64,000 bases of DNA from an uncultured Eubacteriales bacterium (GTDB taxonomy: Bacteria > Bacillota > Clostridia > Christensenellales > Aristaeellaceae). The stretch lies in the NCBI GenBank assembly GCA_900318145.1, contig ONJM01000007.1, forward strand, positions 1 through 64,000, written 5' to 3'. The notes under the pieces were generated by a model, which did not search any database, was not told the origin of the DNA, and saw only the letters and a program-made list of their open reading frames with translations. The translations under genes and the position numbers were made by a program. Positions 1-64,000 of the stretch are shown piece by piece. The stretch's first letter is position 1. Each line of letters begins with the position of its first letter.

Positions 1-803
1 CGCTTTGGGAGCGCATTCTCCCGCGCTTTCGTCCCAGAAGCCGCTGCTTACTTCCGTATGTTCATGAGTACAGGTGTTCGCGTGGCCGCACTGCGTGCAG
101 ACCCCGTCAGAGTAGGAATGCGGCTGTGTTTCAGTAAAGTTTTCATCCAATACCGTATTCAGGTGCACACCACAGTTTTCGCAGACATCATACCGGTAAG
201 CAGAACCGCTTACCTCATGGGACCGGTTGTCGCCCTCCAGTTCCGTAAACACCGGATCTCCGGTCCATTGATAGGAGGGATATGAGGATTCGTGCGGGCA
301 GGTGTTCACATGTCCGCATTCAGCGCAGACGGACTGCTCTCCATCCGACACCGGCTGGTCGACGTAGGTATGGTTATAGACGACTTCATTCAGCTCGTCT
401 TCGCCGGGTACGGTCACCATCCCGCAATAATTGCAGACCATATCAACGCGGTATGTTCCCCGGACGGTATGGCACCGGTCATCCAGCGGTTCACTCCCCA
501 GATCTCCCTTTGCGCACAATCGTCGTGAGGGCACACATACCCGCAGTTTAAGCATACACCGTTTTCAAATGATTCGTGCGGGCACTGATATCCGCAAGCC
601 AGGCAGTATCCGTCTTCATTGAAGTCATGCGTGCAGACATATCCGCAGGCGGTGCACTGATGGTTTTCATCATATGTGTGGGCGCAGTCCACGGTAACTG
701 TTGTGTGTTCATTGTACATGACGGATATGCCGCAGTCAGCGCATACTTCATTGATCCAGCCGTCGCCGGTAACGGTATGGTTATAGTTGTCTCCCGCTTT
801 TAT
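1..803 (-). pseudogene. Frameshifted 3' continuation of the Cys-rich repeat gene (partial)
   Basis: Repeat-type protein continues downstream of the stop at 781, but in other frames. From about 804 to 492 the second frame encodes the next unit (KAGDNYNHTVTGDGW through CPHDDCAQREIWG). Near 492 the frame returns to the original one (EPLDDRCHTVRG onward) and stays open to base 1. Compared with the intact unit upstream, about 50 bases are missing at 804 (between the codons for CTHEH and KAGDNYN), and a second indel near 492 restores the phase. The tail is therefore probably untranslated remnant sequence, unless one indel is an assembly error caused by collapsed repeats. The gene's real 3' end lies outside the window. 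Confidence 0.7.
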
Positions 804-2960
804 GTTCATGAGTACAGGTGTTCGCGTGGCCGCACTGCGTGCAAACCCCGTCAGAGTAGGAATGCGGCTGTGTTTCAGTAAAGTTTTCATCCAATACCGT
901 ATTGAGGAGCATACCGCAGGTTTCGCAGATATCATACAAGTAAACGGAACCACTTACCTCATGGGACCGGTTGTCGCCTTCCAGTTCCGTATACACTGGC
1001 TCTTCGATCCATTGATATGAGGAATATGAAGATTCGTGCGGGCAGGTGTTCACATGACCGCATTCGGCACAGACGGGCTGCTCGCCCTCTGACACCGGCT
1101 GGTTGACGTAAGTGTGATCATAGAGGACTTCCTTCAGTTCGTCTTCGCCGGGTACGGTCACCATCCCGCAATAATTGCAGACCATATCAACGCGGTATGT
1201 TCCCCGGACGGTATGGCACCGGTCATCCAGCGGTTCATCGTTGTGGGGGCACGCATATCCGCAGGTTACGCATACACCGTTTTCAAATGATTCGTGCGGG
1301 CACTGATAACCACAAGCCGGGCAGTATCCGTCTCCATCGAAATCATGTGTACAGACATATCCGCAGGCGGTGCACTGATGATTTTCATCATAAGCGTGGG
1401 CGCAGTCTACGCTGACTACCTGTTCCGTATATGAGGACAAGCCGCAGTCTTCACAGGTTTCGTTTACCCAGCCATAACCGGTAGCGGTATGGTAATAGTT
1501 GTCTGCATCTTTGGGAGCGCATTCCGCGGTGCTTTCATCCCGGAGGCCGGTGTTTACTTCCGTATGCTCATGCGTACAGGTGTTCACGTGGCCGCACTGC
1601 GAACAAACCCCGTCAGAGTAGGAATGCGGCTGTGTTTCAGTATAGTTTTCCTCAAATACCATATTCAGACGCATGTAGCAGTTGTAGCAGAAGTCAAACC
1701 TGTAGGCAGAGCCGTTTGCCTCATGGGACCGGTTGTTGCCTTCCAGTTCCATATATATCGGCTCTCCGGTCCATTGATATGAGGGTTGTGAGGATTCGTG
1801 CGTACAGGTGTTCACATGTCCGCATTCAGCACAGACAGGCTGCTCGCCCGCTGTTGCCGGCTGGTCGACGTAAGTGTGGTTATAGACCCATTCCACCCAC
1901 TCGTCCATACCCGGCTCGGTTACCAGTCCGCAAATATCACAGATCATATCAGACCGGCGTGTTCCCCGGATGGTATGGGAATTATCGTTCATTGATTCAA
2001 CAACCTTGTCTTCTCCCCAAACCTCCCTACTTGAACATGAAAGGTGTCTGCACACATACCCGCAGTTTACGCATACGCCGTTTTCAAACGATTCGTGCGG
2101 GCACTGATAATAGCAGGCCCGGCAAGATCCATATTCATTGAAATCATGGGTGCAGATATATCCGCAGACTGTGCACTGATGATTTTCATCATATGTGTGG
2201 GCGAAGTCCACAGTAACTGTTGTGTGTTCACTGTACGTGACGGATATACCGCAGTCTGCGCAGCCTTCATAGACCCATCCGTCGCCGGTGAGGGTATGGT
2301 TATAGTTGTCTCCCGCTTTGGGAGCGCATTCTGCAGTGCTTTCGTCCCAGAGACCGCAGGTTACTTCCACATGCTCATGCGCACAGGTGTTTACGTGGCC
2401 GCACTGTGAGCAGATCCCGTCAGAGTAGGAATGCGGCTGTGTTTCAGTATGGTTTTCATCCAATACCATATTCAGGCGCATGCCACAGTGATCGCACAGA
2501 TCAAACGACCAGGCGGGACCGATTACTTCATGAGACCGGTTGTCGCCCTCCAGTTCCGTATACACTGGCTCTTCGGTCCATTGATAGGAAGAATATGAAG
2601 ATTCGTGCGGGCAGGTGTTTACATGACCGCATTCGGCACAGACGGGCTGCTCGCCCTCTGACACCGGCTGGTTGACGTAGGTGTGGTCATAGACGAATTC
2701 CACCAGTTCGTTTTCGCCCGGGTTGGTTACCTGTCCGCAAACAGCGCAGACCATTTCAATCCGGAGTGTTCCCCGGACGGTATGGTAACGGTCGTCCAGC
2801 GGTTCAATCGTCTTATTTTCCCAGACATCGTGGTCATGTAAATGTGGATGGGAACATTCGGTCCCACAGATTGTGCATTGCCCGTTCTCGAAGGAATGCA
2901 GGCACTCATATCCGCATTTGACGCAGCTTCCGGCTTCATATTCATGAGGTTCCCGTTCCG
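1..2960 (-). repeat. Coding tandem repeats, units about 744-807 bp
   Basis: The anchor atgYtcatg followed by RBacaggtg recurs at 58, 802, 1564 and 2371, giving periods of 744, 762 and 807 bases, with partial units on both sides. Each unit encodes the same order of modules: a DNYxHTxTGxGW segment, CADCGIS, DENHQCTxCGYxCTHDF, CPHESFENGVCxxCG, an HTxRGT segment, CAECGHVNTC and THSYSDG-type modules. Units have diverged more at synonymous sites than in Cys and Gly codons, so most copies have been under protein-level selection. Confidence 0.85.
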
Positions 2961-4398
2961 AATGGGCAACAGTTTCCGTATCTCCTATCTGCTCTCCGCA
3001 GTCCGCACAGAAACATGTCTGGTTTGCCATCCCGGAGACAAGATGTGTTTCGGATTCTCCGTCGTTTATATATTCCAGCGCCGATTCATCAGTCCATGTA
3101 CAGATGGTTTCAGTGGTTCCGTGCTCGCAGGCAGTTACCGGATAACTGTCGCCGGACACGGCCAGAACACCGCCGGTTTCCCCTCCGAAAACAGAGAGGG
3201 TATCATCATTATAAGTATAGTAAACCTGATTCTGTTCATTGATCCTGTAGAGATACCAAGTTTTGCCGTTCTGGTTCTGGGTATCCGAATATCCGGCCAG
3301 GAACAGTCCGCCGCCGCTGCCGACAGTGCCTTCGTCACTGTTGGTGATATCCGCCAGATAGTTTATTCCGTTCAGGGTCGCGATATTCCACATATGGCCG
3401 CCTGCGCCGGTGCCCCCCTGCATGATTCCGGATACTGAAATTACGGAAGCATTGCTGAAGGTGCTCAGGTCACACAGGTACTGGAAAGCCTTCGAGTAAC
3501 CTTCGCAGACTACCGTTGTGGCAGGATCCCCGTCAAATACATACACCAGCTGCCAGGGATCCCCGTAGGGTGTTCCGTCCGCAAGGGCTTCATGGTTGTA
3601 ATCCGTAAGGCCGCAGATGGCGTTTTTATACGCAAGCAGTTTATAATAATCATTTTTGCCGGCATTCTGAGTTACGATCTGCCCGGCGGCGGCGGCCGCG
3701 GACTGCACTGCCTGGCCTTTCGCCATGTCAAAGGAACAGGTTCTGTCCTCCCCGGATACGGAATATGCCGCCGCTACTGAATAGGATATCCTGGCATAAC
3801 CGGTATCGTAGCCGGCAAGGCATGTCGTTCCGTCGCTTTGGATGGACCTTGAGACACTCAGTCCATGCCCGACGGTTTTGTCATACCAGTACAGTTCATA
3901 AGGGCAGTCATACAGCAGGGCATCCATTGCTCCGCTGATGGATTCAAACAGCTTCCCGACAAACGCCTGCCCCGCTTCATCACTGGACAGGTCGCTGACC
4001 CCCAGATCTTCCGCTGTATAGGCAACATTGTCAAATATTTGTGCCAGCGGGAACTCAAACAGTGTGGATTCCCGGCGGCCGGCTGCCACATCAGCCACGG
4101 CTTCCTTCAGTGCCTGATACAGCCACGCCTGTTTTCCTTCAAGCCTTTCCCCAGCGGCTGATCCGCGGTATTTCGGCGTCGGCGCTTTATACTTTTCAGA
4201 CCAGTTCATGGTTTTGTAAATATACTGCGCCGCAGCATCCCCGCTGCTGATTTCCGGACCACTGTCATCCGGAACCATAAGCGAAGCCTGCTGTATCGTT
4301 TCAGCCGGTTCCGCGCAGGCCAATCCGGCGGCAAGGCAGATGAGCGCTGTCAGCAAAGCTGCAATCCGAAGGAGCTTCATGATCCTGTTCTGTTCCAT
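781..4398 (-). CDS. Secreted transglutaminase-like protein with giant Cys/His-rich tandem repeats
   Basis: A 1205-residue product. Residues 1-29 look like a signal peptide (hydrophobic core 8-28, likely cut after the Ala in ACA-EP; the Met at residue 7 is an alternative start). Residues about 250-360 match the transglutaminase-like fold: Cys298 in VVCEGYSKAF, His335 in GGHMWN and Asp350 in LADITNSD form the expected Cys-His-Asp triad. From about residue 450 the chain consists of CxxCG modules (for example CVKCGYEC, CAECGHVNTC, CSQCGHVNTC) organised in large tandem units of about 250-270 residues, resembling metal-binding ribbon repeats. It probably acts on cell-surface or extracellular protein; crosslinking versus proteolysis cannot be told. 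The frame stops in the middle of a repeat unit because of a deletion near 804, and repeat sequence continues to the window edge in shifted frames. AAAGGA lies 10 bases before the start. Confidence 0.8.
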   Translation of the reverse strand: MEQNRIMKLLRIAALLTALICLAAGLACAEPAETIQQASLMVPDDSGPEISSGDAAAQYIYKTMNWSEKYKAPTPKYRGSAAGERLEGKQAWLYQALKEAVADVAAGRRESTLFEFPLAQIFDNVAYTAEDLGVSDLSSDEAGQAFVGKLFESISGAMDALLYDCPYELYWYDKTVGHGLSVSRSIQSDGTTCLAGYDTGYARISYSVAAAYSVSGEDRTCSFDMAKGQAVQSAAAAAGQIVTQNAGKNDYYKLLAYKNAICGLTDYNHEALADGTPYGDPWQLVYVFDGDPATTVVCEGYSKAFQYLCDLSTFSNASVISVSGIMQGGTGAGGHMWNIATLNGINYLADITNSDEGTVGSGGGLFLAGYSDTQNQNGKTWYLYRINEQNQVYYTYNDDTLSVFGGETGGVLAVSGDSYPVTACEHGTTETICTWTDESALEYINDGESETHLVSGMANQTCFCADCGEQIGDTETVAHSEREPHEYEAGSCVKCGYECLHSFENGQCTICGTECSHPHLHDHDVWENKTIEPLDDRYHTVRGTLRIEMVCAVCGQVTNPGENELVEFVYDHTYVNQPVSEGEQPVCAECGHVNTCPHESSYSSYQWTEEPVYTELEGDNRSHEVIGPAWSFDLCDHCGMRLNMVLDENHTETQPHSYSDGICSQCGHVNTCAHEHVEVTCGLWDESTAECAPKAGDNYNHTLTGDGWVYEGCADCGISVTYSEHTTVTVDFAHTYDENHQCTVCGYICTHDFNEYGSCRACYYQCPHESFENGVCVNCGYVCRHLSCSSREVWGEDKVVESMNDNSHTIRGTRRSDMICDICGLVTEPGMDEWVEWVYNHTYVDQPATAGEQPVCAECGHVNTCTHESSQPSYQWTGEPIYMELEGNNRSHEANGSAYRFDFCYNCYMRLNMVFEENYTETQPHSYSDGVCSQCGHVNTCTHEHTEVNTGLRDESTAECAPKDADNYYHTATGYGWVNETCEDCGLSSYTEQVVSVDCAHAYDENHQCTACGYVCTHDFDGDGYCPACGYQCPHESFENGVCVTCGYACPHNDEPLDDRCHTVRGTYRVDMVCNYCGMVTVPGEDELKEVLYDHTYVNQPVSEGEQPVCAECGHVNTCPHESSYSSYQWIEEPVYTELEGDNRSHEVSGSVYLYDICETCGMLLNTVLDENFTETQPHSYSDGVCTQCGHANTCTHEHKSGRQL

Positions 4399-4458
4399 TT
4401 TTCTGTTCCTTTCGCTGAGGCTTGAGTGATGTGTACCTGCAGAAAACTGCCTGAAAAT

Positions 4459-4487
4459 ATTTTATTATCAGCTCTATTTACTGTCAA
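4459..4487 (-). promoter_or_regulatory. Promoter of the transglutaminase-like gene
   Basis: On the minus strand TTGACA (4487-4482) is followed after exactly 17 bases by TAAAAT (4464-4459), about 60 bases upstream of the start codon. This is a near-consensus housekeeping sigma-factor promoter. A TATAAT on the plus strand at 4502-4507 could serve the divergent dipeptidase gene but has no good -35 box. Confidence 0.7.
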
Positions 4488-4642
4488 TAAATCTTCCATA
4501 ATATAATTTCCTTATAAGAAGAACTTTCTTTCTTTTTTGCTGAACAGCTTATGCTACGGACTGCCGGAGCGGCATTTTTTGGTTGCCAGAGGAGAAACGG
4601 GAGAGTAAGATAGATTCATCACAGAGAACGGAGGAAACAGCA

Positions 4643-6106
4643 ATGTCCTGCACAACGGTACTGGTCGGCGCCAAAGCAAGCCATGACGGTTCCACGATGA
4701 TCGCCCGGACGGACGACGGGCATTTTGACGTCAAGAAACTGATTGTGGTAAATCCGAAGGATCAGCCGAAAAAATACAAAAGCGTGATCTCCCATCTGGA
4801 GATCGACTTGCCGGAAAACCCGATGCGCTATACTTCCTGTCCCAGTGTGGATCCGAAACACGGCATCTGGGCCGCGACGGGCATCAATGAAGCCAACGTC
4901 GGCATGACCGCCACGGAGACGATTACCTCCAACGCCCGGGTGCTGGCGGCGGATCCGCCGGTGGAATACAAAAAGGCAAAGAGCCGGAAGGAAAAGGACA
5001 TTCCGGGCGGCATCGGCGAGGAGGATATCGTCGTGCTGGTGCTGCCGTATATCCGCAGCGCCCGGGAAGGTGTGCTGCGCCTGGCGGAGCTGCTGGAGAA
5101 ATACGGCACCTACGAATCCAACGGCATTGCCTTCAACGACGAAAAAGAAGCCTGGTGGATGGAAACCATCGGCGGTCATCACTGGATTGCCCGGAAGGTA
5201 CCGGACGACCGGGTGGTGATCGCACCGAACCAGTTTGCCATGGACGGATTCGATCTGCAGGACGCATTCGGAGATAAAAAAGAAAACCTGTGCAGCGCGG
5301 ACCTGCTGGAATTCATCGCGGAGAATCACCTGGACCTGAACCAGGACGGCGGGTTCAATCCCCGGGCGGTCTTCGGCAGCCGCCGGGATATGGATCACGT
5401 ATACAACACACCCAGAGCCTGGTTTATGGGGCGGTACCTGGCACCGCGGACCTGGCGCTGGGACGGGGAAAACGCCGATTTTACCCCGGAGAGCGACGAT
5501 ATTCCCTGGAGCCTGCGGCCGGAACGGAAGGTAACGGCGGAGGACGTGAAGTACCTGCTTTCCGGCAATTACCAGGGAACACCCTACAATCCCTACACAT
5601 CGAGGGATACCGGAATGCGGGGGAAATACCGTTCCATTGGCATTAACCGGACGGGCGTGACCTCCATCTGCCAGATCCGGCCCTACGCGCCGGAAAAGGT
5701 CAGGGGCGTGGAATGGATCTGCTTCGGTTCCACAACCTTCAGCGCCATGCTGCCGGTGTACACCAATGTGCCGAAGATGCCGGATTACCTGAGCAGGGTG
5801 ACGACGGATGTGTCCACGGAGAATTTCTACTGGGCGAGCAGGATGATCGGCGCCCTGGCGGATCCGCACTATGCCGCGGCTGTCCAGCAGGTCGGCCGGT
5901 ACCAGGAAGCGATGGCGTTCCGGGGCCGGCAGCTGATCCTGGAATACGACCGGAAAATCGCGGAAACCGGAGACCCGCGCCTGGCGGAGGAAGCCAATGA
6001 AAAGCTGAGCGCCATGGCAAAGGAAGAAACCGTGAAGGCGCTGAACAGCGTGATGCAGACCGCCAGCGAAAAGATGAAGAACGGGTACAACCTGGCGGAT
6101 AATTAA
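4643..6106 (+). CDS. pepD: C69 family dipeptidase
   Basis: 487 residues. The start MSCTTVLVGAKAS has the C69 (PepD-type) pattern, in which the Cys next to the N-terminus (Cys3) becomes the N-terminal nucleophile after processing; DGSTMIARTDD follows as in family members. The upstream in-frame ATG at 4583 would add 20 non-conserved residues and has no ribosome site, whereas GGAGG lies 8 bases before 4643. The family hydrolyses dipeptides in the cytoplasm of amino-acid-fermenting bacteria. The length is normal. Only 44 bases separate it from the MATE gene, so the two are probably cotranscribed. With the two Opp importers it would complete peptide utilisation (inference). Confidence 0.9.
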   Translation: MSCTTVLVGAKASHDGSTMIARTDDGHFDVKKLIVVNPKDQPKKYKSVISHLEIDLPENPMRYTSCPSVDPKHGIWAATGINEANVGMTATETITSNARVLAADPPVEYKKAKSRKEKDIPGGIGEEDIVVLVLPYIRSAREGVLRLAELLEKYGTYESNGIAFNDEKEAWWMETIGGHHWIARKVPDDRVVIAPNQFAMDGFDLQDAFGDKKENLCSADLLEFIAENHLDLNQDGGFNPRAVFGSRRDMDHVYNTPRAWFMGRYLAPRTWRWDGENADFTPESDDIPWSLRPERKVTAEDVKYLLSGNYQGTPYNPYTSRDTGMRGKYRSIGINRTGVTSICQIRPYAPEKVRGVEWICFGSTTFSAMLPVYTNVPKMPDYLSRVTTDVSTENFYWASRMIGALADPHYAAAVQQVGRYQEAMAFRGRQLILEYDRKIAETGDPRLAEEANEKLSAMAKEETVKALNSVMQTASEKMKNGYNLADN

Positions 6107-6150
6107 GAGGTCTGAAAACGGCCGGCCTTTTGGCAGGAGAAGAATGTGAC

Positions 6151-7500
6151 GTGACGGAACACAGAAACCTGATGACGGAAGGGAACATCCGGCGGAAGAT
6201 GCTGGGCTTTGCACTGCCGATCCTGGCGGGATACTTTTTCCAGCAGCTGTACAATACAGTAGATGCCCTGATCGTAGGGAATTACCTGGATGCGGACGCG
6301 CTGGCGGCGGTTACCTCCACCGGGTCCTACATTTTCCTGATGATCGGCTTTGTTTCCGGTTTTGCCACCGGGGCGGGCATTATCATTGCCCGGCATATCG
6401 GCGGGGAAAACCCGGAGGAGACAGAGAAGGCGGTGCATACCGCCGTGGCACTGGGATTGTTCTTCAGCGTGGCTGTTACGGTGCTGGGCGTTTTCATCAG
6501 TCCCTTCATCCTGCGGCTGATGGGTACGCCGGAAAGCGTTTTCCCGCGTTCCTGCCGTTACCTGCAAGTGTATTTTGCCGGCGGTGCCGCGCTGGTGATG
6601 TACAACATGTTTGTCAGCATTCTCCAGGCTTCCGGGGAGAGCCGTTTCCCGCTGCTGTGCCTGGTGGCCAGTTCCCTGACAAATATAGCGCTGGATATCC
6701 TGTTCATTTCTGCGTTCGGCATGGATGTGGAGGGCGCGGCGCTTGCTACGGTGATTTCGGAAATCCTCAGCATGGTGCTGGTGGGCGGAAAGCTGCTGCG
6801 CACAAAGGAATCCATCCGCCTGCGGCCCCGGAAAATCCGGGTGGACCGCAGCAACCTGAAGTATATTCTCCGTTACGGCTTTCCGACCGCTATACAGGGC
6901 TGCGTGATCGACCTGTCCAATATGCTGGTCCAGAGCTATATCAATTCCTTCGGGCGGGACGCCATGGCCGGCATCGGGGCAAGCCAGAAGGCGGAAGGCT
7001 TTATGTTTCTGCCGGTAACAGCTTTTTCCATGGCGCTGACCACTTTTGTTTCCCAGAATATGGGGGCAAAGCGGATGGACCGGGTGAAGGAAGGAACCCG
7101 CTTCGGCCTGGTCTGCACAGCAGGGCTGCTGCTGTGCTTCGGCGCTGCCGCCTATTTCCTGGCGCCGACGATCGTTTCGTTCTTCAACAGCGATCCGGAG
7201 ATTATCCGTTACGGCGCCGGCCGGACGACAGTATGCGCTTTCTTCTACTGCCTGTGCGGCTTCTCCCATACGGCGTCCGCCGTGGCACGGGGACTGGGAA
7301 AGCCGATGATGCCCATGCTGGTCATGCTCATCTGCTGGTGCGCGGTGCGGGTGCTGGTGCTCTTTACCATCGGCCAGGCGGTTCACGATATCCGGCTGAT
7401 CTACTGGATTTATCCTTTCACGTGGACGCTGTCCACGATCGTATACTTCGTCTATTTCCGGAAACAGCATATCTTTTCACGGGATCAAAAAGCATCATAA
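6151..7500 (+). CDS. MATE family multidrug/metabolite exporter
   Basis: 449 residues from the GTG at 6151, which has AGGAGAAG 8 bases upstream; a TTG at 6130 and an ATG at 6172 are alternatives. The opening LMTEGNIRRKMLGFALP and the following QQLYNTVDALIVGNYL are typical of the MATE branch of Gram-positive bacteria. About twelve membrane segments are visible in two halves, with the second half opening near YGFPTAIQG. Members expel cationic drugs or metabolites by Na+ or H+ antiport; the substrate cannot be read from sequence. It follows the dipeptidase gene and ends at a strong bidirectional terminator. Confidence 0.9.
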   Translation: MTEHRNLMTEGNIRRKMLGFALPILAGYFFQQLYNTVDALIVGNYLDADALAAVTSTGSYIFLMIGFVSGFATGAGIIIARHIGGENPEETEKAVHTAVALGLFFSVAVTVLGVFISPFILRLMGTPESVFPRSCRYLQVYFAGGAALVMYNMFVSILQASGESRFPLLCLVASSLTNIALDILFISAFGMDVEGAALATVISEILSMVLVGGKLLRTKESIRLRPRKIRVDRSNLKYILRYGFPTAIQGCVIDLSNMLVQSYINSFGRDAMAGIGASQKAEGFMFLPVTAFSMALTTFVSQNMGAKRMDRVKEGTRFGLVCTAGLLLCFGAAAYFLAPTIVSFFNSDPEIIRYGAGRTTVCAFFYCLCGFSHTASAVARGLGKPMMPMLVMLICWCAVRVLVLFTIGQAVHDIRLIYWIYPFTWTLSTIVYFVYFRKQHIFSRDQKAS

Positions 7501-7501
7501 A

Positions 7502-7537
7502 GAAAGCGGCTTTCCCTTTGCGGGGGAAGCCGCTTTC
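7502..7537. terminator. Bidirectional terminator between MATE gene and tldE
   Basis: An 11-bp GC-rich stem (gaaagcggctt/aagccgctttc), extended by tccc/ggga, lies between two convergent genes. It can end transcription from both sides. Confidence 0.8.
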
Positions 7538-7549
7538 AGCAAAAACTTA

Positions 7550-8845
7550 TCAGCCGTTTTCCGCGCCGGTGACGGTGACGTCCTTCAGGCGGGTTACGGA
7601 AGGGATCAGCAGGGAGTTGTACTGCCGGAGTTCCTTCGAGAAACGCATGGTGCCGGCCATCTCCGCCATGCTGCCGGAAACGGAGCCGCCGCTGACCGGC
7701 GTGACCTTACCGTTCTGATGCAGGTAGGCGAGGCGGATTTCCCCGGCGATGTCGCCAGTAACGGAATCGCACTGGAAATCCGAGAATTCCACGACTTCCA
7801 GATAATCTCCCGTACGAAGGTCCGCTTCGGATTCAGTGCCGCCGGAGACGGTGAAGTTGGAGGCAATGAAGGAATCATCCACCTTCAGGTACTGGCTGAA
7901 CTGGCGGCTGCCCCAGTAATGGGCGGCCCTGCCGCCGGTGATCAGATCCAGGTCCCGGATGGGAGCGCCTTCCGCATCGAAGGCAGCGTTCCGGGAGGAA
8001 TTGGGGAGGAACTTCACAGCCTTCAGGATCAGGTTTTCAGGTGCCACGATATCGCCGGGCTTCCAGTCGGAAATGCCGCGGTACACCATGCCTGTGCTTA
8101 GCCGGTCAATGAAATACCAGTACAGTTCCCGGGCGGGATCCGTGGAGAAAACCACATCCATTTTTCCGAGGGCGGGCGTAGGGGAGGTGACCAGCCTGTC
8201 CCGGCCGTAGGCAAGGGTTTCGGCGAGCTCACGGGCCAGCGTTTCCCGGTCGCAGGTGCCGGATTCCAGGAGCTTGTACAGCTCGATTTCATGCCCGTCC
8301 TTCCGGGCGTTGACGACCACCTCCACCATGGAGGAGGGGTATACGGCCGTCACATCGATGCCTTCACTGTTCAGGAAGCGTTTGCGGATGCTGCTGACGA
8401 AGATTTCATAGCTGTTCAGGTCTTCCGTTTCCGTTTCCGGCGCGGACGCCAGGGTACGGATGAAATTGCCGCTGACGGCCTCTATGTCCGGATTCTCCTG
8501 CGCGGTTTCGTTTTCTCCGGCTGCGCAGGGTTTGTTGAGTGTATAGGCCGGGTTGCGGACATAGGAAGCGTCCGAGCACAGACCTTCCACGGTACGGCGC
8601 ATCTCCTCCGCGGAGGCGTCGCACGGGATTTCCGCCCCGGCGGAGCCGAGGAATTCATCGAACTTCCGGTATACCTTCACGGAGAAGGCGCGGAGGTTTT
8701 TTGCCCGGTGCTGGTCCAGACGGTGGCGGATAAAGTAGAACTCCCAGCCGGATTCCTCCCGGTCTGTCACTTCCCAGGCATCGGCGCCGGAGGATTTCAG
8801 TATGTCCAGCAGCGCATTGAGCGCGGCGTTTTTTATATCAGCCAT
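7550..8845 (-). CDS. tldE: TldE/PmbA-type subunit of the TldD/TldE protease
   Basis: 431 residues, starting MADIKNAALNALL. The sequence fits the TldD/PmbA superfamily, and the protein lacks the HExxxH motif, as expected for the non-catalytic TldE partner. Its ATG overlaps the tldD stop codon (TAATG), so translation is coupled and equal amounts are likely. TldD/TldE dimers degrade unfolded or small peptides and mature some ribosomal peptide products; no precursor peptide gene is visible nearby, so general peptide turnover is more likely here. An upstream in-frame extension to 8902 would overlap tldD further and is rejected. Confidence 0.85.
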   Translation of the reverse strand: MADIKNAALNALLDILKSSGADAWEVTDREESGWEFYFIRHRLDQHRAKNLRAFSVKVYRKFDEFLGSAGAEIPCDASAEEMRRTVEGLCSDASYVRNPAYTLNKPCAAGENETAQENPDIEAVSGNFIRTLASAPETETEDLNSYEIFVSSIRKRFLNSEGIDVTAVYPSSMVEVVVNARKDGHEIELYKLLESGTCDRETLARELAETLAYGRDRLVTSPTPALGKMDVVFSTDPARELYWYFIDRLSTGMVYRGISDWKPGDIVAPENLILKAVKFLPNSSRNAAFDAEGAPIRDLDLITGGRAAHYWGSRQFSQYLKVDDSFIASNFTVSGGTESEADLRTGDYLEVVEFSDFQCDSVTGDIAGEIRLAYLHQNGKVTPVSGGSVSGSMAEMAGTMRFSKELRQYNSLLIPSVTRLKDVTVTGAENG

Positions 8846-10290
8846 TATCCCAGCCTCACTTTCGCTTTCAGATAGGGGCCGCCGTCGGCGACCTTGACCC
8901 ATTCCTTGTGGCCCTTGCCGCAGGCCCCGGCGCCGAAGACCTCCCGGTCCCGGGACACCATGGAAACGGAACCCAGCAGATCCGGCACATATCCGGTCAT
9001 GACCAGCGGAGAGACCACTTTTCCGGTCAGTTTTCCGTCGACAATTTCATAGCCCCGGTCGATAATGCACTGGATACCCCAATGTTTGGGGTCTTCCATT
9101 CCGGACTGCATGCCTTCCAGCAGATATCCCTTTTTAATGGAAGCGATCATATCCTCCAGGGTGTCGGTGCCGGAATCGAACATCGTGTTTGTCATGCGGG
9201 TATAGACCTTGTGAGAGAAGCTTTCCCGTTTGCCGTTGCCGGTGGGCTTTACGCCCAGCCGAAGCGCGCTCAGGGCGTCGCAGATGCCGGCGCGCAGGAT
9301 ACCGCGGTCGATCTCGGTCACATCCCCGGCAGGGGTACCTTCGTCGTCAAAGGCGTAGGAAGTGACATCCTCGGCGCACAGGGCACCCTCGTGCATGGTC
9401 ACCTTGTCGGAACCGACGCGTTTTCCGATATAATCCGCGCCCAGGGCACGGCCCTTGACGAACATATCCATTTCAACGCCGTGGCCGAAGGCTTCGTGAG
9501 CGATGAGGCCGGTAACCTCCGGCGCGGTGATCACGTCGTACTCCCCGGGAACGACGCGGTCCGCGGAAACAAGGTCCTTCGCGATCCGGAGCACTTCGGG
9601 AATCTTTTCCTCAATGGCTTCGAACAGTTCCGGGCCTTTCCGACCGGAGAAGGAGGTATAGGCCATGTCCGTGCGCTCCTGCCCGGCGACCAGAGCGGCG
9701 GCCATGCCGTCGCTGTAAACATAGGATTGGCGCAGGTCCTGCTTTTCCGTCAGGAACATCTTGCACACATGAGTGGAGGAGGCGCGTACCATGAAGTCAA
9801 TCATGTTCAGTCCTTCCGCCTTTCCCTGTTCCATCCCTTTTCCGGAAACGGAGGACATGGTTTCCACCAGGGCGGCGATATCCTCGTCCTGCGGAAGGCG
9901 GCCGGTTTCCATTTCCGTAAATACCGCACGCTCCTCATCCGGGAGAATTCCGGTTTCATAAGCCTCAACGCCGGCGGATTTCAGCAGGCGCAGCTGGGCG
10001 TCCAGTTCCCGGACGATGTTTTCGCATGTTTCAGCGGCCTTTTCGGGATCGAAGCCGGTGAAGGCGGATTCCGCGTACAGCCCGTCCCGGTATACACGGA
10101 TAACGGTGCCGCGCTCTGTGGACATGGTTTCCCGCGTAACGGACTTTGCCCGCTGCGAGATGGATACCGAGAAGCCCACGGAATCCGTGGAAAGAACGGA
10201 AACATAGTCATAATGCTTCCGCAGCAGGGAGACCAGCTCTTTCAGTCCCGGAGCGATCCGGGTGAGCCAGGAAGAAAACGGTGCGTTCAT
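8845..10290 (-). CDS. tldD: TldD metalloprotease
   Basis: 481 residues. HEAFGH at residues 265-270 is the HExxxH zinc site of TldD, followed by GVEMDMF and the SxKVTMHEGALCAED region typical of the family. The C-terminal part (GACGKGHKEWVKVADGGPYLKAKVRLG) also matches TldD. AAGGAG precedes the ATG. It is the catalytic half of the heterodimer with the overlapping downstream tldE gene. The small membrane protein gene lies 58 bases upstream on the same strand and probably shares a transcript. Cytoplasmic, no signal peptide. Confidence 0.92.
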   Translation of the reverse strand: MNAPFSSWLTRIAPGLKELVSLLRKHYDYVSVLSTDSVGFSVSISQRAKSVTRETMSTERGTVIRVYRDGLYAESAFTGFDPEKAAETCENIVRELDAQLRLLKSAGVEAYETGILPDEERAVFTEMETGRLPQDEDIAALVETMSSVSGKGMEQGKAEGLNMIDFMVRASSTHVCKMFLTEKQDLRQSYVYSDGMAAALVAGQERTDMAYTSFSGRKGPELFEAIEEKIPEVLRIAKDLVSADRVVPGEYDVITAPEVTGLIAHEAFGHGVEMDMFVKGRALGADYIGKRVGSDKVTMHEGALCAEDVTSYAFDDEGTPAGDVTEIDRGILRAGICDALSALRLGVKPTGNGKRESFSHKVYTRMTNTMFDSGTDTLEDMIASIKKGYLLEGMQSGMEDPKHWGIQCIIDRGYEIVDGKLTGKVVSPLVMTGYVPDLLGSVSMVSRDREVFGAGACGKGHKEWVKVADGGPYLKAKVRLG

Positions 10291-10348
10291 ACAGTATCTC
10301 CTTTACATTCATTTACAGCAGATTTCTATTATATTCAGATCCCGGAGG

Positions 10349-10759
10349 TCAGACAACCGTCGCGAGGAGAAGGCAGGCAGCGGCCAGCGCCAGATCCGCC
10401 AGCAGCACACAAGCGTTCTGCTCCTCCTGGTCCAGATCGTCAAAGGAAACGATCTCATCGTTGATATGATCCGCCATACTGCCGGCCAGGAACGGCGGAT
10501 CCTTCCGTTTCATGCGGGGAAGCTTCAGCTGAGGGATTTTCAGTCCGTCCAGCCGCAGCCATGCCAGGAACGTGAAAAGGACGAACAGCAGCCCCAGCCC
10601 CAGGGAAAGGTTGGAGAAGGAGGAAAAACCGGAATTGGCGGGCGCAAAGAAATGCACCAGCTGCGCAGCGAAAAGCGCGAGAATTCCGCGGGTAAAGATT
10701 TTATAAATCAGCGGGCGGATCATTTCCCGGCTGAATAGTTTCCGGATCCGTCGTATCAA
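10349..10759 (-). CDS. Small membrane protein of unknown function
   Basis: About 136 residues from a TTG start with AAAGGTG 9 bases upstream; the ATG at codon 13 is an alternative but lacks a ribosome site. I do not recognise the family. Visible features: a basic N-terminus (RRIRKLFSREMIR), a hydrophobic segment at about 25-40, a second at about 50-66, a polar stretch with LKLPRMKRKDPP, an acidic segment (INDEIVSFDDLDQEE) and a final hydrophobic helix (ADLALAAACLLLATVV). It is therefore probably an inner-membrane protein with three spans. Position upstream of tldD suggests cotranscription, not necessarily shared function. Confidence 0.6.
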   Translation of the reverse strand: MIRRIRKLFSREMIRPLIYKIFTRGILALFAAQLVHFFAPANSGFSSFSNLSLGLGLLFVLFTFLAWLRLDGLKIPQLKLPRMKRKDPPFLAGSMADHINDEIVSFDDLDQEEQNACVLLADLALAAACLLLATVV

Positions 10760-10787
10760 AGGAAATCACACCTTTCGGAATGTCCGT

Positions 10788-10817
10788 ATTGTATCATGGA
10801 CACAGTGCTCTGTTCAA
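10788..10817 (-). promoter_or_regulatory. Promoter of the membrane protein-tldD-tldE operon
   Basis: On the minus strand TTGAAC (10817-10812) and TACAAT (10793-10788) are separated by 18 bases, about 30 bases before the TTG start. Fits a housekeeping promoter. Confidence 0.55.
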
Positions 10818-10969
10818 GGCGGCAGCCGGAATACAAAAAACATAAGGAATACACAACGGAATAAATGTTGGACTTGTGCGAAACAGGAAATTTTGCTACC
10901 ATATCATATACAGATTCAAGAGGCGGACAGCCTGTTGAAAATAAAAGAATACCGAAAGGAACGACCAAC

Positions 10970-12886
10970 ATGAAGAAATTGCTGTCCCTTGTTCTGGCAC
11001 TGGTAATGGTTCTGAGCGTGGCGTCCATCGCTTCCGCTGCCGAACTGACCGAGCTGAACACCTACGAAACACAGGCCCGTGAGCTGGAGACCTGGAATAT
11101 CCATTATTCCCAGGCCGCGGCTGACCTGAACGTACTGTGCAACCTGATCGACGGTCTGCTGACCAACGACAACCACGGCAACCTGAAGCTGAACGCCGCG
11201 AAGAGCTATGAGAGCCCCGACGGCGGCAAGACCTGGGTTTTCACCCTGAACGAAGGCATGACCTGGTTCAACAAGGAAGGCGAGGTTCAGGCTGATGTGA
11301 AGGCTTCTGACTGGGCGACCGGCCTGGAGTGGGTTCTGAACTACGCGAAGAACGATTCCTACAACGTTTCCATGCCCGCAGAAATGATTGCCGGCGCGAA
11401 CGACTACTATGAATACACCAAGGGCCTGGCGGAAGCCGGTGACGTGGAAGCCGTGAAGGCACTGGATGCCGGTGAAGGCTCCAAGTTCGCCGAAATGGTC
11501 GGCATTGTCTGCGACGACGCAGCCGGCACCATCACCTATACGCTGGTGGATTCACTGCCCTACTTCCCCTCTGTGGCCACCTACAACTGCCTGTATCCGC
11601 TGTCTGCCGACATGATCGAGGAGATCGGCGTGGACGGCTACCGTGACATCACCTGGGAAGATATGTGGTACAGCGGCGCTTATGTCGTGTCTTACTACGA
11701 ATATCAGAACCAGAAGGTGCTGACCAAGAGCCCTAACTACTGGAACGACGCCAACTGCAAGCGCTTTGACAAGGTTACCGTCAAAATGGTGGAATCCGCC
11801 GCAACCGCTTATCAGCTGTTCAAGGAAGGCCAGCTGGACCATATCTCCCCCGAACAGGCGACCGTGCAGGCCATCTATGAAGGAACCGCCGACGCCGAAT
11901 ACAAGGCCAACCTGGTTGAATCCCGCCCGACCAAGTACTCCTACCAGATCCACCTGGTATACGCCAAGAATCTGGAAGACGGCGAGACCCCGGACGTCAA
12001 CTGGAATACCGCTGTCGCGAATGAAAACTTCCGGAAGAGCCTGTATTACGGCCTGAACCTGACGAACTATTTCGCCCGGACGAACGCGATCAACCCCCTG
12101 AGCTGCCAGAACTACTGCTACACCGGAAACGGCGTGGCCTTCACCTCCGACGGTACGGACTATACCGTGCTGGTACGCAAGGAACTGGGTCTGGATTACG
12201 ACTATGAGAATTATGTCCGTTACGACGCGGAAAAGGCTGCCGAATACAAGAAGGCTGCCATGGAAGAACTGAGCGCCAAGGGCGTAACCTTCCCCGTTGA
12301 GATGGAATACTACATCTCCGGCGCTTCCACCACCGCGGCCGATACCGCTAAGGTTCTGGAGAACATCATCCGCGAATGCTTGGGCGATGACTACATCAAG
12401 CTGGTCACCAAGACCTACAGCAACCTGACCAACGAAGTTCGGAAACCCCGCAAAGCTTCCTTCTATATCAACGGCTGGGGCGCTGACTTCGCTGACCCGA
12501 TCAACTTCCTGGGCCAGGAAACCTATAACGATCCGCAGGCTTATTACGCCAACAACTACAGCATCTGCAACGAAAACAACGATCCGGATCTGATTGCCGC
12601 CTATCAGGAATTCACCGATCTGGTTGTTACCGCCAAGGCCATCACCGATGACATGGATGCCCGCTACGCTGCTTTCGCCAAAGCCGAAGCATGCATGCTG
12701 AACCATGCGCTGGTTATCCCCTGCAGCTACGAAGTTGCCTGGGAACTGACCAAGGTTAACAACTACTCCAAGGTATACAGCATGTACGGCATGCAGGCTT
12801 ACCGCTATGTGGATTGGGAGACCAACGATGTTCCCTATACCACCGAAGAGATGAACGCCTTTGCAGCCGCCTACGCCGCTGAATAA
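10970..12886 (+). CDS. Oligopeptide ABC importer 1, substrate-binding protein (SBP family 5)
   Basis: 638 residues starting MKKLLSLVLALVMVLS, with GAAAGGA upstream; the longer frame from 10865 adds unlikely residues before the signal peptide. The signal peptide ends in SIASA-AEL and contains no Cys, so it is a signal peptidase I substrate and not a lipoprotein. Family-5 traits are seen: GKTWVFTLNEGMTWFNKEGEVQADVKASDW and later a WGADFADP segment. It would bind peptides (or nickel/sugar chelates) outside the membrane and deliver them to the permeases encoded downstream. Two hairpins separate it from the permease genes, which would make this protein more abundant. Only weak promoter-like boxes are visible upstream (TTGTGC at 10874, TACCAT at 10897). 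Confidence 0.88.
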   Translation: MKKLLSLVLALVMVLSVASIASAAELTELNTYETQARELETWNIHYSQAAADLNVLCNLIDGLLTNDNHGNLKLNAAKSYESPDGGKTWVFTLNEGMTWFNKEGEVQADVKASDWATGLEWVLNYAKNDSYNVSMPAEMIAGANDYYEYTKGLAEAGDVEAVKALDAGEGSKFAEMVGIVCDDAAGTITYTLVDSLPYFPSVATYNCLYPLSADMIEEIGVDGYRDITWEDMWYSGAYVVSYYEYQNQKVLTKSPNYWNDANCKRFDKVTVKMVESAATAYQLFKEGQLDHISPEQATVQAIYEGTADAEYKANLVESRPTKYSYQIHLVYAKNLEDGETPDVNWNTAVANENFRKSLYYGLNLTNYFARTNAINPLSCQNYCYTGNGVAFTSDGTDYTVLVRKELGLDYDYENYVRYDAEKAAEYKKAAMEELSAKGVTFPVEMEYYISGASTTAADTAKVLENIIRECLGDDYIKLVTKTYSNLTNEVRKPRKASFYINGWGADFADPINFLGQETYNDPQAYYANNYSICNENNDPDLIAAYQEFTDLVVTAKAITDDMDARYAAFAKAEACMLNHALVIPCSYEVAWELTKVNNYSKVYSMYGMQAYRYVDWETNDVPYTTEEMNAFAAAYAAE

Positions 12887-12914
12887 TTCCGGCTGTACTG
12901 AATCAGTCTGTTCC

Positions 12915-12948
12915 GGGGGCAGCCTCTTTCTCGGGGCTGCCCCTTTCT
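12915..12948 (+). terminator. Attenuating hairpin after binding-protein gene 1
   Basis: Stem ggggcagcc/ggctgcccc is followed by tttctctt. It lies 30 bases after the stop codon and likely lowers readthrough into the permease genes. Confidence 0.65.
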
Positions 12949-12973
12949 CTTCACATTCCCCTGACGGAGCTGT

Positions 12974-13004
12974 GTTTCAGCATCCGCGCCGCGGATGCTG
13001 AAAC
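12974..13004 (+). terminator. Second hairpin before permease gene 1
   Basis: A perfect 14-bp stem (gtttcagcatccgc with its complement, 3-base loop) 50 bases before the permease start. A short T run (gggttttt) follows 11 bases later. It may be an attenuator or an RNA-processing/stability element that protects the downstream mRNA. Confidence 0.55.
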
Positions 13005-13053
13005 GTTGTTCCGGGTTTTTCGCCCCCAAAACAAGAAAAAGGAGGTTGACCGG

Positions 13054-14247
13054 ATGGTAAAATACATTCTGAAACGCCTGTTTCAGTCTCTTCTGACAAT
13101 CCTGCTGGTTGTCTGTATTGTATTTTTCCTGATGCGCCTGATGCCGACGGACTACTTTTTCACGGAAGATGAACTGATGAAGTTCACGGATCAGCAGAAA
13201 TACGCCAAGCTGGAGCGTATGGGAGTTATGAATATCTGCTCCACCTGCCATGGCAGCGGATTGCTTGAGTCGGGCGAACATTGCCCGGACTGCATGAAGT
13301 ATTCCTCCAATCCGAGGCAGGGCACCGGATATGTGGACCGTTCCATTCTTGCCCAGTTAGGTGATTTCTTCTACAATACTTTCGAAATGCGCGTTTATAA
13401 CGCCAAGGGAAAAGAGATCAAAACGATCGAGCCTGTCAACTTCTGGACTTACCTGCAGGGCGGCTCCTCCGCTTTCGAAGGGAAACTCAAGGACGGCTAT
13501 ACAGTCCGCCTGGCGTTCAATCTCGGCAAAAGCATCCGTCTGGAAAAAGGACAGTATGTTACGGATGTCATTGCGGGAAAAATGAGCGTATCCATGTCGA
13601 TCGGACTGGTTTCACTTGCCATTTCACTGGTATTGGGCGTCGTATTCGGCGTGCTGCAGGCCCGCCAGAAGGACGGACTTTTTGATCATATCGGTACAGG
13701 CTTTACGGTACTAGTAAACGCTGTTCCGCATCTGGTTATCTATACATTGATTATGATCGGCGGTGCGTCCATTTTCGGCCTTCCCATGCGGTATGACGCA
13801 ACAGCGGACAATCCGGGATTAACAAAAGTTCTGCCAGTGATCTGCCTGAGTATCGGATCTATTGCAGGCTATATGCTGTGGACCCGCCGTTACATGGTGG
13901 ATGAACTGAACAAGGATTATATCCGGCTTGCAAAACTCAAAGGCCTGAGCGACCGGAAGGTGATGTTCCGGCACGTGCTGAAAAACGCGTTTGTACCGCT
14001 GGCGCAGTATCTGCCTTACTCCGTGCTGCTGACTGTGGGAGGATCGCTGCTGGTGGAACGCTTCTTTGCCGTGCCCGGAATGGGACCTGAACTGACCAAT
14101 GCCATCAGCCGGTATGATGTAAATCTGGTACAGGGAATCGTCCTGCTTTACGCGACCATGGGCATTCTCGGCGTGTTCCTGGGGGACCTGCTGATGACAC
14201 TGATCGATCCGCGGATCAAACTGACCGGAAAGGGGGATGTCCGCTGA
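13054..14247 (+). CDS. Oligopeptide ABC importer 1, OppB-like permease with CxxC-CxxC outer loop
   Basis: 397 residues from the ATG preceded by AAGGAGG. MVKYILKRLFQSLLTILLVV is the standard OppB opening helix. The C-terminal two thirds contain the five remaining membrane helices and the cytoplasmic coupling loop (RLAKLKGLSDRKVMFRHVLKNAF). Unusually, the first outer loop (about 30-180) is long and holds Cys62, Cys65, Cys77 and Cys80 in CSTCHGSG and HCPDC, a DnaJ-like zinc-knuckle spacing. The paralogous permease of importer 2 (319 residues) lacks this. The stop overlaps the next start (TGATG), so translation is coupled with the OppC-like partner. Confidence 0.88.
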   Translation: MVKYILKRLFQSLLTILLVVCIVFFLMRLMPTDYFFTEDELMKFTDQQKYAKLERMGVMNICSTCHGSGLLESGEHCPDCMKYSSNPRQGTGYVDRSILAQLGDFFYNTFEMRVYNAKGKEIKTIEPVNFWTYLQGGSSAFEGKLKDGYTVRLAFNLGKSIRLEKGQYVTDVIAGKMSVSMSIGLVSLAISLVLGVVFGVLQARQKDGLFDHIGTGFTVLVNAVPHLVIYTLIMIGGASIFGLPMRYDATADNPGLTKVLPVICLSIGSIAGYMLWTRRYMVDELNKDYIRLAKLKGLSDRKVMFRHVLKNAFVPLAQYLPYSVLLTVGGSLLVERFFAVPGMGPELTNAISRYDVNLVQGIVLLYATMGILGVFLGDLLMTLIDPRIKLTGKGDVR

Positions 14248-15296
14248 TGAAAAAGGAAGTCAAAAAAAGCGTCCAGGAACTTGAAAGTCCGGTGGTAGAC
14301 CTGAAGGTGAAACCCGGCGACGTTGATACAGAACCCGACCTTGAACGGCCGATGGGCCGGAAATACCCGCAGGCCCGCAGCATCATGCCGGAAAAACAGC
14401 TGTTCGAGTTTGCGGAATACAAACCTCAGGACGCGGAAAGAATCGGATACTCCAATTATTCCTACTGGAAAAGCGTATGGGCCAATTTCCTGAAGAAAAA
14501 ATCGGCAGTTGTTATGGCCTGTGTGTTTGTGCTGCTGTTCATTTTTACATTTGTTGCAAGCGCTATCGGGAAATATGATATCCATATGGCTCCGGATCCG
14601 ACAAACCGCGCATTCATTTTTCCCAACGGTGAATTCTGGTTCGGCACCAACAGCATTGGCCAGGATTACTGGGCGCAGGTCTGGTACGCAACCCGGGCGT
14701 CCATTCTGCTGGCAGTAACGGTTTCTGTCTGTCAGGTTGCCCTGGGCGTGATTATCGGCCTGGTCTGGGGTTATGTGCGGAAGCTGGACCGGTTTTTTAC
14801 GGAACTGTACAACCTGATTGACAATATCCCCACGATTATCTATATGACCCTGATTGCCCTGATGGTCGGAAAATCCATGCTGACCATGGGGATCGCCATG
14901 GTGGGCTTCGGCTGGCTGGCCACAGCGCGGAATGTCCGGAACCTGGTGTTCATGTACCGGGACCGTGAATACAACCTGGCTTCCCGCTGCCTGGGCACCA
15001 AGCTGCACCGGATCCTGTTCCGGAATATCTTCCCGTACCTGGTGAGCGTGATTATTCTCCGGCTGGCGCTTGCCATTCCCGGAACCATCGCATATGAAAC
15101 AACGCTGACATATCTTGGACTGATGGATATTATGGTTCCTTCCCTCGGAAACCTGCTTGCCGCGGCCAGGGCTATTTTCCCGCGGGCTGCCTATACGCTT
15201 TGGTTCCCGGCAACCATCGTATCTGTCATCACCATTACATTCTATCTGGTGGGGAACGCCTTCTCCGATGCCTGCGATCCCCGGAACCATGTGTAA
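14247..15296 (+). CDS. Oligopeptide ABC importer 1, OppC-like permease
   Basis: 349 residues. After an 85-residue cytoplasmic N-terminus rich in charged residues, the first membrane helix starts near SAVVMACVFVLLF. The outer loop leads to FGTNSIGQDYWAQVWYATRAS, the OppC counterpart of the usual LGTDxxGRD motif. Five further helices and the coupling sequence NLASRCLGTKLHRILFRNIFP follow. It forms the membrane channel with the preceding permease, and its size is within the family range. It overlaps the preceding stop codon by one base and is followed 15 bases later by the double ATPase gene. Confidence 0.9.
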   Translation: MKKEVKKSVQELESPVVDLKVKPGDVDTEPDLERPMGRKYPQARSIMPEKQLFEFAEYKPQDAERIGYSNYSYWKSVWANFLKKKSAVVMACVFVLLFIFTFVASAIGKYDIHMAPDPTNRAFIFPNGEFWFGTNSIGQDYWAQVWYATRASILLAVTVSVCQVALGVIIGLVWGYVRKLDRFFTELYNLIDNIPTIIYMTLIALMVGKSMLTMGIAMVGFGWLATARNVRNLVFMYRDREYNLASRCLGTKLHRILFRNIFPYLVSVIILRLALAIPGTIAYETTLTYLGLMDIMVPSLGNLLAAARAIFPRAAYTLWFPATIVSVITITFYLVGNAFSDACDPRNHV

Positions 15297-15311
15297 AGGA
15301 GGCGCTGAAAA

Positions 15312-17411
15312 ATGAGTGACAGAACAGCTGAAGCCATCAGCGCCGGCATGAGCGCACAGATTGAAGAAATGAGGAAGAATGTGGATTTTGAAGCCAAAGC
15401 CCGCAAGATTCTTTCTCAGAAACCGCTGCTGTCCGCCCGGAATGTGGTGGTAACTTTTTCCCTGCGGGGCAACAAACTGACGGCAATCCGCCGTACTTCC
15501 CTGGACCTGTATGAAGGGGAGACGCTGGCCATCGTGGGCGAATCCGGATCCGGCAAGAGTGTATTTACAAAATGCTTTGTGGGTATGCTGGACAAGAACG
15601 GATCCATTACGAGCGGATCCATTATGTATGAAGGCCAGGATCTGACACAGCTGAATGAGAAGGGCTGGCTGAATATCCGCGGAAAAAAAATCGCCATGGT
15701 GACCCAGGACCCCATGACCAGCCTGAATCCCCTGAAAACCATCGGCAAACAGATTCAGGAAAGTGTGGAGCTGCACCGGGGCATGAAAGGAAAGGAAGCG
15801 CGGGAGGAGGTATACCGCATCCTGGAAGCTGTCGGCATTCCGGATCCGAAGCGCCGCTACCGGCAGTACCCCCATGAATTCTCCGGCGGAATGCGGCAGC
15901 GCGTGGTAATCGCGATTGCCGTTGCCTGCCGCCCGCAGATCCTGATCTGCGACGAACCGACCACCGCTCTGGACGTGACGATCCAGGCGCAGATCCTGGA
16001 CCTGATCCGCCGGCTGCAGAAAGAGCAGAACATGTCCATCATCTACATCACCCATGACCTGGGCGTAGTGGCCAACGTGGCGGACCGGGTGGCGGTGATG
16101 TACGCCGGCCAGATTATTGAGATCGGCATGGCAAACGAAGTTTTCTTCCATCCCCTGCATCCCTATACCTGCGCGCTGCTTTCCGCACTGCCCCAGCTGG
16201 GCGTGAAGGGTGAAAAACTGCCGGCCATCGACGGTACCCCTCCGAACCTGTTCAACAAAATCGAAGGGGACGCCTTTGCGCCGCGGAACCGGAGAGCCCT
16301 GAACATCGACTTCCTGGAAGAACCGCCGAGCTATGAAGCGACTGCGACACATATGGTAAAATCCTGGCTGCAGGATCCGCGCGCGCCGAAAGTGGAGCTG
16401 CCCACGGCCATTCAGCGGCTGGCGGAAAAAACAGAAAACAAGGGAACGGATCCAAACGCGAAACACCCGCACATGGATCCGAACCGGGAAACGCTGATAG
16501 AAGTGAAGGACCTGCAGGTGACCTTCGGTTCCGGCCGTAAAAAGTTTGTGGCCGTGGACCACGTGAACTTCGAGATCTACAAAGGTGAAACTTTCGCGCT
16601 GGTAGGCGAGAGCGGCAGCGGGAAGACGACCATCGGCCGGGCGATCGTCCGGATCAATCCGGTTACGAACGGAGAGGTGTTTTTCAGGGGAGAAAAGGTC
16701 AGCGGGAAGATCAGCAAGGAGATGGACGAAAAGGTCATCCGCTCCATGCAGATGATTTTCCAGGATCCCATGGCATCCCTGAACGAGCGGGCCAAGGTGG
16801 ACTACATCGTATCTGAGGGTCTGATCAATTATCACCTGTACAAGGACGAGCACGAACGGCAGGACAAGGTGCAGAAAGCCCTGAGTGAAGTGGGCCTGCT
16901 GCCGGAATTCTCCAGCCGGTTCCCCCATGAATTTTCCGGCGGACAGCGGCAGCGCATCGGCATCGCCCGGTCCCTGATCATGGAGCCCCAGTTCATTGTG
17001 GCGGACGAACCGATTTCCGCCCTGGACGTTTCGATCCGGGCGCAGGTGCTGAACCTGCTGAATGATCTGAAGAAGAGCCGGGGACTGACCTATCTGTTTA
17101 TCGCCCATGACCTGAGCGTGGTCCGCTTCATTTCGGACCGCATCGCCGTGATCCATAAAGGCCGGATTGTGGAACTGGCGGAAGCGGAGGAGCTTTTCTT
17201 CCATCCGCTGCATCCCTACACGAAGGCGCTGCTGAGCGCGGTGCCCAATCCGAACCCTTACGTGGAACGGAACAAGAAGCTGCTGGTTTACGATCCCTCG
17301 GTGCATCACTACGAAAACGACGCGCCGGTATGGACGGAAATCCTTCCGGACCATTTCGTCTACGGAAACGAACCGGAGCTGGACGGATACCGGAAAGAAT
17401 TGAATCTGTAA
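15312..17411 (+). CDS. Oligopeptide ABC importer 1, fused OppD-OppF ATPase
   Basis: 699 residues with two complete ATPase domains. Domain 1 (about 38-330) has GESGSGKS, the Q-loop [14 protein letters not shown] and [12 protein letters not shown], and ends with an oligopeptide-transporter C-terminal segment. Domain 2 (about 390-690) has [28 protein letters not shown] and [12 protein letters not shown]. The linker around 370-390 is polar. Both nucleotide-binding domains of the importer are therefore on one chain, a known alternative arrangement to separate OppD and OppF. AAAGGAGG precedes the start. The gene ends at a strong terminator. Its domains are the normal-sized comparison for the enlarged ATPases of importer 2. 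Confidence 0.93.
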
Positions 17412-17423
17412 TTGCCTTTCCCC

Positions 17424-17454
17424 AGGGCTGCCGCGGAAGCGGCAGCCCTTTTTT
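17424..17454 (+). terminator. Terminator of importer 1 operon
   Basis: Stem agggctgccgc/gcggcagccct with a GGAA tetraloop and a run of six T: a textbook intrinsic terminator. Confidence 0.9.
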
Positions 17455-17748
17455 CACAACGCTTTCAGGAACTGCGGATGAGTCAGCGGGAGAAAGATCA
17501 AAGCAGCAGGAAGACCGGGCAGAAAGGGACAGTGAATGTATTTCTGATGTTTTTTGCATTTTTTGGATCAGGGAATGCCATTTTTTCCGGAAATGTTTGC
17601 AATTTTACGAACATTATGATAAACTCTTCAAGTCCTTTTTGAAAAAGAGGGAATATCCGGTTCAGAACCTTGTATTTGAGTTCCTTTTCCAAAGACGTTA
17701 TTATTCGGGGGAAACCCGTATAATAAAATTAAAAGGAGGAGTCCCAAC
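17455..17748 (+). promoter_or_regulatory. Upstream region of importer 2 with a probable -10 box
   Basis: AT-rich, no credible coding sequence. TATAAT at 17719-17724 lies directly before the ribosome site (AAAAGGAGGA) of the next gene. The matching -35 region is poor, and a small inverted repeat (cggggg-aaa-cccg) overlaps the spacer, which hints at an operator or activator dependence. A second promoter-like TATGAT is at about 17615-17620. The transcription start is unresolved. Confidence 0.4.
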
Positions 17749-20250
17749 ATGAAGAAACTTTTAGCCCTGGTACTGGCTCTCTGCATGATGGCGGGTGTTG
17801 TATCCGCCCTGGCAGAAGGTTTTACCCCTGCTGAGTCCTATGACGTCGGCGAACGAAAGTTTGACGGCGGCGCGATCACCACTGCCAAAGCCGAAGCCGG
17901 CGGCGGTGAAGTGGACACCGAGCGGTATGCCGGCGTGGAAGGAAAGGATTATACCGATGAAAAGGAATATACCTTCCATGACTACATCACCGCCACCACC
18001 ACGATGGACTGGAACCCCCACACCTGGGAGACCAACGATGACTCCAGCGTGCTGGACATGATGACCATGGGATTCTATGGCATCGTGCTGAACAAGGACA
18101 AGTCCGGCTACGCCATCACCTGTGAAATGGCTGCCGAGCTGCCTGTCGACGTGACTGCTGAATACGCCGGCAAATTCGGTGTCGCCGAAGGTGAAACCGC
18201 GAAGGCCTGGCGGATCGCCCTGAATCAGGACGCTACCTGGGAAAACGGTGAGAAGATCACAGCTGACGACTACATCTACTCCATGCAGCAGCAGCTGAAC
18301 CCCAAGATGAAGAACCGCCGCGCGGACAGCTACTATGCCGGCGATATGATCATCTACAACGCCAAGAACTATCTGTATGCCGGTGAGACCGCCTACAGTC
18401 TGATTGAGGATGACGCGGCGAACCTGGTTGCCGCCGGAACCGATGTTTATCTGGATATGAGCTTCTGGGGCCTGGTCGGTGCCGCCGACGCGGAAGGCAA
18501 CGCCGCTCCCCAGTATGTGAGCATTGCCGATGAAACCATGTACCGTGACGCGGGCGTGGAAGAAGGACAGCCTGAAGACTGGGTTTCCGCGAAGTACATC
18601 TTCGACACCTATCTGGCTGCCGGTATGCCCTACGAATCCTATGCCGCACAGTACCTGTACACCGCGAGCATCGCTCCCGAAACCTCCTGGGACGATGTCG
18701 GTCTCGTCAAGGTGGACGATTACACCATCGACCTGATTCTGGAAAAGGCCATGGAAGAGCCCGCCTTCTATATGCCCTACAACCTGAGCTCCAACTGGCT
18801 GGTTTACAAGCCCATGTATGAAGAGCTGAAGGTGTTCACCGACGCGGACGGCAAGGAAGTTGCCACCGAAGAGGAAGCCACGACCGTTACCTCCAAGTAC
18901 ATGAAGGACGTCGATTCCTCCTTCTCCTACGGCCCCTACAAAATCACCTACTTCGAGCTGGATAAGCAGATCAGCTACGAGCGGAATCCCGAGTGGTACG
19001 GTTACCGTGACGGAAAGCATACCGGTATGTACCAGACGGACAAGGTTTCCGTTACCGTGCTGGGCGAGCATGCCACCCAGATCCTGACCTTCGAGGCCGG
19101 CAAGCTGGACGGCGTCAGCCTGCAGCAGGAAGACATGGCGAAGTATGCCTCTTCCGATTATATCGTATACGAGCCGCAGAGCTATACCACCAAGATTTCC
19201 TTCAACACCAACTACGAGAAGCTGCTTGAGCACGGCACCGGAAGCCAGATCCTCGTGATCGATGAATTCCGTGAAGCTTTCGCGCTGTGCCTCGACCGTG
19301 AGCATTTCGCGACTGCCTACACTTCCGCCGGTACCGCCGGTTTCGGCCTGCTGAACTATCAGTATGTGTACGATCCCTTCACCGGTGCTGCCTACCGTGA
19401 CAGCGAAGGCGCCAAGGAAGCCATGGTGGACCTGTACGGCCTGAGCTACGGCGAAGGTTCCGACTATGCCACACTGGATGAAGCGTATGCCGCGATGACC
19501 GGCTACGACATGGAACTGGCCCGCAAGAAGATGGCTGAAGCGTATGACAAGGCCGTTGCAGCCGGTATCTGGGACGGCGAAACGCCCCTGACCATCGACT
19601 TCCGCGTTTATCAGAACGACACCATCTATGTGCAGATGTTCACCTATCTGAACGAGCAGCTGCAGGCTGCCTGCGAAGGCACCGGCTTCGAGGGCAAGGT
19701 ATCCCTGACCATGACTGTGGACGCTGACTACTACAACACCATGTATTCCGGTGCTGCGGACAGCATCTTCACCACCTGGGGCGGCGCGGCCATGGCACCC
19801 TTCACCATGATGAACCAGTGCTACACGGACGCCGCGGACGGCACCGGCAACCAGATGGAATACGGCTTCGATACCGACAAGATCGAGCTGACCATCACTG
19901 TTGACGGAAATGCTGTGACGGATAGCCTGCGCAACTGGACCAACTGGGTCGGCGGCAGCACGGATGCGGCGCTGGTTGCCAACCTGGAAGGCGTCCTGGG
20001 CAAGTTCAGCACTTATGACTACTCCACCCGCTGCGCATTCCTGGCCGCCTGCGAGAAGTGCTTCCTGAGCTACTACACCACCACCCCGGTCTACTACCGG
20101 AACGTGGCGTCCCTGCACAGCCAGCGCATCGAGTACCCGACCTATCAGTACGTTATGAACGTAGGTTTCGGCGGTCTCGCCTACTACACCTACACCATGG
20201 ACGATGCTGAGTGGGATGCTTTCATTGCCAACAACGAGCTGAAGTATTAA
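17749..20250 (+). CDS. Oligopeptide ABC importer 2, large substrate-binding protein (SBP family 5)
   Basis: 833 residues, clearly longer than the 500-650 usual for this family. The signal peptide MKKLLALVLALCMMAGVVSALA-EGF has a Cys at residue 12, but its context (LAL-C) is not a lipobox, so it is predicted to be cleaved by signal peptidase I. Family-5 features include AKAWRIALNQDATWENGEKITADDY and YSYGPYKI-type segments (FSYGPYKITYFELDK). An extra N-terminal region (about 25-85) before the conserved fold contributes to the length. AAAAGGAGGA precedes the ATG. It would supply substrate to the enlarged transporter encoded directly downstream. Confidence 0.88.
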   Translation: MKKLLALVLALCMMAGVVSALAEGFTPAESYDVGERKFDGGAITTAKAEAGGGEVDTERYAGVEGKDYTDEKEYTFHDYITATTTMDWNPHTWETNDDSSVLDMMTMGFYGIVLNKDKSGYAITCEMAAELPVDVTAEYAGKFGVAEGETAKAWRIALNQDATWENGEKITADDYIYSMQQQLNPKMKNRRADSYYAGDMIIYNAKNYLYAGETAYSLIEDDAANLVAAGTDVYLDMSFWGLVGAADAEGNAAPQYVSIADETMYRDAGVEEGQPEDWVSAKYIFDTYLAAGMPYESYAAQYLYTASIAPETSWDDVGLVKVDDYTIDLILEKAMEEPAFYMPYNLSSNWLVYKPMYEELKVFTDADGKEVATEEEATTVTSKYMKDVDSSFSYGPYKITYFELDKQISYERNPEWYGYRDGKHTGMYQTDKVSVTVLGEHATQILTFEAGKLDGVSLQQEDMAKYASSDYIVYEPQSYTTKISFNTNYEKLLEHGTGSQILVIDEFREAFALCLDREHFATAYTSAGTAGFGLLNYQYVYDPFTGAAYRDSEGAKEAMVDLYGLSYGEGSDYATLDEAYAAMTGYDMELARKKMAEAYDKAVAAGIWDGETPLTIDFRVYQNDTIYVQMFTYLNEQLQAACEGTGFEGKVSLTMTVDADYYNTMYSGAADSIFTTWGGAAMAPFTMMNQCYTDAADGTGNQMEYGFDTDKIELTITVDGNAVTDSLRNWTNWVGGSTDAALVANLEGVLGKFSTYDYSTRCAFLAACEKCFLSYYTTTPVYYRNVASLHSQRIEYPTYQYVMNVGFGGLAYYTYTMDDAEWDAFIANNELKY

Positions 20251-20264
20251 TCTGACGCTGGAAA

Positions 20265-20305
20265 GCGGGCACGGGAGGCAGCTCCCGTGCCCGCCATGCC
20301 TTTTT
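20265..20305 (+). terminator. Attenuating terminator after binding-protein gene 2
   Basis: A 13-bp GC-rich stem (gcgggcacgggag/ctcccgtgcccgc), a 4-base loop, then catgccttttt. Expected to stop part of the transcripts before the permease genes. Confidence 0.75.
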
Positions 20306-20312
20306 GTCGGCG

Positions 20313-20368
20313 CAGCTGACAAGGACGGCAAACCGGACCGGTTTTTCGTCCCTGTCAGCTGGTTTTTT
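20313..20368 (+). terminator. Second hairpin before permease gene of importer 2
   Basis: An outer stem (cagctgac-aaggacg with cgtccctgtcagctg) encloses an inner aaaccgg/ccggttt hairpin and is followed by ggtttttt. Together with the preceding terminator it makes a tandem, as in importer 1. Confidence 0.6.
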
Positions 20369-20406
20369 GACAGAAGAAAACTTCCACAGAATGGAGAGAG
20401 AGAAGA

Positions 20407-21366
20407 ATGACCAAGTATGTGGTCAAGCGGATTCTGCTCATGTTCCTGACGCTTTTTGTCATCATGACGATCTGCTTTATCCTGATCAAGCTTCTGCCGC
20501 TTCCCCTGATCAAGAGCATTAACAAGGACGTAGCACTTCAGGCCAAGAAGTATGAGCAGCGCGGTTACTATAAGCCCATCATGGTTCAGTACTATAACTT
20601 CTGGAAGAATGTTCTTACCAGCTGGGACTGGGGAATGGGCGAGCAGCTGTATACAGACCGTGCCGTATGGCCTGTTATGATGCAGAAGCTTCCCTATACA
20701 GTGCTGGTCAATCTCTATTCCATCCTGATCGCAATTCCGCTGGGGCTGATTTTTGGCATCTATGCGGCGCTGAAGAAAAACAAATGGCAGGACAACGTGA
20801 TTTCCACGCTGGTCATGGTGTTCACTTCGGTACCCAGCTACGTATATGCCTTCCTGGTGCAGTACTTTCTGTGCTTTAAACTGAAGTGGTTTAATCCGGT
20901 CGTGCTGTCGCAGGATCAGGCGCCGCTGATGAGCTGGAAAATGTTTATGTCCATGGTTCCGGCCGTACTCTCCCTGGGCTTCGGCGTGGTCGCGGGCCTG
21001 ACGCGTTACACCCGCGCGGAACTGAGCGAGGTGCTGACGGGCGATTATATGCTGCTGGCGCGTACAAAGGGCCTTACCAAACGGCAGGCCATTTCCCGCC
21101 ATGCCATGCGCAACGCCATGGTAGTTATCCTGCCTATGATCATCGGTGAATTTATCGGCATTCTGGGCGGCTCCCTGATTATTGAAAAAATCTTCGCGAT
21201 TCCGGGAATCGGAAATGTCTTTGTTGATTCCATTGCTGTGAAGGACTACAATTTCTTCATGGCGGAAACTTTCTTCTACACATTCATCGGTCTGGCCTCC
21301 GGCATTCTGACCGATATCAGCTACGGTTTTATCGATCCGCGCATCCGCATGGGTTCCAAGAAATGA
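20407..21366 (+). CDS. Oligopeptide ABC importer 2, OppB-like permease
   Basis: 319 residues; MTKYVVKRILLMFLTLFVIM is the first OppB membrane helix. Five more helices follow, with the coupling segment LLARTKGLTKRQAISRHAMRNAM and the ending YGFIDPRIRMGSKK typical of the family. Its size is standard, in contrast with its partner genes. GGAGAGAG precedes the ATG. It pairs with the OppC-like protein whose gene starts 30 bases after its stop. Confidence 0.9.
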   Translation: MTKYVVKRILLMFLTLFVIMTICFILIKLLPLPLIKSINKDVALQAKKYEQRGYYKPIMVQYYNFWKNVLTSWDWGMGEQLYTDRAVWPVMMQKLPYTVLVNLYSILIAIPLGLIFGIYAALKKNKWQDNVISTLVMVFTSVPSYVYAFLVQYFLCFKLKWFNPVVLSQDQAPLMSWKMFMSMVPAVLSLGFGVVAGLTRYTRAELSEVLTGDYMLLARTKGLTKRQAISRHAMRNAMVVILPMIIGEFIGILGGSLIIEKIFAIPGIGNVFVDSIAVKDYNFFMAETFFYTFIGLASGILTDISYGFIDPRIRMGSKK

Positions 21367-21396
21367 CCGAAGCAGGGAAGAAAGGAGTGCCGACAG

Positions 21397-22938
21397 ATGC
21401 AGAATGAATTAAACGGGCAGTTTCCCAAGATTCCGAAGGAGAAACTGACGCTGATCCAGCGGGATCGCCGGATCACAGACCAGAAGCTGGAAACCAAGTC
21501 CATCGGTTATTTCAAGGACGTATGGCTCCGGTTCAAAAAAGATAAGAGTGCCGTGGTCGCCTTTGTGCTGATCATGATCCTGCTGCTGTTTTCCATGTTT
21601 GTTCCGTTTATTTCCCCTATGGACGTCAGTTTCCGGGAGGAAAGCTTTGCCTATATGCTTCCCAAGATGTTTAACAATACGGGGTTCTGGGACGGGACAT
21701 TTGCTACAGAACAGACCCAGGGCGGTTTTGACATTCTCCGGGGGATCGGCGTCGAGAGCGGGCTGTCTCCCGTGGTCGGGACAGTCCGGGAATCCGAGGC
21801 TTCCGACGGAACAAAGCGCTACAGTTTCCGGCAGGATTCCTACTGTACGCCGGGATACGAAATCAAGGTGTTGGGCGAAAAGGAATACAAAGCCATGATG
21901 GCTTATCAGGATGAACACAACATCCAGATCCTTTATCCGGTTCCCGTAACCTGGAATGTAAAATTCAACGGTTACAGCGCCGGGAACTACTGGTATAAGC
22001 TGAAAGACGAAAGACCGACGTCCAGCGGCGAAGCCGTTTATGATGAAAACGGAAACTATATTCCCAACTATCTGACCAGCGACAATCCGAACGCCGGAGA
22101 CTATACCAGCCTCCGCCTGCCGGGAGACAACGGCGGGGAAGACGGAAAGACATGGTATACCTACGCGATGAAGGTGCAGGGCGGATACCGCGTCCGGATC
22201 AACCTGTATAACGATTTCATTTTCCGGAACGGCTTTAAGCCCGTGTTCGTTTTCGGTACGAACGTCTACGGACAGGATATCTTCTCCTGCCTGGCTTACG
22301 GCGGCCAGCTGAGCTTTATTCTGGCGATCAGCGTGTGCCTGATCAACTTTGTGATCGGCGCAGTGTACGGCGCTGTCGAAGGATATTACGGCGGAACCAC
22401 CGACATCGTGATGGAACGTATTTCCGATATCCTGGGTTACATGCCGTTTATCGTGATCGCAACCCTGTTCAAGCTTCATCTGCAGGAGCAGGTCGGTCCG
22501 CTGTTCTCCCTGCTCTTCGCTTTCGTTCTGACCGGGTGGATCGGCATGGCAGCCCGGGTACGGATGCAGTTCTACCGGTTCAAAGGACATGAATATGTAC
22601 TGGCTGCCCGGACACTGGGCGCACGGGACCGCCGCCTGATTTTCAAACATATTTTCCCGAACTCCCTCGGAACGATTATTACCGGAAGCATCCTGGCCAT
22701 TCCGGCTGTGATTTTCTCCGAATCCATGCTGAGCTATCTGGGGATTATCGATCTGAACACATCCTCCATGACTTCCATCGGCACCATGCTTTCCAACGGG
22801 CATGACTGCCTGCGTACGTATCCGCATGTTATTCTGTTTCCGGCCCTGTTTATCTCAATTCTTGAGATTTCATTCAACCTGTTCGGCAACGGACTGCGGG
22901 ACGCGTTCAATCCTTCTCTGAGAGGAGCGGAAGACTGA
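21397..22938 (+). CDS. Oligopeptide ABC importer 2, OppC-like permease with enlarged outer domain
   Basis: 513 residues versus about 300-350 for usual OppC. Helix 1 is at about 51-74 (SAVVAFVLIMILLLFSMFVP). The canonical FGTNVYGQDIFS motif starts only at residue 286. In importer 1 the same distance (helix start to FGTN) is 46 residues, here 235, so about 190 residues are added in the first extracytoplasmic loop. The added part is rich in Tyr, Gly, Asn and Asp and looks like a folded, beta-rich domain. The remaining helices and coupling loop (LAARTLGARDRRLIFKHIFPN) are normal. AAAGGAG precedes the start. The next gene begins one base after its stop codon. Confidence 0.88.
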   Translation: MQNELNGQFPKIPKEKLTLIQRDRRITDQKLETKSIGYFKDVWLRFKKDKSAVVAFVLIMILLLFSMFVPFISPMDVSFREESFAYMLPKMFNNTGFWDGTFATEQTQGGFDILRGIGVESGLSPVVGTVRESEASDGTKRYSFRQDSYCTPGYEIKVLGEKEYKAMMAYQDEHNIQILYPVPVTWNVKFNGYSAGNYWYKLKDERPTSSGEAVYDENGNYIPNYLTSDNPNAGDYTSLRLPGDNGGEDGKTWYTYAMKVQGGYRVRINLYNDFIFRNGFKPVFVFGTNVYGQDIFSCLAYGGQLSFILAISVCLINFVIGAVYGAVEGYYGGTTDIVMERISDILGYMPFIVIATLFKLHLQEQVGPLFSLLFAFVLTGWIGMAARVRMQFYRFKGHEYVLAARTLGARDRRLIFKHIFPNSLGTIITGSILAIPAVIFSESMLSYLGIIDLNTSSMTSIGTMLSNGHDCLRTYPHVILFPALFISILEISFNLFGNGLRDAFNPSLRGAED

Positions 22939-22939
22939 T

Positions 22940-24802
22940 ATGGCAAAAAAACTTGAAGTCAGAAATCTGACAATCTCCTTCCGCACAAATAACGGCGCTG
23001 TACGCGCAGTGCGCGATGTCTCCTTTGATCTGGAGGAAGGAGAAACGCTGGCGATTGCCGGCGAAAGCGGCAGCGGAAAATCCGTTACCACCCGCGCTGT
23101 TATGGGTATTCTGGCAGGAAACGCCATTGTGGAAGGCGGCGAGATTATCTATGACGGCAGGGATCTGCTGAAGATCCCTGAGGAAGAATTCCATACGCTC
23201 CGCGGCCACAAGCTTAGTATGGTTTTCCAGGATCCGCTCAGTGCGCTGAATCCGATCATGCGTATCGGAAAACAGCTGACGGAAGCCATGATTCTGAACA
23301 ACAAGGAACGCCGGGCGGACGGAAAGAAGCTGTACACGCATATGATCCGGACGCTGGAGAGCAATGTTCATGAAGCCGACGGGGCAGCGGACGCCAAAAA
23401 GCTGACGGAACAGATCAACCAGATTCTGAATACCAGCGCCCGGATGGAGAACGAGTGGAATACCGGATTTGAAAACATGGAGGAGCTTTTTCCAGACCGC
23501 GGGGAAAAGCCCGATTTCCTGCGCCTCGCATATGAAAAAGTCTCCGGAGAAACAGGAAACGCATATGACGAGAAATTCCTGAAACCGTACCTGGACGCGG
23601 CGAAAAAGGCGGTCGCACACGCCAACGGAAACGCCAGATCCGCCCGCCAGCTTGCCTGTGAAAGGCTTGAGAGTGCATTGAAGGCCTTTGAAAAAACGCC
23701 GCTGGATCCGGGCGAATGCAGAAACGCGGCGAAGGCCGCCTCGGATGCCGTCGAAAAGGCAATCGATCCGCTGGCACTGGAAAAGGACAATATGGCGTAC
23801 GTCTACCGCAGTTCCATGGAAGCGGGCATCAACCGCTATGCCAAAGGGCTGCAGACCAACCCGAAGGAAGAAAAGCGCTATGCTTCCGACACCAAAAAAC
23901 ATGACCGCCTCGTCGCCAAAGGAAAATTCGCGCCTTCCGTTGTACCGCTGAACCTGGTGGATATGCAGCGGGTACAGAATGAAATGGTTTCCATGACCCG
24001 GGAACTGGAACAGCATCTGCGCGAGATTCCGGAGGATCTGACAGACCAGGAACTGGAAAAGCGGGCGACGGATCTGCTGTATTTCCTCCAGTCCTGTGCA
24101 TGCAACCGGGATTATCAGCTCAGTAAAGCGACCGCAAAACACCACGCCATCAAAATCATGCGCGAGGTAGGTATCCCGGAGCCGGAGAAGCGCTATCACC
24201 AGTACCCCTTCGAGTTTTCCGGCGGTATGCGGCAGCGTATCGTAATCGCAATCGCACTGTCCGCCAATCCGGATATTCTGATTTGCGATGAACCTACCAC
24301 GGCGCTGGACGTGACCATCCAGGCGCAGATTCTGGAACTGATCAACAATCTGAAAAAAGAACGGAATCTTTCCGTTATTTTCATCACACACGACCTGGGC
24401 GTTGTGGCAAACATGGCGGACAAGATCGCGATCATGTACGCTGGAAAGATCGTGGAATACGGTACAGCGGATGATGTTTTCTACGACCCGCGGCATCCCT
24501 ACACGTGGGCACTGCTGTCCTCCATGCCGGACCTGGAGACCAAGGAAAAACTCGAAGCCATTCCCGGGACGCCGCCCAACATGATTCTGCCGCCGAAGGG
24601 AGACGCTTTCGCGGCACGAAATCAGTACGCCCTGGAAATCGACCTGGAAGAACAACCGCCCATGTTCCGGATCTCGGATACGCATTCAGCGGCTACCTGG
24701 CTGCTGCATCCGGACGCGCCGAAGGTTGATCCGCCGGCAATCGTGCGGGAGCGTATTGAACGGATGCTCCGGAAAGAACAGCAGGGAGGAGTGCAGGCAT
24801 GA
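22940..24802 (+). CDS. Oligopeptide ABC importer 2, OppD-like ATPase with a 270-residue insertion
   Basis: 620 residues versus about 330 for OppD. Walker A GESGSGKS is at 41-48, the Q-loop Gln is 97 (VFQDPLSALNP), signature FSGGMRQR at 426-433, Walker B ILICDEP about 446-452 and the switch His at 474. The Q-loop to signature distance is 329 residues; in the first domain of the importer 1 ATPase it is 58. The added part (about 127-396) is rich in Lys, Glu and Ala, predicted helical, and emerges from the helical subdomain that faces the permease. All catalytic motifs are intact. A C-terminal oligopeptide-transporter segment (530-600) is present. The stop overlaps the next start (ATGA). Confidence 0.92.
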   Translation: MAKKLEVRNLTISFRTNNGAVRAVRDVSFDLEEGETLAIAGESGSGKSVTTRAVMGILAGNAIVEGGEIIYDGRDLLKIPEEEFHTLRGHKLSMVFQDPLSALNPIMRIGKQLTEAMILNNKERRADGKKLYTHMIRTLESNVHEADGAADAKKLTEQINQILNTSARMENEWNTGFENMEELFPDRGEKPDFLRLAYEKVSGETGNAYDEKFLKPYLDAAKKAVAHANGNARSARQLACERLESALKAFEKTPLDPGECRNAAKAASDAVEKAIDPLALEKDNMAYVYRSSMEAGINRYAKGLQTNPKEEKRYASDTKKHDRLVAKGKFAPSVVPLNLVDMQRVQNEMVSMTRELEQHLREIPEDLTDQELEKRATDLLYFLQSCACNRDYQLSKATAKHHAIKIMREVGIPEPEKRYHQYPFEFSGGMRQRIVIAIALSANPDILICDEPTTALDVTIQAQILELINNLKKERNLSVIFITHDLGVVANMADKIAIMYAGKIVEYGTADDVFYDPRHPYTWALLSSMPDLETKEKLEAIPGTPPNMILPPKGDAFAARNQYALEIDLEEQPPMFRISDTHSAATWLLHPDAPKVDPPAIVRERIERMLRKEQQGGVQA

Positions 24803-27468
24803 AAAGCGCGAAGATCATAAAACGCCTCCTGCGGGTGATGCGTGCAGCCGGCACGGTGCTGATCCTGACAGCCCTGGTACTGTTCCTGTACGCTGTAATC
24901 AACACGAATTCATTCTGGAGCAAGACCACGGACAAAGGCGAACGCGCCTATAAAACGAAGCCGTGGGAAGACTTCTTCAATGACATGCAGGCCTATGACG
25001 TGGACGGAACCTTCATGCGCCTGGATTTTGACGCGAGGTATTTCCGCGCGCTGAGCAGCGCCGCGCGGAAATGTATTGAACTGAAGAGCCAGACGGGCAA
25101 TACGAAATCCGAAGAGGATATGATCCTGGAAACCTCGGAAGCCGCTAAACCGTATTTCGCGGATTATTACCGGCGTGCTGAGGCAAACAATGAAAGGGAT
25201 CACCGGGCACGGGAAATGGAAGAAATCCGCGGATGGTTTGAGGACAAACTGGACGCGGCAGCTTTCGTCAACGCAAACAACAACGTTGAGGAGATCCTTG
25301 AAGCTCACGAGATTGCGGAAATTGTGCAATACCTGGAAGGGCTTTATTCGCCTCCGCCCAAGCTGGCAAAGAAGGGACTCAAACCGCCGGAGCAGAAAAC
25401 CGCCTTTGAAGGTTTCTATCAGACGATCCTGGAAGAGCACGGCGAAGAAGCGGGCAGCTGGTTTGAGTTCATGAGCACGGTCCGCACCCTTGCGGAGCAG
25501 GATCTGGCGGCCGGTGTAAAGATTTCCGAAGCGAAGACCTGGTATGCGGAAAACTTTGATTACGAAAAGTATCTGGCAGCGCTGGAAGAGGTCCGGAAAC
25601 AGGAGAAAAATGAGCAAAAGGAAAATTTCCTGATCAGCCTGATGGATCTCTGTGAAAAGAAAGCCGCCGGAGGCGACGCGGATTTCCGCGCGTTCCTGAA
25701 GAACACGTTTGAAACGCTGCGGGGCAAGTATCCGGAAGAACCCGCCGCGGCGGACGAGCATGTGTTCCTGCTTGCGGTGAAGGAACTGAACGAGACAATG
25801 CTGCCGGCAGAGAACACAGCCATGGATGAAACGGCTGCTGAGGGAGAAACGGAAGGAGAATCCGCTGCCGCAGAAGAAGCCGGTGAAACGGAAACGGTGA
25901 AACCGGCGGCCCGGGGCGGCAGCTTTGACGGATCCTATGCCCGGATTTACGAGAAAATGCAGGAAATCAAAGCGGATCTGGAGACAAACAATCCGCAGCA
26001 CCGGGAGCAGGTGCTTGCCACAAAAGTGGCGGAAGAAGCCCAGGTCCGGATTTCCATCGGTTCCGTTGTCTGCACATTCTGGGCTGTGGTTTCCAGGTAT
26101 GCGCTGCTGTTTATCATCGGAGCCTGCCTGGTGATTGTCGGCCTTGCCGGCGGACGGGTACAGGAAAATATCCTGCTGCGGAATGAAATAAATGCGGAAG
26201 CGGAAAAAGACACCGCCCGGAACGGAACCGAGACCGGGGATGATATCAGCGATGAGGAGAGGAACGCGCTGCTGCGGGTTTCCCATCTGAAGCAGTATTT
26301 CCGGTCTGGGAGCTATATCAACAAAGCGGTGGATGATATCAGCTTCTATGTGAAAAAAGGTGAAGTTTTCGGCCTGGTGGGTGAAAGCGGCTGCGGGAAG
26401 ACTACTACCGGCCGGACGATCATCAACCTGTACGATCCCACCGAGGGCGACGTTTACTTCGAAGGCGTGCGGATTTCCTCCAACCTGAACGGTTATCCGG
26501 TGCTTCGCAGAAGCCTGCGGAACGATTATAAACAGGCCTGCATGGCGGCGAAAACCGATGAGGAAAAACGGGAGCTGAAACAGAAACTGAAGAAACAGCT
26601 TTCCGACGCGGAAACAAACGCTATGCTTTCCCAGATCGAAAAGAAGAAAGCAACGCATTATTACCGGCAGAACCGGAAGGCGAAGCTGACGGAAGAGTTT
26701 GAACGGGAGAGCAAGGGCCTGCAGGGAGAAGCGCTGGATGCGCTGACGCGCAGGTACCATCAGGATATGAAGATTGCCGGCAAGGACAATATTATGTCCA
26801 AGATGCAGATGATCTTCCAGGATCCTATCGCGTCCATCAACCCGCGTATGACAGTTCGTGAAATCATTGCCGAAGGCCTCGTGATCCAGGGCGTCAAGGA
26901 TAAGGAATATATCAACGCGAAAGTAAACGAGATGCTGGAGCTGGTAGGTCTGGTCCGGGAGCACGCGGACCGGTATCCGCATGAGTTTTCCGGCGGCCAG
27001 CGGCAGCGTATCGGCATTGCCCGGGCGATCATCATGAATCCGGATCTGATCATTGCCGATGAACCGATTTCCGCGCTGGATGTGTCCATTCAGGCGCAGG
27101 TAATCAATCTGCTGAATGATCTGCGGAACCGGATGGGACTGACCATCATGTTCATCGCGCACAATCTGAGTGTCGTTAAGTATTTTTCCGACCGGATTGC
27201 TGTTATGTACTACGGAAAGATTGTGGAAATGACCACGTCGGACGAGCTGTTTGCGCATCCGCTGCATCCCTACACAAAATCGCTGCTGAGCGCGATTCCG
27301 TATCCCGATCCGCATTATGAGAAAACCCGGAAACGGATTGAATACAATCCGGCAGAAGCGCATGACTACAGTGTGGATAAACCAACGCTCCGCGAGATCG
27401 TTCCCGGGCACTTCATCTATTGCAATGACGCGGAGTTTGCCGCGTACCAGGAGGAACTTGCCAGATGA
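24799..27468 (+). CDS. Oligopeptide ABC importer 2, OppF-like ATPase fused to a membrane-anchored outer domain
   Basis: 889 residues versus about 310-330 for OppF. A basic N-terminus (KIIKRLLRVMR) precedes membrane helix 1 (about 16-35). Residues 36-429 are polar, helix-rich and acidic, with a low-complexity Glu/Ala stretch at 343-370. Membrane helix 2 is at about 430-452. The ATPase begins near 485: Walker A GESGCGKT 528-535, Q-loop Gln674, signature FSGGQRQR 730-737, Walker B DLIIADEP, switch His788. The positive-inside rule places both ends in the cytoplasm and the 394-residue middle part outside. A further 94 residues (about 562-665) are inserted between Walker A and the Q-loop compared with the importer 1 paralogue. 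The N-terminal half resembles no family I recognise. Confidence 0.9.
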   Translation: MKSAKIIKRLLRVMRAAGTVLILTALVLFLYAVINTNSFWSKTTDKGERAYKTKPWEDFFNDMQAYDVDGTFMRLDFDARYFRALSSAARKCIELKSQTGNTKSEEDMILETSEAAKPYFADYYRRAEANNERDHRAREMEEIRGWFEDKLDAAAFVNANNNVEEILEAHEIAEIVQYLEGLYSPPPKLAKKGLKPPEQKTAFEGFYQTILEEHGEEAGSWFEFMSTVRTLAEQDLAAGVKISEAKTWYAENFDYEKYLAALEEVRKQEKNEQKENFLISLMDLCEKKAAGGDADFRAFLKNTFETLRGKYPEEPAAADEHVFLLAVKELNETMLPAENTAMDETAAEGETEGESAAAEEAGETETVKPAARGGSFDGSYARIYEKMQEIKADLETNNPQHREQVLATKVAEEAQVRISIGSVVCTFWAVVSRYALLFIIGACLVIVGLAGGRVQENILLRNEINAEAEKDTARNGTETGDDISDEERNALLRVSHLKQYFRSGSYINKAVDDISFYVKKGEVFGLVGESGCGKTTTGRTIINLYDPTEGDVYFEGVRISSNLNGYPVLRRSLRNDYKQACMAAKTDEEKRELKQKLKKQLSDAETNAMLSQIEKKKATHYYRQNRKAKLTEEFERESKGLQGEALDALTRRYHQDMKIAGKDNIMSKMQMIFQDPIASINPRMTVREIIAEGLVIQGVKDKEYINAKVNEMLELVGLVREHADRYPHEFSGGQRQRIGIARAIIMNPDLIIADEPISALDVSIQAQVINLLNDLRNRMGLTIMFIAHNLSVVKYFSDRIAVMYYGKIVEMTTSDELFAHPLHPYTKSLLSAIPYPDPHYEKTRKRIEYNPAEAHDYSVDKPTLREIVPGHFIYCNDAEFAAYQEELAR

Positions 27469-27881
27469 AAGGCAGTTCCTGGAAGCGGTACGCGGCTGCG
27501 GCAGGACTCGGACTGGGGCTCTTCCTGATTCTGACCTTTACGCAGGGCGGATTTGTGGAAGAGGATCCTGCTGTCCGGTGGCGGATTTTCTGTGACGCGC
27601 TTTTTGTACCGGGTGTACTGCTCGCGTCCTTCGGCCTGCTGCTCTTCGCGGCGGGCGGCGGCGTGTTCGATATGCTGAAATTCGGCGTGATCAAAGCTTT
27701 CAGTGTGATTCTGCCGAAAAAAAAGCGGGAAGCGCTGCCGAGGACCTTTTTCGATTTCAAGACGGAGCGGGAAGCCAGGGAAAGGGCAAAGACCGGACAT
27801 CTGCTGATCACCGGTCTGGTTTTCCTGGCGCTGGCCGCGCTGGCGCTGGTTATGTACAGCCAGTATGACCAGATGCTGTAA
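27465..27881 (+). CDS. Small membrane protein, DUF3899-like
   Basis: 138 residues, start overlapping the ATPase stop (ATGA), so translation is coupled with importer 2. Three hydrophobic segments: about 10-25, 44-66 (ALFVPGVLLASFGLLLFAAGGG) and 110-130, with a basic loop KKKREALPR between the second and third. The second-helix pattern and the GGGVFDMLKFGVIKAF stretch resemble DUF3899 proteins; I give that family tentatively. The function is unknown. Its place as last gene of the operon suggests an accessory or assembly role for the enlarged transporter (inference). Confidence 0.7.
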   Translation: MKGSSWKRYAAAAGLGLGLFLILTFTQGGFVEEDPAVRWRIFCDALFVPGVLLASFGLLLFAAGGGVFDMLKFGVIKAFSVILPKKKREALPRTFFDFKTEREARERAKTGHLLITGLVFLALAALALVMYSQYDQML

Positions 27882-27904
27882 AACAGATCATTTTCTGAAT
27901 AAAG

Positions 27905-27934
27905 GAACCTCCCCGGATGAAACCGGGGAGGTTC
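27905..27934. terminator. Bidirectional terminator between importer 2 operon and M42 gene
   Basis: Perfect 12-bp stem gaacctccccgg/ccggggaggttc with loop atgaaa, placed between convergent genes. No long T run on either side. Confidence 0.7.
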
Positions 27935-27949
27935 GTCTGCATACGGGAT

Positions 27950-28984
27950 TTATCTTGTGAGATACGCCATCAGCAGGCAGTAGGTGTTCCGCAGGCCGTC
28001 CATGTGCGTCCGTTCATAGCCGTGGCTGTTGGCAGTGCCGGGACCGATGCAGCCGTGGCGGATATCGTATCCTGCCAGCACACTGCCGTCCCCGTCGGAT
28101 CCGTAGTGCGGCGTAAACACGTCTGTTACATAGTCCACACCGGCAGCTTTCGCTGTTTCCCGCAGCTCCGATACCATTCCGCTGTGGTAGGGGAAGCGGC
28201 TGTCTTTCGCAAAAACGGAAACCAGGTGTTCATCGGAATTCTGTTCCGGCCCCGTGGGGGCGATATCCAGCGCCAGCACGTCCCGCACGCCTTCCGGCAG
28301 CCAGGCGGTGCCATGGCCGATCTCTTCATAGCAGGCAAAATAGGCGTATACTTTCCGGTTCAGGGAAACATTCTCCTCCCGGAGAGTATGCATGGCTTCC
28401 AGCAGTACCGCGGCGCAGGCCTTGTCATCGATAAACCGGCTTTTGATGTAACCGCCGGATACAGTGAACCGGTGATCCAGCGCGATATAATCCCCGGATT
28501 CAATGCCCAGCTTCCGGACATCCTCCGCGCTTTTCACCGGCAGGTCCAGCACCACGCAGACGTTTTTGCGGAAATCCCCCAGAACCGTCCGCAGCTCTTC
28601 TTCTGTCACGTGAATGGAGTTCGGAATCCGGCAGACCGTTCCGGTATATACCTCTCCGTTTCCGGCGTATACCCGGACATTTTCCGTCACGCAGTAGAAG
28701 GGATACAGCCCGCCGACCGGACAGACGTTCAGGGTGCCGTCCGCGTTGATATGCCGGACCATGAGCCCGATATCGTCCAGATGCGCCGTGACCACCAGCG
28801 GATTTCCTTCCCCGCCCAGATCCGCAAGCACACCGCCCTTATGCGTTTTCACCGGTGTAAAGCCCAGGCCGGTGATTTCCTTTGCCGTCCATTCCTCAAT
28901 GGCCCGGTACTGACCTGTCGTGGAGTCAACCGCCAGCAGCTTCTGAAAAGTTTCCAGACATCTTTTTTCATTGAATCCGTACAT
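27950..28984 (-). CDS. M42 family metalloaminopeptidase
   Basis: 344 residues, normal for M42. Two-metal ligands and catalytic residues are visible: His68 and Asp70 (AHLDDIG), Asp186/187 (FIDDKA), Glu220-Glu221 (YEEIGHG), Asp240 (ALDIAPTG) and His321 (SHGYERTHMDG). M42 enzymes form large cytoplasmic tetrahedral complexes that trim N-terminal residues from peptides, fitting the neighbouring peptide importers. GGAGGAAGA precedes the ATG. It is convergent with importer 2 and sits about 110 bases downstream of the TraX-like gene on the same strand. Confidence 0.92.
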   Translation of the reverse strand: MYGFNEKRCLETFQKLLAVDSTTGQYRAIEEWTAKEITGLGFTPVKTHKGGVLADLGGEGNPLVVTAHLDDIGLMVRHINADGTLNVCPVGGLYPFYCVTENVRVYAGNGEVYTGTVCRIPNSIHVTEEELRTVLGDFRKNVCVVLDLPVKSAEDVRKLGIESGDYIALDHRFTVSGGYIKSRFIDDKACAAVLLEAMHTLREENVSLNRKVYAYFACYEEIGHGTAWLPEGVRDVLALDIAPTGPEQNSDEHLVSVFAKDSRFPYHSGMVSELRETAKAAGVDYVTDVFTPHYGSDGDGSVLAGYDIRHGCIGPGTANSHGYERTHMDGLRNTYCLLMAYLTR

Positions 28985-29095
28985 ATTCTTCCTCCCTGTC
29001 CGGCTGCCGGAGAAGGATCCTGGCAGCCGGGATCATATCAAATCAGGCAATGGCCGCGGATCCGCAGCTCAGCTCCATGACAGGATTTTACGGTT

Positions 29096-29980
29096 TCAGC
29101 CGAACATGATCAGCTTCAGCACGATCAGGATCACCAGATGGGCAGGATACAGCCCGTAACTGACCCATTTCGGCGTGCGGAAATCCCGGGGAAAACGGAT
29201 CAGGATCAGCGGCAGTCCCAGCAGCGCGTAGGTTTCCAGACGCATAAAGGATTTCAGCGGGAGCGAGAGGAAATCCGGCAGTTCTGACAGGTTCACCGGA
29301 ATGCCGAAAAGGCGGGTTGTGATATTGTAGAAGGATCCCCAGAACAGGAAGTAGGCGATCATGACCGCGGCGATGCCCGGGCGGCTGTCCTGCACGGCGT
29401 AAAGCAGGATAAACAGCAGAACGCCCTTCCAGCCGTAATCCGCGTTCAGCACGGTGGCCAGGATGAGCATGGCGGCCGGGACAAGGATATGGCTCAGGTA
29501 CTTCTTTTCCCGGATGCCCCACATCGCGGCAAGCCCCATCGCAAGCGTCAGGAAAATGTTCGGCTTTACGATGAAAACGGTTTTCAGCACTTCACACAGG
29601 CCGGCAAAGGTAAACCCGTCCGCAAGGGGCGCGGTGACCCGCTGAATCAGGACGCCCAGCTGCCCTTCGCTGTCCAGCGCCAGGAGATACAGGGGCTGGG
29701 AAATGAGACCCACAAACAGGAGCCGCAGCAGATACCGCGGGGCACTGCGGGTACGGTAAATGCCGACGACCATACACCAGGCATACAGCGGAAAGGCGAT
29801 CCGCCCCAGCAGACGCATATCCGGCGCGTTGTTGAAAAGCACTTTGCCGCTGTGGTCGATAAACATAAACAGCAGGGCAATGATCCGCAGCAGGCCGGTG
29901 GCCTGGTTGCCGGCAGGCACCCGGACAGTTCGGGCAGGAGCGGGGTTAAGGCGGGAATTCAACGCTGTCATCATCATCAT
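29096..29980 (-). CDS. TraX family integral membrane protein
   Basis: 294 residues with eight or more membrane segments. RIIALLFMFIDHSGKVLF is the diagnostic TraX opening, followed by LGRIAFPLYAWCMVVGI. TraX acetylates F-pilin in plasmids, but chromosomal Firmicute members are of unknown function and probably acylate a surface component. The four Met codons at the start leave the exact initiation uncertain. No conjugation genes are nearby. Confidence 0.85.
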   Translation of the reverse strand: MMMMTALNSRLNPAPARTVRVPAGNQATGLLRIIALLFMFIDHSGKVLFNNAPDMRLLGRIAFPLYAWCMVVGIYRTRSAPRYLLRLLFVGLISQPLYLLALDSEGQLGVLIQRVTAPLADGFTFAGLCEVLKTVFIVKPNIFLTLAMGLAAMWGIREKKYLSHILVPAAMLILATVLNADYGWKGVLLFILLYAVQDSRPGIAAVMIAYFLFWGSFYNITTRLFGIPVNLSELPDFLSLPLKSFMRLETYALLGLPLILIRFPRDFRTPKWVSYGLYPAHLVILIVLKLIMFG

Positions 29981-30120
29981 TCCAATTCAGGCGATCCGTC
30001 TGAATAATTCCTTTCGGTGAAAACACGCCATATTATAACATGCGGGAAAAGAGACATAAAGTACACACGGTGTTTTTTCACGGATTCCGGGTTTTTCGGA
30101 CGGCTTTGCAGGAATATATG

Positions 30121-30149
30121 TTGTCAGGATGCGGAAAATCCGGTATAAT
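30121..30149 (+). promoter_or_regulatory. Strong promoter of the frr-uppS-cdsA-dxr-rseP-ispG-polC block
   Basis: TTGTCA (30121-30126) and TATAAT (30144-30149) with exactly 17 bases between them, 62 bases before the frr start. One base from consensus overall. Confidence 0.85.
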
Positions 30150-30210
30150 AACCGCAGACATTTTATGCTGACGATAAAGCGTTTGGAAGATAAATGAGGA
30201 GGGATAACCA

Positions 30211-30768
30211 ATGATTGACGACGTTATGCTGACAGCGGAAGAGAAGATGCAGAAGTCCTGCGCCGCCTATGAACGGGACATGATGGGCCTGCGGGCCGGC
30301 CGGGCCAATCCGAAGCTGCTGGACCGAATCATGGTGGATTATTACGGAACACAGACGCCCATTCCGCAGATCGGCAACATTTCCTCCCCGGAACCCAGGC
30401 TGCTGGTGATCGCCCCCTGGGAAGCAAAAATGATTCCCCAGGTGGAAAAAGCGATCCAGAAGAGTGACCTCGGGCTGAATCCCTCCAACGACGGGAAAAT
30501 CATCCGCCTCGTATTCCCGGAGCTGAACGAGGAGCGCCGCCGCGACCTGACCAAGATTGCTTCCAAAGGCGCGGAGGAAACCAAGGTGGCGATCCGCAAC
30601 ATCCGGCGGGATGCTGTCGAGCAGGTCAAAAAAATGAAAAAGAACAGCGAGATTACCGAGGACGACCAGAAGGACGCTGAAGAAGAAATCCAGAAAATGA
30701 CAGACAAGGCCATCAAGGATGTGGACGCGATCTACGCCAAGAAGGAAAAGGAAATCATGGAAGTATGA
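30211..30768 (+). CDS. frr: Ribosome recycling factor
   Basis: 185 residues, full length. GLRAGRANPKLLDRI, YYGTQTPIPQIGNIS and FPELNEERRRDL are conserved frr motifs, and the C-terminal half is the long charged helix bundle. With EF-G it splits post-termination ribosomes in the cytoplasm. GAGGAGGG precedes the ATG. It starts the block expected in Firmicutes (frr-uppS-cdsA-dxr-rseP-polC), but the usual rpsB-tsf-pyrH genes are not upstream; the TraX-like gene is. Confidence 0.97.
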   Translation: MIDDVMLTAEEKMQKSCAAYERDMMGLRAGRANPKLLDRIMVDYYGTQTPIPQIGNISSPEPRLLVIAPWEAKMIPQVEKAIQKSDLGLNPSNDGKIIRLVFPELNEERRRDLTKIASKGAEETKVAIRNIRRDAVEQVKKMKKNSEITEDDQKDAEEEIQKMTDKAIKDVDAIYAKKEKEIMEV

Positions 30769-30790
30769 CGGCCTTGTGCCGGGAAAGTCC

Positions 30791-30815
30791 AAAACCCGCC
30801 GCTGAGGCGGGTTTT
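30791..30815 (+). terminator. Hairpin between frr and uppS
   Basis: Perfect 10-bp stem aaaacccgcc/ggcgggtttt, loop gctga. With only four T it is probably a partial terminator that lets frr be expressed above the rest of the block. Confidence 0.6.
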
Positions 30816-30847
30816 GACAGTATATCAGGGGAGACAGGAAAACATCC

Positions 30848-31639
30848 ATGAAGCTGAAGGCATTGAAAACAACGCTGTCGCTGGCGCTGAAAAAAACACC
30901 CCGGACAACTTCGGAGTTTGAAAAGCTTCCGGTGCATGTGGCCATTATCATGGACGGCAACGGCAGATGGGCGAAAAAGCACCATCTGAACGTTTCCCGG
31001 GGGCACCGGCAGGGGACGGAGAATCTCCGGGAGATTATCCGGCATACGGATGATCTGGGGATCAAAGCGCTGAGCCTGTACGCGTTCTCCACGGAAAACT
31101 GGAACCGGTCGGAGGAGGAAGTCAGCGCCCTGATGCAGCTGATTCTGGACTTTTTCGCGTCCGAGATCGACGAACTGGACGCAAAAAACGTGCGCATCCT
31201 GATCCTCGGGGACAAGGGGCGGCTGCCGGAACGGCAGCGGGAGGTTCTCAGGGAAGCGGAGAAGCGTACGGAAAGCAATACCGGGCTGCGGCTGAACATT
31301 GCCGTGAATTACGGCAGCAGGGCGGAAATTGTGAAAGCGGTGCGTGAAATCGCCGTGACGGTAAAAAACGGAACCGTCCGGCCTGAAGAAATCACCGAGC
31401 AGATGGTTTCCGACCATCTGTACACGGCAGGACAGCCGGATGTAGACCTGCTGATCCGCACCAGCGGCGAGCAGCGGCTCAGCAATTTCCTGCTGTATCA
31501 GAACGCTTACGCGGAATTTGTATTTCCGGAAGTTTTGTGGCCCGATTTTTCGGTGCATGATTACGATATCGCGCTGGAAGCCTTCGGCAGGCGGGACAGG
31601 CGCTTCGGCGGAAGGAAACGGGACGCGGACAGTGAATAG
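30848..31639 (+). CDS. uppS: Isoprenyl (undecaprenyl) diphosphate synthase
   Basis: 263 residues. HVAIIMDGNGRWAKK contains the catalytic Asp of cis-prenyltransferases; LSLYAFSTENWNRS, NIAVNYGSRAEIV and DLLIRTSGEQRLSNFLLYQ are the other signature blocks. It condenses isopentenyl diphosphate units on farnesyl diphosphate to give the C55 carrier for peptidoglycan. An N-terminal extension of about 25 basic residues precedes the conserved core. Neighbours dxr and ispG make its isoprenoid precursors. Confidence 0.96.
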   Translation: MKLKALKTTLSLALKKTPRTTSEFEKLPVHVAIIMDGNGRWAKKHHLNVSRGHRQGTENLREIIRHTDDLGIKALSLYAFSTENWNRSEEEVSALMQLILDFFASEIDELDAKNVRILILGDKGRLPERQREVLREAEKRTESNTGLRLNIAVNYGSRAEIVKAVREIAVTVKNGTVRPEEITEQMVSDHLYTAGQPDVDLLIRTSGEQRLSNFLLYQNAYAEFVFPEVLWPDFSVHDYDIALEAFGRRDRRFGGRKRDADSE

Positions 31640-31651
31640 AGGGACGATGAT

Positions 31652-32512
31652 ATGAAACAAAGGTTTATTACGGGGCTGCTGCTTACGGTATTCCTGGCGG
31701 TCATGCTGTGGCTGCCGGGCTGGTGCATGGCGATCGCGACCCTGACCTGTATTTCCTTCGCGGTGCATGAAATGATGCAGGCGCTGAAGAAGGCGGGACA
31801 CACCCTGGTTGTCTGGCCCACATGGGGAGCCATGATTCTGTCGATTCCCCTGACGCATTTCCTGGGCGAGCGGGTGATGGTGCCGCTGGTCGGAGCCGCG
31901 CTGCTGGTTATGGCGGTTCAGGTGCTGTTCAGGAAGGAACCGATGCTTACGGACCTACTCATGAGCACACTGCCGCTGACGACGGTGGCGCTGCCGGGAC
32001 TGGCGCTGGTGACACTGAGCATGATTGATCCCTATGTCTGGCATACCGCAGCGAACGACAAGCCGTGGCACGCGGTGGAAGTCGTTCTGCTGTCGGTGAC
32101 CTTCGCAATACCGCTGGCGGGTGACATGGCGGCGCTGTTTGTGGGCAAAGCTTTCGGCAAAAGGAAATTCTGCCCGGCGGTCAGCCCGAAGAAGACAGTG
32201 GAAGGCAGCCTGGGCGGACTGGCGGGAAGCGTGATCGCCGCGATGATTATTTTTCTGCTTTCCCTCTGGCTGTGCAACGAGGAAACCCGGAGTTACCTGC
32301 CGGTATGGTGGCATTATCCGCTGCTGGGACTGGCGGGCGGATTTGTCGGACAGATGGGGGATCTGTTCGCTTCCCTGGTGAAGCGGCACTGCGATCTGAA
32401 GGATTACTCCAATCTGTTCCCCGGCCACGGCGGCATGATGGACCGGCTGGACAGCGTTCTGTTCATGGCGATCCTGATGTATTGCTACCGCCTGTTCTTC
32501 CTGGCGGTATGA
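31652..32512 (+). CDS. cdsA: Phosphatidate cytidylyltransferase
   Basis: 286 residues with about eight membrane helices. The family signature near the C-terminus is present (SLVKRHCDLKDYSNLFPGHG followed by GMMDRLDS). It makes CDP-diacylglycerol from phosphatidate and CTP at the membrane, the entry to phospholipid synthesis. GAGGGACG precedes the ATG; it starts 12 bases after uppS. Confidence 0.95.
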   Translation: MKQRFITGLLLTVFLAVMLWLPGWCMAIATLTCISFAVHEMMQALKKAGHTLVVWPTWGAMILSIPLTHFLGERVMVPLVGAALLVMAVQVLFRKEPMLTDLLMSTLPLTTVALPGLALVTLSMIDPYVWHTAANDKPWHAVEVVLLSVTFAIPLAGDMAALFVGKAFGKRKFCPAVSPKKTVEGSLGGLAGSVIAAMIIFLLSLWLCNEETRSYLPVWWHYPLLGLAGGFVGQMGDLFASLVKRHCDLKDYSNLFPGHGGMMDRLDSVLFMAILMYCYRLFFLAV

Positions 32513-32534
32513 CGCGTATTCACAGGGAGTGCGT

Positions 32535-33674
32535 ATGAAAAAAATAGCGATTCTCGGATCCACGGGATCCATAGGCACCCAGGCGCTGGATCTCTGCCGG
32601 CGGCATCCGGACCGGTACCGCGTAACGGCGCTGACAGCCCGGAACAGCCGGGAAAAACTGTTTGCGCAGGTGCGGGAGTTCCGGCCTGAAATGGCCGGTC
32701 TGACAGAAGGATTTGATCCGAAGGAGATCCCGGAGGATCTGAAATTCTGCCGCTGGATGAGCGGGCCGGAGGCGCTGCACGCAGCCGCCGCGGAGGAGGA
32801 GGCGGACCAGGTGCTGGTCAGCATCGTCGGGATCGCGGGACTCCGGAGCGTGCTGGACGCGCTGCAGGCCGGGCGGCAGGTGCTGCTGGCCAACAAGGAG
32901 GCGCTGGTGACCGGCGGACATCTGGTGACGGACCTGGCGGCGAAGGCGGGGAAACCCCTGCTTCCCGTGGACAGCGAGCACAGCGCCATTTTTCAGTGCC
33001 TGCAGGGCGCGGGCGGCAACCGGCCGGAGAAAATCCTGCTGACGGCTTCCGGCGGCCCTTTCCGCACCTGGGACCGGGAACGGATCGAACGGGCGACGCC
33101 GGCGGAGGCGCTGAAGCATCCGAACTGGGATATGGGCGCCAAGATTACGGTGGATTCCGCCAGTATGTTCAACAAGGGACTGGAAATCATGGAAGCCCGG
33201 TGGCTTTTCGATATGCCGGAGGACCGGATCGAAGTTGTTGTGCATCCGGAGAGCATTGTCCATTCCGCGGTGGTTTTCCGGGACGGGGCGGTGCTGGCGC
33301 AGCTGGGGGTACCGGACATGCGGGTACCGATCGGATACGCAATGGCGTACCCGGAACGCCTGGAAACGGGCGTCGCGGAACCGGATCTGTTCAGGCTGGG
33401 CAGTCTGACCTTTGAAAAACCGGACGAGCGGAAATTCCCGGCGCTGCGGCTGGCCCGGGAAGCGCTGCGTGCCGGAGGCGCCGCCTGCACCGTTTTCAAC
33501 GGCGCGAACGAGGAAGCGGTGGCGGCATTCCTGCGCGGCGGGATTCCCTTCGGCGAAATTCCCCGGAGAGTGGAGGCAGCGATGGAGAAGCTGAGCGGTC
33601 TGCCGGCGGACTGCCTGGACGATATTCTGGAAGCGGACAGGCAGGCGAGGCTGGCGGTGACCGGCGGCCGGTAA
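32535..33674 (+). CDS. dxr: 1-deoxy-D-xylulose 5-phosphate reductoisomerase
   Basis: 379 residues from ATG 32535 (AGGGAG 5 bases upstream; a GTG six bases earlier is less likely). GSTGSIG is the NADPH-binding loop; LLANKEALV, PVDSEHSAIFQCL, TASGGPFR and KITVDSASMFNKGLEIMEA are substrate- and metal-binding blocks. It catalyses the committed step of the MEP isoprenoid pathway, with ispG farther along the same block. The stop codon lies inside a GC-rich direct repeat (ccggcggccg). Confidence 0.96.
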   Translation: MKKIAILGSTGSIGTQALDLCRRHPDRYRVTALTARNSREKLFAQVREFRPEMAGLTEGFDPKEIPEDLKFCRWMSGPEALHAAAAEEEADQVLVSIVGIAGLRSVLDALQAGRQVLLANKEALVTGGHLVTDLAAKAGKPLLPVDSEHSAIFQCLQGAGGNRPEKILLTASGGPFRTWDRERIERATPAEALKHPNWDMGAKITVDSASMFNKGLEIMEARWLFDMPEDRIEVVVHPESIVHSAVVFRDGAVLAQLGVPDMRVPIGYAMAYPERLETGVAEPDLFRLGSLTFEKPDERKFPALRLAREALRAGGAACTVFNGANEEAVAAFLRGGIPFGEIPRRVEAAMEKLSGLPADCLDDILEADRQARLAVTGGR

Positions 33675-33696
33675 CCGGCGGCCGAAGTAATCAGGG

Positions 33697-33723
33697 AGAT
33701 CCTTTTCAGGGCTCAGAATGAAC
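33697..33723 (+). repeat. Dispersed intergenic element, copy 1
   Basis: agatccttttcagg-gctcagaatgaac, related to three other copies in this window (34899, 36013, 53467). It is preceded by the duplicated ccggcggccg at the dxr stop. Confidence 0.5.
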
Positions 33724-33784
33724 TGCCTGCCGGGCTGCTGATGCGTCCGGAAGGATGCCCGGAAATAAGGAGAAAGCGTTTACT

Positions 33785-34888
33785 GTGTATATCATATTGG
33801 CAATCCTGCTGCTGGCGATTCTGATCGTCGCGCATGAATTCGGGCATTTTATGGCCGCGCGCCTGATGAAAATCGACGTGCGGGAATTTTCCGTCGGCTT
33901 CGGGCCGAAGCTGGCCGGATGGAAAAGCAGAAAATATGAGACCACCTTCGCAATCCGGGCGATTCCCATGGGCGGATACTGCTCCTTTTACGGGGAAGAC
34001 GACGCCACCGGGGAATCGAAGGACGATCCGCGGAACTTCGCGAAGCACAGCGTCTGGAAACGGATGTTCGTGATTCTGATGGGGCCGGTGATGAACTTTA
34101 TCCTGGCTTTTCTCGCGGCGATTGTGCTGATCTGGTGCGCGGGCGTTACGGTACCTACGGAAAAGGAGGAATACGACCCCTTCATCCAGGAAGTGCTGGC
34201 GTCCGGACCTGCCCATGACGCTGGGCTGAAGGCCGGGGATCAGGTGATTGAAATCAACGGCCGGCAGATGCTGGACGGCACCATGGATACCCTGCTGAAC
34301 ACGATTGCCGGATGGAAGGAAGAGGACGGTCCCCTGGAGATGACGATCCTGCGGGGCGGGGAGACAATCCGGACGAGTGTAACGCCGGCATGGAACGAGG
34401 AAGCGCAGAAAATGCAGATCGGCGTGTTTATCAACGGTTACCGACGGACTGAAACGATCAGCGCCGGCTTCTTCGGAGGCATCCGGGAAGCCTGGAATAT
34501 GTGCACAAACGCAGGCGGCGCCATCCTGCGGGCGCTGAAAAATCTGGTCACAAAGGGTGAAGGACTGGAGGATACGGCCGGACCGGTGGGAATTGTTTCC
34601 GTCATTTCCTCGGAAGTGGCGGGGCAGGTACAGCAGGGCGGCGTGGGCGCCGGCATCAGCACTTTTGTACAGCTGCTGATCCTGATTTCCATCAATCTGG
34701 GGCTGATGAACCTGCTGCCGATTCCCGGCCTGGACGGAAGCCGCCTGATATTCGGGATCATCGAAGTGATCCGGGGCAAGCCGGTACCGCCGCAGAAGGA
34801 AGCCATGGTACACCTGGTCGGCATGGGGCTGCTGCTGGCGCTGATGGTGTTCTTCACGTTCAGGGATGTAATGCGCCTGTTTCAATAA
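33785..34888 (+). CDS. rseP: Site-2 intramembrane metalloprotease
   Basis: 367 residues from GTG 33785, giving MYIILAILLLAILIVAHEFGH, the usual family opening; AAGGAG lies 12 bases upstream. The ATG at 33755 would add ten non-conserved residues with a ribosome site directly adjacent. HEFGH at residues 17-21 binds zinc in helix 1; a PDZ domain (about 110-220) and the third zinc ligand in NLLPIPGLDGSRL follow. The enzyme cleaves membrane proteins such as anti-sigma factors and signal-peptide remnants. It sits between dxr and ispG, as is common in Clostridia. Confidence 0.94.
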   Translation: MYIILAILLLAILIVAHEFGHFMAARLMKIDVREFSVGFGPKLAGWKSRKYETTFAIRAIPMGGYCSFYGEDDATGESKDDPRNFAKHSVWKRMFVILMGPVMNFILAFLAAIVLIWCAGVTVPTEKEEYDPFIQEVLASGPAHDAGLKAGDQVIEINGRQMLDGTMDTLLNTIAGWKEEDGPLEMTILRGGETIRTSVTPAWNEEAQKMQIGVFINGYRRTETISAGFFGGIREAWNMCTNAGGAILRALKNLVTKGEGLEDTAGPVGIVSVISSEVAGQVQQGGVGAGISTFVQLLILISINLGLMNLLPIPGLDGSRLIFGIIEVIRGKPVPPQKEAMVHLVGMGLLLALMVFFTFRDVMRLFQ

Positions 34889-34898
34889 CGGGAATAAC

Positions 34899-34924
34899 GG
34901 ATCTTCACTTTGTTCAGGATAACG
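34899..34924 (+). repeat. Dispersed intergenic element, copy 2
   Basis: ggatcttcactttgttcagg-ataacg, lying between rseP and ispG and directly upstream of the ispG ribosome site. Confidence 0.5.
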
Positions 34925-34940
34925 CCGGGAGGAAACGGAC

Positions 34941-35990
34941 ATGACGAAGACGGTACGGGTAGGAAAACTGGAACTGGGCGGGGGGAATCCGGTGCTGGTG
35001 CAGAGCATGACCAACACGGACACCCGGGATACGGAGGCTACGCTCCGTCAGATCCGCGCGCTGGCGGAGGCCGGCTGCGACCTGGTCCGGGTCAGCGTGT
35101 ATGACGAGGCCTGCGCGGACGCGGTGAAAACGCTGGTGGCCGGCAGTCCGGTGCCCCTGGTGGCGGATATCCATTTTGACCATAAGCTGGCGATCCGCGC
35201 GGCGGAGAACGGCATTGCCAAACTGCGGATCAATCCCGGGAACATCGGCGGGGAAGCGCACGTGCGTGAACTGGCGGACTGCGCGAAAGCTCATCATATT
35301 CCGATCCGCATCGGTGTAAACAGCGGATCCGCGGAAAAGGAACTGCTGGAAAAATACGGTGGCCCTACGGCGGAATGCCTGACGGAAAGCGCGCTGAATC
35401 ATGCCCGGATGCTGGAGAAGGCTGGATTTGACGATATTGTCCTGAGCATGAAATCCAGTGACGTGAAGCTGACGATCGAGGCGTACCGGCTGGCCAGCCG
35501 GCGCTGCGATTACCCCCTGCATCTGGGCGTGACGGAAGCGGGACTGCCGGGGCAGGGAACCGTGAAAAGCGCGATCGGCATCGGTGCGCTGCTGGCGGAC
35601 GGTATCGGGGATACGATCCGCGTAAGCCTCAGCGGGGATCCGCTGCCCGAAGCCAAAGCGGCGTGGGATATCCTGCGGGCACTGAACCTGCGGATCCGGG
35701 GTGTGCAGCTGATTGCCTGCCCCACCTGCGGAAGAACCTGCATCCCGGTGGAAGCGATCGCCCGCCGGGTGGAACAGGAGCTGTCGGATATCACGGTACC
35801 GCTGAAGGTGGCGGTGATGGGATGCGTCGTCAACGGCCTGGGCGAAGGCCGGGAAGCGGATGTGGGCATTGCCGGGGGAAAGACCGGCGGAGTGCTGTTT
35901 ATCCGCGGGCAGGAACCGCGGAAGGTGGAAGGAGACCTGGCGGAGGTGCTGATTTCCGCCGTACGGTCATTAACAGCCGGCAGCCGGTGA
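34941..35990 (+). CDS. ispG: (E)-4-hydroxy-3-methylbut-2-enyl-diphosphate synthase
   Basis: 349 residues. VLVQSMTNTDTRD, ADIHFDHKLA and LRINPGNIGG are the substrate-binding blocks of the TIM barrel. CPTCGRTC and the later CVVNGLGE supply the three Cys of the [4Fe-4S] cluster. It performs the penultimate MEP-pathway reduction in the cytoplasm, with dxr encoded two genes upstream. GGGAGGAAAC precedes the ATG. The stop lies in another GC-rich palindromic stretch. Confidence 0.96.
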   Translation: MTKTVRVGKLELGGGNPVLVQSMTNTDTRDTEATLRQIRALAEAGCDLVRVSVYDEACADAVKTLVAGSPVPLVADIHFDHKLAIRAAENGIAKLRINPGNIGGEAHVRELADCAKAHHIPIRIGVNSGSAEKELLEKYGGPTAECLTESALNHARMLEKAGFDDIVLSMKSSDVKLTIEAYRLASRRCDYPLHLGVTEAGLPGQGTVKSAIGIGALLADGIGDTIRVSLSGDPLPEAKAAWDILRALNLRIRGVQLIACPTCGRTCIPVEAIARRVEQELSDITVPLKVAVMGCVVNGLGEGREADVGIAGGKTGGVLFIRGQEPRKVEGDLAEVLISAVRSLTAGSR

Positions 35991-36012
35991 TCAGAAGCCG
36001 GCGGCCGGTGCA

Positions 36013-36038
36013 AGATTCTTCGCTGTGTTCAGGATCAC
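36013..36038 (+). repeat. Dispersed intergenic element, copy 3
   Basis: agattcttcgctgtgttcag-gatcac between ispG and polC, again preceded by ccggcggccgg, as at the dxr end. Confidence 0.5.
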
Positions 36039-36119
36039 GCGCTGTCCGCGGATCCGGGACAACGCGGATATGCCGCGGCGAAGGGAATCAGGCAGGGAAA
36101 AGGCAAAGCAGGGCGCAGT

Positions 36120-39100
36120 ATGAGTTATGAAGATCTGATGGCACGGATTGCGCGGGAGATACCGGAGCTGGCGGGCAAACTGTCCGCTCCCCGTGTGACG
36201 TACGTCAAATCCATTAAAAAGACCTATATCAGCTTTGATTCGGACGTGCTGGCGGGCGAGAAGCAGTTTCTGCGGCTGGAATCCATCCTGCGGGAACTGT
36301 TTCCCGGACATCCGCTGTCCGTCCGGGTGGTTTCCCGGGGACTGCGGCAGAAATTTCTCGAGGATCCGGCGCCTTACCGGCAGGTGCTGGACGATTTCCT
36401 GCGGCGGAATTATCCGTCTGCCACGGGGTGGATCGGTCAGATCACCTGGCAGATTGAGAAAAACCAGTTAAGCGGCGATCAGCTTCCCGCGGGGGAGGAG
36501 GAAGCGCTGCTGACGCTTGTTTTCCCCACGGAAGTCAGCCTGCACGTTATGGCGGAGCGGAACGTGGGAGCACGGCTGGCCCTGGCGATCCGGGAAATAT
36601 TTGACGCCCGGGTGCGGGTGGAAATGACAGTGGCGGGCGACCGGGAGGAACGCCTGCGGAAGCTGCAGGAAGAACGCAGGGCGGCGACGCTCATCGTGAC
36701 CCGGGAGGAAATGGAAAAACGCGCCGCGGAGGCGGAACAGGCGGAAGCGGCTGAAAAGGGAGAAAAGAAACCGGGAAAGAAAAAGAAGGAGGACAGTAAG
36801 GCAGGAACCGCAGCGGGCAGGCCCCTGATCGGCCGGAGTATCGCGGACAAGCCGGTGGAGATCCGGGAGCTGACCGGGGAAAGCGGCCTGACAGTGATCC
36901 AGGGCGAAATCTTCAAGCTTGAAACAAAGGAACTGAAGGGCGGAGAAATGCTTCTGCTGTCCTTCGCGGTGACGGATTATACCAGTTCCATTCTCTGCAA
37001 ATATTTTTTCCGCTACCGGTCCCGCTTCGCGAAGAAGGAAGAAGGGGAAGAAACCCCTATCACAGACGAGGAGCGGCAGGCGGTTGCCGAAAAGGTGGAG
37101 CGAATCCGGACAGGCATGAACGTGAAGGTCCGGGGCGAATGCCTGTACGACAGCTATGCCCGGGAGATCTCCATTACTGTGCGGGATCTGGTGGAAACGG
37201 AAAAAGAAGAGCGGATGGATACGGCGCCGGAAAAACGCGTGGAACTGCATATGCATACCAATATGTCCACGCTGGACGGCCTGACGCCCGCGGAGGACCT
37301 GATTGCGCGGGCAGTGAAGTGGGGCCATCCGGCCGTCGCCATCACGGATCACGGCGTGCTGCAGTCGTTCCCGGCGGCTTTCCGCGCGGCAAAAGGAAAG
37401 ATCCGGCTGATTCCAGGCTGTGAGGGATACCTGATCGACGAGAAATCGATCGTTTCCGGAGCGGACGGCCGACCCTATGACGGTCCGATTGTCGTGCTGG
37501 ATTTTGAAAGCACGGGGCTGAATACGGCCAAAGCGCGGATTATCGAAGTCGGCGCGGTAAAGCTGGTGGACGGAACGGTGACGGACACCTTCCAGGAGCT
37601 GGTGGATCCGGAGGAAGCGCTGAGCCCGAAGATCACGGAGATCACCGGAATCACGGACGCCAACCTGCAGGGCCAGCCAAAGGCGGCTGAGGTCCTGCCG
37701 CGGCTGCTGGAATTCATCGGAAACGCACCGATTGCCGCCCATAACGCATCGTTTGACGCCAGCCTTCTGCACAGCGAGCTGCGGCGCCTGAACCTGCGGT
37801 ACAGCGGCCCGGTCCTGGATACGCTGACCTACGCGCGGAAGCTGTATCCGAAGCTGAAATCCTTCCGGCTGGGCGCTTTGTGCAAACACCTGGGCGTCAG
37901 CCTGAAAAACGCCCACCGGGCCGTACACGACGCCGCGGCCACCGCCCAGTGCCTGGCCAGAATGTTTGAAGATACCCGGGAAATGTATCCCGACGTCGAA
38001 ACTGACAGGCAGCTGAACGCGGCGCTGCAGGGCGGCGCGATCGGTGAAAGCTGGCATATCATCCTGCTGGCAAAAAACCGGACCGGCCTGGTGAACCTGA
38101 ACCGGCTGGTGTCCATCAGCCATCTGGAGTATTTCAAGCGCACGCCCCATATGCCCCGGGAGATTATCCGGCAGTACCGGGAAGGGCTGATTATCGGCAG
38201 CGCGTGCGAGGCCGGGGAGCTGTTCCGGGCCGCGGCGCGGGGGGACGATATTGAAAAACTGAAGGAAATCGCCTCCTTCTACGATTACCTGGAAATCCAG
38301 CCTATCGGAAACAACGCTTTTATGCTGCGGAACGGGGAGGCGGAATCGGAGGAGGAGCTGCGTAACCTGAACCGGCTGATCGTCCGGCTGGGAGAGGAAA
38401 CCGGAAAACCGGTGGTCGCCACCGGGGATGTGCATTTTCTGGATCCCAAGGACGCCATCGGCCGGGCGATCATTCAGGCCGGCATGAAATTTGACGACGC
38501 AGACCGGCAGCCGCCTCTGTATTTCAAGACCACGGATGAAATGCTGGAGGAGTTTTCCTATCTCGGGGCGGAAAAAGCGAAGGAAGTCGTGATCAGCAAT
38601 CCGAGGAAAATCGCGGACAGCGTGGAGGAGATACGCCTTTTCCCGAAGCACCCGAAGGGGGAGGACACCTTCCAGCCCTACTGGGATTTTGCCGAGGACA
38701 TGATTCAGGATATGACCTGGAATACAGCCCGGGAGATGTACGGCGATCCGCTGCCGGAGATTGTTGAAAGCCGGCTGACAAAAGAACTGAAGTCCATTGT
38801 GGGATACGGCTACTGCACGCTGTACGCCATTGCGCAGAAGCTGGTTTCCAGATCCCTGGAGGACGGATACCTGGTCGGCAGCCGGGGCAGCGTGGGATCC
38901 AGCCTGGTGGCGCGGATGTGCGGGATCACCGAGGTGAACGCCCTGCCGCCGCACTACCGCTGTACCCGGTGCCATAAGGGCTTCTTTGACGTGGATAAAA
39001 GCCGGTACCATGTGGGCGTTGACCTGCCGGACCGGGACTGCCCGGACTGTGGGGGTAAGCTGACTAAGGACGGATTCGACATTCCTTTCGAGGTCTTCCT

Positions 39101-40541
39101 GGGTTTCGAGGGCGACAAGGTGCCCGATATCGACCTGAACTTTTCCGGCGAATACCAGAACAAGGCGCACCATTACGTGGAAGAGCTGTTCGGCCACGAT
39201 CACGTGTTCCGGGCGGGGACCATCAGCGGACTTGCGGACAAGACAGCTTACGGTTATGTGCTGAAGTATCTGGAGGAACGGGGAATCCAGGCAGGAAACG
39301 CCGAGAAGGAGCGGCTGGCGCTTGAATGCACCGGCGTGAAGCGGACCACGGGACAGCATCCCGGCGGCATGGTGGTGGTTCCCCTGGAGTATGAGATCTA
39401 TGACTTTACGGCGGTGCAGCATCCGGCGGACGATCTGGAGAGCGATTTCACCACAACGCATTTCGACTTCAACTCCATGCACGATATCCTGGTGAAGCTG
39501 GACTGCCTGGGGCACGACGATCCCACAATGCTGCATGAACTGGAAATCCTGACCGGGATTAATTTCAAGGATGTTCCCCTGGATGATCCGGATGTGCGGA
39601 GCCTGTTTACCTCGCCGGAAGCGCTGGGGGTGACTTCAGAGGATATTCTGTGCAATACCGGCACCTACGGGGTTCCGGAGTTCGGCACGTCGTTTGTGCG
39701 GGGCATGCTGGAAGAAACGAAGCCTCATACGATGGAGGAACTGCTCCGGATTTCCGGGCTGAGCCACGGCACGGATGTGTGGCTGGGAAACGCGCAGGAG
39801 ATTATTTCCTCCGGAACGGCCACGCTGAGCGAGTGCGTCTGCTGCCGTGACGATATCATGAATTACCTGATTGGCCAGGGCGTGAAGCCGAAGCTGGCTT
39901 TTACAACCATGGAAAGCGTCCGCAAGGGCAAAGGGCTGAAGCCTGAAATGGAGCAGGCGATGGTGGACGCACAGGTGCCGGACTGGTTCATGGACAGCTG
40001 CAAAAAGATCAAATATATGTTTCCGAAAGGGCACGCGGTGGCGTATGTGACCATGGCGCTGCGGGTCGCGTGGTTCAAGGTGCATCAGCCGCTGGCTTAC
40101 TACTGCGCCTATTTCACGGTGCGGGGGGACGGCTTTGACGCTACCACCATGATCCTGAGTCCGGAAGCGGCCCGGAAACGGATTACGGAAATCCGGAACA
40201 TGGACAAGCCTACAGCCCGGGACAAGGACATTGCGACCTGCCTGGAGCTGGTGCTGGAGATGAACCTGCGGGGGATCCGGTTCCTACCGGTGGATCTGTA
40301 CCGCAGCGACGTGCGCCGCTTCCTGATTGAGGATGGCAATATCCGCTGCCCGTTTATCAGCCTGCCGGGGCTTGGGGAAAGCGCGGCTGTGCAGATTACG
40401 GAAGCCCGGAAAGGCGGAAAATTTATGAGTGTCGAGGATCTTCGGATCCGAGGCAAGGCGGGCAGCGCGGTGATCGATATGCTCCGGGCACATGGCGCGC
40501 TGGAAGGCCTGACAGAGACGAACCAGATCAGCATGTTCTGA
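36120..40541 (+). CDS. polC: DNA polymerase III alpha subunit, Gram-positive type (PolC)
   Basis: 1473 residues, the usual PolC length. Order of parts: N-terminal domain (1-190) with a Lys/Glu linker (about 195-230), OB-fold (260-350), PHP domain starting at about 374 (ELHMHTNMSTLDG, split by the exonuclease), DEDDh 3'-5' exonuclease at about 456 (VVLDFESTGLN), rest of PHP, zinc site (CTRCHKG near 948, CPDCGGK), and palm with PDIDLNFSGE near 1000. It is the replicative polymerase with intrinsic proofreading. The ribosome site is weak. It closes the conserved block. Confidence 0.97.
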   Translation: MSYEDLMARIAREIPELAGKLSAPRVTYVKSIKKTYISFDSDVLAGEKQFLRLESILRELFPGHPLSVRVVSRGLRQKFLEDPAPYRQVLDDFLRRNYPSATGWIGQITWQIEKNQLSGDQLPAGEEEALLTLVFPTEVSLHVMAERNVGARLALAIREIFDARVRVEMTVAGDREERLRKLQEERRAATLIVTREEMEKRAAEAEQAEAAEKGEKKPGKKKKEDSKAGTAAGRPLIGRSIADKPVEIRELTGESGLTVIQGEIFKLETKELKGGEMLLLSFAVTDYTSSILCKYFFRYRSRFAKKEEGEETPITDEERQAVAEKVERIRTGMNVKVRGECLYDSYAREISITVRDLVETEKEERMDTAPEKRVELHMHTNMSTLDGLTPAEDLIARAVKWGHPAVAITDHGVLQSFPAAFRAAKGKIRLIPGCEGYLIDEKSIVSGADGRPYDGPIVVLDFESTGLNTAKARIIEVGAVKLVDGTVTDTFQELVDPEEALSPKITEITGITDANLQGQPKAAEVLPRLLEFIGNAPIAAHNASFDASLLHSELRRLNLRYSGPVLDTLTYARKLYPKLKSFRLGALCKHLGVSLKNAHRAVHDAAATAQCLARMFEDTREMYPDVETDRQLNAALQGGAIGESWHIILLAKNRTGLVNLNRLVSISHLEYFKRTPHMPREIIRQYREGLIIGSACEAGELFRAAARGDDIEKLKEIASFYDYLEIQPIGNNAFMLRNGEAESEEELRNLNRLIVRLGEETGKPVVATGDVHFLDPKDAIGRAIIQAGMKFDDADRQPPLYFKTTDEMLEEFSYLGAEKAKEVVISNPRKIADSVEEIRLFPKHPKGEDTFQPYWDFAEDMIQDMTWNTAREMYGDPLPEIVESRLTKELKSIVGYGYCTLYAIAQKLVSRSLEDGYLVGSRGSVGSSLVARMCGITEVNALPPHYRCTRCHKGFFDVDKSRYHVGVDLPDRDCPDCGGKLTKDGFDIPFEVFLGFEGDKVPDIDLNFSGEYQNKAHHYVEELFGHDHVFRAGTISGLADKTAYGYVLKYLEERGIQAGNAEKERLALECTGVKRTTGQHPGGMVVVPLEYEIYDFTAVQHPADDLESDFTTTHFDFNSMHDILVKLDCLGHDDPTMLHELEILTGINFKDVPLDDPDVRSLFTSPEALGVTSEDILCNTGTYGVPEFGTSFVRGMLEETKPHTMEELLRISGLSHGTDVWLGNAQEIISSGTATLSECVCCRDDIMNYLIGQGVKPKLAFTTMESVRKGKGLKPEMEQAMVDAQVPDWFMDSCKKIKYMFPKGHAVAYVTMALRVAWFKVHQPLAYYCAYFTVRGDGFDATTMILSPEAARKRITEIRNMDKPTARDKDIATCLELVLEMNLRGIRFLPVDLYRSDVRRFLIEDGNIRCPFISLPGLGESAAVQITEARKGGKFMSVEDLRIRGKAGSAVIDMLRAHGALEGLTETNQISMF

Positions 40542-40600
40542 TCCGGGCAGGATTCCGCGGAAGCGGCGGAGAAATTCTACTAATACGAAGGAGGGAAAGC

Positions 40601-40939
40601 ATGCAGAAAACCATGACCGTGAAAGGTTTTGTCCTGATTCTGGCTCTTGTGCTGGCTGTTTTTCTGTGCTTTCACCTGATGATGCGGGGGGATCTGACCC
40701 GGAAGGCGGAGCAGGAAAACGCCCTGAAACTGGCACTCACAAGGCTTCAGGAAGAGGAAAAAGACCTGAAGAACCAGCTGAGCATCGTGGGAACGGCGGA
40801 TTATATCGTTTCCAGTGCCAGGGAGAACTACTCCTTTGTCAACCGGGACGATATCCGGTTTGTGTTTTCCAATCCGGAAGCGCTGTACGCGTATACGGAG
40901 GAAGAACTGCGGACGCTTGTGGATGAGATGGCGGATTAG
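40601..40939 (+). CDS. DivIC/FtsB-like septum formation initiator
   Basis: 112 residues. A short cytoplasmic tail, one membrane helix (about 8-27), then a coiled coil (about 32-62, RKAEQENALKLALTRLQEEE) and a globular end with ADYIVSSARENYSFVNRDDI, the pattern of FtsB/DivIC proteins. These link late cell-division proteins outside the membrane. GAAGGAGGG precedes the ATG. It starts the second, smaller cluster after polC. Confidence 0.85.
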   Translation: MQKTMTVKGFVLILALVLAVFLCFHLMMRGDLTRKAEQENALKLALTRLQEEEKDLKNQLSIVGTADYIVSSARENYSFVNRDDIRFVFSNPEALYAYTEEELRTLVDEMAD

Positions 40940-40957
40940 GCTTACAGGAGGACAGGT

Positions 40958-41866
40958 ATGCTGGCAGCTGTGATCGGGATCGGATCCAATTCTGTCCGGG
41001 CGCTGGTTGCGCGGAACAACGAAGGTGTGTTTGAGCGGCTGTACCGCGACCGGGAAGGTACGCGGCTTTTCGCGGGGCTGGACAGCGAAGGAAGGCTGAA
41101 AGCGGAAAGCATTCAGAAGACGGCCGAAGCTGTTTTCAGAATGGCGTCCAGAGCGCGGGAGAGAGGCGCGGAGGACCTGAGCGTTTTTGCCACCAGCGCG
41201 GCCCGGGACGCGGTGAACGGGCAGGATTTCCTGGACGCCATTGAAACCGCGGCGGGGATTCCCCCGGTTATCCTCACCGGCGAGGAGGAAGCAAGACTCA
41301 GCTTTTTCGGCGCTTCCAGGGCGGTAAAGGACGAATGCTTCTGCGGTGTTATCGATATCGGGGGCGGCAGTACGGAAATCGTTACCGGCCGCGGGGAAGA
41401 GATCGGCTGCGCTTTTTCCTGCCAGATGGGTGCGGTACGCCTTTTCCGGGAGATGCCTGTTGCCCGGAAGGAAGATATGGTTCCCGTAATGAAAGCAGCC
41501 GGGGAGATTCTGGAAAGGAAGCTGCGGGAAAACGGCGGAATCCGCCTGCCGGAGACCTGGATCGGCACGGGAGGTACATTTACCACCCTGGCGGCAATGG
41601 TGAAGGAAATACCCTGGACGGCCAGGACGCATATGCACGGTACCCGGATCACCCGGGAAGAAATACAGACGGTCGGGGAGAAACTGGCTGAGATGCCGCT
41701 GGAGGAGCGGATCCGCCTGCCCGGACTGCAGCCGGGCCGGGCGGATATCGTGGTCCACGGGATCTGTATTCTGCTGGCAGTGATGGACCGGCTGGAGATC
41801 GGGACGATTGTTGTCAGTGAATGGGGCAACATGGACGGATATCTGTGGAAGAAACTGATGCAGTAA
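40958..41866 (+). CDS. Ppx/GppA-type phosphatase
   Basis: 302 residues, the compact single-module form. The two actin-like phosphate loops are GIGSNSVR (near residue 7) and DIGGGSTE (near 136); TSAARDAVNG and TGEEEARLSFFG (with the catalytic Glu region) are conserved. Family members remove phosphate from polyphosphate or pppGpp. The first loop usually reads DxGSNS, but here the Asp is Gly, which may weaken metal binding. ACAGGAGG precedes the start. Confidence 0.88.
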   Translation: MLAAVIGIGSNSVRALVARNNEGVFERLYRDREGTRLFAGLDSEGRLKAESIQKTAEAVFRMASRARERGAEDLSVFATSAARDAVNGQDFLDAIETAAGIPPVILTGEEEARLSFFGASRAVKDECFCGVIDIGGGSTEIVTGRGEEIGCAFSCQMGAVRLFREMPVARKEDMVPVMKAAGEILERKLRENGGIRLPETWIGTGGTFTTLAAMVKEIPWTARTHMHGTRITREEIQTVGEKLAEMPLEERIRLPGLQPGRADIVVHGICILLAVMDRLEIGTIVVSEWGNMDGYLWKKLMQ

Positions 41867-41888
41867 AAGGAAAACAGGAGTTAACGGA

Positions 41889-42644
41889 ATGCTGGAGCTG
41901 AGACATGTATCCTTTCAGGTGGACGCGGAAGGAACGGAAAAAGAAATCGTCCGGGATGTCAGCCTGAAGGTGCCGGAACGGAAACTGATCGTGGTCACCG
42001 GGCCGAACGGGGGCGGGAAGTCCACGCTGGCCCGTCTGATCGCGGGAATTGAAAAACCTACCGGGGGACAGATCTTTTTCAACGGTGAGGATATAACGGA
42101 GCGAAACGTGACCGAAAGGGCGCGGATGGGCATCGCGTACGCTTTTCAGCAGCCGGTGCGCTTCAAGGGCATCCGGGTGGTGGATCTGATCCGGATTGCC
42201 GCCGGGAAGAAGGTTACGGCTGCTGCCGCCTGCGAATACCTGTCCGCGGTGGGCCTGTGCGCACGGGACTATGTGGACCGGGAAGTGAACGCAAGCCTTT
42301 CCGGCGGAGAACTGAAAAGGATCGAGATCGCCACGGTGCTGGCGCGGCACGCCAGGCTTTCGGTGTTTGACGAGCCGGAAGCCGGGATCGACCTGTGGAG
42401 TTTCCGGAATCTGATCGACGTATTCAGGAATATGCGGGAGACGATCGCGGATAGCTCCATCCTGGTGATTTCCCATCAGGAGCGGATCCTGAACATCGCG
42501 GACGAAATCATCGTAATCCGGGACGGAAGGGTGGAAAAACAGGGAAGCCGTGAGGAAATCTATCCTTCCCTTGGCGCGGACAGCGCGGAGCCGCCGGCAT
42601 GTGACCGCCTGCTGCAGAATATGCGGGAAGGAGAGGACGCATGA
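41889..42644 (+). CDS. sufC: SufC-like ATPase of a two-gene SUF system
   Basis: 251 residues. Walker A GPNGGGKS at 38-45, signature LSGGELKR, Walker B LSVFDEPEAGID; the SGGE...DEPEAG pattern is like SufC, not transport ATPases. It would form a complex with the SufB-like protein encoded by the overlapping next gene (ATGATG) and drive Fe-S cluster assembly. No sufS, sufU or sufD is in the window, so this resembles the minimal SufB/C modules of anaerobes. No membrane permease is associated. Confidence 0.85.
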   Translation: MLELRHVSFQVDAEGTEKEIVRDVSLKVPERKLIVVTGPNGGGKSTLARLIAGIEKPTGGQIFFNGEDITERNVTERARMGIAYAFQQPVRFKGIRVVDLIRIAAGKKVTAAAACEYLSAVGLCARDYVDREVNASLSGGELKRIEIATVLARHARLSVFDEPEAGIDLWSFRNLIDVFRNMRETIADSSILVISHQERILNIADEIIVIRDGRVEKQGSREEIYPSLGADSAEPPACDRLLQNMREGEDA

Positions 42645-43561
42645 TGGACGAGATTCAGAAACGGCTGCTGCTGGAGGTAGCCGATCTCCACGAAGTGCCG
42701 GAAGGGGCATACAATATCCGCGCAAACAGCCGGTCCGCGGGGCGCCGGTCCACCGCCAATATCGAAATTACTTCCAAAGAAGATGTCAGCGGACTGGAAA
42801 TCCGGATCCGGCCGGGCACGAAGCGCGAAAGCGTGCATATTCCCGTGGTGATGACGGAAAGCGGCCTGAAGGAAGTCGTCTATAACGACTTTTTCATCGG
42901 AGAAGACGCCGATGTGGTGATTGTTGCCGGATGCGGCATTGACAACTGCGGAAACCAGGATTCCGAGCATGACGGGATTCACCGTTTCTATGTTGGACGC
43001 GGCGCGAAAGTCCGATACGTGGAAAAGCATTACGGGTCCGGGGAAGGCCGGGGCAAGCGCATTCTGAACCCCCGTACGGAAGTCTACATGGAGGAAAACA
43101 GCTCCATGGAGATGGAAATGGTTCAGATCAAGGGCGTGGACGATACAGACCGCGCCACGGTGGCGGAGCTGGCGGCCGGGGCGTCCCTGGTCGTGCGGGA
43201 ACGGCTGATGACCCATGGGGAGCAGCGGGCGCTCAGCGCCTACGATGTGCAGCTGAACGGAAAGGATTCCAGCGCGGACGTTGTCAGCCGGTCTGTGGCA
43301 CGGGACAGATCCTTCCAGAAATTCGACGCGAAGATTGTGGGCAAGGCGCCCTGCAGCGGGCACACGGAATGCGACTCCATTATCATGGACGAAGGCAGGA
43401 TTCTGGCGGTGCCCGGCCTGGAGGCGGATCATGTGGACGCGTCCCTGTTCCATGAGGCGGCCATCGGCAAGATCGCCGGGGAGCAGCTGATCAAGCTGAT
43501 GACCCTGGGACTGACGGAAGCGGAAGCGGAGGAGCAGATTATCAACGGGTTCCTTCGGTAA
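42641..43561 (+). CDS. sufB: SufB/SufD-like Fe-S assembly scaffold
   Basis: 306 residues, shorter than classical SufB (about 470) and SufD. The beta-helix core with EVYMEENSSMEMEMVQIKGV, RSVARDRSFQKFDAKIVG, GHTECDSIIMDEG and the ending HEAAIGKIAGEQLIKLMTLG is typical. Cys residues that could hold a cluster include those in AGCGIDNCGN and APCSGHTEC. It lies on the sufC stop and is cotranslated. A single protein probably replaces the SufB-SufD pair as a homodimer. Confidence 0.85.
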   Translation: MMDEIQKRLLLEVADLHEVPEGAYNIRANSRSAGRRSTANIEITSKEDVSGLEIRIRPGTKRESVHIPVVMTESGLKEVVYNDFFIGEDADVVIVAGCGIDNCGNQDSEHDGIHRFYVGRGAKVRYVEKHYGSGEGRGKRILNPRTEVYMEENSSMEMEMVQIKGVDDTDRATVAELAAGASLVVRERLMTHGEQRALSAYDVQLNGKDSSADVVSRSVARDRSFQKFDAKIVGKAPCSGHTECDSIIMDEGRILAVPGLEADHVDASLFHEAAIGKIAGEQLIKLMTLGLTEAEAEEQIINGFLR

Positions 43562-43581
43562 AAAATTAAACAGTAAAACAG

Positions 43582-43614
43582 AAGAGCCTCACCGCAAGCT
43601 GCGGTGAGGCTCTT
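43582..43614. terminator. Bidirectional terminator after sufB
   Basis: 15-bp stem aagagcctcaccgca/tgcggtgaggctctt, loop agc, T and A runs on the two sides; it serves the convergent genes on both strands. Confidence 0.9.
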
Positions 43615-43626
43615 TTCCGGAGTTTT

Positions 43627-44799
43627 TTATCTCGCTTCGATCCAGCCGATGGCTTCCACTGCGCCCAGAGTGATTTCATTGGCAGTGCAGTATTTAATGA
43701 GATTGTTGCTGATGTATGAACAAAGGATAAATGTGCTGTTTGCACCCAGTATGTTCCGGCCCAGGTCACCCGTAACAACATCCAGCAGATTGCCGTTTGC
43801 GTCCTTCAGAAGCAGAGCAACGCGGATGCCTTTCTGTGGCGTATCGGAGGAATTGGTGATGGTTGCAAAAGCATAGTTGGAATACTCATAGTCCACATCC
43901 AGCTCGGCGGATACTTCCAGTGCGGTATCCGGAGTATCCCAGGAAACAATTTCACGGCTTTCAAGGGTATAGGTGTGAGCGGCAACTGTTTTACCTTCAG
44001 CGACATCCGCGATCAGGGTGACGAACGTGATTTCGCCGGGATCCAGGTAACGGGAGCCGGCGGAGTACAGATAATTGGCCTGACCGGCTTCGGCACTGTC
44101 CGCGTCTGTCAGCGTCAGGGCTCCGGTGTTCAGATACAGCGTTTTTTCGGTACCGTTCTGCACTTTGCCGACCCAGATGGCTTCCTGTCCGCTGTAGGAT
44201 TCGCGGACATAGAAATTCTCTTCCAGGACGGTGAGGGCGGGTTCTTCTTCTGTTTCCGCAGCAGGTTCTGCAGTGGGTTCGGCAGCAGGCTCGGCGGTGT
44301 CGCCGGATCCGGCCATAGAGGCCATGGCGGACAGATAACCCGCAAAAACAGCGGCCATGTCTTCCTCGGATACACCCTCGGGCAGCGTCCTGTCGTTCAT
44401 ATAGGCAGTGAACTCATCCAGTGTGAGTTTTCCGGGCTCTCGGGAAATGGAGATCAGGGAGAACAGGGCGCCAAGATCAAGTCCGGATTCTGAGGCGTCC
44501 GCAGGGATGTTATCCGTGCTGAAATTCAGACTGCTGCCGTCGGAAACGAGGTACAGGGTTTCCCCGTCGACCGTCAGCGCGAGCTTTTCTCCCTCCGCGG
44601 TCCATTCGCCTTCATATTTCTGTTCATCACCGCCGGCGCTTACGGCCATCGCAAAGGTGCCGTCCGCATTCAGGTCAATCGTGCCCGCGGAGAGGCCGAA
44701 CATCACGAGATACCAGGTACCGGTCACATCTTCCGCAAAAGCGGAGACGGCTGCCAGCGCCATGCACAGCGCCAGAATGAGAGCCAGGGTTTTCTTCAT
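43627..44799 (-). CDS. Secreted protein of unknown function, lipocalin-like plus beta domains
   Basis: 390 residues. Signal peptide MKKTLALILALCMALAAVSAFA-ED; the Cys is not in a lipobox. Residues 25-100 (GTWYLVMFGLSAGTIDLNADGTF, YEGEWTAEGEKLALTV) resemble small lipocalin-like or META-like barrels that test the effect of an added term. A Pro/Glu/Ala/Thr linker (about 170-195) follows, then a C-terminal beta domain like FxLYD (TNSSDTPQKGIRVALLLKDANGN). The function is unknown. GAAAGGAG precedes the ATG; a TATAAT on the minus strand (44853-44848) lacks a clear -35. Confidence 0.7.
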   Translation of the reverse strand: MKKTLALILALCMALAAVSAFAEDVTGTWYLVMFGLSAGTIDLNADGTFAMAVSAGGDEQKYEGEWTAEGEKLALTVDGETLYLVSDGSSLNFSTDNIPADASESGLDLGALFSLISISREPGKLTLDEFTAYMNDRTLPEGVSEEDMAAVFAGYLSAMASMAGSGDTAEPAAEPTAEPAAETEEEPALTVLEENFYVRESYSGQEAIWVGKVQNGTEKTLYLNTGALTLTDADSAEAGQANYLYSAGSRYLDPGEITFVTLIADVAEGKTVAAHTYTLESREIVSWDTPDTALEVSAELDVDYEYSNYAFATITNSSDTPQKGIRVALLLKDANGNLLDVVTGDLGRNILGANSTFILCSYISNNLIKYCTANEITLGAVEAIGWIEAR

Positions 44800-44880
44800 T
44801 TTTCATTTTCTCCTTTCGATTTTCTGGGCCAGAACTCCGACTGAATGATTATATCATAAATGTGCGTACTTATGTTGTAT

Positions 44881-44904
44881 AAAAAAGCTCCCGCGAACGG
44901 GAGC
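44881..44904 (-). terminator. Terminator of degV
   Basis: Stem gctcccg/cgggagc, loop cgaa, with a six-T run on the minus strand. Confidence 0.85.
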
Positions 44905-44924
44905 CTGAAAAGTTACAAGACAGG

Positions 44925-45806
44925 TCAGGGATTCCGGGTTTTCCTGCCGATGAAGCAGAGAGCCACGGTGCCGGGGCCGGCGTGGGCGCCGATGACGGGA
45001 CCGACATGCTCGATCAGGACCTTTGCGCCGGGAAGCTTCTGCTCGACGTTTGCCTTCACGCGTTCCGCGTCTTCCGGCGCGTCGGCGTTCAGCACAAGGA
45101 TGGGGCTTTCCGCCGGATCGGGATCCGCTTTCATCATAGCGTCCACAATATAGGCCAGGGCCTTTTTCCGGCCGCGGATTTTCTCGCCGGGCTGCAGGGT
45201 CCCGTCGCTGGCTTCAATGATGATGGGCTTCAGATCCAGCATGGTGCCGACGGCGGCAGCGGCGCCGGAAATACGGCCGCCGCGCTTGAGGTATTTGAGA
45301 TCATCCACGGTGAAGAAGGCCTGGGCGCGGAGCTTGTTGGCCTCCAGCCACGCGGCGACTTCTTCCATAGGCTTGCCGGCGCGGTACATTTCGTGTGCCT
45401 TGAGCACCAGCAGGGTCATGGGGCCGGAGATACTCAGCGTATCCACTACGGTCATTTTCCGGTCGGGATATTTGGCCAGGAGCTTTTCCCGCGCGGAATA
45501 CACCGCCTGGATCGTGCAGGAGAGCTTGCTTGAGAAAGCGACGAAGAGCAGATCCTTACCGCTTTTGAAAATCGGTTCAAAGTATTCCAGATAGGCTTCT
45601 TCGTTCAGGGCGGAGGTCACGGGATTGGCCCCGCCGCGCATCGCGTCAAAATAGCTTTTATGATCCAGCGTCTGGCCGAGGTCATCGAAATATTCCTTGC
45701 CGTTCAGTGCGTACGGCATATAGACAACGGGGATATCGTATTCCGCTTTCAGATGATACGGCAGGTCGCTGTCGCTGTCCGTCATAAAAACATAATTCAG
45801 ATCCAT
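44925..45806 (-). CDS. DegV family fatty-acid-binding protein
   Basis: 293 residues from MDLNYVFMTDSDSDLP (GGAGGCCGG upstream; an in-frame extension to 45905 overlaps the preceding gene). DegV traits: the TDSxSDLP opening, NPVTSALNEEAYLEYF, the FSSKLSCTIQ fatty-acid carboxylate site, VVDTLSISGPMTLLV and LKYLKRGGRISGAAAAVG. DegV/FakB proteins present fatty acids to the FakA kinase; no fakA is nearby. The gene lies 47 bases after the GH31 gene on the same strand. Confidence 0.9.
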   Translation of the reverse strand: MDLNYVFMTDSDSDLPYHLKAEYDIPVVYMPYALNGKEYFDDLGQTLDHKSYFDAMRGGANPVTSALNEEAYLEYFEPIFKSGKDLLFVAFSSKLSCTIQAVYSAREKLLAKYPDRKMTVVDTLSISGPMTLLVLKAHEMYRAGKPMEEVAAWLEANKLRAQAFFTVDDLKYLKRGGRISGAAAAVGTMLDLKPIIIEASDGTLQPGEKIRGRKKALAYIVDAMMKADPDPAESPILVLNADAPEDAERVKANVEQKLPGAKVLIEHVGPVIGAHAGPGTVALCFIGRKTRNP

Positions 45807-45853
45807 GAATCCGGCCTCCTTCGGTCTGCAGGTAATCCTTTCCAGATGCCATT

Positions 45854-47917
45854 CTATAATACGACGGCTGAAATTGCAACCCCGGGAACAGAAGAAGAAG
45901 GACACGGGGCAGACGCGGAAACCGTTACTGCCGTCAGGTGATCCTGCAGCGAAGGCCGCGGATCTGTTCCGTCATCCCGGTAAAGGCGGTAGCAGATTTC
46001 CCCGTCCGTCCGGCTCAGCACCGTGAAGGTGCGGTCATCCAGGGTTTCGGAGCTTTCTCCGCCGGGGCACAGGAGCACCGCGTGATCCTTTCGGACAAAC
46101 AGGGGGAATTCCTGCAAGCTGAGGCTGATCCAGTGATCGCCCCGGTCCAGCGGAACCGTATCGTAATCCTCCGGGGAACGGAACCGGATCATCAGCATAT
46201 CCTCCGGCAAGTAGACATGGCGGCCGACAGCGTTTTGCTCGAGCACCGGAGCGATCATGCAGCCTTCACCCAGCAGCAGCTGATCCTCTGTGGCGACAGC
46301 GCGGGAATCCTCCGGATAATCGAAAGCCAGGGGCCGGAAATACATGCCGTCCGTCAGAGCTGCTTTCATAAATTCACTGTAGAGGAAAGGAAGAAGCGCG
46401 TAACGGACCCGGACGGTATCCCGCATCTGCTCCCAGGTGGAGAAACGATAGATTTCCTGATCCCGGGTATGCAGAGCGGAATGGTTGCGCATCAGCGGCA
46501 TGAATACACCCAGCTGCAGGAAGCGGGCCAGCAGGTCCTCCGTCACGTTGCAGCCGAAGCCGCCCAGGTCACAGCCGGAATACAGAAAACCGCACAGATT
46601 CAGGTTCGGAAGCATCTGCAGCGCCAGCTTCAGGTGGCTCCACCAGGAAAAGTTATCCCCCATCCAGATGCCGCCGTTGCGGTGGGCGCCCGTGAAGGAC
46701 GAACGCGCAAAGAGCAGGAAACGCTTGTCCGGATCGAAACGCCGGAAACCCTCCGCTGTTGCCCGCGTCATGGAAGCGCCGTACAGATTATGCACCAGGT
46801 CATGCCGGACGGTCCGCCCGTCCGTCTCCTGATAAAAAGAGCGGTAATCCTCTTCGTTGTTGGGGAGGCTGTTGAACGCGTCCTTCAGGAACCAGAGAGC
46901 TTCAAAGTCATGGCCGTCCACCGTTTCCTGCGCGCGGCGGAAGGCCGCGTCCAGACGCTCCGGCGTGTAGAAAAGCGCCGGCTCGTTCATATCATTCCAG
47001 AAGCCTTCCACACCGGCTTCCAGCAGCGGCCGGTACAGGCCGCCGAACCAGCGGCGGACGTCTTCCCGCAGGAAATCCGGAAAGCAGCAGAATCCGGGCC
47101 ATACGGCGGCGATAAAATCGCTTCCGTCTTCCTTTCTGCAGAAAAATCCGCCGGCTTTTCCGGTGTCATAGGGAGCATACCCTTCCTCCCGCGCAATACC
47201 CGCGTCAATGATCGGGATCAGGCGGACATGCTCCTGCTTCATATCTTCGCTGAAACGCTTCAGGTCCGGGAAGGCGTCCTTCCGCCAGGTGAAATTTTTA
47301 TAATCCTCCATGTAGTCGATATCCAGGCAGATTCCGTCCAGGGGAATTCCGCGCTTCCGGTGCTCCGCCACCACACCGCGGCATTCCTCCTCACTGGCAT
47401 ATCCCCATCTGCTCTGGATATAGCCGAAGGCCCAGCGGGGCGGCAGATAGCTTGGACCGGTGAGGCGGCGGAAAGCGCGCGCCAGTTCAGTCAGGGATTC
47501 CGCTTCCAGTACATACAGGTCCAGATCCCCGTTTTCGGAGGTAATCACCGCGGTGTCGGAGCGCGTGTAGCCCAGATCCCAGGTGATACGGCCGGGATCA
47601 TCCAGATAAACGCCGAAGAGGCATTCCGGGCCGAAGAAGATCAGCAGGTTGTGGGAAGCATAGAGGCTTTCCGTGCTTTCCGTATGGTTAAAGACATCGC
47701 TGTTCCAGGAACGGTATACAGATCCGCGCTTATTGATGCCCCGCACGGATTCTCCCAGGCCGAACAGACGGTCTTCCGGCTGCAGCTTCCGGGTCAGGAT
47801 CACCTGCTTCCCGTCCCGGGACAGATCAAAAAAAGGCACCGGCAACGATTCTTCAGGCAGGGAAACCACCACCGCGTCCGTGGAAACAGGGGTGCCGAAA
47901 GTATATTTCCGAATCAT
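45854..47917 (-). CDS. Glycoside hydrolase family 31 (alpha-glucosidase type)
   Basis: 687 residues. The catalytic nucleophile is Asp309 in EGFWNDMNEP, and the acid/base is Asp421 in WMGDNFSWW; GICLDIDYMEDYKNFTW and NLNLCGFLYSGCDLGGFG are further GH31 blocks. No signal peptide, so it acts inside the cell on imported oligosaccharides with alpha-linked glucose or xylose; sequence alone does not decide which. GAGGTTGACCC precedes the start. The final 35 residues (SVSASAPCPSSSVPG) look non-conserved. Confidence 0.9.
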   Translation of the reverse strand: MIRKYTFGTPVSTDAVVVSLPEESLPVPFFDLSRDGKQVILTRKLQPEDRLFGLGESVRGINKRGSVYRSWNSDVFNHTESTESLYASHNLLIFFGPECLFGVYLDDPGRITWDLGYTRSDTAVITSENGDLDLYVLEAESLTELARAFRRLTGPSYLPPRWAFGYIQSRWGYASEEECRGVVAEHRKRGIPLDGICLDIDYMEDYKNFTWRKDAFPDLKRFSEDMKQEHVRLIPIIDAGIAREEGYAPYDTGKAGGFFCRKEDGSDFIAAVWPGFCCFPDFLREDVRRWFGGLYRPLLEAGVEGFWNDMNEPALFYTPERLDAAFRRAQETVDGHDFEALWFLKDAFNSLPNNEEDYRSFYQETDGRTVRHDLVHNLYGASMTRATAEGFRRFDPDKRFLLFARSSFTGAHRNGGIWMGDNFSWWSHLKLALQMLPNLNLCGFLYSGCDLGGFGCNVTEDLLARFLQLGVFMPLMRNHSALHTRDQEIYRFSTWEQMRDTVRVRYALLPFLYSEFMKAALTDGMYFRPLAFDYPEDSRAVATEDQLLLGEGCMIAPVLEQNAVGRHVYLPEDMLMIRFRSPEDYDTVPLDRGDHWISLSLQEFPLFVRKDHAVLLCPGGESSETLDDRTFTVLSRTDGEICYRLYRDDGTDPRPSLQDHLTAVTVSASAPCPSSSVPGVAISAVVL

Positions 47918-47949
47918 GGGTCAACCTCGTTTCTGTTTGCTTTTACGAT

Positions 47950-47978
47950 ATTTTATCATGGAGCGGATGTTTTTGAAA
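47950..47978 (-). promoter_or_regulatory. Promoter of GH31-degV
   Basis: Minus strand TTTCAA (47978-47973), 17 bases, TAAAAT (47955-47950), about 32 bases before the start codon. Confidence 0.5.
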
Positions 47979-47982
47979 GCAC

Positions 47983-48013
47983 AAAAAACCGGCCGGCGCT
48001 GAGCGCCGGCCGG
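47983..48013 (-). terminator. Terminator of the nfeD-floA operon
   Basis: Perfect 12-bp stem of ccggccggcgct and its complement, with six T on the minus strand. Confidence 0.9.
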
Positions 48014-48022
48014 CAGGCCCGG

Positions 48023-48448
48023 TCAGTGTTTTCTGTTCAGGATCTCACTCATAACGATTCCCCGGACCACATCATTGTTTGTCCATCCCAGAGGGATGCC
48101 CGAATGCACCTGCTGCGGATGCGCTTCCGGCGGGGTTTCCTCCGCCAGCGTCAGCGCAGCCATCTGCTCTTCATGGCAGGGATCGTATCCTTCCCCGGTG
48201 ACGGCGTTCAGGCTGCCCTGGTATACCGAGTCGTCGTGCCCGCCGGGGGAAACGGTAGGAGTAAGGGTGTTAAGGCGCCCGGGTTCCGCCGGCTGCGCAG
48301 CCGGCGCGGAAACTTCATTTTCCGGTGTCCTCGGAACAGCCAGCCGGACCGGCTTTTTCTGCTCCGCGTTTTTTTTGGCGATGACAGCCGGAAGCCCGAC
48401 CATGATCCAGATGAACAGGAGCAGGAAAATGGGAACGAATTCTTGCAT
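48023..48448 (-). CDS. Single-span membrane protein downstream of floA
   Basis: 141 residues; one N-terminal membrane helix (FVPIFLLLFIWIMVGLPAVI) with outside-in or inside-out orientation unclear, then a basic KKNAEQKKPVR, a Pro/Ala/Glu-rich linker, and a conserved-looking end (HPQQVHSGIPLGWTNNDVVRGIVMSEILNRK). I do not recognise a family. It lies 24 bases after floA and is probably cotranscribed with nfeD-floA, so a role in membrane microdomains is possible (inference). Confidence 0.65.
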   Translation of the reverse strand: MQEFVPIFLLLFIWIMVGLPAVIAKKNAEQKKPVRLAVPRTPENEVSAPAAQPAEPGRLNTLTPTVSPGGHDDSVYQGSLNAVTGEGYDPCHEEQMAALTLAEETPPEAHPQQVHSGIPLGWTNNDVVRGIVMSEILNRKH

Positions 48449-48472
48449 TCTTCCATGCCTCCGATCCGGTGA

Positions 48473-49474
48473 TTACTTCTTGCCGCGGGTTTCAGGCTCC
48501 TGCTGCTGCGGCACGCTGGCCTTGGCGATGGATTCGCGCATTTCTGTGTCGGCGATGGTGTTCTTCATCTGGTAGTAATCCAGCACACCGAGCTTGCCGT
48601 CCCGCAGAGCGGTGGCCATGGCGCGCGGCACTTCGGCCTCGGCCTCCACGACCTTGGCGCGCATTTCCTGTACGGAAGCCTTCATTTCCTGTTCGCGGGC
48701 GACAGCCATCGCGCGGCGCTCTTCCGCCTTCGCCTGGGCGATGCGGCGGTCGGCTTCGGCCTGGTCCATCTGGAGCTGGGCGCCTACGTTGCGGCCCACG
48801 TCCACATCCGCGATATCGATGGAAAGAATTTCATAGGCGGTTCCGGCATCCAGGCCCTTGTCCAGCACGGTGCGGCTGATCAGGTCCGGATTCTCCAGCA
48901 CCTGCTTGTGGGTTTCGGCGCTGCCGACGGTGGTAACGATACCTTCGCCGACACGGGCGATAACGGTTTCCTCTCCGGCACCGCCGACCAGGCGTTCAAT
49001 ATTGGTACGGACGGTGACACGTGCCTTGGCGCGCAGCTCGATGCCGTCCTTGGCGATCGCGGCGACCACGGGGGTCTCGATAACTTTGGGTGTAACGCTC
49101 ATCTGCACGGCCTGGAATACGTCGCGGCCGGCCAGGTCGATCGCGCAGGCCTTTTCAAAAGCCATCTCGATGTTGGCCCGCTGGGCGGCGATCAGGGCGT
49201 TGATGACCCGGTCCACATTACCGCCGGCCAGGTAATGGGTCTCCAGCTGGGAAATGGTCAGATTCAGGCCGGCTTTGTTGGCTTTGATCAGGGGATAAAC
49301 GAGGCGCTGGGGCTGGATCCGGCGGATCCGCATACCGACCAGGGAGCCGATGGAAACATGCACGCCGCTGGCCAGAGAGGAAATCCACAGGCCCATGGGC
49401 ACGAAGTGCAGGAACACCGCCAGCACGATCAGCGCGATAACAATGATAATAATGGTTACGGGATCAAAGGACAT
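48473..49474 (-). CDS. floA: Flotillin-like protein FloA
   Basis: 333 residues. The N-terminal hairpin membrane anchor ([22 protein letters not shown]) is followed by the SPFH region ([60 protein letters not shown]) and a coiled coil (about 225-290, rich in Ala/Glu/Arg). FloA organises functional membrane microdomains and membrane fluidity. It lies 22 bases after nfeD, the usual partner. A GGAGG sequence precedes the ATG. Confidence 0.95.
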
Positions 49475-49496
49475 TGTTCAGTTCCTCCTTGTCAAA

Positions 49497-49985
49497 TCAG
49501 ATCTTACGGATTACAAGATGGTCGCCTTCGGCGCCGACAACCCGCACAGGGGTTCCCTTCGCCAGGAATTCTCCGGAAGTGGAAGCGTTCAGGCGGGTTC
49601 CGCCGATTTCAATGAAGCCGGCAGGGCGCAGCGCGGTGACGGCTGTGCCTTCCCTGTCCAGCCATTCCTGAACCGCCGGGGACGCGGAAGGAGCGGAGTT
49701 CTCGGTATCCTTCAGCACGAGGGCGCTTTTGCTCAGCCGGCCTTTCATGGCGCTCCGGTACGACAGGAACACCGCGATGCCGATAAACAGCAGCACGAGG
49801 AAGGTGGCAATCAGGCTCCACGTCAGGCCGAAATACCTGTGGGTGAGGATAATCGCGGCGATTTCCATGACAGCGCCGGAAATACCCGCAATCCCGAAGC
49901 CGGGCATGAACGCTTCCAGAATGATCAGCCCGCTGCCGAACAGGTAGCAGATAATCATGATCAGCGTTCCGGTTGAAACATCCAT
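49497..49985 (-). CDS. Short NfeD family membrane protein
   Basis: 162 residues. Three membrane segments (about 8-28, 30-50, 56-74) and a C-terminal OB-fold beta domain (GREGTAVTALRPAGFIEIGGTRL-type sequence, ending GAEGDHLVIRKI). It is the short form without the ClpP-like protease domain, which always travels with flotillins. GGAGGTAATG precedes the start. First gene of the nfeD-floA operon. Confidence 0.92.
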   Translation of the reverse strand: MDVSTGTLIMIICYLFGSGLIILEAFMPGFGIAGISGAVMEIAAIILTHRYFGLTWSLIATFLVLLFIGIAVFLSYRSAMKGRLSKSALVLKDTENSAPSASPAVQEWLDREGTAVTALRPAGFIEIGGTRLNASTSGEFLAKGTPVRVVGAEGDHLVIRKI

Positions 49986-50130
49986 TCACATTACCTCCTT
50001 TCCGGAAAGATAAACCTTTCGACGGAATCATCATAGCAAAGATCAGCTGCGGTATACAGGATGAACCGGGAAAGATAGATGCGGTTATTTCTCCGCCTGC
50101 GGAAGAAACGGCGGGAAAACATTTATCTGT

Positions 50131-50158
50131 ATTATATCAGAAAGGAAGAAGATTGCAA
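50131..50158 (-). promoter_or_regulatory. Promoter of nfeD-floA
   Basis: Minus strand TTGCAA (50158-50153), 16 bases, TATAAT (50136-50131). The leader of about 140 bases before nfeD shows no obvious structure. Confidence 0.7.
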
Positions 50159-50161
50159 ATC

Positions 50162-51571
50162 CTATGCCGCCCGGCGAAGCCGGATGTGCCGGGGATTCCG
50201 GACGGTTTCGGAAACGACGGGCATCAGCCGCTGGCGAAGGATCCGCATCACCTGGAAGTAGCACGGGAAAAGGAACAGATCCGCCAGTACCCAGGCGGCG
50301 GGGTTTGCGAAACAGGCGCCTGTAAATCCGGATACGGGTACCACAAACAAAGCCACAGCGGTGCGTGCGATCATTTCAAACAAGCCGGCAAGCATGGCGA
50401 CACGGGTAAAGCCCATTCCCTGGATACTCAGCCGAACAATGTTCACAAAGAGCAGCGGGATGTAGAAGGCGGCGTTGACGGTCAGAAACTGAACGCCCAT
50501 CGCCGTAACTTCCGGCGCTGCTTCCGCGTCGATGAACAGCCCCAGCAGGGGGCGGGCAAACAGAACAACAATGCCGAACGCCAGCAGGCAGTAAGTGATT
50601 CCAAGGACGGACGTGCAGCGCAGTCCCTGGTGAATCCGGTCCAGTTTGCGGGCGCCCATATTCTGTCCGGAATAGGTGGCCATGGTGGAAGCCAGAGCGT
50701 CAAAAACACAGGCAAAGAAAGCGCTGAGTTTCACCGCGCCGCTGACGGCGGCCACCGCGTTGACGCCGAGGCCGTTTACGGACCACTGCACCATCACGGA
50801 ACCGATGGCGGTGATTGAAAACTGAAGGCCCATGGGAAGCCCGGTGCCAAGCATTTTCCTGGCCAGAACCGGATGGAAACGCCGGTCCTCCCGCCGGAGA
50901 TGCAGCACGGGGAAACGGCGGATCATCACAATCACGCAGCCGATGCCGGAAAGCAGCTGGCTGACCGCGGTCGCAACGGCAGCGCCGGCAACGTCCATCC
51001 CGCAGGCAATGATCAGGAACAGATCCAGGACAATATTCACGATGGAAGCCAACACAAGGAATACCACGGGCGTACGGCTGTCCCCCAGGGAACGTAGGAT
51101 GCCTCCGGCCATATTATAAAGAACGCAGCAGGGAATTGCCGCAAAGATAATACCGATATATTCCGCGGAGTGATCCAGAATTTCCTCCGGCGTATTCATG
51201 AGCCGGAGCAGCGGTTTGCATAATGCAAAGGAAACAACGGCAAAGATCACGCTCAAGACACCGCTGAGGATGACCGCATGCCAGACACAGCGGCGGATTT
51301 CCCCTTCGTCCTTTGCGCCGAATGCCTGGGCGATCGGAATGGAAAACCCGGAACAGAGCCCCAGACACAGGCCGATGACAAGAAAATTGACCGAACCTGT
51401 GGCTCCGACTGCGGCCAGGCGCTCAGCCCCGAGAAAGCGGCCCACAACGGCAGTGTCCACAAAACTGTACAGCTGCTGAAAAAGAACGCCGAACAGCAGG
51501 GGCAGCGCAAACGAGATGATTTGTTTCAGGGGGCGGCCTTCGGTCAGGTCACGCGTCAGGTTCCGGGACAT
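50162..51571 (-). CDS. MATE family exporter, second copy
   Basis: 469 residues with about twelve membrane helices. NLTRDLTEGRPLKQIISFALP and QQLYSFVDTAVVGRFLGAERLAAVG mark the same Clostridial MATE branch as the gene at 6151, but the two are clearly diverged. The second half opens at LGTGLPMGLQFS. The substrate is unknown. AAGAGGT precedes the ATG. Its end abuts the nfeD promoter with no terminator visible. Confidence 0.92.
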   Translation of the reverse strand: MSRNLTRDLTEGRPLKQIISFALPLLFGVLFQQLYSFVDTAVVGRFLGAERLAAVGATGSVNFLVIGLCLGLCSGFSIPIAQAFGAKDEGEIRRCVWHAVILSGVLSVIFAVVSFALCKPLLRLMNTPEEILDHSAEYIGIIFAAIPCCVLYNMAGGILRSLGDSRTPVVFLVLASIVNIVLDLFLIIACGMDVAGAAVATAVSQLLSGIGCVIVMIRRFPVLHLRREDRRFHPVLARKMLGTGLPMGLQFSITAIGSVMVQWSVNGLGVNAVAAVSGAVKLSAFFACVFDALASTMATYSGQNMGARKLDRIHQGLRCTSVLGITYCLLAFGIVVLFARPLLGLFIDAEAAPEVTAMGVQFLTVNAAFYIPLLFVNIVRLSIQGMGFTRVAMLAGLFEMIARTAVALFVVPVSGFTGACFANPAAWVLADLFLFPCYFQVMRILRQRLMPVVSETVRNPRHIRLRRAA

Positions 51572-51685
51572 ACAGAATACCTCTTTTCACGGCTTTCAGC
51601 CGTCCGCACGGTTATAGCACTTTTCCCGCCGGTACACAAGGGATTATTCTGCTGTTTTTCCGGTCAGATCAGCCATGCTTCAGAC

Positions 51686-51721
51686 AAAAAGGAAGCGGCG
51701 GATCCGGTCCGGATCCGCCGC
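51686..51721 (-). terminator. Terminator of hsp20
   Basis: 12-bp stem gcggcggatccg/cggatccgccgc, 3-base loop, then cctttttg on the minus strand. Confidence 0.8.
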
Positions 51722-51735
51722 CGCGGGGAGAAGGA

Positions 51736-52194
51736 TTATCCTTCGATGCATATGGTCTTCTTTTCAGGCGCCTTCGGCGCTTCCTTCTTCGGGATGGTCA
51801 GGCTCAGCACGCCGTTTTCGTACTTCGCTTTGATATCCTCTTCGGTTACATAGCTGCCGACATAGAAGCTTCTGGACATGGTGCCGGCGTAACGCTCCTG
51901 GCGAAGCACACGGCCCTTCTGCTCATCCTTGTTCTCCAGCGTCTTTTCCGTGGAGATGGTCAGGTAACCGTTCTCCAGTTCCAGTTTGATTTCTTCCTTT
52001 TTGAAGCCGGGCAGATCAACGTCCAGTTCATAACCGCTGTCCGTCTCTTTTACGTCCGTCTTCATCATGTGGGAAGCGTTTTTGCCGTAGAGCACACGCT
52101 CCGGGCGGTCCCAGCCCCGGAAGAAATTCCGGTCGAAATCATTGAACACATCCATCAGGTTTTCCCCGAATACTGCAGGCAGGAAGCTACTCAT
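51736..52194 (-). CDS. Small heat-shock protein, Hsp20/alpha-crystallin
   Basis: 152 residues from MSSFLPAVFGENLMDVF (GGAGGG upstream). The alpha-crystallin domain spans about 42-135: MKTDVKETDSGYELDVDLPG, FKKEEIKLELENGYLTI, and the closing KAKYENGVLSLTIPKKE with the GVL motif. It holds unfolding proteins as an ATP-independent chaperone. Two CtsR-type operators overlap and follow its promoter, implying heat-shock repression by CtsR. Confidence 0.94.
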   Translation of the reverse strand: MSSFLPAVFGENLMDVFNDFDRNFFRGWDRPERVLYGKNASHMMKTDVKETDSGYELDVDLPGFKKEEIKLELENGYLTISTEKTLENKDEQKGRVLRQERYAGTMSRSFYVGSYVTEEDIKAKYENGVLSLTIPKKEAPKAPEKKTICIEG

Positions 52195-52305
52195 ACAAAA
52201 CCCTCCATTCATCGGCTGCCGCCGGACTTTCCGTCCGTTCCGGCAACCGGAATCATTATTCTTTGTGGTCTTTTGCACCACCCCGTTCTCCCGAACGCTG
52301 ATTAT

Positions 52306-52333
52306 AGTATAATCAAAGATCAAAGAAAGTCAA
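52306..52333 (-). promoter_or_regulatory. Promoter of hsp20
   Basis: Minus strand TTGACT (52333-52328), 16 bases, TATACT (52311-52306). The -35 box lies inside a CtsR-type operator. Confidence 0.7.
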
Positions 52334-52334
52334 A
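52318..52334 (+). promoter_or_regulatory. CtsR-type operator 1
   Basis: GATCAAA-GAA-AGTCAAA, one mismatch to the CtsR heptad direct repeat RGTCAAANANRGTCAAA. It covers the -35 box of hsp20. Confidence 0.7.
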
Positions 52335-52343
52335 CAACAAAAA

Positions 52344-52360
52344 GGTCAAAGAAGGTCTAA
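52344..52360 (+). promoter_or_regulatory. CtsR-type operator 2
   Basis: GGTCAAA-GAA-GGTCTAA, one mismatch to the CtsR heptad repeat, same orientation as operator 1 and 26 bases from it. Confidence 0.7.
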
Positions 52361-52518
52361 AACAAACAAAAATCATGATAAATCTCTGTTTTTCGATGTT
52401 TTTCAGGATTTCTCTATAAAAATCGAGCATATTGATGTACGCGGACGGCACTGAAGACATAGATGCTGAATAAACGGATAAAGCCGGCGGAACCGCGCGC
52501 AGGAAGCGGGAAAAGATC

Positions 52519-52551
52519 AAAAAACAGCAGGCGCTCCGGGAGGAGCGCCTG
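52519..52551 (-). terminator. Terminator of the DUF1858 gene
   Basis: Perfect 10-bp stem of caggcgctcc and its complement, followed on the minus strand by tgttttttg. Confidence 0.85.
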
Positions 52552-52567
52552 CCTGATCAGTCCGGAA

Positions 52568-52780
52568 TTACCGGGCTTCCGCGATTTTGGCGTTGATCGC
52601 TTCGACGACCCGATCCACAGGCATGCCGTGTACTGCGCAGGCATCCTCCAGGGATTCCGCGCGGGAGGCAGGGCAGCCGAGGCAGTGCATGCCGATGGAC
52701 AGCAGCACTTCGATCGCTTCGGGGTACTGGGTGACGATTTCTCCTACCAGCGTTTCGCCGGTGACAAACGTTTCAGCCAT
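52568..52780 (-). CDS. DUF1858 small redox-type protein
   Basis: 70 residues from MAETFVTGETLVGEIV (AGGAGGT upstream). LLSIGMHCLGCPAS, with Cys33 and Cys36, is the hallmark of DUF1858, found alone or fused to hybrid-cluster and sulfur-metabolism proteins in anaerobes; Cys48 is a third candidate thiol. The exact role is unknown. It lies between hsp20 and the ThrH-like gene, all on the same strand. Confidence 0.88.
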   Translation of the reverse strand: MAETFVTGETLVGEIVTQYPEAIEVLLSIGMHCLGCPASRAESLEDACAVHGMPVDRVVEAINAKIAEAR

Positions 52781-52843
52781 GGAAAATACCTCCTCGTAAA
52801 TTCGGGGACATATTACCATCTTTCAGACGAAAACACAAGCGTT

Positions 52844-53443
52844 TCAGAGAGCCCCGCGGATCAGGGAAAGCAGGTCTTCATAAGTTTCGCAGGCGGGGAG
52901 TTCCGGATGGTCCTTCCGGATCTGCTCCGTGCTGCGGAACAGGATACCGGCCTTGCTGGCCTGGATCATGCCCAGGTCGTTATAGCTGTCGCCGGCGGCG
53001 ATGGTTTCAAAACCGATGCTCTGCAGGGCTTTGACAGTGGTCAGCTTGCTCTGCTTCACCCGGATCCGGTATCCGGCGATCATGCCGTCTTCACCGACCT
53101 CCAGCTCATTGCACAAAATTGTGGGCCAGCCCAGCTTCTTCATCAGGGGAGAAGCGAACTGCGTGAAGGTATCGGAAAGGATCAGCACCTGGGTTTCGCT
53201 CCGGAGCGTGTCCAGGAATTCCTTCGCGCCGGGCATGGGATCGATGGCGGCGATGGTGTTCTGGATATCCTTCAGGCCCAGGCCGTGCTCCCGCAGAATA
53301 TTCAGCCGGAAGCGCATCAGCTTGTCGTAGTCCGGTTCGTCCCGGGTGGTGCGGCGCAGCTCCGGAATGCCGCTGGCCTCGGAAAAGGCAATCCAGATTT
53401 CGGGGACGAGTACTCCTTCCAGATCCAGGCAGACGATATTCAT
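52844..53443 (-). CDS. thrH: ThrH-like HAD phosphatase (phosphoserine phosphatase/homoserine phosphotransferase)
   Basis: 199 residues, normal ThrH length. CLDLEGVLVPEIWIAFSE contains the HAD nucleophile Asp7 and Glu9; ILSDTF is motif II and AAGDSYNDLGM motif IV. TTRDEPDYDKLMRFRLNIL and LCNELEVGEDGMIAGY also follow ThrH. In Pseudomonas ThrH dephosphorylates phosphoserine and can pass the phosphate to homoserine. AAAGGACTCC precedes the ATG. Alone; no serine or threonine genes nearby. Confidence 0.88.
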   Translation of the reverse strand: MNIVCLDLEGVLVPEIWIAFSEASGIPELRRTTRDEPDYDKLMRFRLNILREHGLGLKDIQNTIAAIDPMPGAKEFLDTLRSETQVLILSDTFTQFASPLMKKLGWPTILCNELEVGEDGMIAGYRIRVKQSKLTTVKALQSIGFETIAAGDSYNDLGMIQASKAGILFRSTEQIRKDHPELPACETYEDLLSLIRGAL

Positions 53444-53466
53444 AACAATGGAGTCCTTTCATATAA

Positions 53467-53492
53467 AGATTCTTCGTTTCGCTCAGCATGAC
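53467..53492 (+). repeat. Dispersed intergenic element, copy 4, with adjacent inverted repeats
   Basis: agattcttcgtttcgctcag-catgac. It is followed by gctcagc/gctgagc and by a perfect 10-bp inverted repeat (cgttcagtat at 53515, atactgaacg at 53532). It lies between rubredoxin and the ThrH-like gene. Confidence 0.5.
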
Positions 53493-53642
53493 ACGGAAGC
53501 TGAGCATGCAATACCGTTCAGTATGCAACGGATACTGAACGCGTTCCGCTGACCGGACGAGCATATCCGCTACGGTCAGGAGGGCACAGGAAAACGATCT
53601 GTTTCCGGGAAAGCGTACCACAGGGCCAAAGGAGCGTCAAGC

Positions 53643-53673
53643 AAAAAGAAAACGCTCCCGCGGAACGGGAGCG
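53643..53673 (-). terminator. Terminator of rubredoxin
   Basis: 8-bp stem cgctcccg/cgggagcg followed on the minus strand by a T-rich run (ttttctttttg). Confidence 0.8.
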
Positions 53674-53687
53674 AAATCTTCCGGAGA

Positions 53688-53840
53688 TCAGGCCGGGGTG
53701 AAAGCGTCCTTTCCGAGGCCGCAGACGGGACATACCCAATCCTCCGGGATGTCTTCAAACGCGGTGCCGGGGGCGATGCCGCTGTCCGGATCGCCGACTT
53801 CGGGATCATACACATAACCGCAGGGACATTCGTACTTCAT
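53688..53840 (-). CDS. Rubredoxin with a shortened first metal loop
   Basis: 50 residues, [20 protein letters not shown] onward, ending [14 protein letters not shown]. The fold signature ([31 protein letters not shown]) is unmistakable. The second iron loop is the normal CxxCG (Cys37, Cys40). The first reads Cys5-Pro-Cys7-Gly, one residue shorter than the usual CxxCG. Rubredoxins carry single electrons in oxygen or peroxide detoxification of anaerobes. GGAGGAAGAAAAT precedes the ATG. Read directly from the minus strand; it is too short for a usual ORF cutoff. Confidence 0.9.
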
Positions 53841-53984
53841 ATTTTCTTCCTCCATTTTATTTCGCTTTTCCGGCCGCGGACCGGCCGGCTGGTGATTCCA
53901 TCATACAGAGCATCGGGCGGAGCGTCAAGCAAAATCTGCATTAAAAATGAAAATTCATCCGGTTTCAACCGTACATAGTAAGCA

Positions 53985-54010
53985 AGATTTGCATACTTTC
54001 AAGCATAATA
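53985..54010 (+). promoter_or_regulatory. Probable AraC-regulator operator upstream of the LplB-type importer
   Basis: agATTTGCATACtTTcAAgC-ATaATa closely matches the sequence at 58761-58785 between araC and the oxidoreductase gene. The surrounding 53841-54134 contains no gene; a gcaagatttg direct repeat occurs at 53982 and about 54051, and the -10/-35 boxes are not clear, as expected for an activator-dependent promoter. Confidence 0.55.
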
Positions 54011-54134
54011 CGCATGGAACAGAAGGATTTTAGCATATAAAATACAATTGCAAGATTTGGTCGGAATATAGATTGTTTTACACATCGGAGACACTGCGGG
54101 ATCTATGAGTCATATGCAGAAAGGAAGATGCGTT

Positions 54135-55085
54135 TTGAGTCAGGTACAGCAGCCGGCCCTGAACAGGGAATTCAAGGCTCATCGGATGAGCTGGAGGACT
54201 TATATGCGCCGCTACGGCACTTTGTACCTCCTTCTGATTGTTCCGCTTGCCTTTTTCATTCTTTTCCGGTATGTACCCATGACATACATTCTCCAGGCAT
54301 TCAAGAAAAACAATATACTGATTCCGCCGTGGAAGGTGGACTGGGCGAGGGACAACGGTTTTCAGTGGTTTCTGAAAGCGTTCAAGGACAAGGACTTCAT
54401 GATTGCTCTGAAAAACACTTTGTTCCTGAACCTGCTGGATCTGGTCATTGGTATGCCGATGCCGATTATTATGGCACTGCTGCTGAATGAGCTTGCATTT
54501 CCGAAATACAAGCGCGTTACCCAGACGATCCTTTACCTGCCACATTTCCTGAGCTGGGTTATTATTTCCAGTATTACTTTGCGTCTGTTTGCAACCAACG
54601 ACGGCCTGATCAATAAAATGCTGGGAACGACGATCCCGTTTGTAGGGGATCCGGGCCACTGGCGCGGGACCTATATCTTCCTTGGTATCTGGAAGGAATG
54701 CGGATGGAATACCATCATTTACCTGGCGGCTCTTACCGGAATCAGCCCGGAACTGTATGAGGCCGCTGAAGTGGACGGTGCCAGCCGCTGGCGGAAGATC
54801 TGGCATATCACGCTTCCGGGAATCCGATCCACTATTATCGTTCTGCTGATTATGAATCTTGGCCATATTCTCGGTTCCGAGTTCGACCGGCCCTTTACGC
54901 TGAGCAATCCGCTGGTCACAGAGGCCAGTAAAACAATTTCCATTTATGTGTATGAGAAAGGTATTAACGGTCAGCAGTATTCGCTGACCACAGCCGTCGG
55001 ATTGTTCCAGAGTGTAATCTGCGTAATCTTCCTGCTGATGTCGAATGCACTGGCCAAGAAATTTGGCGAGCGCGGAATCTGGTAA
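54135..55085 (+). CDS. Sugar ABC importer permease, LplB type
   Basis: About 316 residues from the TTG at 54135, with AAGGAAG 7 bases upstream; ATG codons at 54105 and 54114 would add ten unlikely residues. MRRYGTLYLLLIVPLAFFILF is the LplB opening, then PMTYILQAFKKN and the six-helix permease with coupling motif YEAAEVDGASRWRKIWHITLPG. LplB/YtcP permeases import complex oligosaccharides in Firmicutes; the matching ATPase (MsmK/UgpC type) is usually shared and encoded elsewhere, and none is here. Partner permease follows 13 bases later. Confidence 0.9.
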   Translation: MSQVQQPALNREFKAHRMSWRTYMRRYGTLYLLLIVPLAFFILFRYVPMTYILQAFKKNNILIPPWKVDWARDNGFQWFLKAFKDKDFMIALKNTLFLNLLDLVIGMPMPIIMALLLNELAFPKYKRVTQTILYLPHFLSWVIISSITLRLFATNDGLINKMLGTTIPFVGDPGHWRGTYIFLGIWKECGWNTIIYLAALTGISPELYEAAEVDGASRWRKIWHITLPGIRSTIIVLLIMNLGHILGSEFDRPFTLSNPLVTEASKTISIYVYEKGINGQQYSLTTAVGLFQSVICVIFLLMSNALAKKFGERGIW

Positions 55086-55098
55086 GGAGGGCGATGAA

Positions 55099-56034
55099 AT
55101 GAGCAATATGGAGAATTCGGCCATCCTGAACAAGAAGAAGCTTAAGGACGGAATGATCAAGTCCCGGAAGACGAAAATCGGTGATCTGACAATCGCGTTT
55201 GTCTGTCTGCTTCTGATGATGCTGTGCCTGGTGCCGATGCTGCATGTGCTGGCAAGCAGCCTGTCTTCCCCTGAAGCGTTGGTTCGCAATGAAGTATTTA
55301 TCTGGCCAAAGGGGTGGAATACGGAAGCCTACAGGACTGTGCTGACGACCGAAAAATATATCCGGTCTCTCGGGTGGACTGCGGTCCTGACGATCGGATG
55401 TACATTGCTGTCCATCACATTGACGATCTGCTGCGCATATCCGCTGACATATTCCAATCTTCGGGGCGGGAAGGTAATAAACATTATCATTCTGTTCACG
55501 ATGTACTTCAGCGCCGGAACAATCCCGTCGTATCTTCTGCTGAACAGCCTTGGTATGCTGAATACGCCCTATGCGCTGATTTTCCCGAACTGTATCGGTG
55601 TATTCAATGTAATTATCATGCGCAGCTTTTTCTACGGCGTACCGGACAGCCTGCGGGAAGCTGCGGAAATCGACGGAGCCGGCCCGATCCGCGTGCTGGT
55701 TCAGGTATATCTGCCGCTGAGCCTGCCGGTTATTGCCACACTCAGTCTGTTTTATGCAGTAGGCCGCTGGAACGGTTTTTCCGACGCGCTGATGTATCTG
55801 AAGAAATCCGAATCGGAAAAATACTGGCCGATTCAGCTGCTGCTGTATAATGTCATCAAAAACTCAACACAAACGACCGAACAGGCGGCACAGGAAGGCT
55901 TTTTCCAGAACGGTGTATCCAAGACGATTCAGATGGCAACAGTTATGTTTGCCACAGTGCCGATCCTGCTGGTATATCCCTGGCTGCAGCGTTACTTCGT
56001 GACCGGCGTCACCATCGGCGCGGTCAAGGGCTGA
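55099..56034 (+). CDS. Sugar ABC importer permease, YtcP/CarB type
   Basis: 311 residues from the ATG at 55099 (AAGGAGG 8 bases upstream); an in-frame extension to 55045 overlaps the preceding gene. After a basic N-terminus come six membrane helices. The coupling sequence LREAAEIDGAGPIRVLVQVYLPLSLP and the ending QRYFVTGVTIGAVKG are typical of the YtcP/CarB partner of LplB. A small hairpin (56051-56066) lies before the binding-protein gene. Confidence 0.93.
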   Translation: MSNMENSAILNKKKLKDGMIKSRKTKIGDLTIAFVCLLLMMLCLVPMLHVLASSLSSPEALVRNEVFIWPKGWNTEAYRTVLTTEKYIRSLGWTAVLTIGCTLLSITLTICCAYPLTYSNLRGGKVINIIILFTMYFSAGTIPSYLLLNSLGMLNTPYALIFPNCIGVFNVIIMRSFFYGVPDSLREAAEIDGAGPIRVLVQVYLPLSLPVIATLSLFYAVGRWNGFSDALMYLKKSESEKYWPIQLLLYNVIKNSTQTTEQAAQEGFFQNGVSKTIQMATVMFATVPILLVYPWLQRYFVTGVTIGAVKG

Positions 56035-56050
56035 TTTACGGAAGTTATTT

Positions 56051-56066
56051 AAGGGCAGAAGCCCTT
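56051..56066 (+). other. Small hairpin between permease and binding-protein genes
   Basis: aagggc-agaa-gccctt, directly upstream of the ribosome site (AAAAAAGGAGG). Possibly an mRNA processing or stability element raising binding-protein expression. Confidence 0.35.
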
Positions 56067-56090
56067 GAAATAAAAAAGGAGGAATTACCC

Positions 56091-57728
56091 ATGAAGAAAA
56101 TCCTGGCTCTGGTTCTGGTGCTGGCACTGATTGCCACGCTGGGCATCACTTCCGCTTTCGCTGCGGACGAAGGTTTTGTGGACGGAAAGTTCACCGAAAC
56201 CCGCCATATCAAAGTGGAGATCTACAACCGCAACAACGACGGCGGTACGGATCCTACCAACAATGTATGGACGGAATACCTGAAGAAGGGTATGCTCGAA
56301 AAATACAATGTTGAAGTGGAATTCGTGTCTGTCGGCCGCTGGACTGAAACCGACGATATCGCAAATCTGCTGGCCAGCGGCGATGCTCCCGATGTCAGCT
56401 ATACCTACGGGTACAACACCATCATTTCCTATGCCAACATGGTGGACGCCAATGGCAATCCCGGTGTTATCGATCTGGCTCCCTACCTCGAGGAATACAA
56501 GGATTACACCCAGAACATCATTACACTGCTTGGCGGTGAAGACAACCTTTATTATGACAAGGATCCTGCTACCGGCGCTGTATGGATGATCGAAGGCGTA
56601 CGCGCGGATACTTCCCGTATCACCACCTTTATCCGCAAGGACTGGTGCGACGCGCTGGGTCTGGCGCTTCCCACCACGGAAGAAGAATTCCATGACTGCC
56701 TGGTAGCCTTCAAGGACAATGCCGAGAAGCTGCTTGGCGCGGATGCGGACAAGATGATCCCCTACACCACTTCCACTGATATCGGCTGGCGGAACGATCT
56801 GCTGAGCGTCAGCAAGGTTCCGGAAGATGTATCTGACGAAACGCTGTTTGTCTACGGCTATGATGACCGTCATCTGCTCTATCCCGGTTACAAAGAAGGC
56901 ATCCGTGTTCTGAACAAGTGGTACAACGAAGACCTGGTATGGAAGGATTTCGGCCTGTACAACGACAGCACTGTGGAAGATGACAACATGAAGGCCGGTT
57001 ATGTAGGCGCCTTCATGCACAACTGGGACTATCCTTTCCGTAACGGTGATGACTGCATCAACCTGAACCTGCAGCGCAATGTGGGCGAAAATGCGATGTT
57101 TGTTCCGATCGACTGCTTCAAGAATGACGCCGGCATTACCCGGAAGTTCATGGGCGCGGCTGTCGGTTCCGACCGTAAGATCTTTATGCCTTCCACCAAT
57201 AAGGAGCCTCTGGCTTCCCTGCTTTACATCAACTTCATCTCTGATCCTGAAGTGATCAAGTATCTGCAGACCGGTCTGGAAGGAACCAACTTCAACGTGA
57301 CTGCTGACGGTGCTTATGAGATCCTGCCCGCTACCGGCGAATGGGTCAAGAACTCCGGCAACAATATTGACTATACCATGACCTGCAACGGCCTGTACCT
57401 GGGTGAAGCCACCGGCGCCACCACCGCGCTGAGCTATCCTGGAATCCCCGCTGATATTGTTATTCAGGCGAATGAGTTCGGCAAGAACAACGGCCGTTAT
57501 CCGGCACACTACAATGTCGGTACCATCGAAACTGAAACCGAAGTCGGTACGAGCCTGCAGGAGAAGCGCGATGAGCTGCTGACCAAGGCTGTAACTGCCT
57601 CTGTGGAAGAATTTGATTCCGTATACGACAGCCTGATGGATGAATATATGAACCTCGGCGGTGAGGACATCATCAACGAGCGTATTGAAAAGCTCAAGGA
57701 AGTCTACGGCATCGAATACAATAAGTAA
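56091..57728 (+). CDS. Sugar ABC importer, extracellular binding protein (LipO-like, family 1)
   Basis: 545 residues. Signal peptide MKKILALVLVLALIATLGIT followed by SAFA-AD, without Cys, so not a lipoprotein although most Firmicute members are. Family traits: VEFVSVGRWTETDDIANLLASGDAPDVSYTY, FIRKDWCDALGLALPTT, and MKAGYVGAFMHNWD. The 545-residue length is usual for LipO-type binding proteins. It captures an oligosaccharide for the two upstream permeases. AAAAAGGAGG precedes the ATG, and the gene ends at a strong terminator. Confidence 0.9.
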   Translation: MKKILALVLVLALIATLGITSAFAADEGFVDGKFTETRHIKVEIYNRNNDGGTDPTNNVWTEYLKKGMLEKYNVEVEFVSVGRWTETDDIANLLASGDAPDVSYTYGYNTIISYANMVDANGNPGVIDLAPYLEEYKDYTQNIITLLGGEDNLYYDKDPATGAVWMIEGVRADTSRITTFIRKDWCDALGLALPTTEEEFHDCLVAFKDNAEKLLGADADKMIPYTTSTDIGWRNDLLSVSKVPEDVSDETLFVYGYDDRHLLYPGYKEGIRVLNKWYNEDLVWKDFGLYNDSTVEDDNMKAGYVGAFMHNWDYPFRNGDDCINLNLQRNVGENAMFVPIDCFKNDAGITRKFMGAAVGSDRKIFMPSTNKEPLASLLYINFISDPEVIKYLQTGLEGTNFNVTADGAYEILPATGEWVKNSGNNIDYTMTCNGLYLGEATGATTALSYPGIPADIVIQANEFGKNNGRYPAHYNVGTIETETEVGTSLQEKRDELLTKAVTASVEEFDSVYDSLMDEYMNLGGEDIINERIEKLKEVYGIEYNK

Positions 57729-57746
57729 TCTGTTTCAGATTTGCGG

Positions 57747-57778
57747 CGGGCGCCGGATTGTTCCGGCGCCCGTTTTTT
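57747..57778 (+). terminator. Terminator of the LplB-type importer operon
   Basis: 11-bp stem cgggcgccgga/tccggcgcccg, loop ttgt, six T. Confidence 0.92.
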
Positions 57779-57803
57779 AAAGGCTGAACCTGAAATATTC
57801 TTC

Positions 57804-58730
57804 TTACAGCTGCATGTGCTCGTCAATTTCCTTTTTCCGGTACTGCTTCAGCTGCTTGCGGTACTGGCTGGGGGACATTCCGACAATTTTGCTGAAGGAA
57901 CGGAGAAAGTTGGAATAATCGTTGAACCCGCACTGATAGGCGATATCGTTCAGGGAAGCGGAACCGAGCATCTGCTGGCGGGCCAGCATGACGCGGCGGT
58001 AAAGCACATAGTCGTAGACGCTGCGGTTGGTGAAACGGACAAACTCGTGAGAAAGCCAGGAGATACTGACGCCGAAGCTGCGGGCCAGGTTTTCGATGCG
58101 GATCGGCTGGGTATAATGATTGTTGATATAGGAAAGGATTTCCTGGATGATACCGTTGCCGAAAGGTTCGCCTTCCACCGGGTCAGCTTTGCGCACGGTC
58201 CGGCATAGCAGGTTCAGAATATCCATCATCAGGGAATAGTTCTGGAAACGGTGGAACGCGTCGCTGTCCAGGGAATGGTTTACCTGATTGTCGCGGATCC
58301 GGCGGACCCATGAAACAAACTGCTGCGCGTCCGGTTCGCTGAGCTGGTAGGTGCAGACGCCTCCGGAAGTGTGGGAGCGGAAAAACTGGTCCAGATCAAT
58401 CTGCCCGCAGCTGAGTACGCGCAGGACTTCCGGGGACAGGTTCAGATACGCCCGCTCGTAGTTGTGCATCTCGCCGGTGCAGGACAGCCCGTGCATGGAA
58501 AAAGGCGGCAGAATGAAGACCTGATTGGGTTTGAGCAGGTAGAGCTGGTTGTCTACGCCCATAAATTCCCCGCCGCGGAGATGGATATAGAATTCATAGT
58601 AGTCGTGGCAGTGGAACTGCGTGACCTCAAAGGTTTCGCTGAGCTGGCAGTGCGCCTCATACCCCTGCTGTCCCTGCTGTCCCATCGGCAGAAACGGGGC
58701 CTGGACGGTTTCCGTGAGAACAGACGGCAT
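57804..58730 (-). CDS. AraC family transcriptional regulator
   Basis: 308 residues from MPSVLTETVQ (GGGAGGAA upstream). N-terminal cupin-like sensing domain (about 30-120: FHCHDYYEFYIHLRGG, LKPNQVFILPPFSMHGL). C-terminal double helix-turn-helix (about 205-300: IRIENLARSFGVSISWLSHEF, LNDIAYQCGFNDYSNFLRSF, GMSPSQYRKQ). It likely senses a sugar and activates the neighbouring importer and oxidoreductase genes. Convergent with the importer operon and divergent from the oxidoreductase genes. Confidence 0.92.
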   Translation of the reverse strand: MPSVLTETVQAPFLPMGQQGQQGYEAHCQLSETFEVTQFHCHDYYEFYIHLRGGEFMGVDNQLYLLKPNQVFILPPFSMHGLSCTGEMHNYERAYLNLSPEVLRVLSCGQIDLDQFFRSHTSGGVCTYQLSEPDAQQFVSWVRRIRDNQVNHSLDSDAFHRFQNYSLMMDILNLLCRTVRKADPVEGEPFGNGIIQEILSYINNHYTQPIRIENLARSFGVSISWLSHEFVRFTNRSVYDYVLYRRVMLARQQMLGSASLNDIAYQCGFNDYSNFLRSFSKIVGMSPSQYRKQLKQYRKKEIDEHMQL

Positions 58731-58760
58731 ACGGTTTCCTCCCTGTTCCGGATTGTGCAG

Positions 58761-58785
58761 AATTTGCATACATTGAAACATGATT
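58761..58785 (+). promoter_or_regulatory. Probable AraC-regulator operator in the divergent region
   Basis: aATTTGCATACaTTgAAaCATgATt, matching 53985-54010. It lies 31 bases upstream of the araC start codon and overlaps the -35 box (TTGCAT) of the rightward promoter. Confidence 0.55.
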
Positions 58786-58793
58786 TATATAGT
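58764..58793 (+). promoter_or_regulatory. Promoter of the oxidoreductase genes
   Basis: TTGCAT (58764-58769), 18 bases, TATAGT (58788-58793); about 87 bases before the start codon. Overlaps the probable AraC site. Confidence 0.45.
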
Positions 58794-58879
58794 ATCATCC
58801 GGAGAATACAAGTATACTTGAACTACAAGGTCAGATACGGTGCAAAGGCAGTAATTTCATAGTGAAGAGGGAATGCGGG

Positions 58880-60049
58880 ATGATTCGTGTAGCTATCGTC
58901 GGGACCGGCGGAATTTCCCACGCGCATATCGGGGCGTATCTCCAGTTTCCGGACCGGTGCAAAATCGCGGCGCTTGTGGATATTATCCCCGGAAAAGCGC
59001 AGCGTGTCAAGGAACAGTACGGCCTGGACGCCGAAGTGTTCCTGGATCATCACGAGATTCTGGACCGGGAAATCGACCTGGTGGACGTCTGTACGCCACC
59101 TTTTGTGCACGCGGAAATCAGCATCAACGCGCTGCGGAGCGGGAAGAACGTAGTATGCGAAAAACCCATGGCGGCTTCCCTGGAGGAATGCGACGCCATG
59201 CTTCAGGCCCGGGACGAGAGCGGAAAGAAGCTTTCAATCATCGCCCAGAACCGGTTCCGGGAGCCGATCCGGAACCTGAAAGCGCTGCTGGACAGCGGCA
59301 TCGCGGGGCAGGTGCGGCACGCGCAGATCAATTCCTTCTGGTTCCGGGACCACTGCTACTACGACCTGTGGTGGCGGGGAACCTGGGAAAAGGAGGGCGG
59401 CGGATGCACCCTGAACCATGCGGTGCACCATATCGATATGCTGGGGTGGATGATGGGCACGCCGGAAAGGGTGACAAGTATCCTGGCCAATACCGCGCAT
59501 GACAACGCCGAAGTGGAGGATCTGTCTGTTTCCGTGATGGAATATCCCGGCGCGCTGGCGACGGTGACGGCTTCCGTGGTGCATCACGGAGAGGAGCAGG
59601 AACTGGTTTTCCAGTGCGCAAAAGCGAAAATCGCGGCTCCCTACAGCGTTTTTGCGTCCCAGCCCCAGCCCAACGGCTTTCCGCTGAAGGAGCCGGACGA
59701 AGCGTTCCGGAAACAGGCGGACGCGTTCATTGCCTCGCTGCCGCCGGTTCCTTACGAAATGCACGCGGGGCAGCTGGAGAATGTGCTGACGGCGCTGGAA
59801 ACGGGCGGCGATGTCGCCATTACGGGAGAGGACGGCCGGCGGACGATTGAGCTGATTACGGCGATCTATAAGGCAGGATCGGAACGGCGGACTGTTTCGC
59901 TGCCGATTTCCGCGGAGGATCCGTTCTATACGGTGGACGGAATCCGGGCAGGCGTGCCGCATTTTTACGAAAAGACGGTATCCATTATGGAACAGGCCGG
60001 TGAAATGACGTTCGGCGCTGATTTCAGGCAGGGAGGGAAGAACAGATGA
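58880..60049 (+). CDS. Gfo/Idh/MocA family oxidoreductase 1
   Basis: 389 residues from ATG 58880, with AGAGGG upstream; a GTG at 58862 adds six residues without a ribosome site. IRVAIVGTGGISHAHI is the NAD(P)-binding loop and VVCEKPMAAS holds the catalytic Lys region. HAVHHIDMLGWMMG is the conserved active-site His block. Such enzymes oxidise or epimerise sugars, inositols or sugar acids. Its stop overlaps the start of the next gene (ATGA), so the two proteins act together. Confidence 0.92.
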   Translation: MIRVAIVGTGGISHAHIGAYLQFPDRCKIAALVDIIPGKAQRVKEQYGLDAEVFLDHHEILDREIDLVDVCTPPFVHAEISINALRSGKNVVCEKPMAASLEECDAMLQARDESGKKLSIIAQNRFREPIRNLKALLDSGIAGQVRHAQINSFWFRDHCYYDLWWRGTWEKEGGGCTLNHAVHHIDMLGWMMGTPERVTSILANTAHDNAEVEDLSVSVMEYPGALATVTASVVHHGEEQELVFQCAKAKIAAPYSVFASQPQPNGFPLKEPDEAFRKQADAFIASLPPVPYEMHAGQLENVLTALETGGDVAITGEDGRRTIELITAIYKAGSERRTVSLPISAEDPFYTVDGIRAGVPHFYEKTVSIMEQAGEMTFGADFRQGGKNR

Positions 60050-61122
60050 ATGTTTCGGACGGCATGAATTACGCGCCGAAAGGCAAACCGCAGCCGGTGG
60101 TGAAGGGCAGGGAATTCGTATTTTCCGCCGTACGGCTGGATCACGGCCATATTTACGGGATGTGCAACGGACTGACGGAAGCCGGCGGTACCCTGAAATA
60201 TGTCTACGATCCGGATAAGAAGAAGGTCGCCGCTTTTCTGAAGGCGTTTCCCCAGGCGCGCGCGGCCAACAGCGAGGAAGAGGCCCTGAACGATCCGGAG
60301 ACGCATCTGATCGCCGGGGCGGCTGTGACCAGCGAGCGCTGCGCCCTGGGCCTGCGGGCCATGGATGCCGGAAAGGATTATTTTACGGACAAGGCTCCGT
60401 TTACGACCCTTGCCCAGCTGCAGTCCGCCAGGGAAGCGGTGAAGCGCACCGGAAAAAAATATATGGTGTATTACGCGGAACGGCTGCATGACGAGGGTTC
60501 CATCCTGGCCGGATACATCGCGCATTCCGGGGAAATCGGGAAGGTGATTTCCGTGACCGGATTCGGGCCCCACCGCCTGGGCGCTCCGGGACGGCCTGCC
60601 TGGTTCTTTGAGCGGGAGAAGTACGGCGGTATCCTCTGCGATATCGGCAGCCACCAGTTTGAGCAGTTCCTGTATTACGCAAATGAGGAAGATGCTGTTG
60701 TAACTGCCAGCCGGATTGCCAATTTCGCGCATCCGGAGTATCCGGAGCTGGAGGACTTCGGTGACGCGGAGCTGACCGGCAAAAACGGATCCGCCGGCTA
60801 TTTCAGGCTGGACTGGTTCACGCCGGACGGGCTGCGCACCTGGGGAGACGGGCGGATGTTTATCCAGGGGACCAAGGGCTTTATCGAGATCCGGAAATAT
60901 GTGAACCTCGCTTCGGAAAAGGATGGCGGAGGCCACGTGTTTGTGGTAAACGATCAGGGAGAGAAATACCTGAACGCGGCCGGCGTGACGGGATATCCCT
61001 TCTTCGGACAGCTGATCCTGGACTGCCTGAACAGGACGGAAAACGCCATGACCCAGGAACACGCCTTCAAGGCAGCGGAGCTGTGCCTGCTGGCGCAGGA
61101 GAAAGCGATCCGGATCGGGTAA
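60046..61122 (+). CDS. Gfo/Idh/MocA family oxidoreductase 2
   Basis: 358 residues. The Rossmann part starts only near residue 26 (FSAVRLDHGHIYGMCNGL). The usual EKP motif is TDKAPF, seen in a divergent branch. GGILCDIGSHQFEQFLYY is the His-containing active-site block, then the C-terminal beta sheet (WGDGRMFIQGTKGFIEIRKY). Its substrate is unknown and probably related to that of the overlapping upstream enzyme. It has no signal peptide. Confidence 0.9.
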   Translation: MNVSDGMNYAPKGKPQPVVKGREFVFSAVRLDHGHIYGMCNGLTEAGGTLKYVYDPDKKKVAAFLKAFPQARAANSEEEALNDPETHLIAGAAVTSERCALGLRAMDAGKDYFTDKAPFTTLAQLQSAREAVKRTGKKYMVYYAERLHDEGSILAGYIAHSGEIGKVISVTGFGPHRLGAPGRPAWFFEREKYGGILCDIGSHQFEQFLYYANEEDAVVTASRIANFAHPEYPELEDFGDAELTGKNGSAGYFRLDWFTPDGLRTWGDGRMFIQGTKGFIEIRKYVNLASEKDGGGHVFVVNDQGEKYLNAAGVTGYPFFGQLILDCLNRTENAMTQEHAFKAAELCLLAQEKAIRIG

Positions 61123-61132
61123 CAGAAACAAA

Positions 61133-61166
61133 GCGGCGGGCGCCGGAGTTTTCCGGCGCCCGCCGC
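61133..61166. terminator. Bidirectional terminator between oxidoreductase and esterase genes
   Basis: Perfect 15-bp GC-rich stem (gcggcgggcgccgga and complement), loop gttt, then ctgtttt on the plus strand. Confidence 0.88.
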
Positions 61167-61181
61167 TGTTTTCCGCGGAAA

Positions 61182-61952
61182 TCAGGCGAACATCCATTCC
61201 ACGATCTTCACAATGTATTCCTGCCAGAACACCATATCGTGGACGCCCTTGCTTTCATGGTACTCATGGGGGATGCCTTCCGATTCGAGGAAGCGGTGCA
61301 TCTCCCGGTTGTTTTCAATCAGGAAGTCTTCGGTGCCGCAGCACATATAGATTTCGGGAATTTTCGCGCCTGCGGCTTTCAGCTTACGGGCCAGGACTTC
61401 CGGGTTCACGTCCCGTTCCTCCGCGGTGGCAAGATCGCCGAAGCAGGACTGATAGTAGGCGTAATTGGCGACGGGGTTGCTTTCACCGGGCTTCAGTTTC
61501 GCGACCTCATGGACGATGAGGGCGGAGGAAAGCGCGCCGATTTTCCCGAAGCGGTCCGGATAGGCGAGGCCGGTATGCAGCGCGCCGAAGCCGCCCATGG
61601 ACAGGCCGGCAATACAGGTGTCCTCCGGCCCGTTTGCCAGGCGGAAGGTTTTCCGGACATAGTCCACCAGCTCTTCCCCGACCATGGTCTGGTAATCGTG
61701 GCCGGTGGCTTCCCCGTTCAGATAGAAGGAATTTTCCGCGGTGGGCATGACGATGGCGAAGTTGTATTTTTCAGGCAGCCCCCATGGGACCCAGTTTTCG
61801 GCTTTTCCGGTATACCCGTGCAGGAGAAACAGCGTGGACATGGGGCGGGACGGTGCTTCCGCGTCTTCGCGGGGATCATTGGGAATCAGCATATCAAAGG
61901 AAGTGGTGCGGCGCAGCGCCCGGGAGAAGTACTCAATCTGCAGTCTTGCCAA
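61182..61952 (-). CDS. Alpha/beta hydrolase esterase (FrmB/EstA type)
   Basis: 256 residues. Catalytic triad visible: Ser118 in AGLSMGGFGA, Asp209 in CGTEDF and His238 in KGVHDM. FLLHGYTGKAENW is the oxyanion region. The family hydrolyses short acyl esters (S-formylglutathione, acetylated sugars). It begins 27 bases after the xylanase gene stop on the same strand, so deacetylation of xylo-oligosaccharides is likely (inference). GGAGGGATTCC precedes the start. No signal peptide. Confidence 0.9.
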   Translation of the reverse strand: MARLQIEYFSRALRRTTSFDMLIPNDPREDAEAPSRPMSTLFLLHGYTGKAENWVPWGLPEKYNFAIVMPTAENSFYLNGEATGHDYQTMVGEELVDYVRKTFRLANGPEDTCIAGLSMGGFGALHTGLAYPDRFGKIGALSSALIVHEVAKLKPGESNPVANYAYYQSCFGDLATAEERDVNPEVLARKLKAAGAKIPEIYMCCGTEDFLIENNREMHRFLESEGIPHEYHESKGVHDMVFWQEYIVKIVEWMFA

Positions 61953-61979
61953 GGGAATCCCTCCTTTTTCGTGTGATGA

Positions 61980-63038
61980 TCAGTTTTCTGCCGCGACCTT
62001 CAGGACAGCGCCGAAGGCGGGCTTTGCTTTCCGGTCCGCGGTAAAGAGCAGCGGGTAACTGGGCTCCCGGCGGAAACCGGGAAGCCAGCTGTCCGCGTCC
62101 GTGACGCCCCAGAAGGTGACCGCCTCGATTCCGATTCCATCCCGCGACAGTTTTTTCATCATGGCAAACCAGCCGCGGTACGCGTCGGTGAGCGCCTGCC
62201 GGTGGGCTTCGTCATCGCTGCTGCAGTGGATATCCAGTTCCGTGACCTGCAGCTTCAGCCCCAGGGCGGCATAGGCCCGGGCAGCTGTTTCACAGGCGCC
62301 AACGTTCAGGTGATCCAGTACGTAGTGCCCCTGCATCCCCATGGTATCCACCAGGTTTTCCGCCTGCAGGGTTTTCAGCAGACCGATGATCGCGTCCCGT
62401 TTGACGGGATCGAAGGCGTTGTAATCGTTGTAGCACAGCGTCTGCCCGGGAGCGGCGCCCCTGCGGGCGGCCCGGAAGGCTGCGGGCAGGAAGTCCTGCC
62501 CCGTCAGGGCAAACCAGGGGCTTTTGGTCCGGAACAGGCCGGGACCGCCCTGCTCCGGTTCGATGGCTTCGTTGACCACATCCCAGGTATAGACTACGCC
62601 GGGGAAACAGGTGTTGACATGTTCCATGACATCGCGGATGTAATTGTCCAGCCGGGCAAGCATTATATCCTTCGGAGCGGACGGAGCGTTCCAGTCGTTT
62701 TCCCAGTGCTCCTTGAAGAACCAGACAGGTGTCTGGTTGTGCCAGGCCAGGGTATGGTACCGCACGGCGATCCCGTTGTCCCGGGCAAAGGACAGCAGCT
62801 CGTCCACCCGGGTGAAGTCCACGGCGGCACGGCAGGGATCACCTTTTTCCAGGGTGCCTTCCGGATCCAGCACGCTGTAAGGCTTCATCTGGTTTTCCGC
62901 GGTGATTGAATTGAAATGGCGGCAGATGAGCTGCGCCATCTCCGGATCCGCGGTGAGACGGCTGCTGACGGCCGCGCCGATGCGGAAATACGGTTCAAAC
63001 GCCTGGAAGAGGGACGGGGTTTCAAGGGCATTGCACAT
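61980..63038 (-). CDS. GH10 endo-1,4-beta-xylanase, cytoplasmic
   Basis: 352 residues from MCNALETPSLF (AGGAGGT upstream). GH10 blocks: FNSITAENQMKPYS, HTLAWHNQTPVWFF, WDVVNEAI with the acid/base Glu157, and TELDIH with the nucleophile Glu267; WGVTDADSWLP closes the site. No signal peptide, carbohydrate-binding or dockerin module, so it probably trims imported xylo-oligosaccharides. First gene of the xylanase-esterase pair. Confidence 0.95.
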   Translation of the reverse strand: MCNALETPSLFQAFEPYFRIGAAVSSRLTADPEMAQLICRHFNSITAENQMKPYSVLDPEGTLEKGDPCRAAVDFTRVDELLSFARDNGIAVRYHTLAWHNQTPVWFFKEHWENDWNAPSAPKDIMLARLDNYIRDVMEHVNTCFPGVVYTWDVVNEAIEPEQGGPGLFRTKSPWFALTGQDFLPAAFRAARRGAAPGQTLCYNDYNAFDPVKRDAIIGLLKTLQAENLVDTMGMQGHYVLDHLNVGACETAARAYAALGLKLQVTELDIHCSSDDEAHRQALTDAYRGWFAMMKKLSRDGIGIEAVTFWGVTDADSWLPGFRREPSYPLLFTADRKAKPAFGAVLKVAAEN

Positions 63039-63068
63039 AACGGTATACCTCCTGTCTCCGGTGAGGAC

Positions 63069-63098
63069 AGTATAGCAGAGAAAAAGCAGGCACCGCAA
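63069..63098 (-). promoter_or_regulatory. Promoter of xylanase-esterase
   Basis: Minus strand TTGCGG (63098-63093), 18 bases, TATACT (63074-63069), about 30 bases before the start codon. Confidence 0.5.
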
Positions 63099-63206
63099 GG
63101 GTTTTCACTGCCTTATTTGCAGCGGATCCCTGTTTCGGGCCGAACCGGTGGGTGGCCGGCAGGCCGGCGGAAAAGGCTCCGGAATCAACGCTCCGGACGG
63201 TTCCGG

Positions 63207-63235
63207 TTGAGCGCCGGGCGGGAATATGGTATAAT
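63207..63235 (+). promoter_or_regulatory. Promoter of the acyltransferase-like gene
   Basis: TTGAGC (63207-63212), exactly 17 bases, TATAAT (63230-63235), 36 bases before the ATG. Confidence 0.7.
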
Positions 63236-63270
63236 TTTCCGGTATCCTGTTGGATTGAAGAGAGGAAACC

Positions 63271-64000
63271 ATGAGGAAACAATGGTACCGGCTGGATAAT
63301 GCTGCGCTGATTTTTCCGGCCGTGATGCGGAAGAACTGGAACAACGTGTTCCGTGTTTCCGCGACGCTGAAGGATCAGGTGGATCCGGAGACGCTCAGCC
63401 GGGCGGCGTCGGATCTGGTGAAGCGTTTTCCCACCGTGTTTGTCAGGCTGCGGACCGGGTTTTTCTGGTACTACCTGGAAACACTGAACGAAGCGCCTCC
63501 GGTGGAGGAGGACTACGCATGGCCGCTGACGCCCATGACGCGGCGGAAGCTGAAAAAGTGCTGTATCAGGATTCTGTATTATCAAAACCGAATTGCCGTG
63601 GAGTTTTTCCATTCCGTGACAGACGGGACGGGGGGAATGGCTTTTCTGCAGAACCTGACAGCCAGGTACCTGGCGCTGAAGGAAGGAATTGACATTCCGC
63701 CGGGAGGAAACATCGTGGATCCGGCGGAAGCGCCGAAAGCGGAGGAAACCAGGGACTGCTTCCAGCTCTGCGGAGCGGAGGTATCGGTTTCCCGGCGGGA
63801 GGAAAACGCCTACCGGCTGCGGGGGAATCCGGAGGAGGATTTCTTCCGGCATATCGTGACGGGTATTGTACCCACGGAAACGCTGCTGGAAAAAGCGCAC
63901 GCGGAAAAGGTCACGGTGACGGCATATCTGTCCGCAGTCATGGCCGAGGCGGTGCTGGCGCGGCAGAAGGAGGATCCTGAACCCGGACGGCGCGGGCACA
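63271..64000 (+). CDS. Condensation/alcohol-acetyltransferase-like protein (5' part only)
   Basis: 243 codons visible, open to the window end, from ATG 63271 with GAGAGGAAACC upstream. The sequence (MRKQWYRLDNAALIFPAVMR, then VFRVSATLKD and VKRFPTVFVRLRTGFFWYYL) matches a family of Clostridial proteins annotated as alcohol acetyltransferase or condensation-type. FFHSVTDGTGGMAFLQNL carries the HxxxDGxGG motif of CoA-dependent acyltransferases and condensation domains. Probably an acyl transfer enzyme; donor and acceptor are unknown. Continues beyond the right edge. Confidence 0.75.
   Translation, partial: MRKQWYRLDNAALIFPAVMRKNWNNVFRVSATLKDQVDPETLSRAASDLVKRFPTVFVRLRTGFFWYYLETLNEAPPVEEDYAWPLTPMTRRKLKKCCIRILYYQNRIAVEFFHSVTDGTGGMAFLQNLTARYLALKEGIDIPPGGNIVDPAEAPKAEETRDCFQLCGAEVSVSRREENAYRLRGNPEEDFFRHIVTGIVPTETLLEKAHAEKVTVTAYLSAVMAEAVLARQKEDPEPGRRGH

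Follow-up and report, generated by a model that had tools for sequence, protein, structure and literature searches.

The ATPase subunit OppF of an Opp-type importer encoded in the window (the whole stretch of 64,000 nucleotides that was analyzed) is fused to an N-terminal half for which two membrane crossings and a domain outside the cell are predicted. Its gene (24799-27468; this and every other operon feature located below lie on the + strand) begins with ATG, encodes 889 amino acids, and was delimited using the open reading frame, family matches, hydropathy and motifs. It overlaps by four bases both oppD, whose stop is at 24802, and the DUF3899 gene, which starts at 27465. As an earlier note on this DNA had described, two helices enclose a loop of 394 residues in front of an intact ATPase. 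Hydropathy peaks at residues 16-34 (helix 1, 2.50; 24844-24900) and 429-447 (helix 2, 2.39; 26083-26139), with no other separate peak in the protein, and residues 1-15 have a net charge of +6; the two-helix topology is predicted from these peaks. Residues 35-428 (24901-26082), delimited by alignment and profile searches, form the predicted extracytoplasmic domain, or ectodomain. After a further 43 residues, the nucleotide-binding domain (residues 491-889; 26269-27465), assigned from families and motifs, carries the oligo_HPY region and all ATPase motifs: Walker A (528, GESGCGKT), Q-loop (673, FQDP), signature (730, FSGGQ), Walker B (750, LIIADEP), D-loop (758, SALD) and the switch histidine (in IAHN, 786). 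Absent from the earlier description is an insert of ∼100 residues in the sequence between Walker A and the Q-loop (about 565-660; 26491-26778, approximate limits).

The fusion gene belongs to a six-gene run, oppA-oppB-oppC-oppD-oppF-DUF3899. The run comprises oppA (17749-20250), encoding an 833-aa SBP_bac_5 binding protein with a signal peptide lacking a lipobox; the permease genes oppB (20407-21366) and oppC (21397-22938, 513 aa); the ATPase gene oppD (22940-24802, 620 aa); and, after oppF, a gene for a DUF3899 membrane protein (27465-27881) that was taken as the last of the operon. OppC has an outer loop of 213 residues between its helices 1 and 2 (21616-22254), and OppD has a cytoplasmic insert of 253 residues between Walker A and the signature (23357-24115, approximate limits). 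When OppC was compared with the PDB, only the permease core aligned at E below 0.01, not the outer loop. The operon combines an SBP_bac_5 binding protein, two BPD_transp_1 permeases and two ABC ATPases, with ATPase motifs and an oligo_HPY region, as is characteristic of Opp-type importers, which are type I ABC importers, and we infer from this family alone that peptides are the substrate. An M42 aminopeptidase gene adjoins the fusion operon (window 27953-28984), and an M3 peptidase gene adjoins a non-fusion operon in the congener G213 (L147 6026-7726); peptidase genes in this position are in keeping with peptide use.

A profile built from three rows of the N-terminal half matched 36 of the 250 family genomes searched, that of the window included, in 15 of 50 genera; among the 116 with a completeness of at least 90% and a contamination of at most 5%, 10 matched. 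In 32 of the 36 the match lies in one open frame of at least 792 aa, and in the remaining four it runs off the contig end (G537, G561 and G593) or the frame is broken (G504). Two congeners carry the fusion among 60 relatives besides the window genome. For comparison of gene neighborhoods, 33 fusion loci were used, from 31 of the 35 other matching family genomes (G537, G561, G581 and G593 were left out) and the two congeners, giving 34 with the window. Hydrophobic stretches flank the loop in 32 of these 34 frames (the window and 31 of the 33 loci), the exceptions being L081, which is broken, and L082, which is cut by the contig start. Gene order is unchanged in the 33 neighborhoods as far as the contigs reach: of all 34, OppD was found in 33, OppC in 30, OppB in 28 and OppA in 25, OppA not being visible in nine because the contig ends first.

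Searches of the congeners, and profile searches of the family and the order, revealed no case in which the ectodomain is encoded as a separate gene, an arrangement that the earlier note had named as one that would count against its proposal. In an order-wide sample (n = 396), the matches were the window genome, one more family member and one chance match. The sole ectodomain-profile match outside the family (G041, E 9e-4), considered as a possible separate gene, reads by eye as NusA and was taken as chance. These results confirm that the joining of the ATPase to a two-helix N-terminal half is real and no isolated accident. Public species genomes yielded seven loci with the domain, all titled MAG together with either Clostridia or Clostridiales; these are records already among the family matches and are not additional. 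Four of the seven titles name a ruminant gut as source (rumen of water buffalo, sheep and roe deer; goat jejunum), one other carries the label RUG11272, which we take to be that of a rumen catalogue, and two have no source in the title.

The same operon also occurs in the family without the ectodomain. With the ATPase end alone as query, 95 of the 250 family genomes gave a match of E 1e-88 or lower, many in frames of ∼300-470 aa. The other 155, including most of the congeners listed, gave none at this threshold, so the distribution of the operon in the family is patchy. Twenty-five same-family non-fusion neighborhoods, out of a larger set, were examined. Their order is A-B-C-D-F as far as visible, and BLAST found OppA in 22, OppB in 24, OppC and OppD in 25 each, and DUF3899 in 20. 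Their OppF proteins have 360-469 aa, no helices and no N-terminal extension able to hold the domain; Walker A starts within residues 40-71 (at 118 in L159 and 140 in L149), so near the N-terminus that the hydrophobic stretch is absent from all 25 frames. A 93-aa OppF fragment in L148 was not evaluable. The OppC outer loop has 208-238 residues in 22 of the 25 non-fusion operons (192, 340 and 342 in the others) and 213-255 in 29 fusion rows. In OppD, the insert measures 331-376 residues in 22 of 23 non-fusion rows, two shorter OppD frames lying outside the measurement, and 253-357 in 30 fusion rows; overall, 50 of the 53 rows fall within 318-376, with 253 in the window. Since loop and insert are common to both kinds of operon, the OppF ectodomain is the extra, an add-on to otherwise alike operons. 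The non-fusion operon L147, in a congener, has the same layout, ATPase insert, OppC loop, OppD insert and DUF3899 gene as the window, whereas its OppF, of 400 aa, lacks the helices and outer domain. In congener G213 a distance of ∼2.3 kb separates the non-fusion operon from frr-uppS; the fusion operon, which has the same orientation, stands ∼2.3 kb from frr-uppS in the window and ∼1.1 kb from it in G011, and the intervening genes differ. This suggests that one site may hold either form of the operon within one genus.

A tree of the ATPase domain was calculated from 61 rows (34 fusion, 25 non-fusion and two from outside the family). All fusions except L080 form one clade (33 of 34; support 97/98), L080 stands among the non-fusions (98/95), and two changes between fusion and non-fusion are needed. 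In L080, OppA, OppB and OppC also belong to the non-fusion type, their identities to the window proteins being 31, 59 and 48%, and its ectodomain is homologous (E 2.4e-30), on a long branch. Transfer of the domain to L080 is the simpler, unproven reading, the other being ancestral presence with several losses; note that, due to the long ectodomain branch, the two are not separable for L080.

An alignment of the ectodomain was made from 32 of the 34 fusion rows, leaving out L081 and L082. The loop has 318-414 residues, and the mean column identity of the aligned rows is 32%. G18 and G378 are invariant, and Y31, F77, R112, F120, E164, G215, G219, Y258, L262, E269, D377, W428 and L444 nearly so. 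Columns of at least 80% identity contain no His, Cys or Lys, which speaks somewhat against the ectodomain as an enzyme; with Glu, Asp, Ser and Arg present in such columns, an enzymatic role is not excluded. The earlier note had called the fold of this module unknown, and the searches bear this out. Against the PDB, profile A2 gave no matches and profile A4 six, all with E 0.27 or worse. For the 32 ectodomain members, the best Pfam match had E 0.0026 (best 25 of 59 families) and the best NCBIfam match E 0.0032 (all 25 families), both to unrelated families. That the ectodomain shares an origin with either the outer loop of OppC or the insert of OppD was considered and rejected, hhalign probabilities being just 0.1-0.5%.

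The ectodomain is likely to be located outside the cell, as the earlier note had thought probable. It contains 0.20% Cys and 10.1% K+R, low values that resemble those of the OppC outer loop (0.19% and 9.4%), unlike those of the cytoplasmic OppD insert (0.97% and 15.3%); the OppF ATPase itself has 0.79% and 15.0%. On average, 4.4 K/R and 0.1 D/E lie on the N-terminal side of helix 1 and 1.4 and 0.9 in the 15 residues after it, while 1.5 and 0.8 lie in the 15 residues before helix 2 and 3.9 and 1.5 in the 20 residues following it. These averages fit an N-in, loop-out, ATPase-in arrangement, and in 22 of 32 rows the net-charge rule is satisfied at both ends.

Binding proteins of the fusion clade differ from those of non-fusion operons by ∼48 extra residues between the signal peptide and the binding domain (in the window 17815-17958, approximate limits). 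The gap there measures 65-67 residues in the 10 fusion OppA rows measured versus 17-27 in 17 non-fusion rows. The motif FTPAxSYDxGER was found by pattern in this stretch in 19 of 22 OppA proteins of fusion operons and in 0 of 22 from non-fusion operons; L069 has a variant (by eye), L058 is cut off and L080 lacks it. The extension was considered as the docking partner of the ectodomain and rejected in that role: L080 is a counter-example and there is no co-evolution (−0.12).

None of the 22 non-fusion OppA rows of the family was flagged for a lipobox, and two of 24 fusion rows were (L076 and L080), both doubtfully; among the 24, three have no readable start and one is another binding protein. 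Outside the family, the pattern was present in five of six rows read. Two of the three other SBP_bac_5 proteins of the window genome have no lipobox, and in the third an ambiguous VASC precedes an AWAEA site. Lgt is present in the window genome; in that genome (C57/C35/C22) there are seven LGT-family matches over the cut-off, the strongest at 209 bits and the next at 74. Loss of the OppA lipid anchor as the cause of the domain was rejected because the lipobox is missing from non-fusion OppA and from two of the three other SBP_bac_5 proteins as well, and Lgt is present. The same comparison weakens the earlier proposal that the module replaces the membrane tether of OppA: the ectodomain does not appear simply to replace a lipid anchor. 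By eye, the non-fusion OppA of L137 has a hydrophobic helix at its N-terminus and a heptad-like stretch after it, and the protein may be anchored by an uncleaved helix. Omp85 was not found in the window genome (88% complete), and the host probably has a single membrane.

Distances were compared after dropping 13 of the 34 fusion rows (incomplete gene sets, broken frames, and L080). With the transporter core controlled, partial correlations of ectodomain divergence were 0.41-0.43 with the OppC outer loop, 0.25-0.35 with DUF3899, 0.17-0.27 with OppA, and −0.03 to 0.08 with the cytoplasmic OppD insert. Any co-evolution signal should be considered weak and not specific, because leave-one-out ranges overlap (OppA 0.00-0.26, DUF3899 0.20-0.39, OppD insert −0.09 to 0.31) and the OppC loop tracks the OppD insert, across the membrane, equally strongly (0.415). 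The OppB control is imperfect, with an implausibly long mean distance (1.32) that probably reflects stretches upstream of true starts.

We tentatively read the ectodomain as a non-enzymatic outer docking or scaffold module for OppA, giving this somewhat less than an even chance; that it docks OppA is possible, and we infer both this role and its position in the complex. The ATPase of OppF would dock under the permease as in other Opp importers, with the two helices beside the OppB/OppC core and the ectodomain (about 320-410 residues) held at the outer mouth, adjacent to the outer loop of OppC. Its surface would retain OppA, itself devoid of a lipid anchor, close to the translocator, perhaps together with long peptides, and the helix pair would also fix the ATPase to the complex. 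The tests of docking give a mixed picture. In its favor count the N-terminal extension of fusion-clade OppA and the higher correlation of ectodomain divergence with the OppC loop, DUF3899 and OppA than with the OppD insert. Several observations count against it. The profile search left 214 of the 250 family genomes with no match to the N-terminal half, the operon also exists in relatives that lack the ectodomain, the OppA extension is confined to one clade, and the OppA of the fusion L080 is of non-fusion type and has no extension.

The main rival, which we consider doubtful, is that the helices matter and the domain is a tolerated loop, the pair tethering and stabilizing the ATPase on the permease in place of C-terminal iron-sulfur clusters. 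Only 0-2 Cys follow HPLHPYT in OppD and OppF, leaving no four-Cys site, and the ectodomain diverges fast. The cluster is required for assembly in E. coli Dpp and M. tuberculosis Opp according to PMC12136057. However, non-fusion relatives and paired ATPases outside the family likewise have 0-2 Cys and yet are untethered, and the loop keeps its length in 32 rows, with conserved columns. Fast divergence would also fit a surface-exposed part, such as a domain anchoring the importer to something outside (cell wall or surface protease) and not to OppA. Peptidase genes, pertinent here if their products are exported, do adjoin the window operon and that of one non-fusion congener, and no wall-binding family was among the matches listed, so we regard such an anchor as unlikely. 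Two readings that would use the covalent link from domain through helix to ATPase seem improbable to us. As a sensor, the outer domain would bind a peptide or cell-wall ligand and signal through the helices; no ligand-binding family was recognized among the Pfam, NCBIfam and PDB matches listed, however, and the stretch from helix 2 to the ATPase varies in length and sequence. Alternatively, and with as little credence, the ectodomain might bind OppA or the incoming peptide, the helix pair coupling that contact directly to ATP hydrolysis and bypassing the permease. That the region is cytoplasmic or a gene-calling artefact is very improbable, the non-uniform charge rule notwithstanding, given the strong helices at both ends, the low Cys and K+R content and a single uninterrupted frame in many genomes.

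MacB-type proteins, in which the ATPase comes first and there are four helices, likewise join an ATPase, membrane helices and a large outer domain in one chain. However, neither MacB_PCD nor FtsX nor an ABC membrane domain was among the six Pfam families matched in window OppF (E up to 0.1). A helix-free ATPase subunit is usual in Opp-type importers without being strictly defining, and window OppF departs from this. The Opp/Dpp importers of E. coli (DppF, 8z1v_D) and M. tuberculosis (Rv1281c, 8j5q_D) resemble the window system in the gene set A-B-C-D-F, the ATPase motifs and oligo_HPY. Unlike them, it has an OppF with a pair of membrane helices and a predicted outer domain, the long outer loop in OppC, inserts after Walker A in OppD and OppF, and the extra DUF3899 gene, and its OppD and OppF lack the C-terminal four-Cys iron-sulfur site, which only some Opp-type members have (PMC12136057). 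The best NCBIfam scores were to minimal-mycoplasma OppD (MMSYN1_0167, 470 bits) and OppF (MMSYN1_0168, 385 bits), long models of 561 and 649 positions whose curated cut-offs, 740 and 800, lie well above these scores; window OppF is thus not assigned to the mycoplasma type (NF043078).

DUF3899 follows oppF in all 34 fusion neighborhoods, as detected by BLAST in 33 and by Pfam (E 2.7e-10) in L080. Among 348 genomes, the nearest OppF ATPases outside the family were found in 11 others; their frames are either 310-371 or 666-673 aa long. In a 249-genome sample of the phylum, four other genomes pass the DUF3899 cut-off, all within these 11: in G741 the gene lies after oppC on the same strand; in G876 and G826 it is on the opposite strand, between oppA and oppB in the former and ∼2.3 kb before oppB in the latter; and in G865 it is on another contig. 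DUF3899 thus seems to be an accessory component in this branch of Opp importers. The literature searched, in which few subscription papers were covered, held no mention of DUF3899, and the parts of it consulted described no importer ATPase with an outer domain of its own.

To our knowledge, importer ATPases are regarded as cytoplasmic. The one encoded in the window is predicted to cross the membrane two times and to carry a conserved outer domain, and close relatives have the same operon without that domain. Fusion and non-fusion forms make a natural pair through which the role of the added domain is directly testable, and the answer bears on how bacteria with unanchored binding proteins keep them near the importer.
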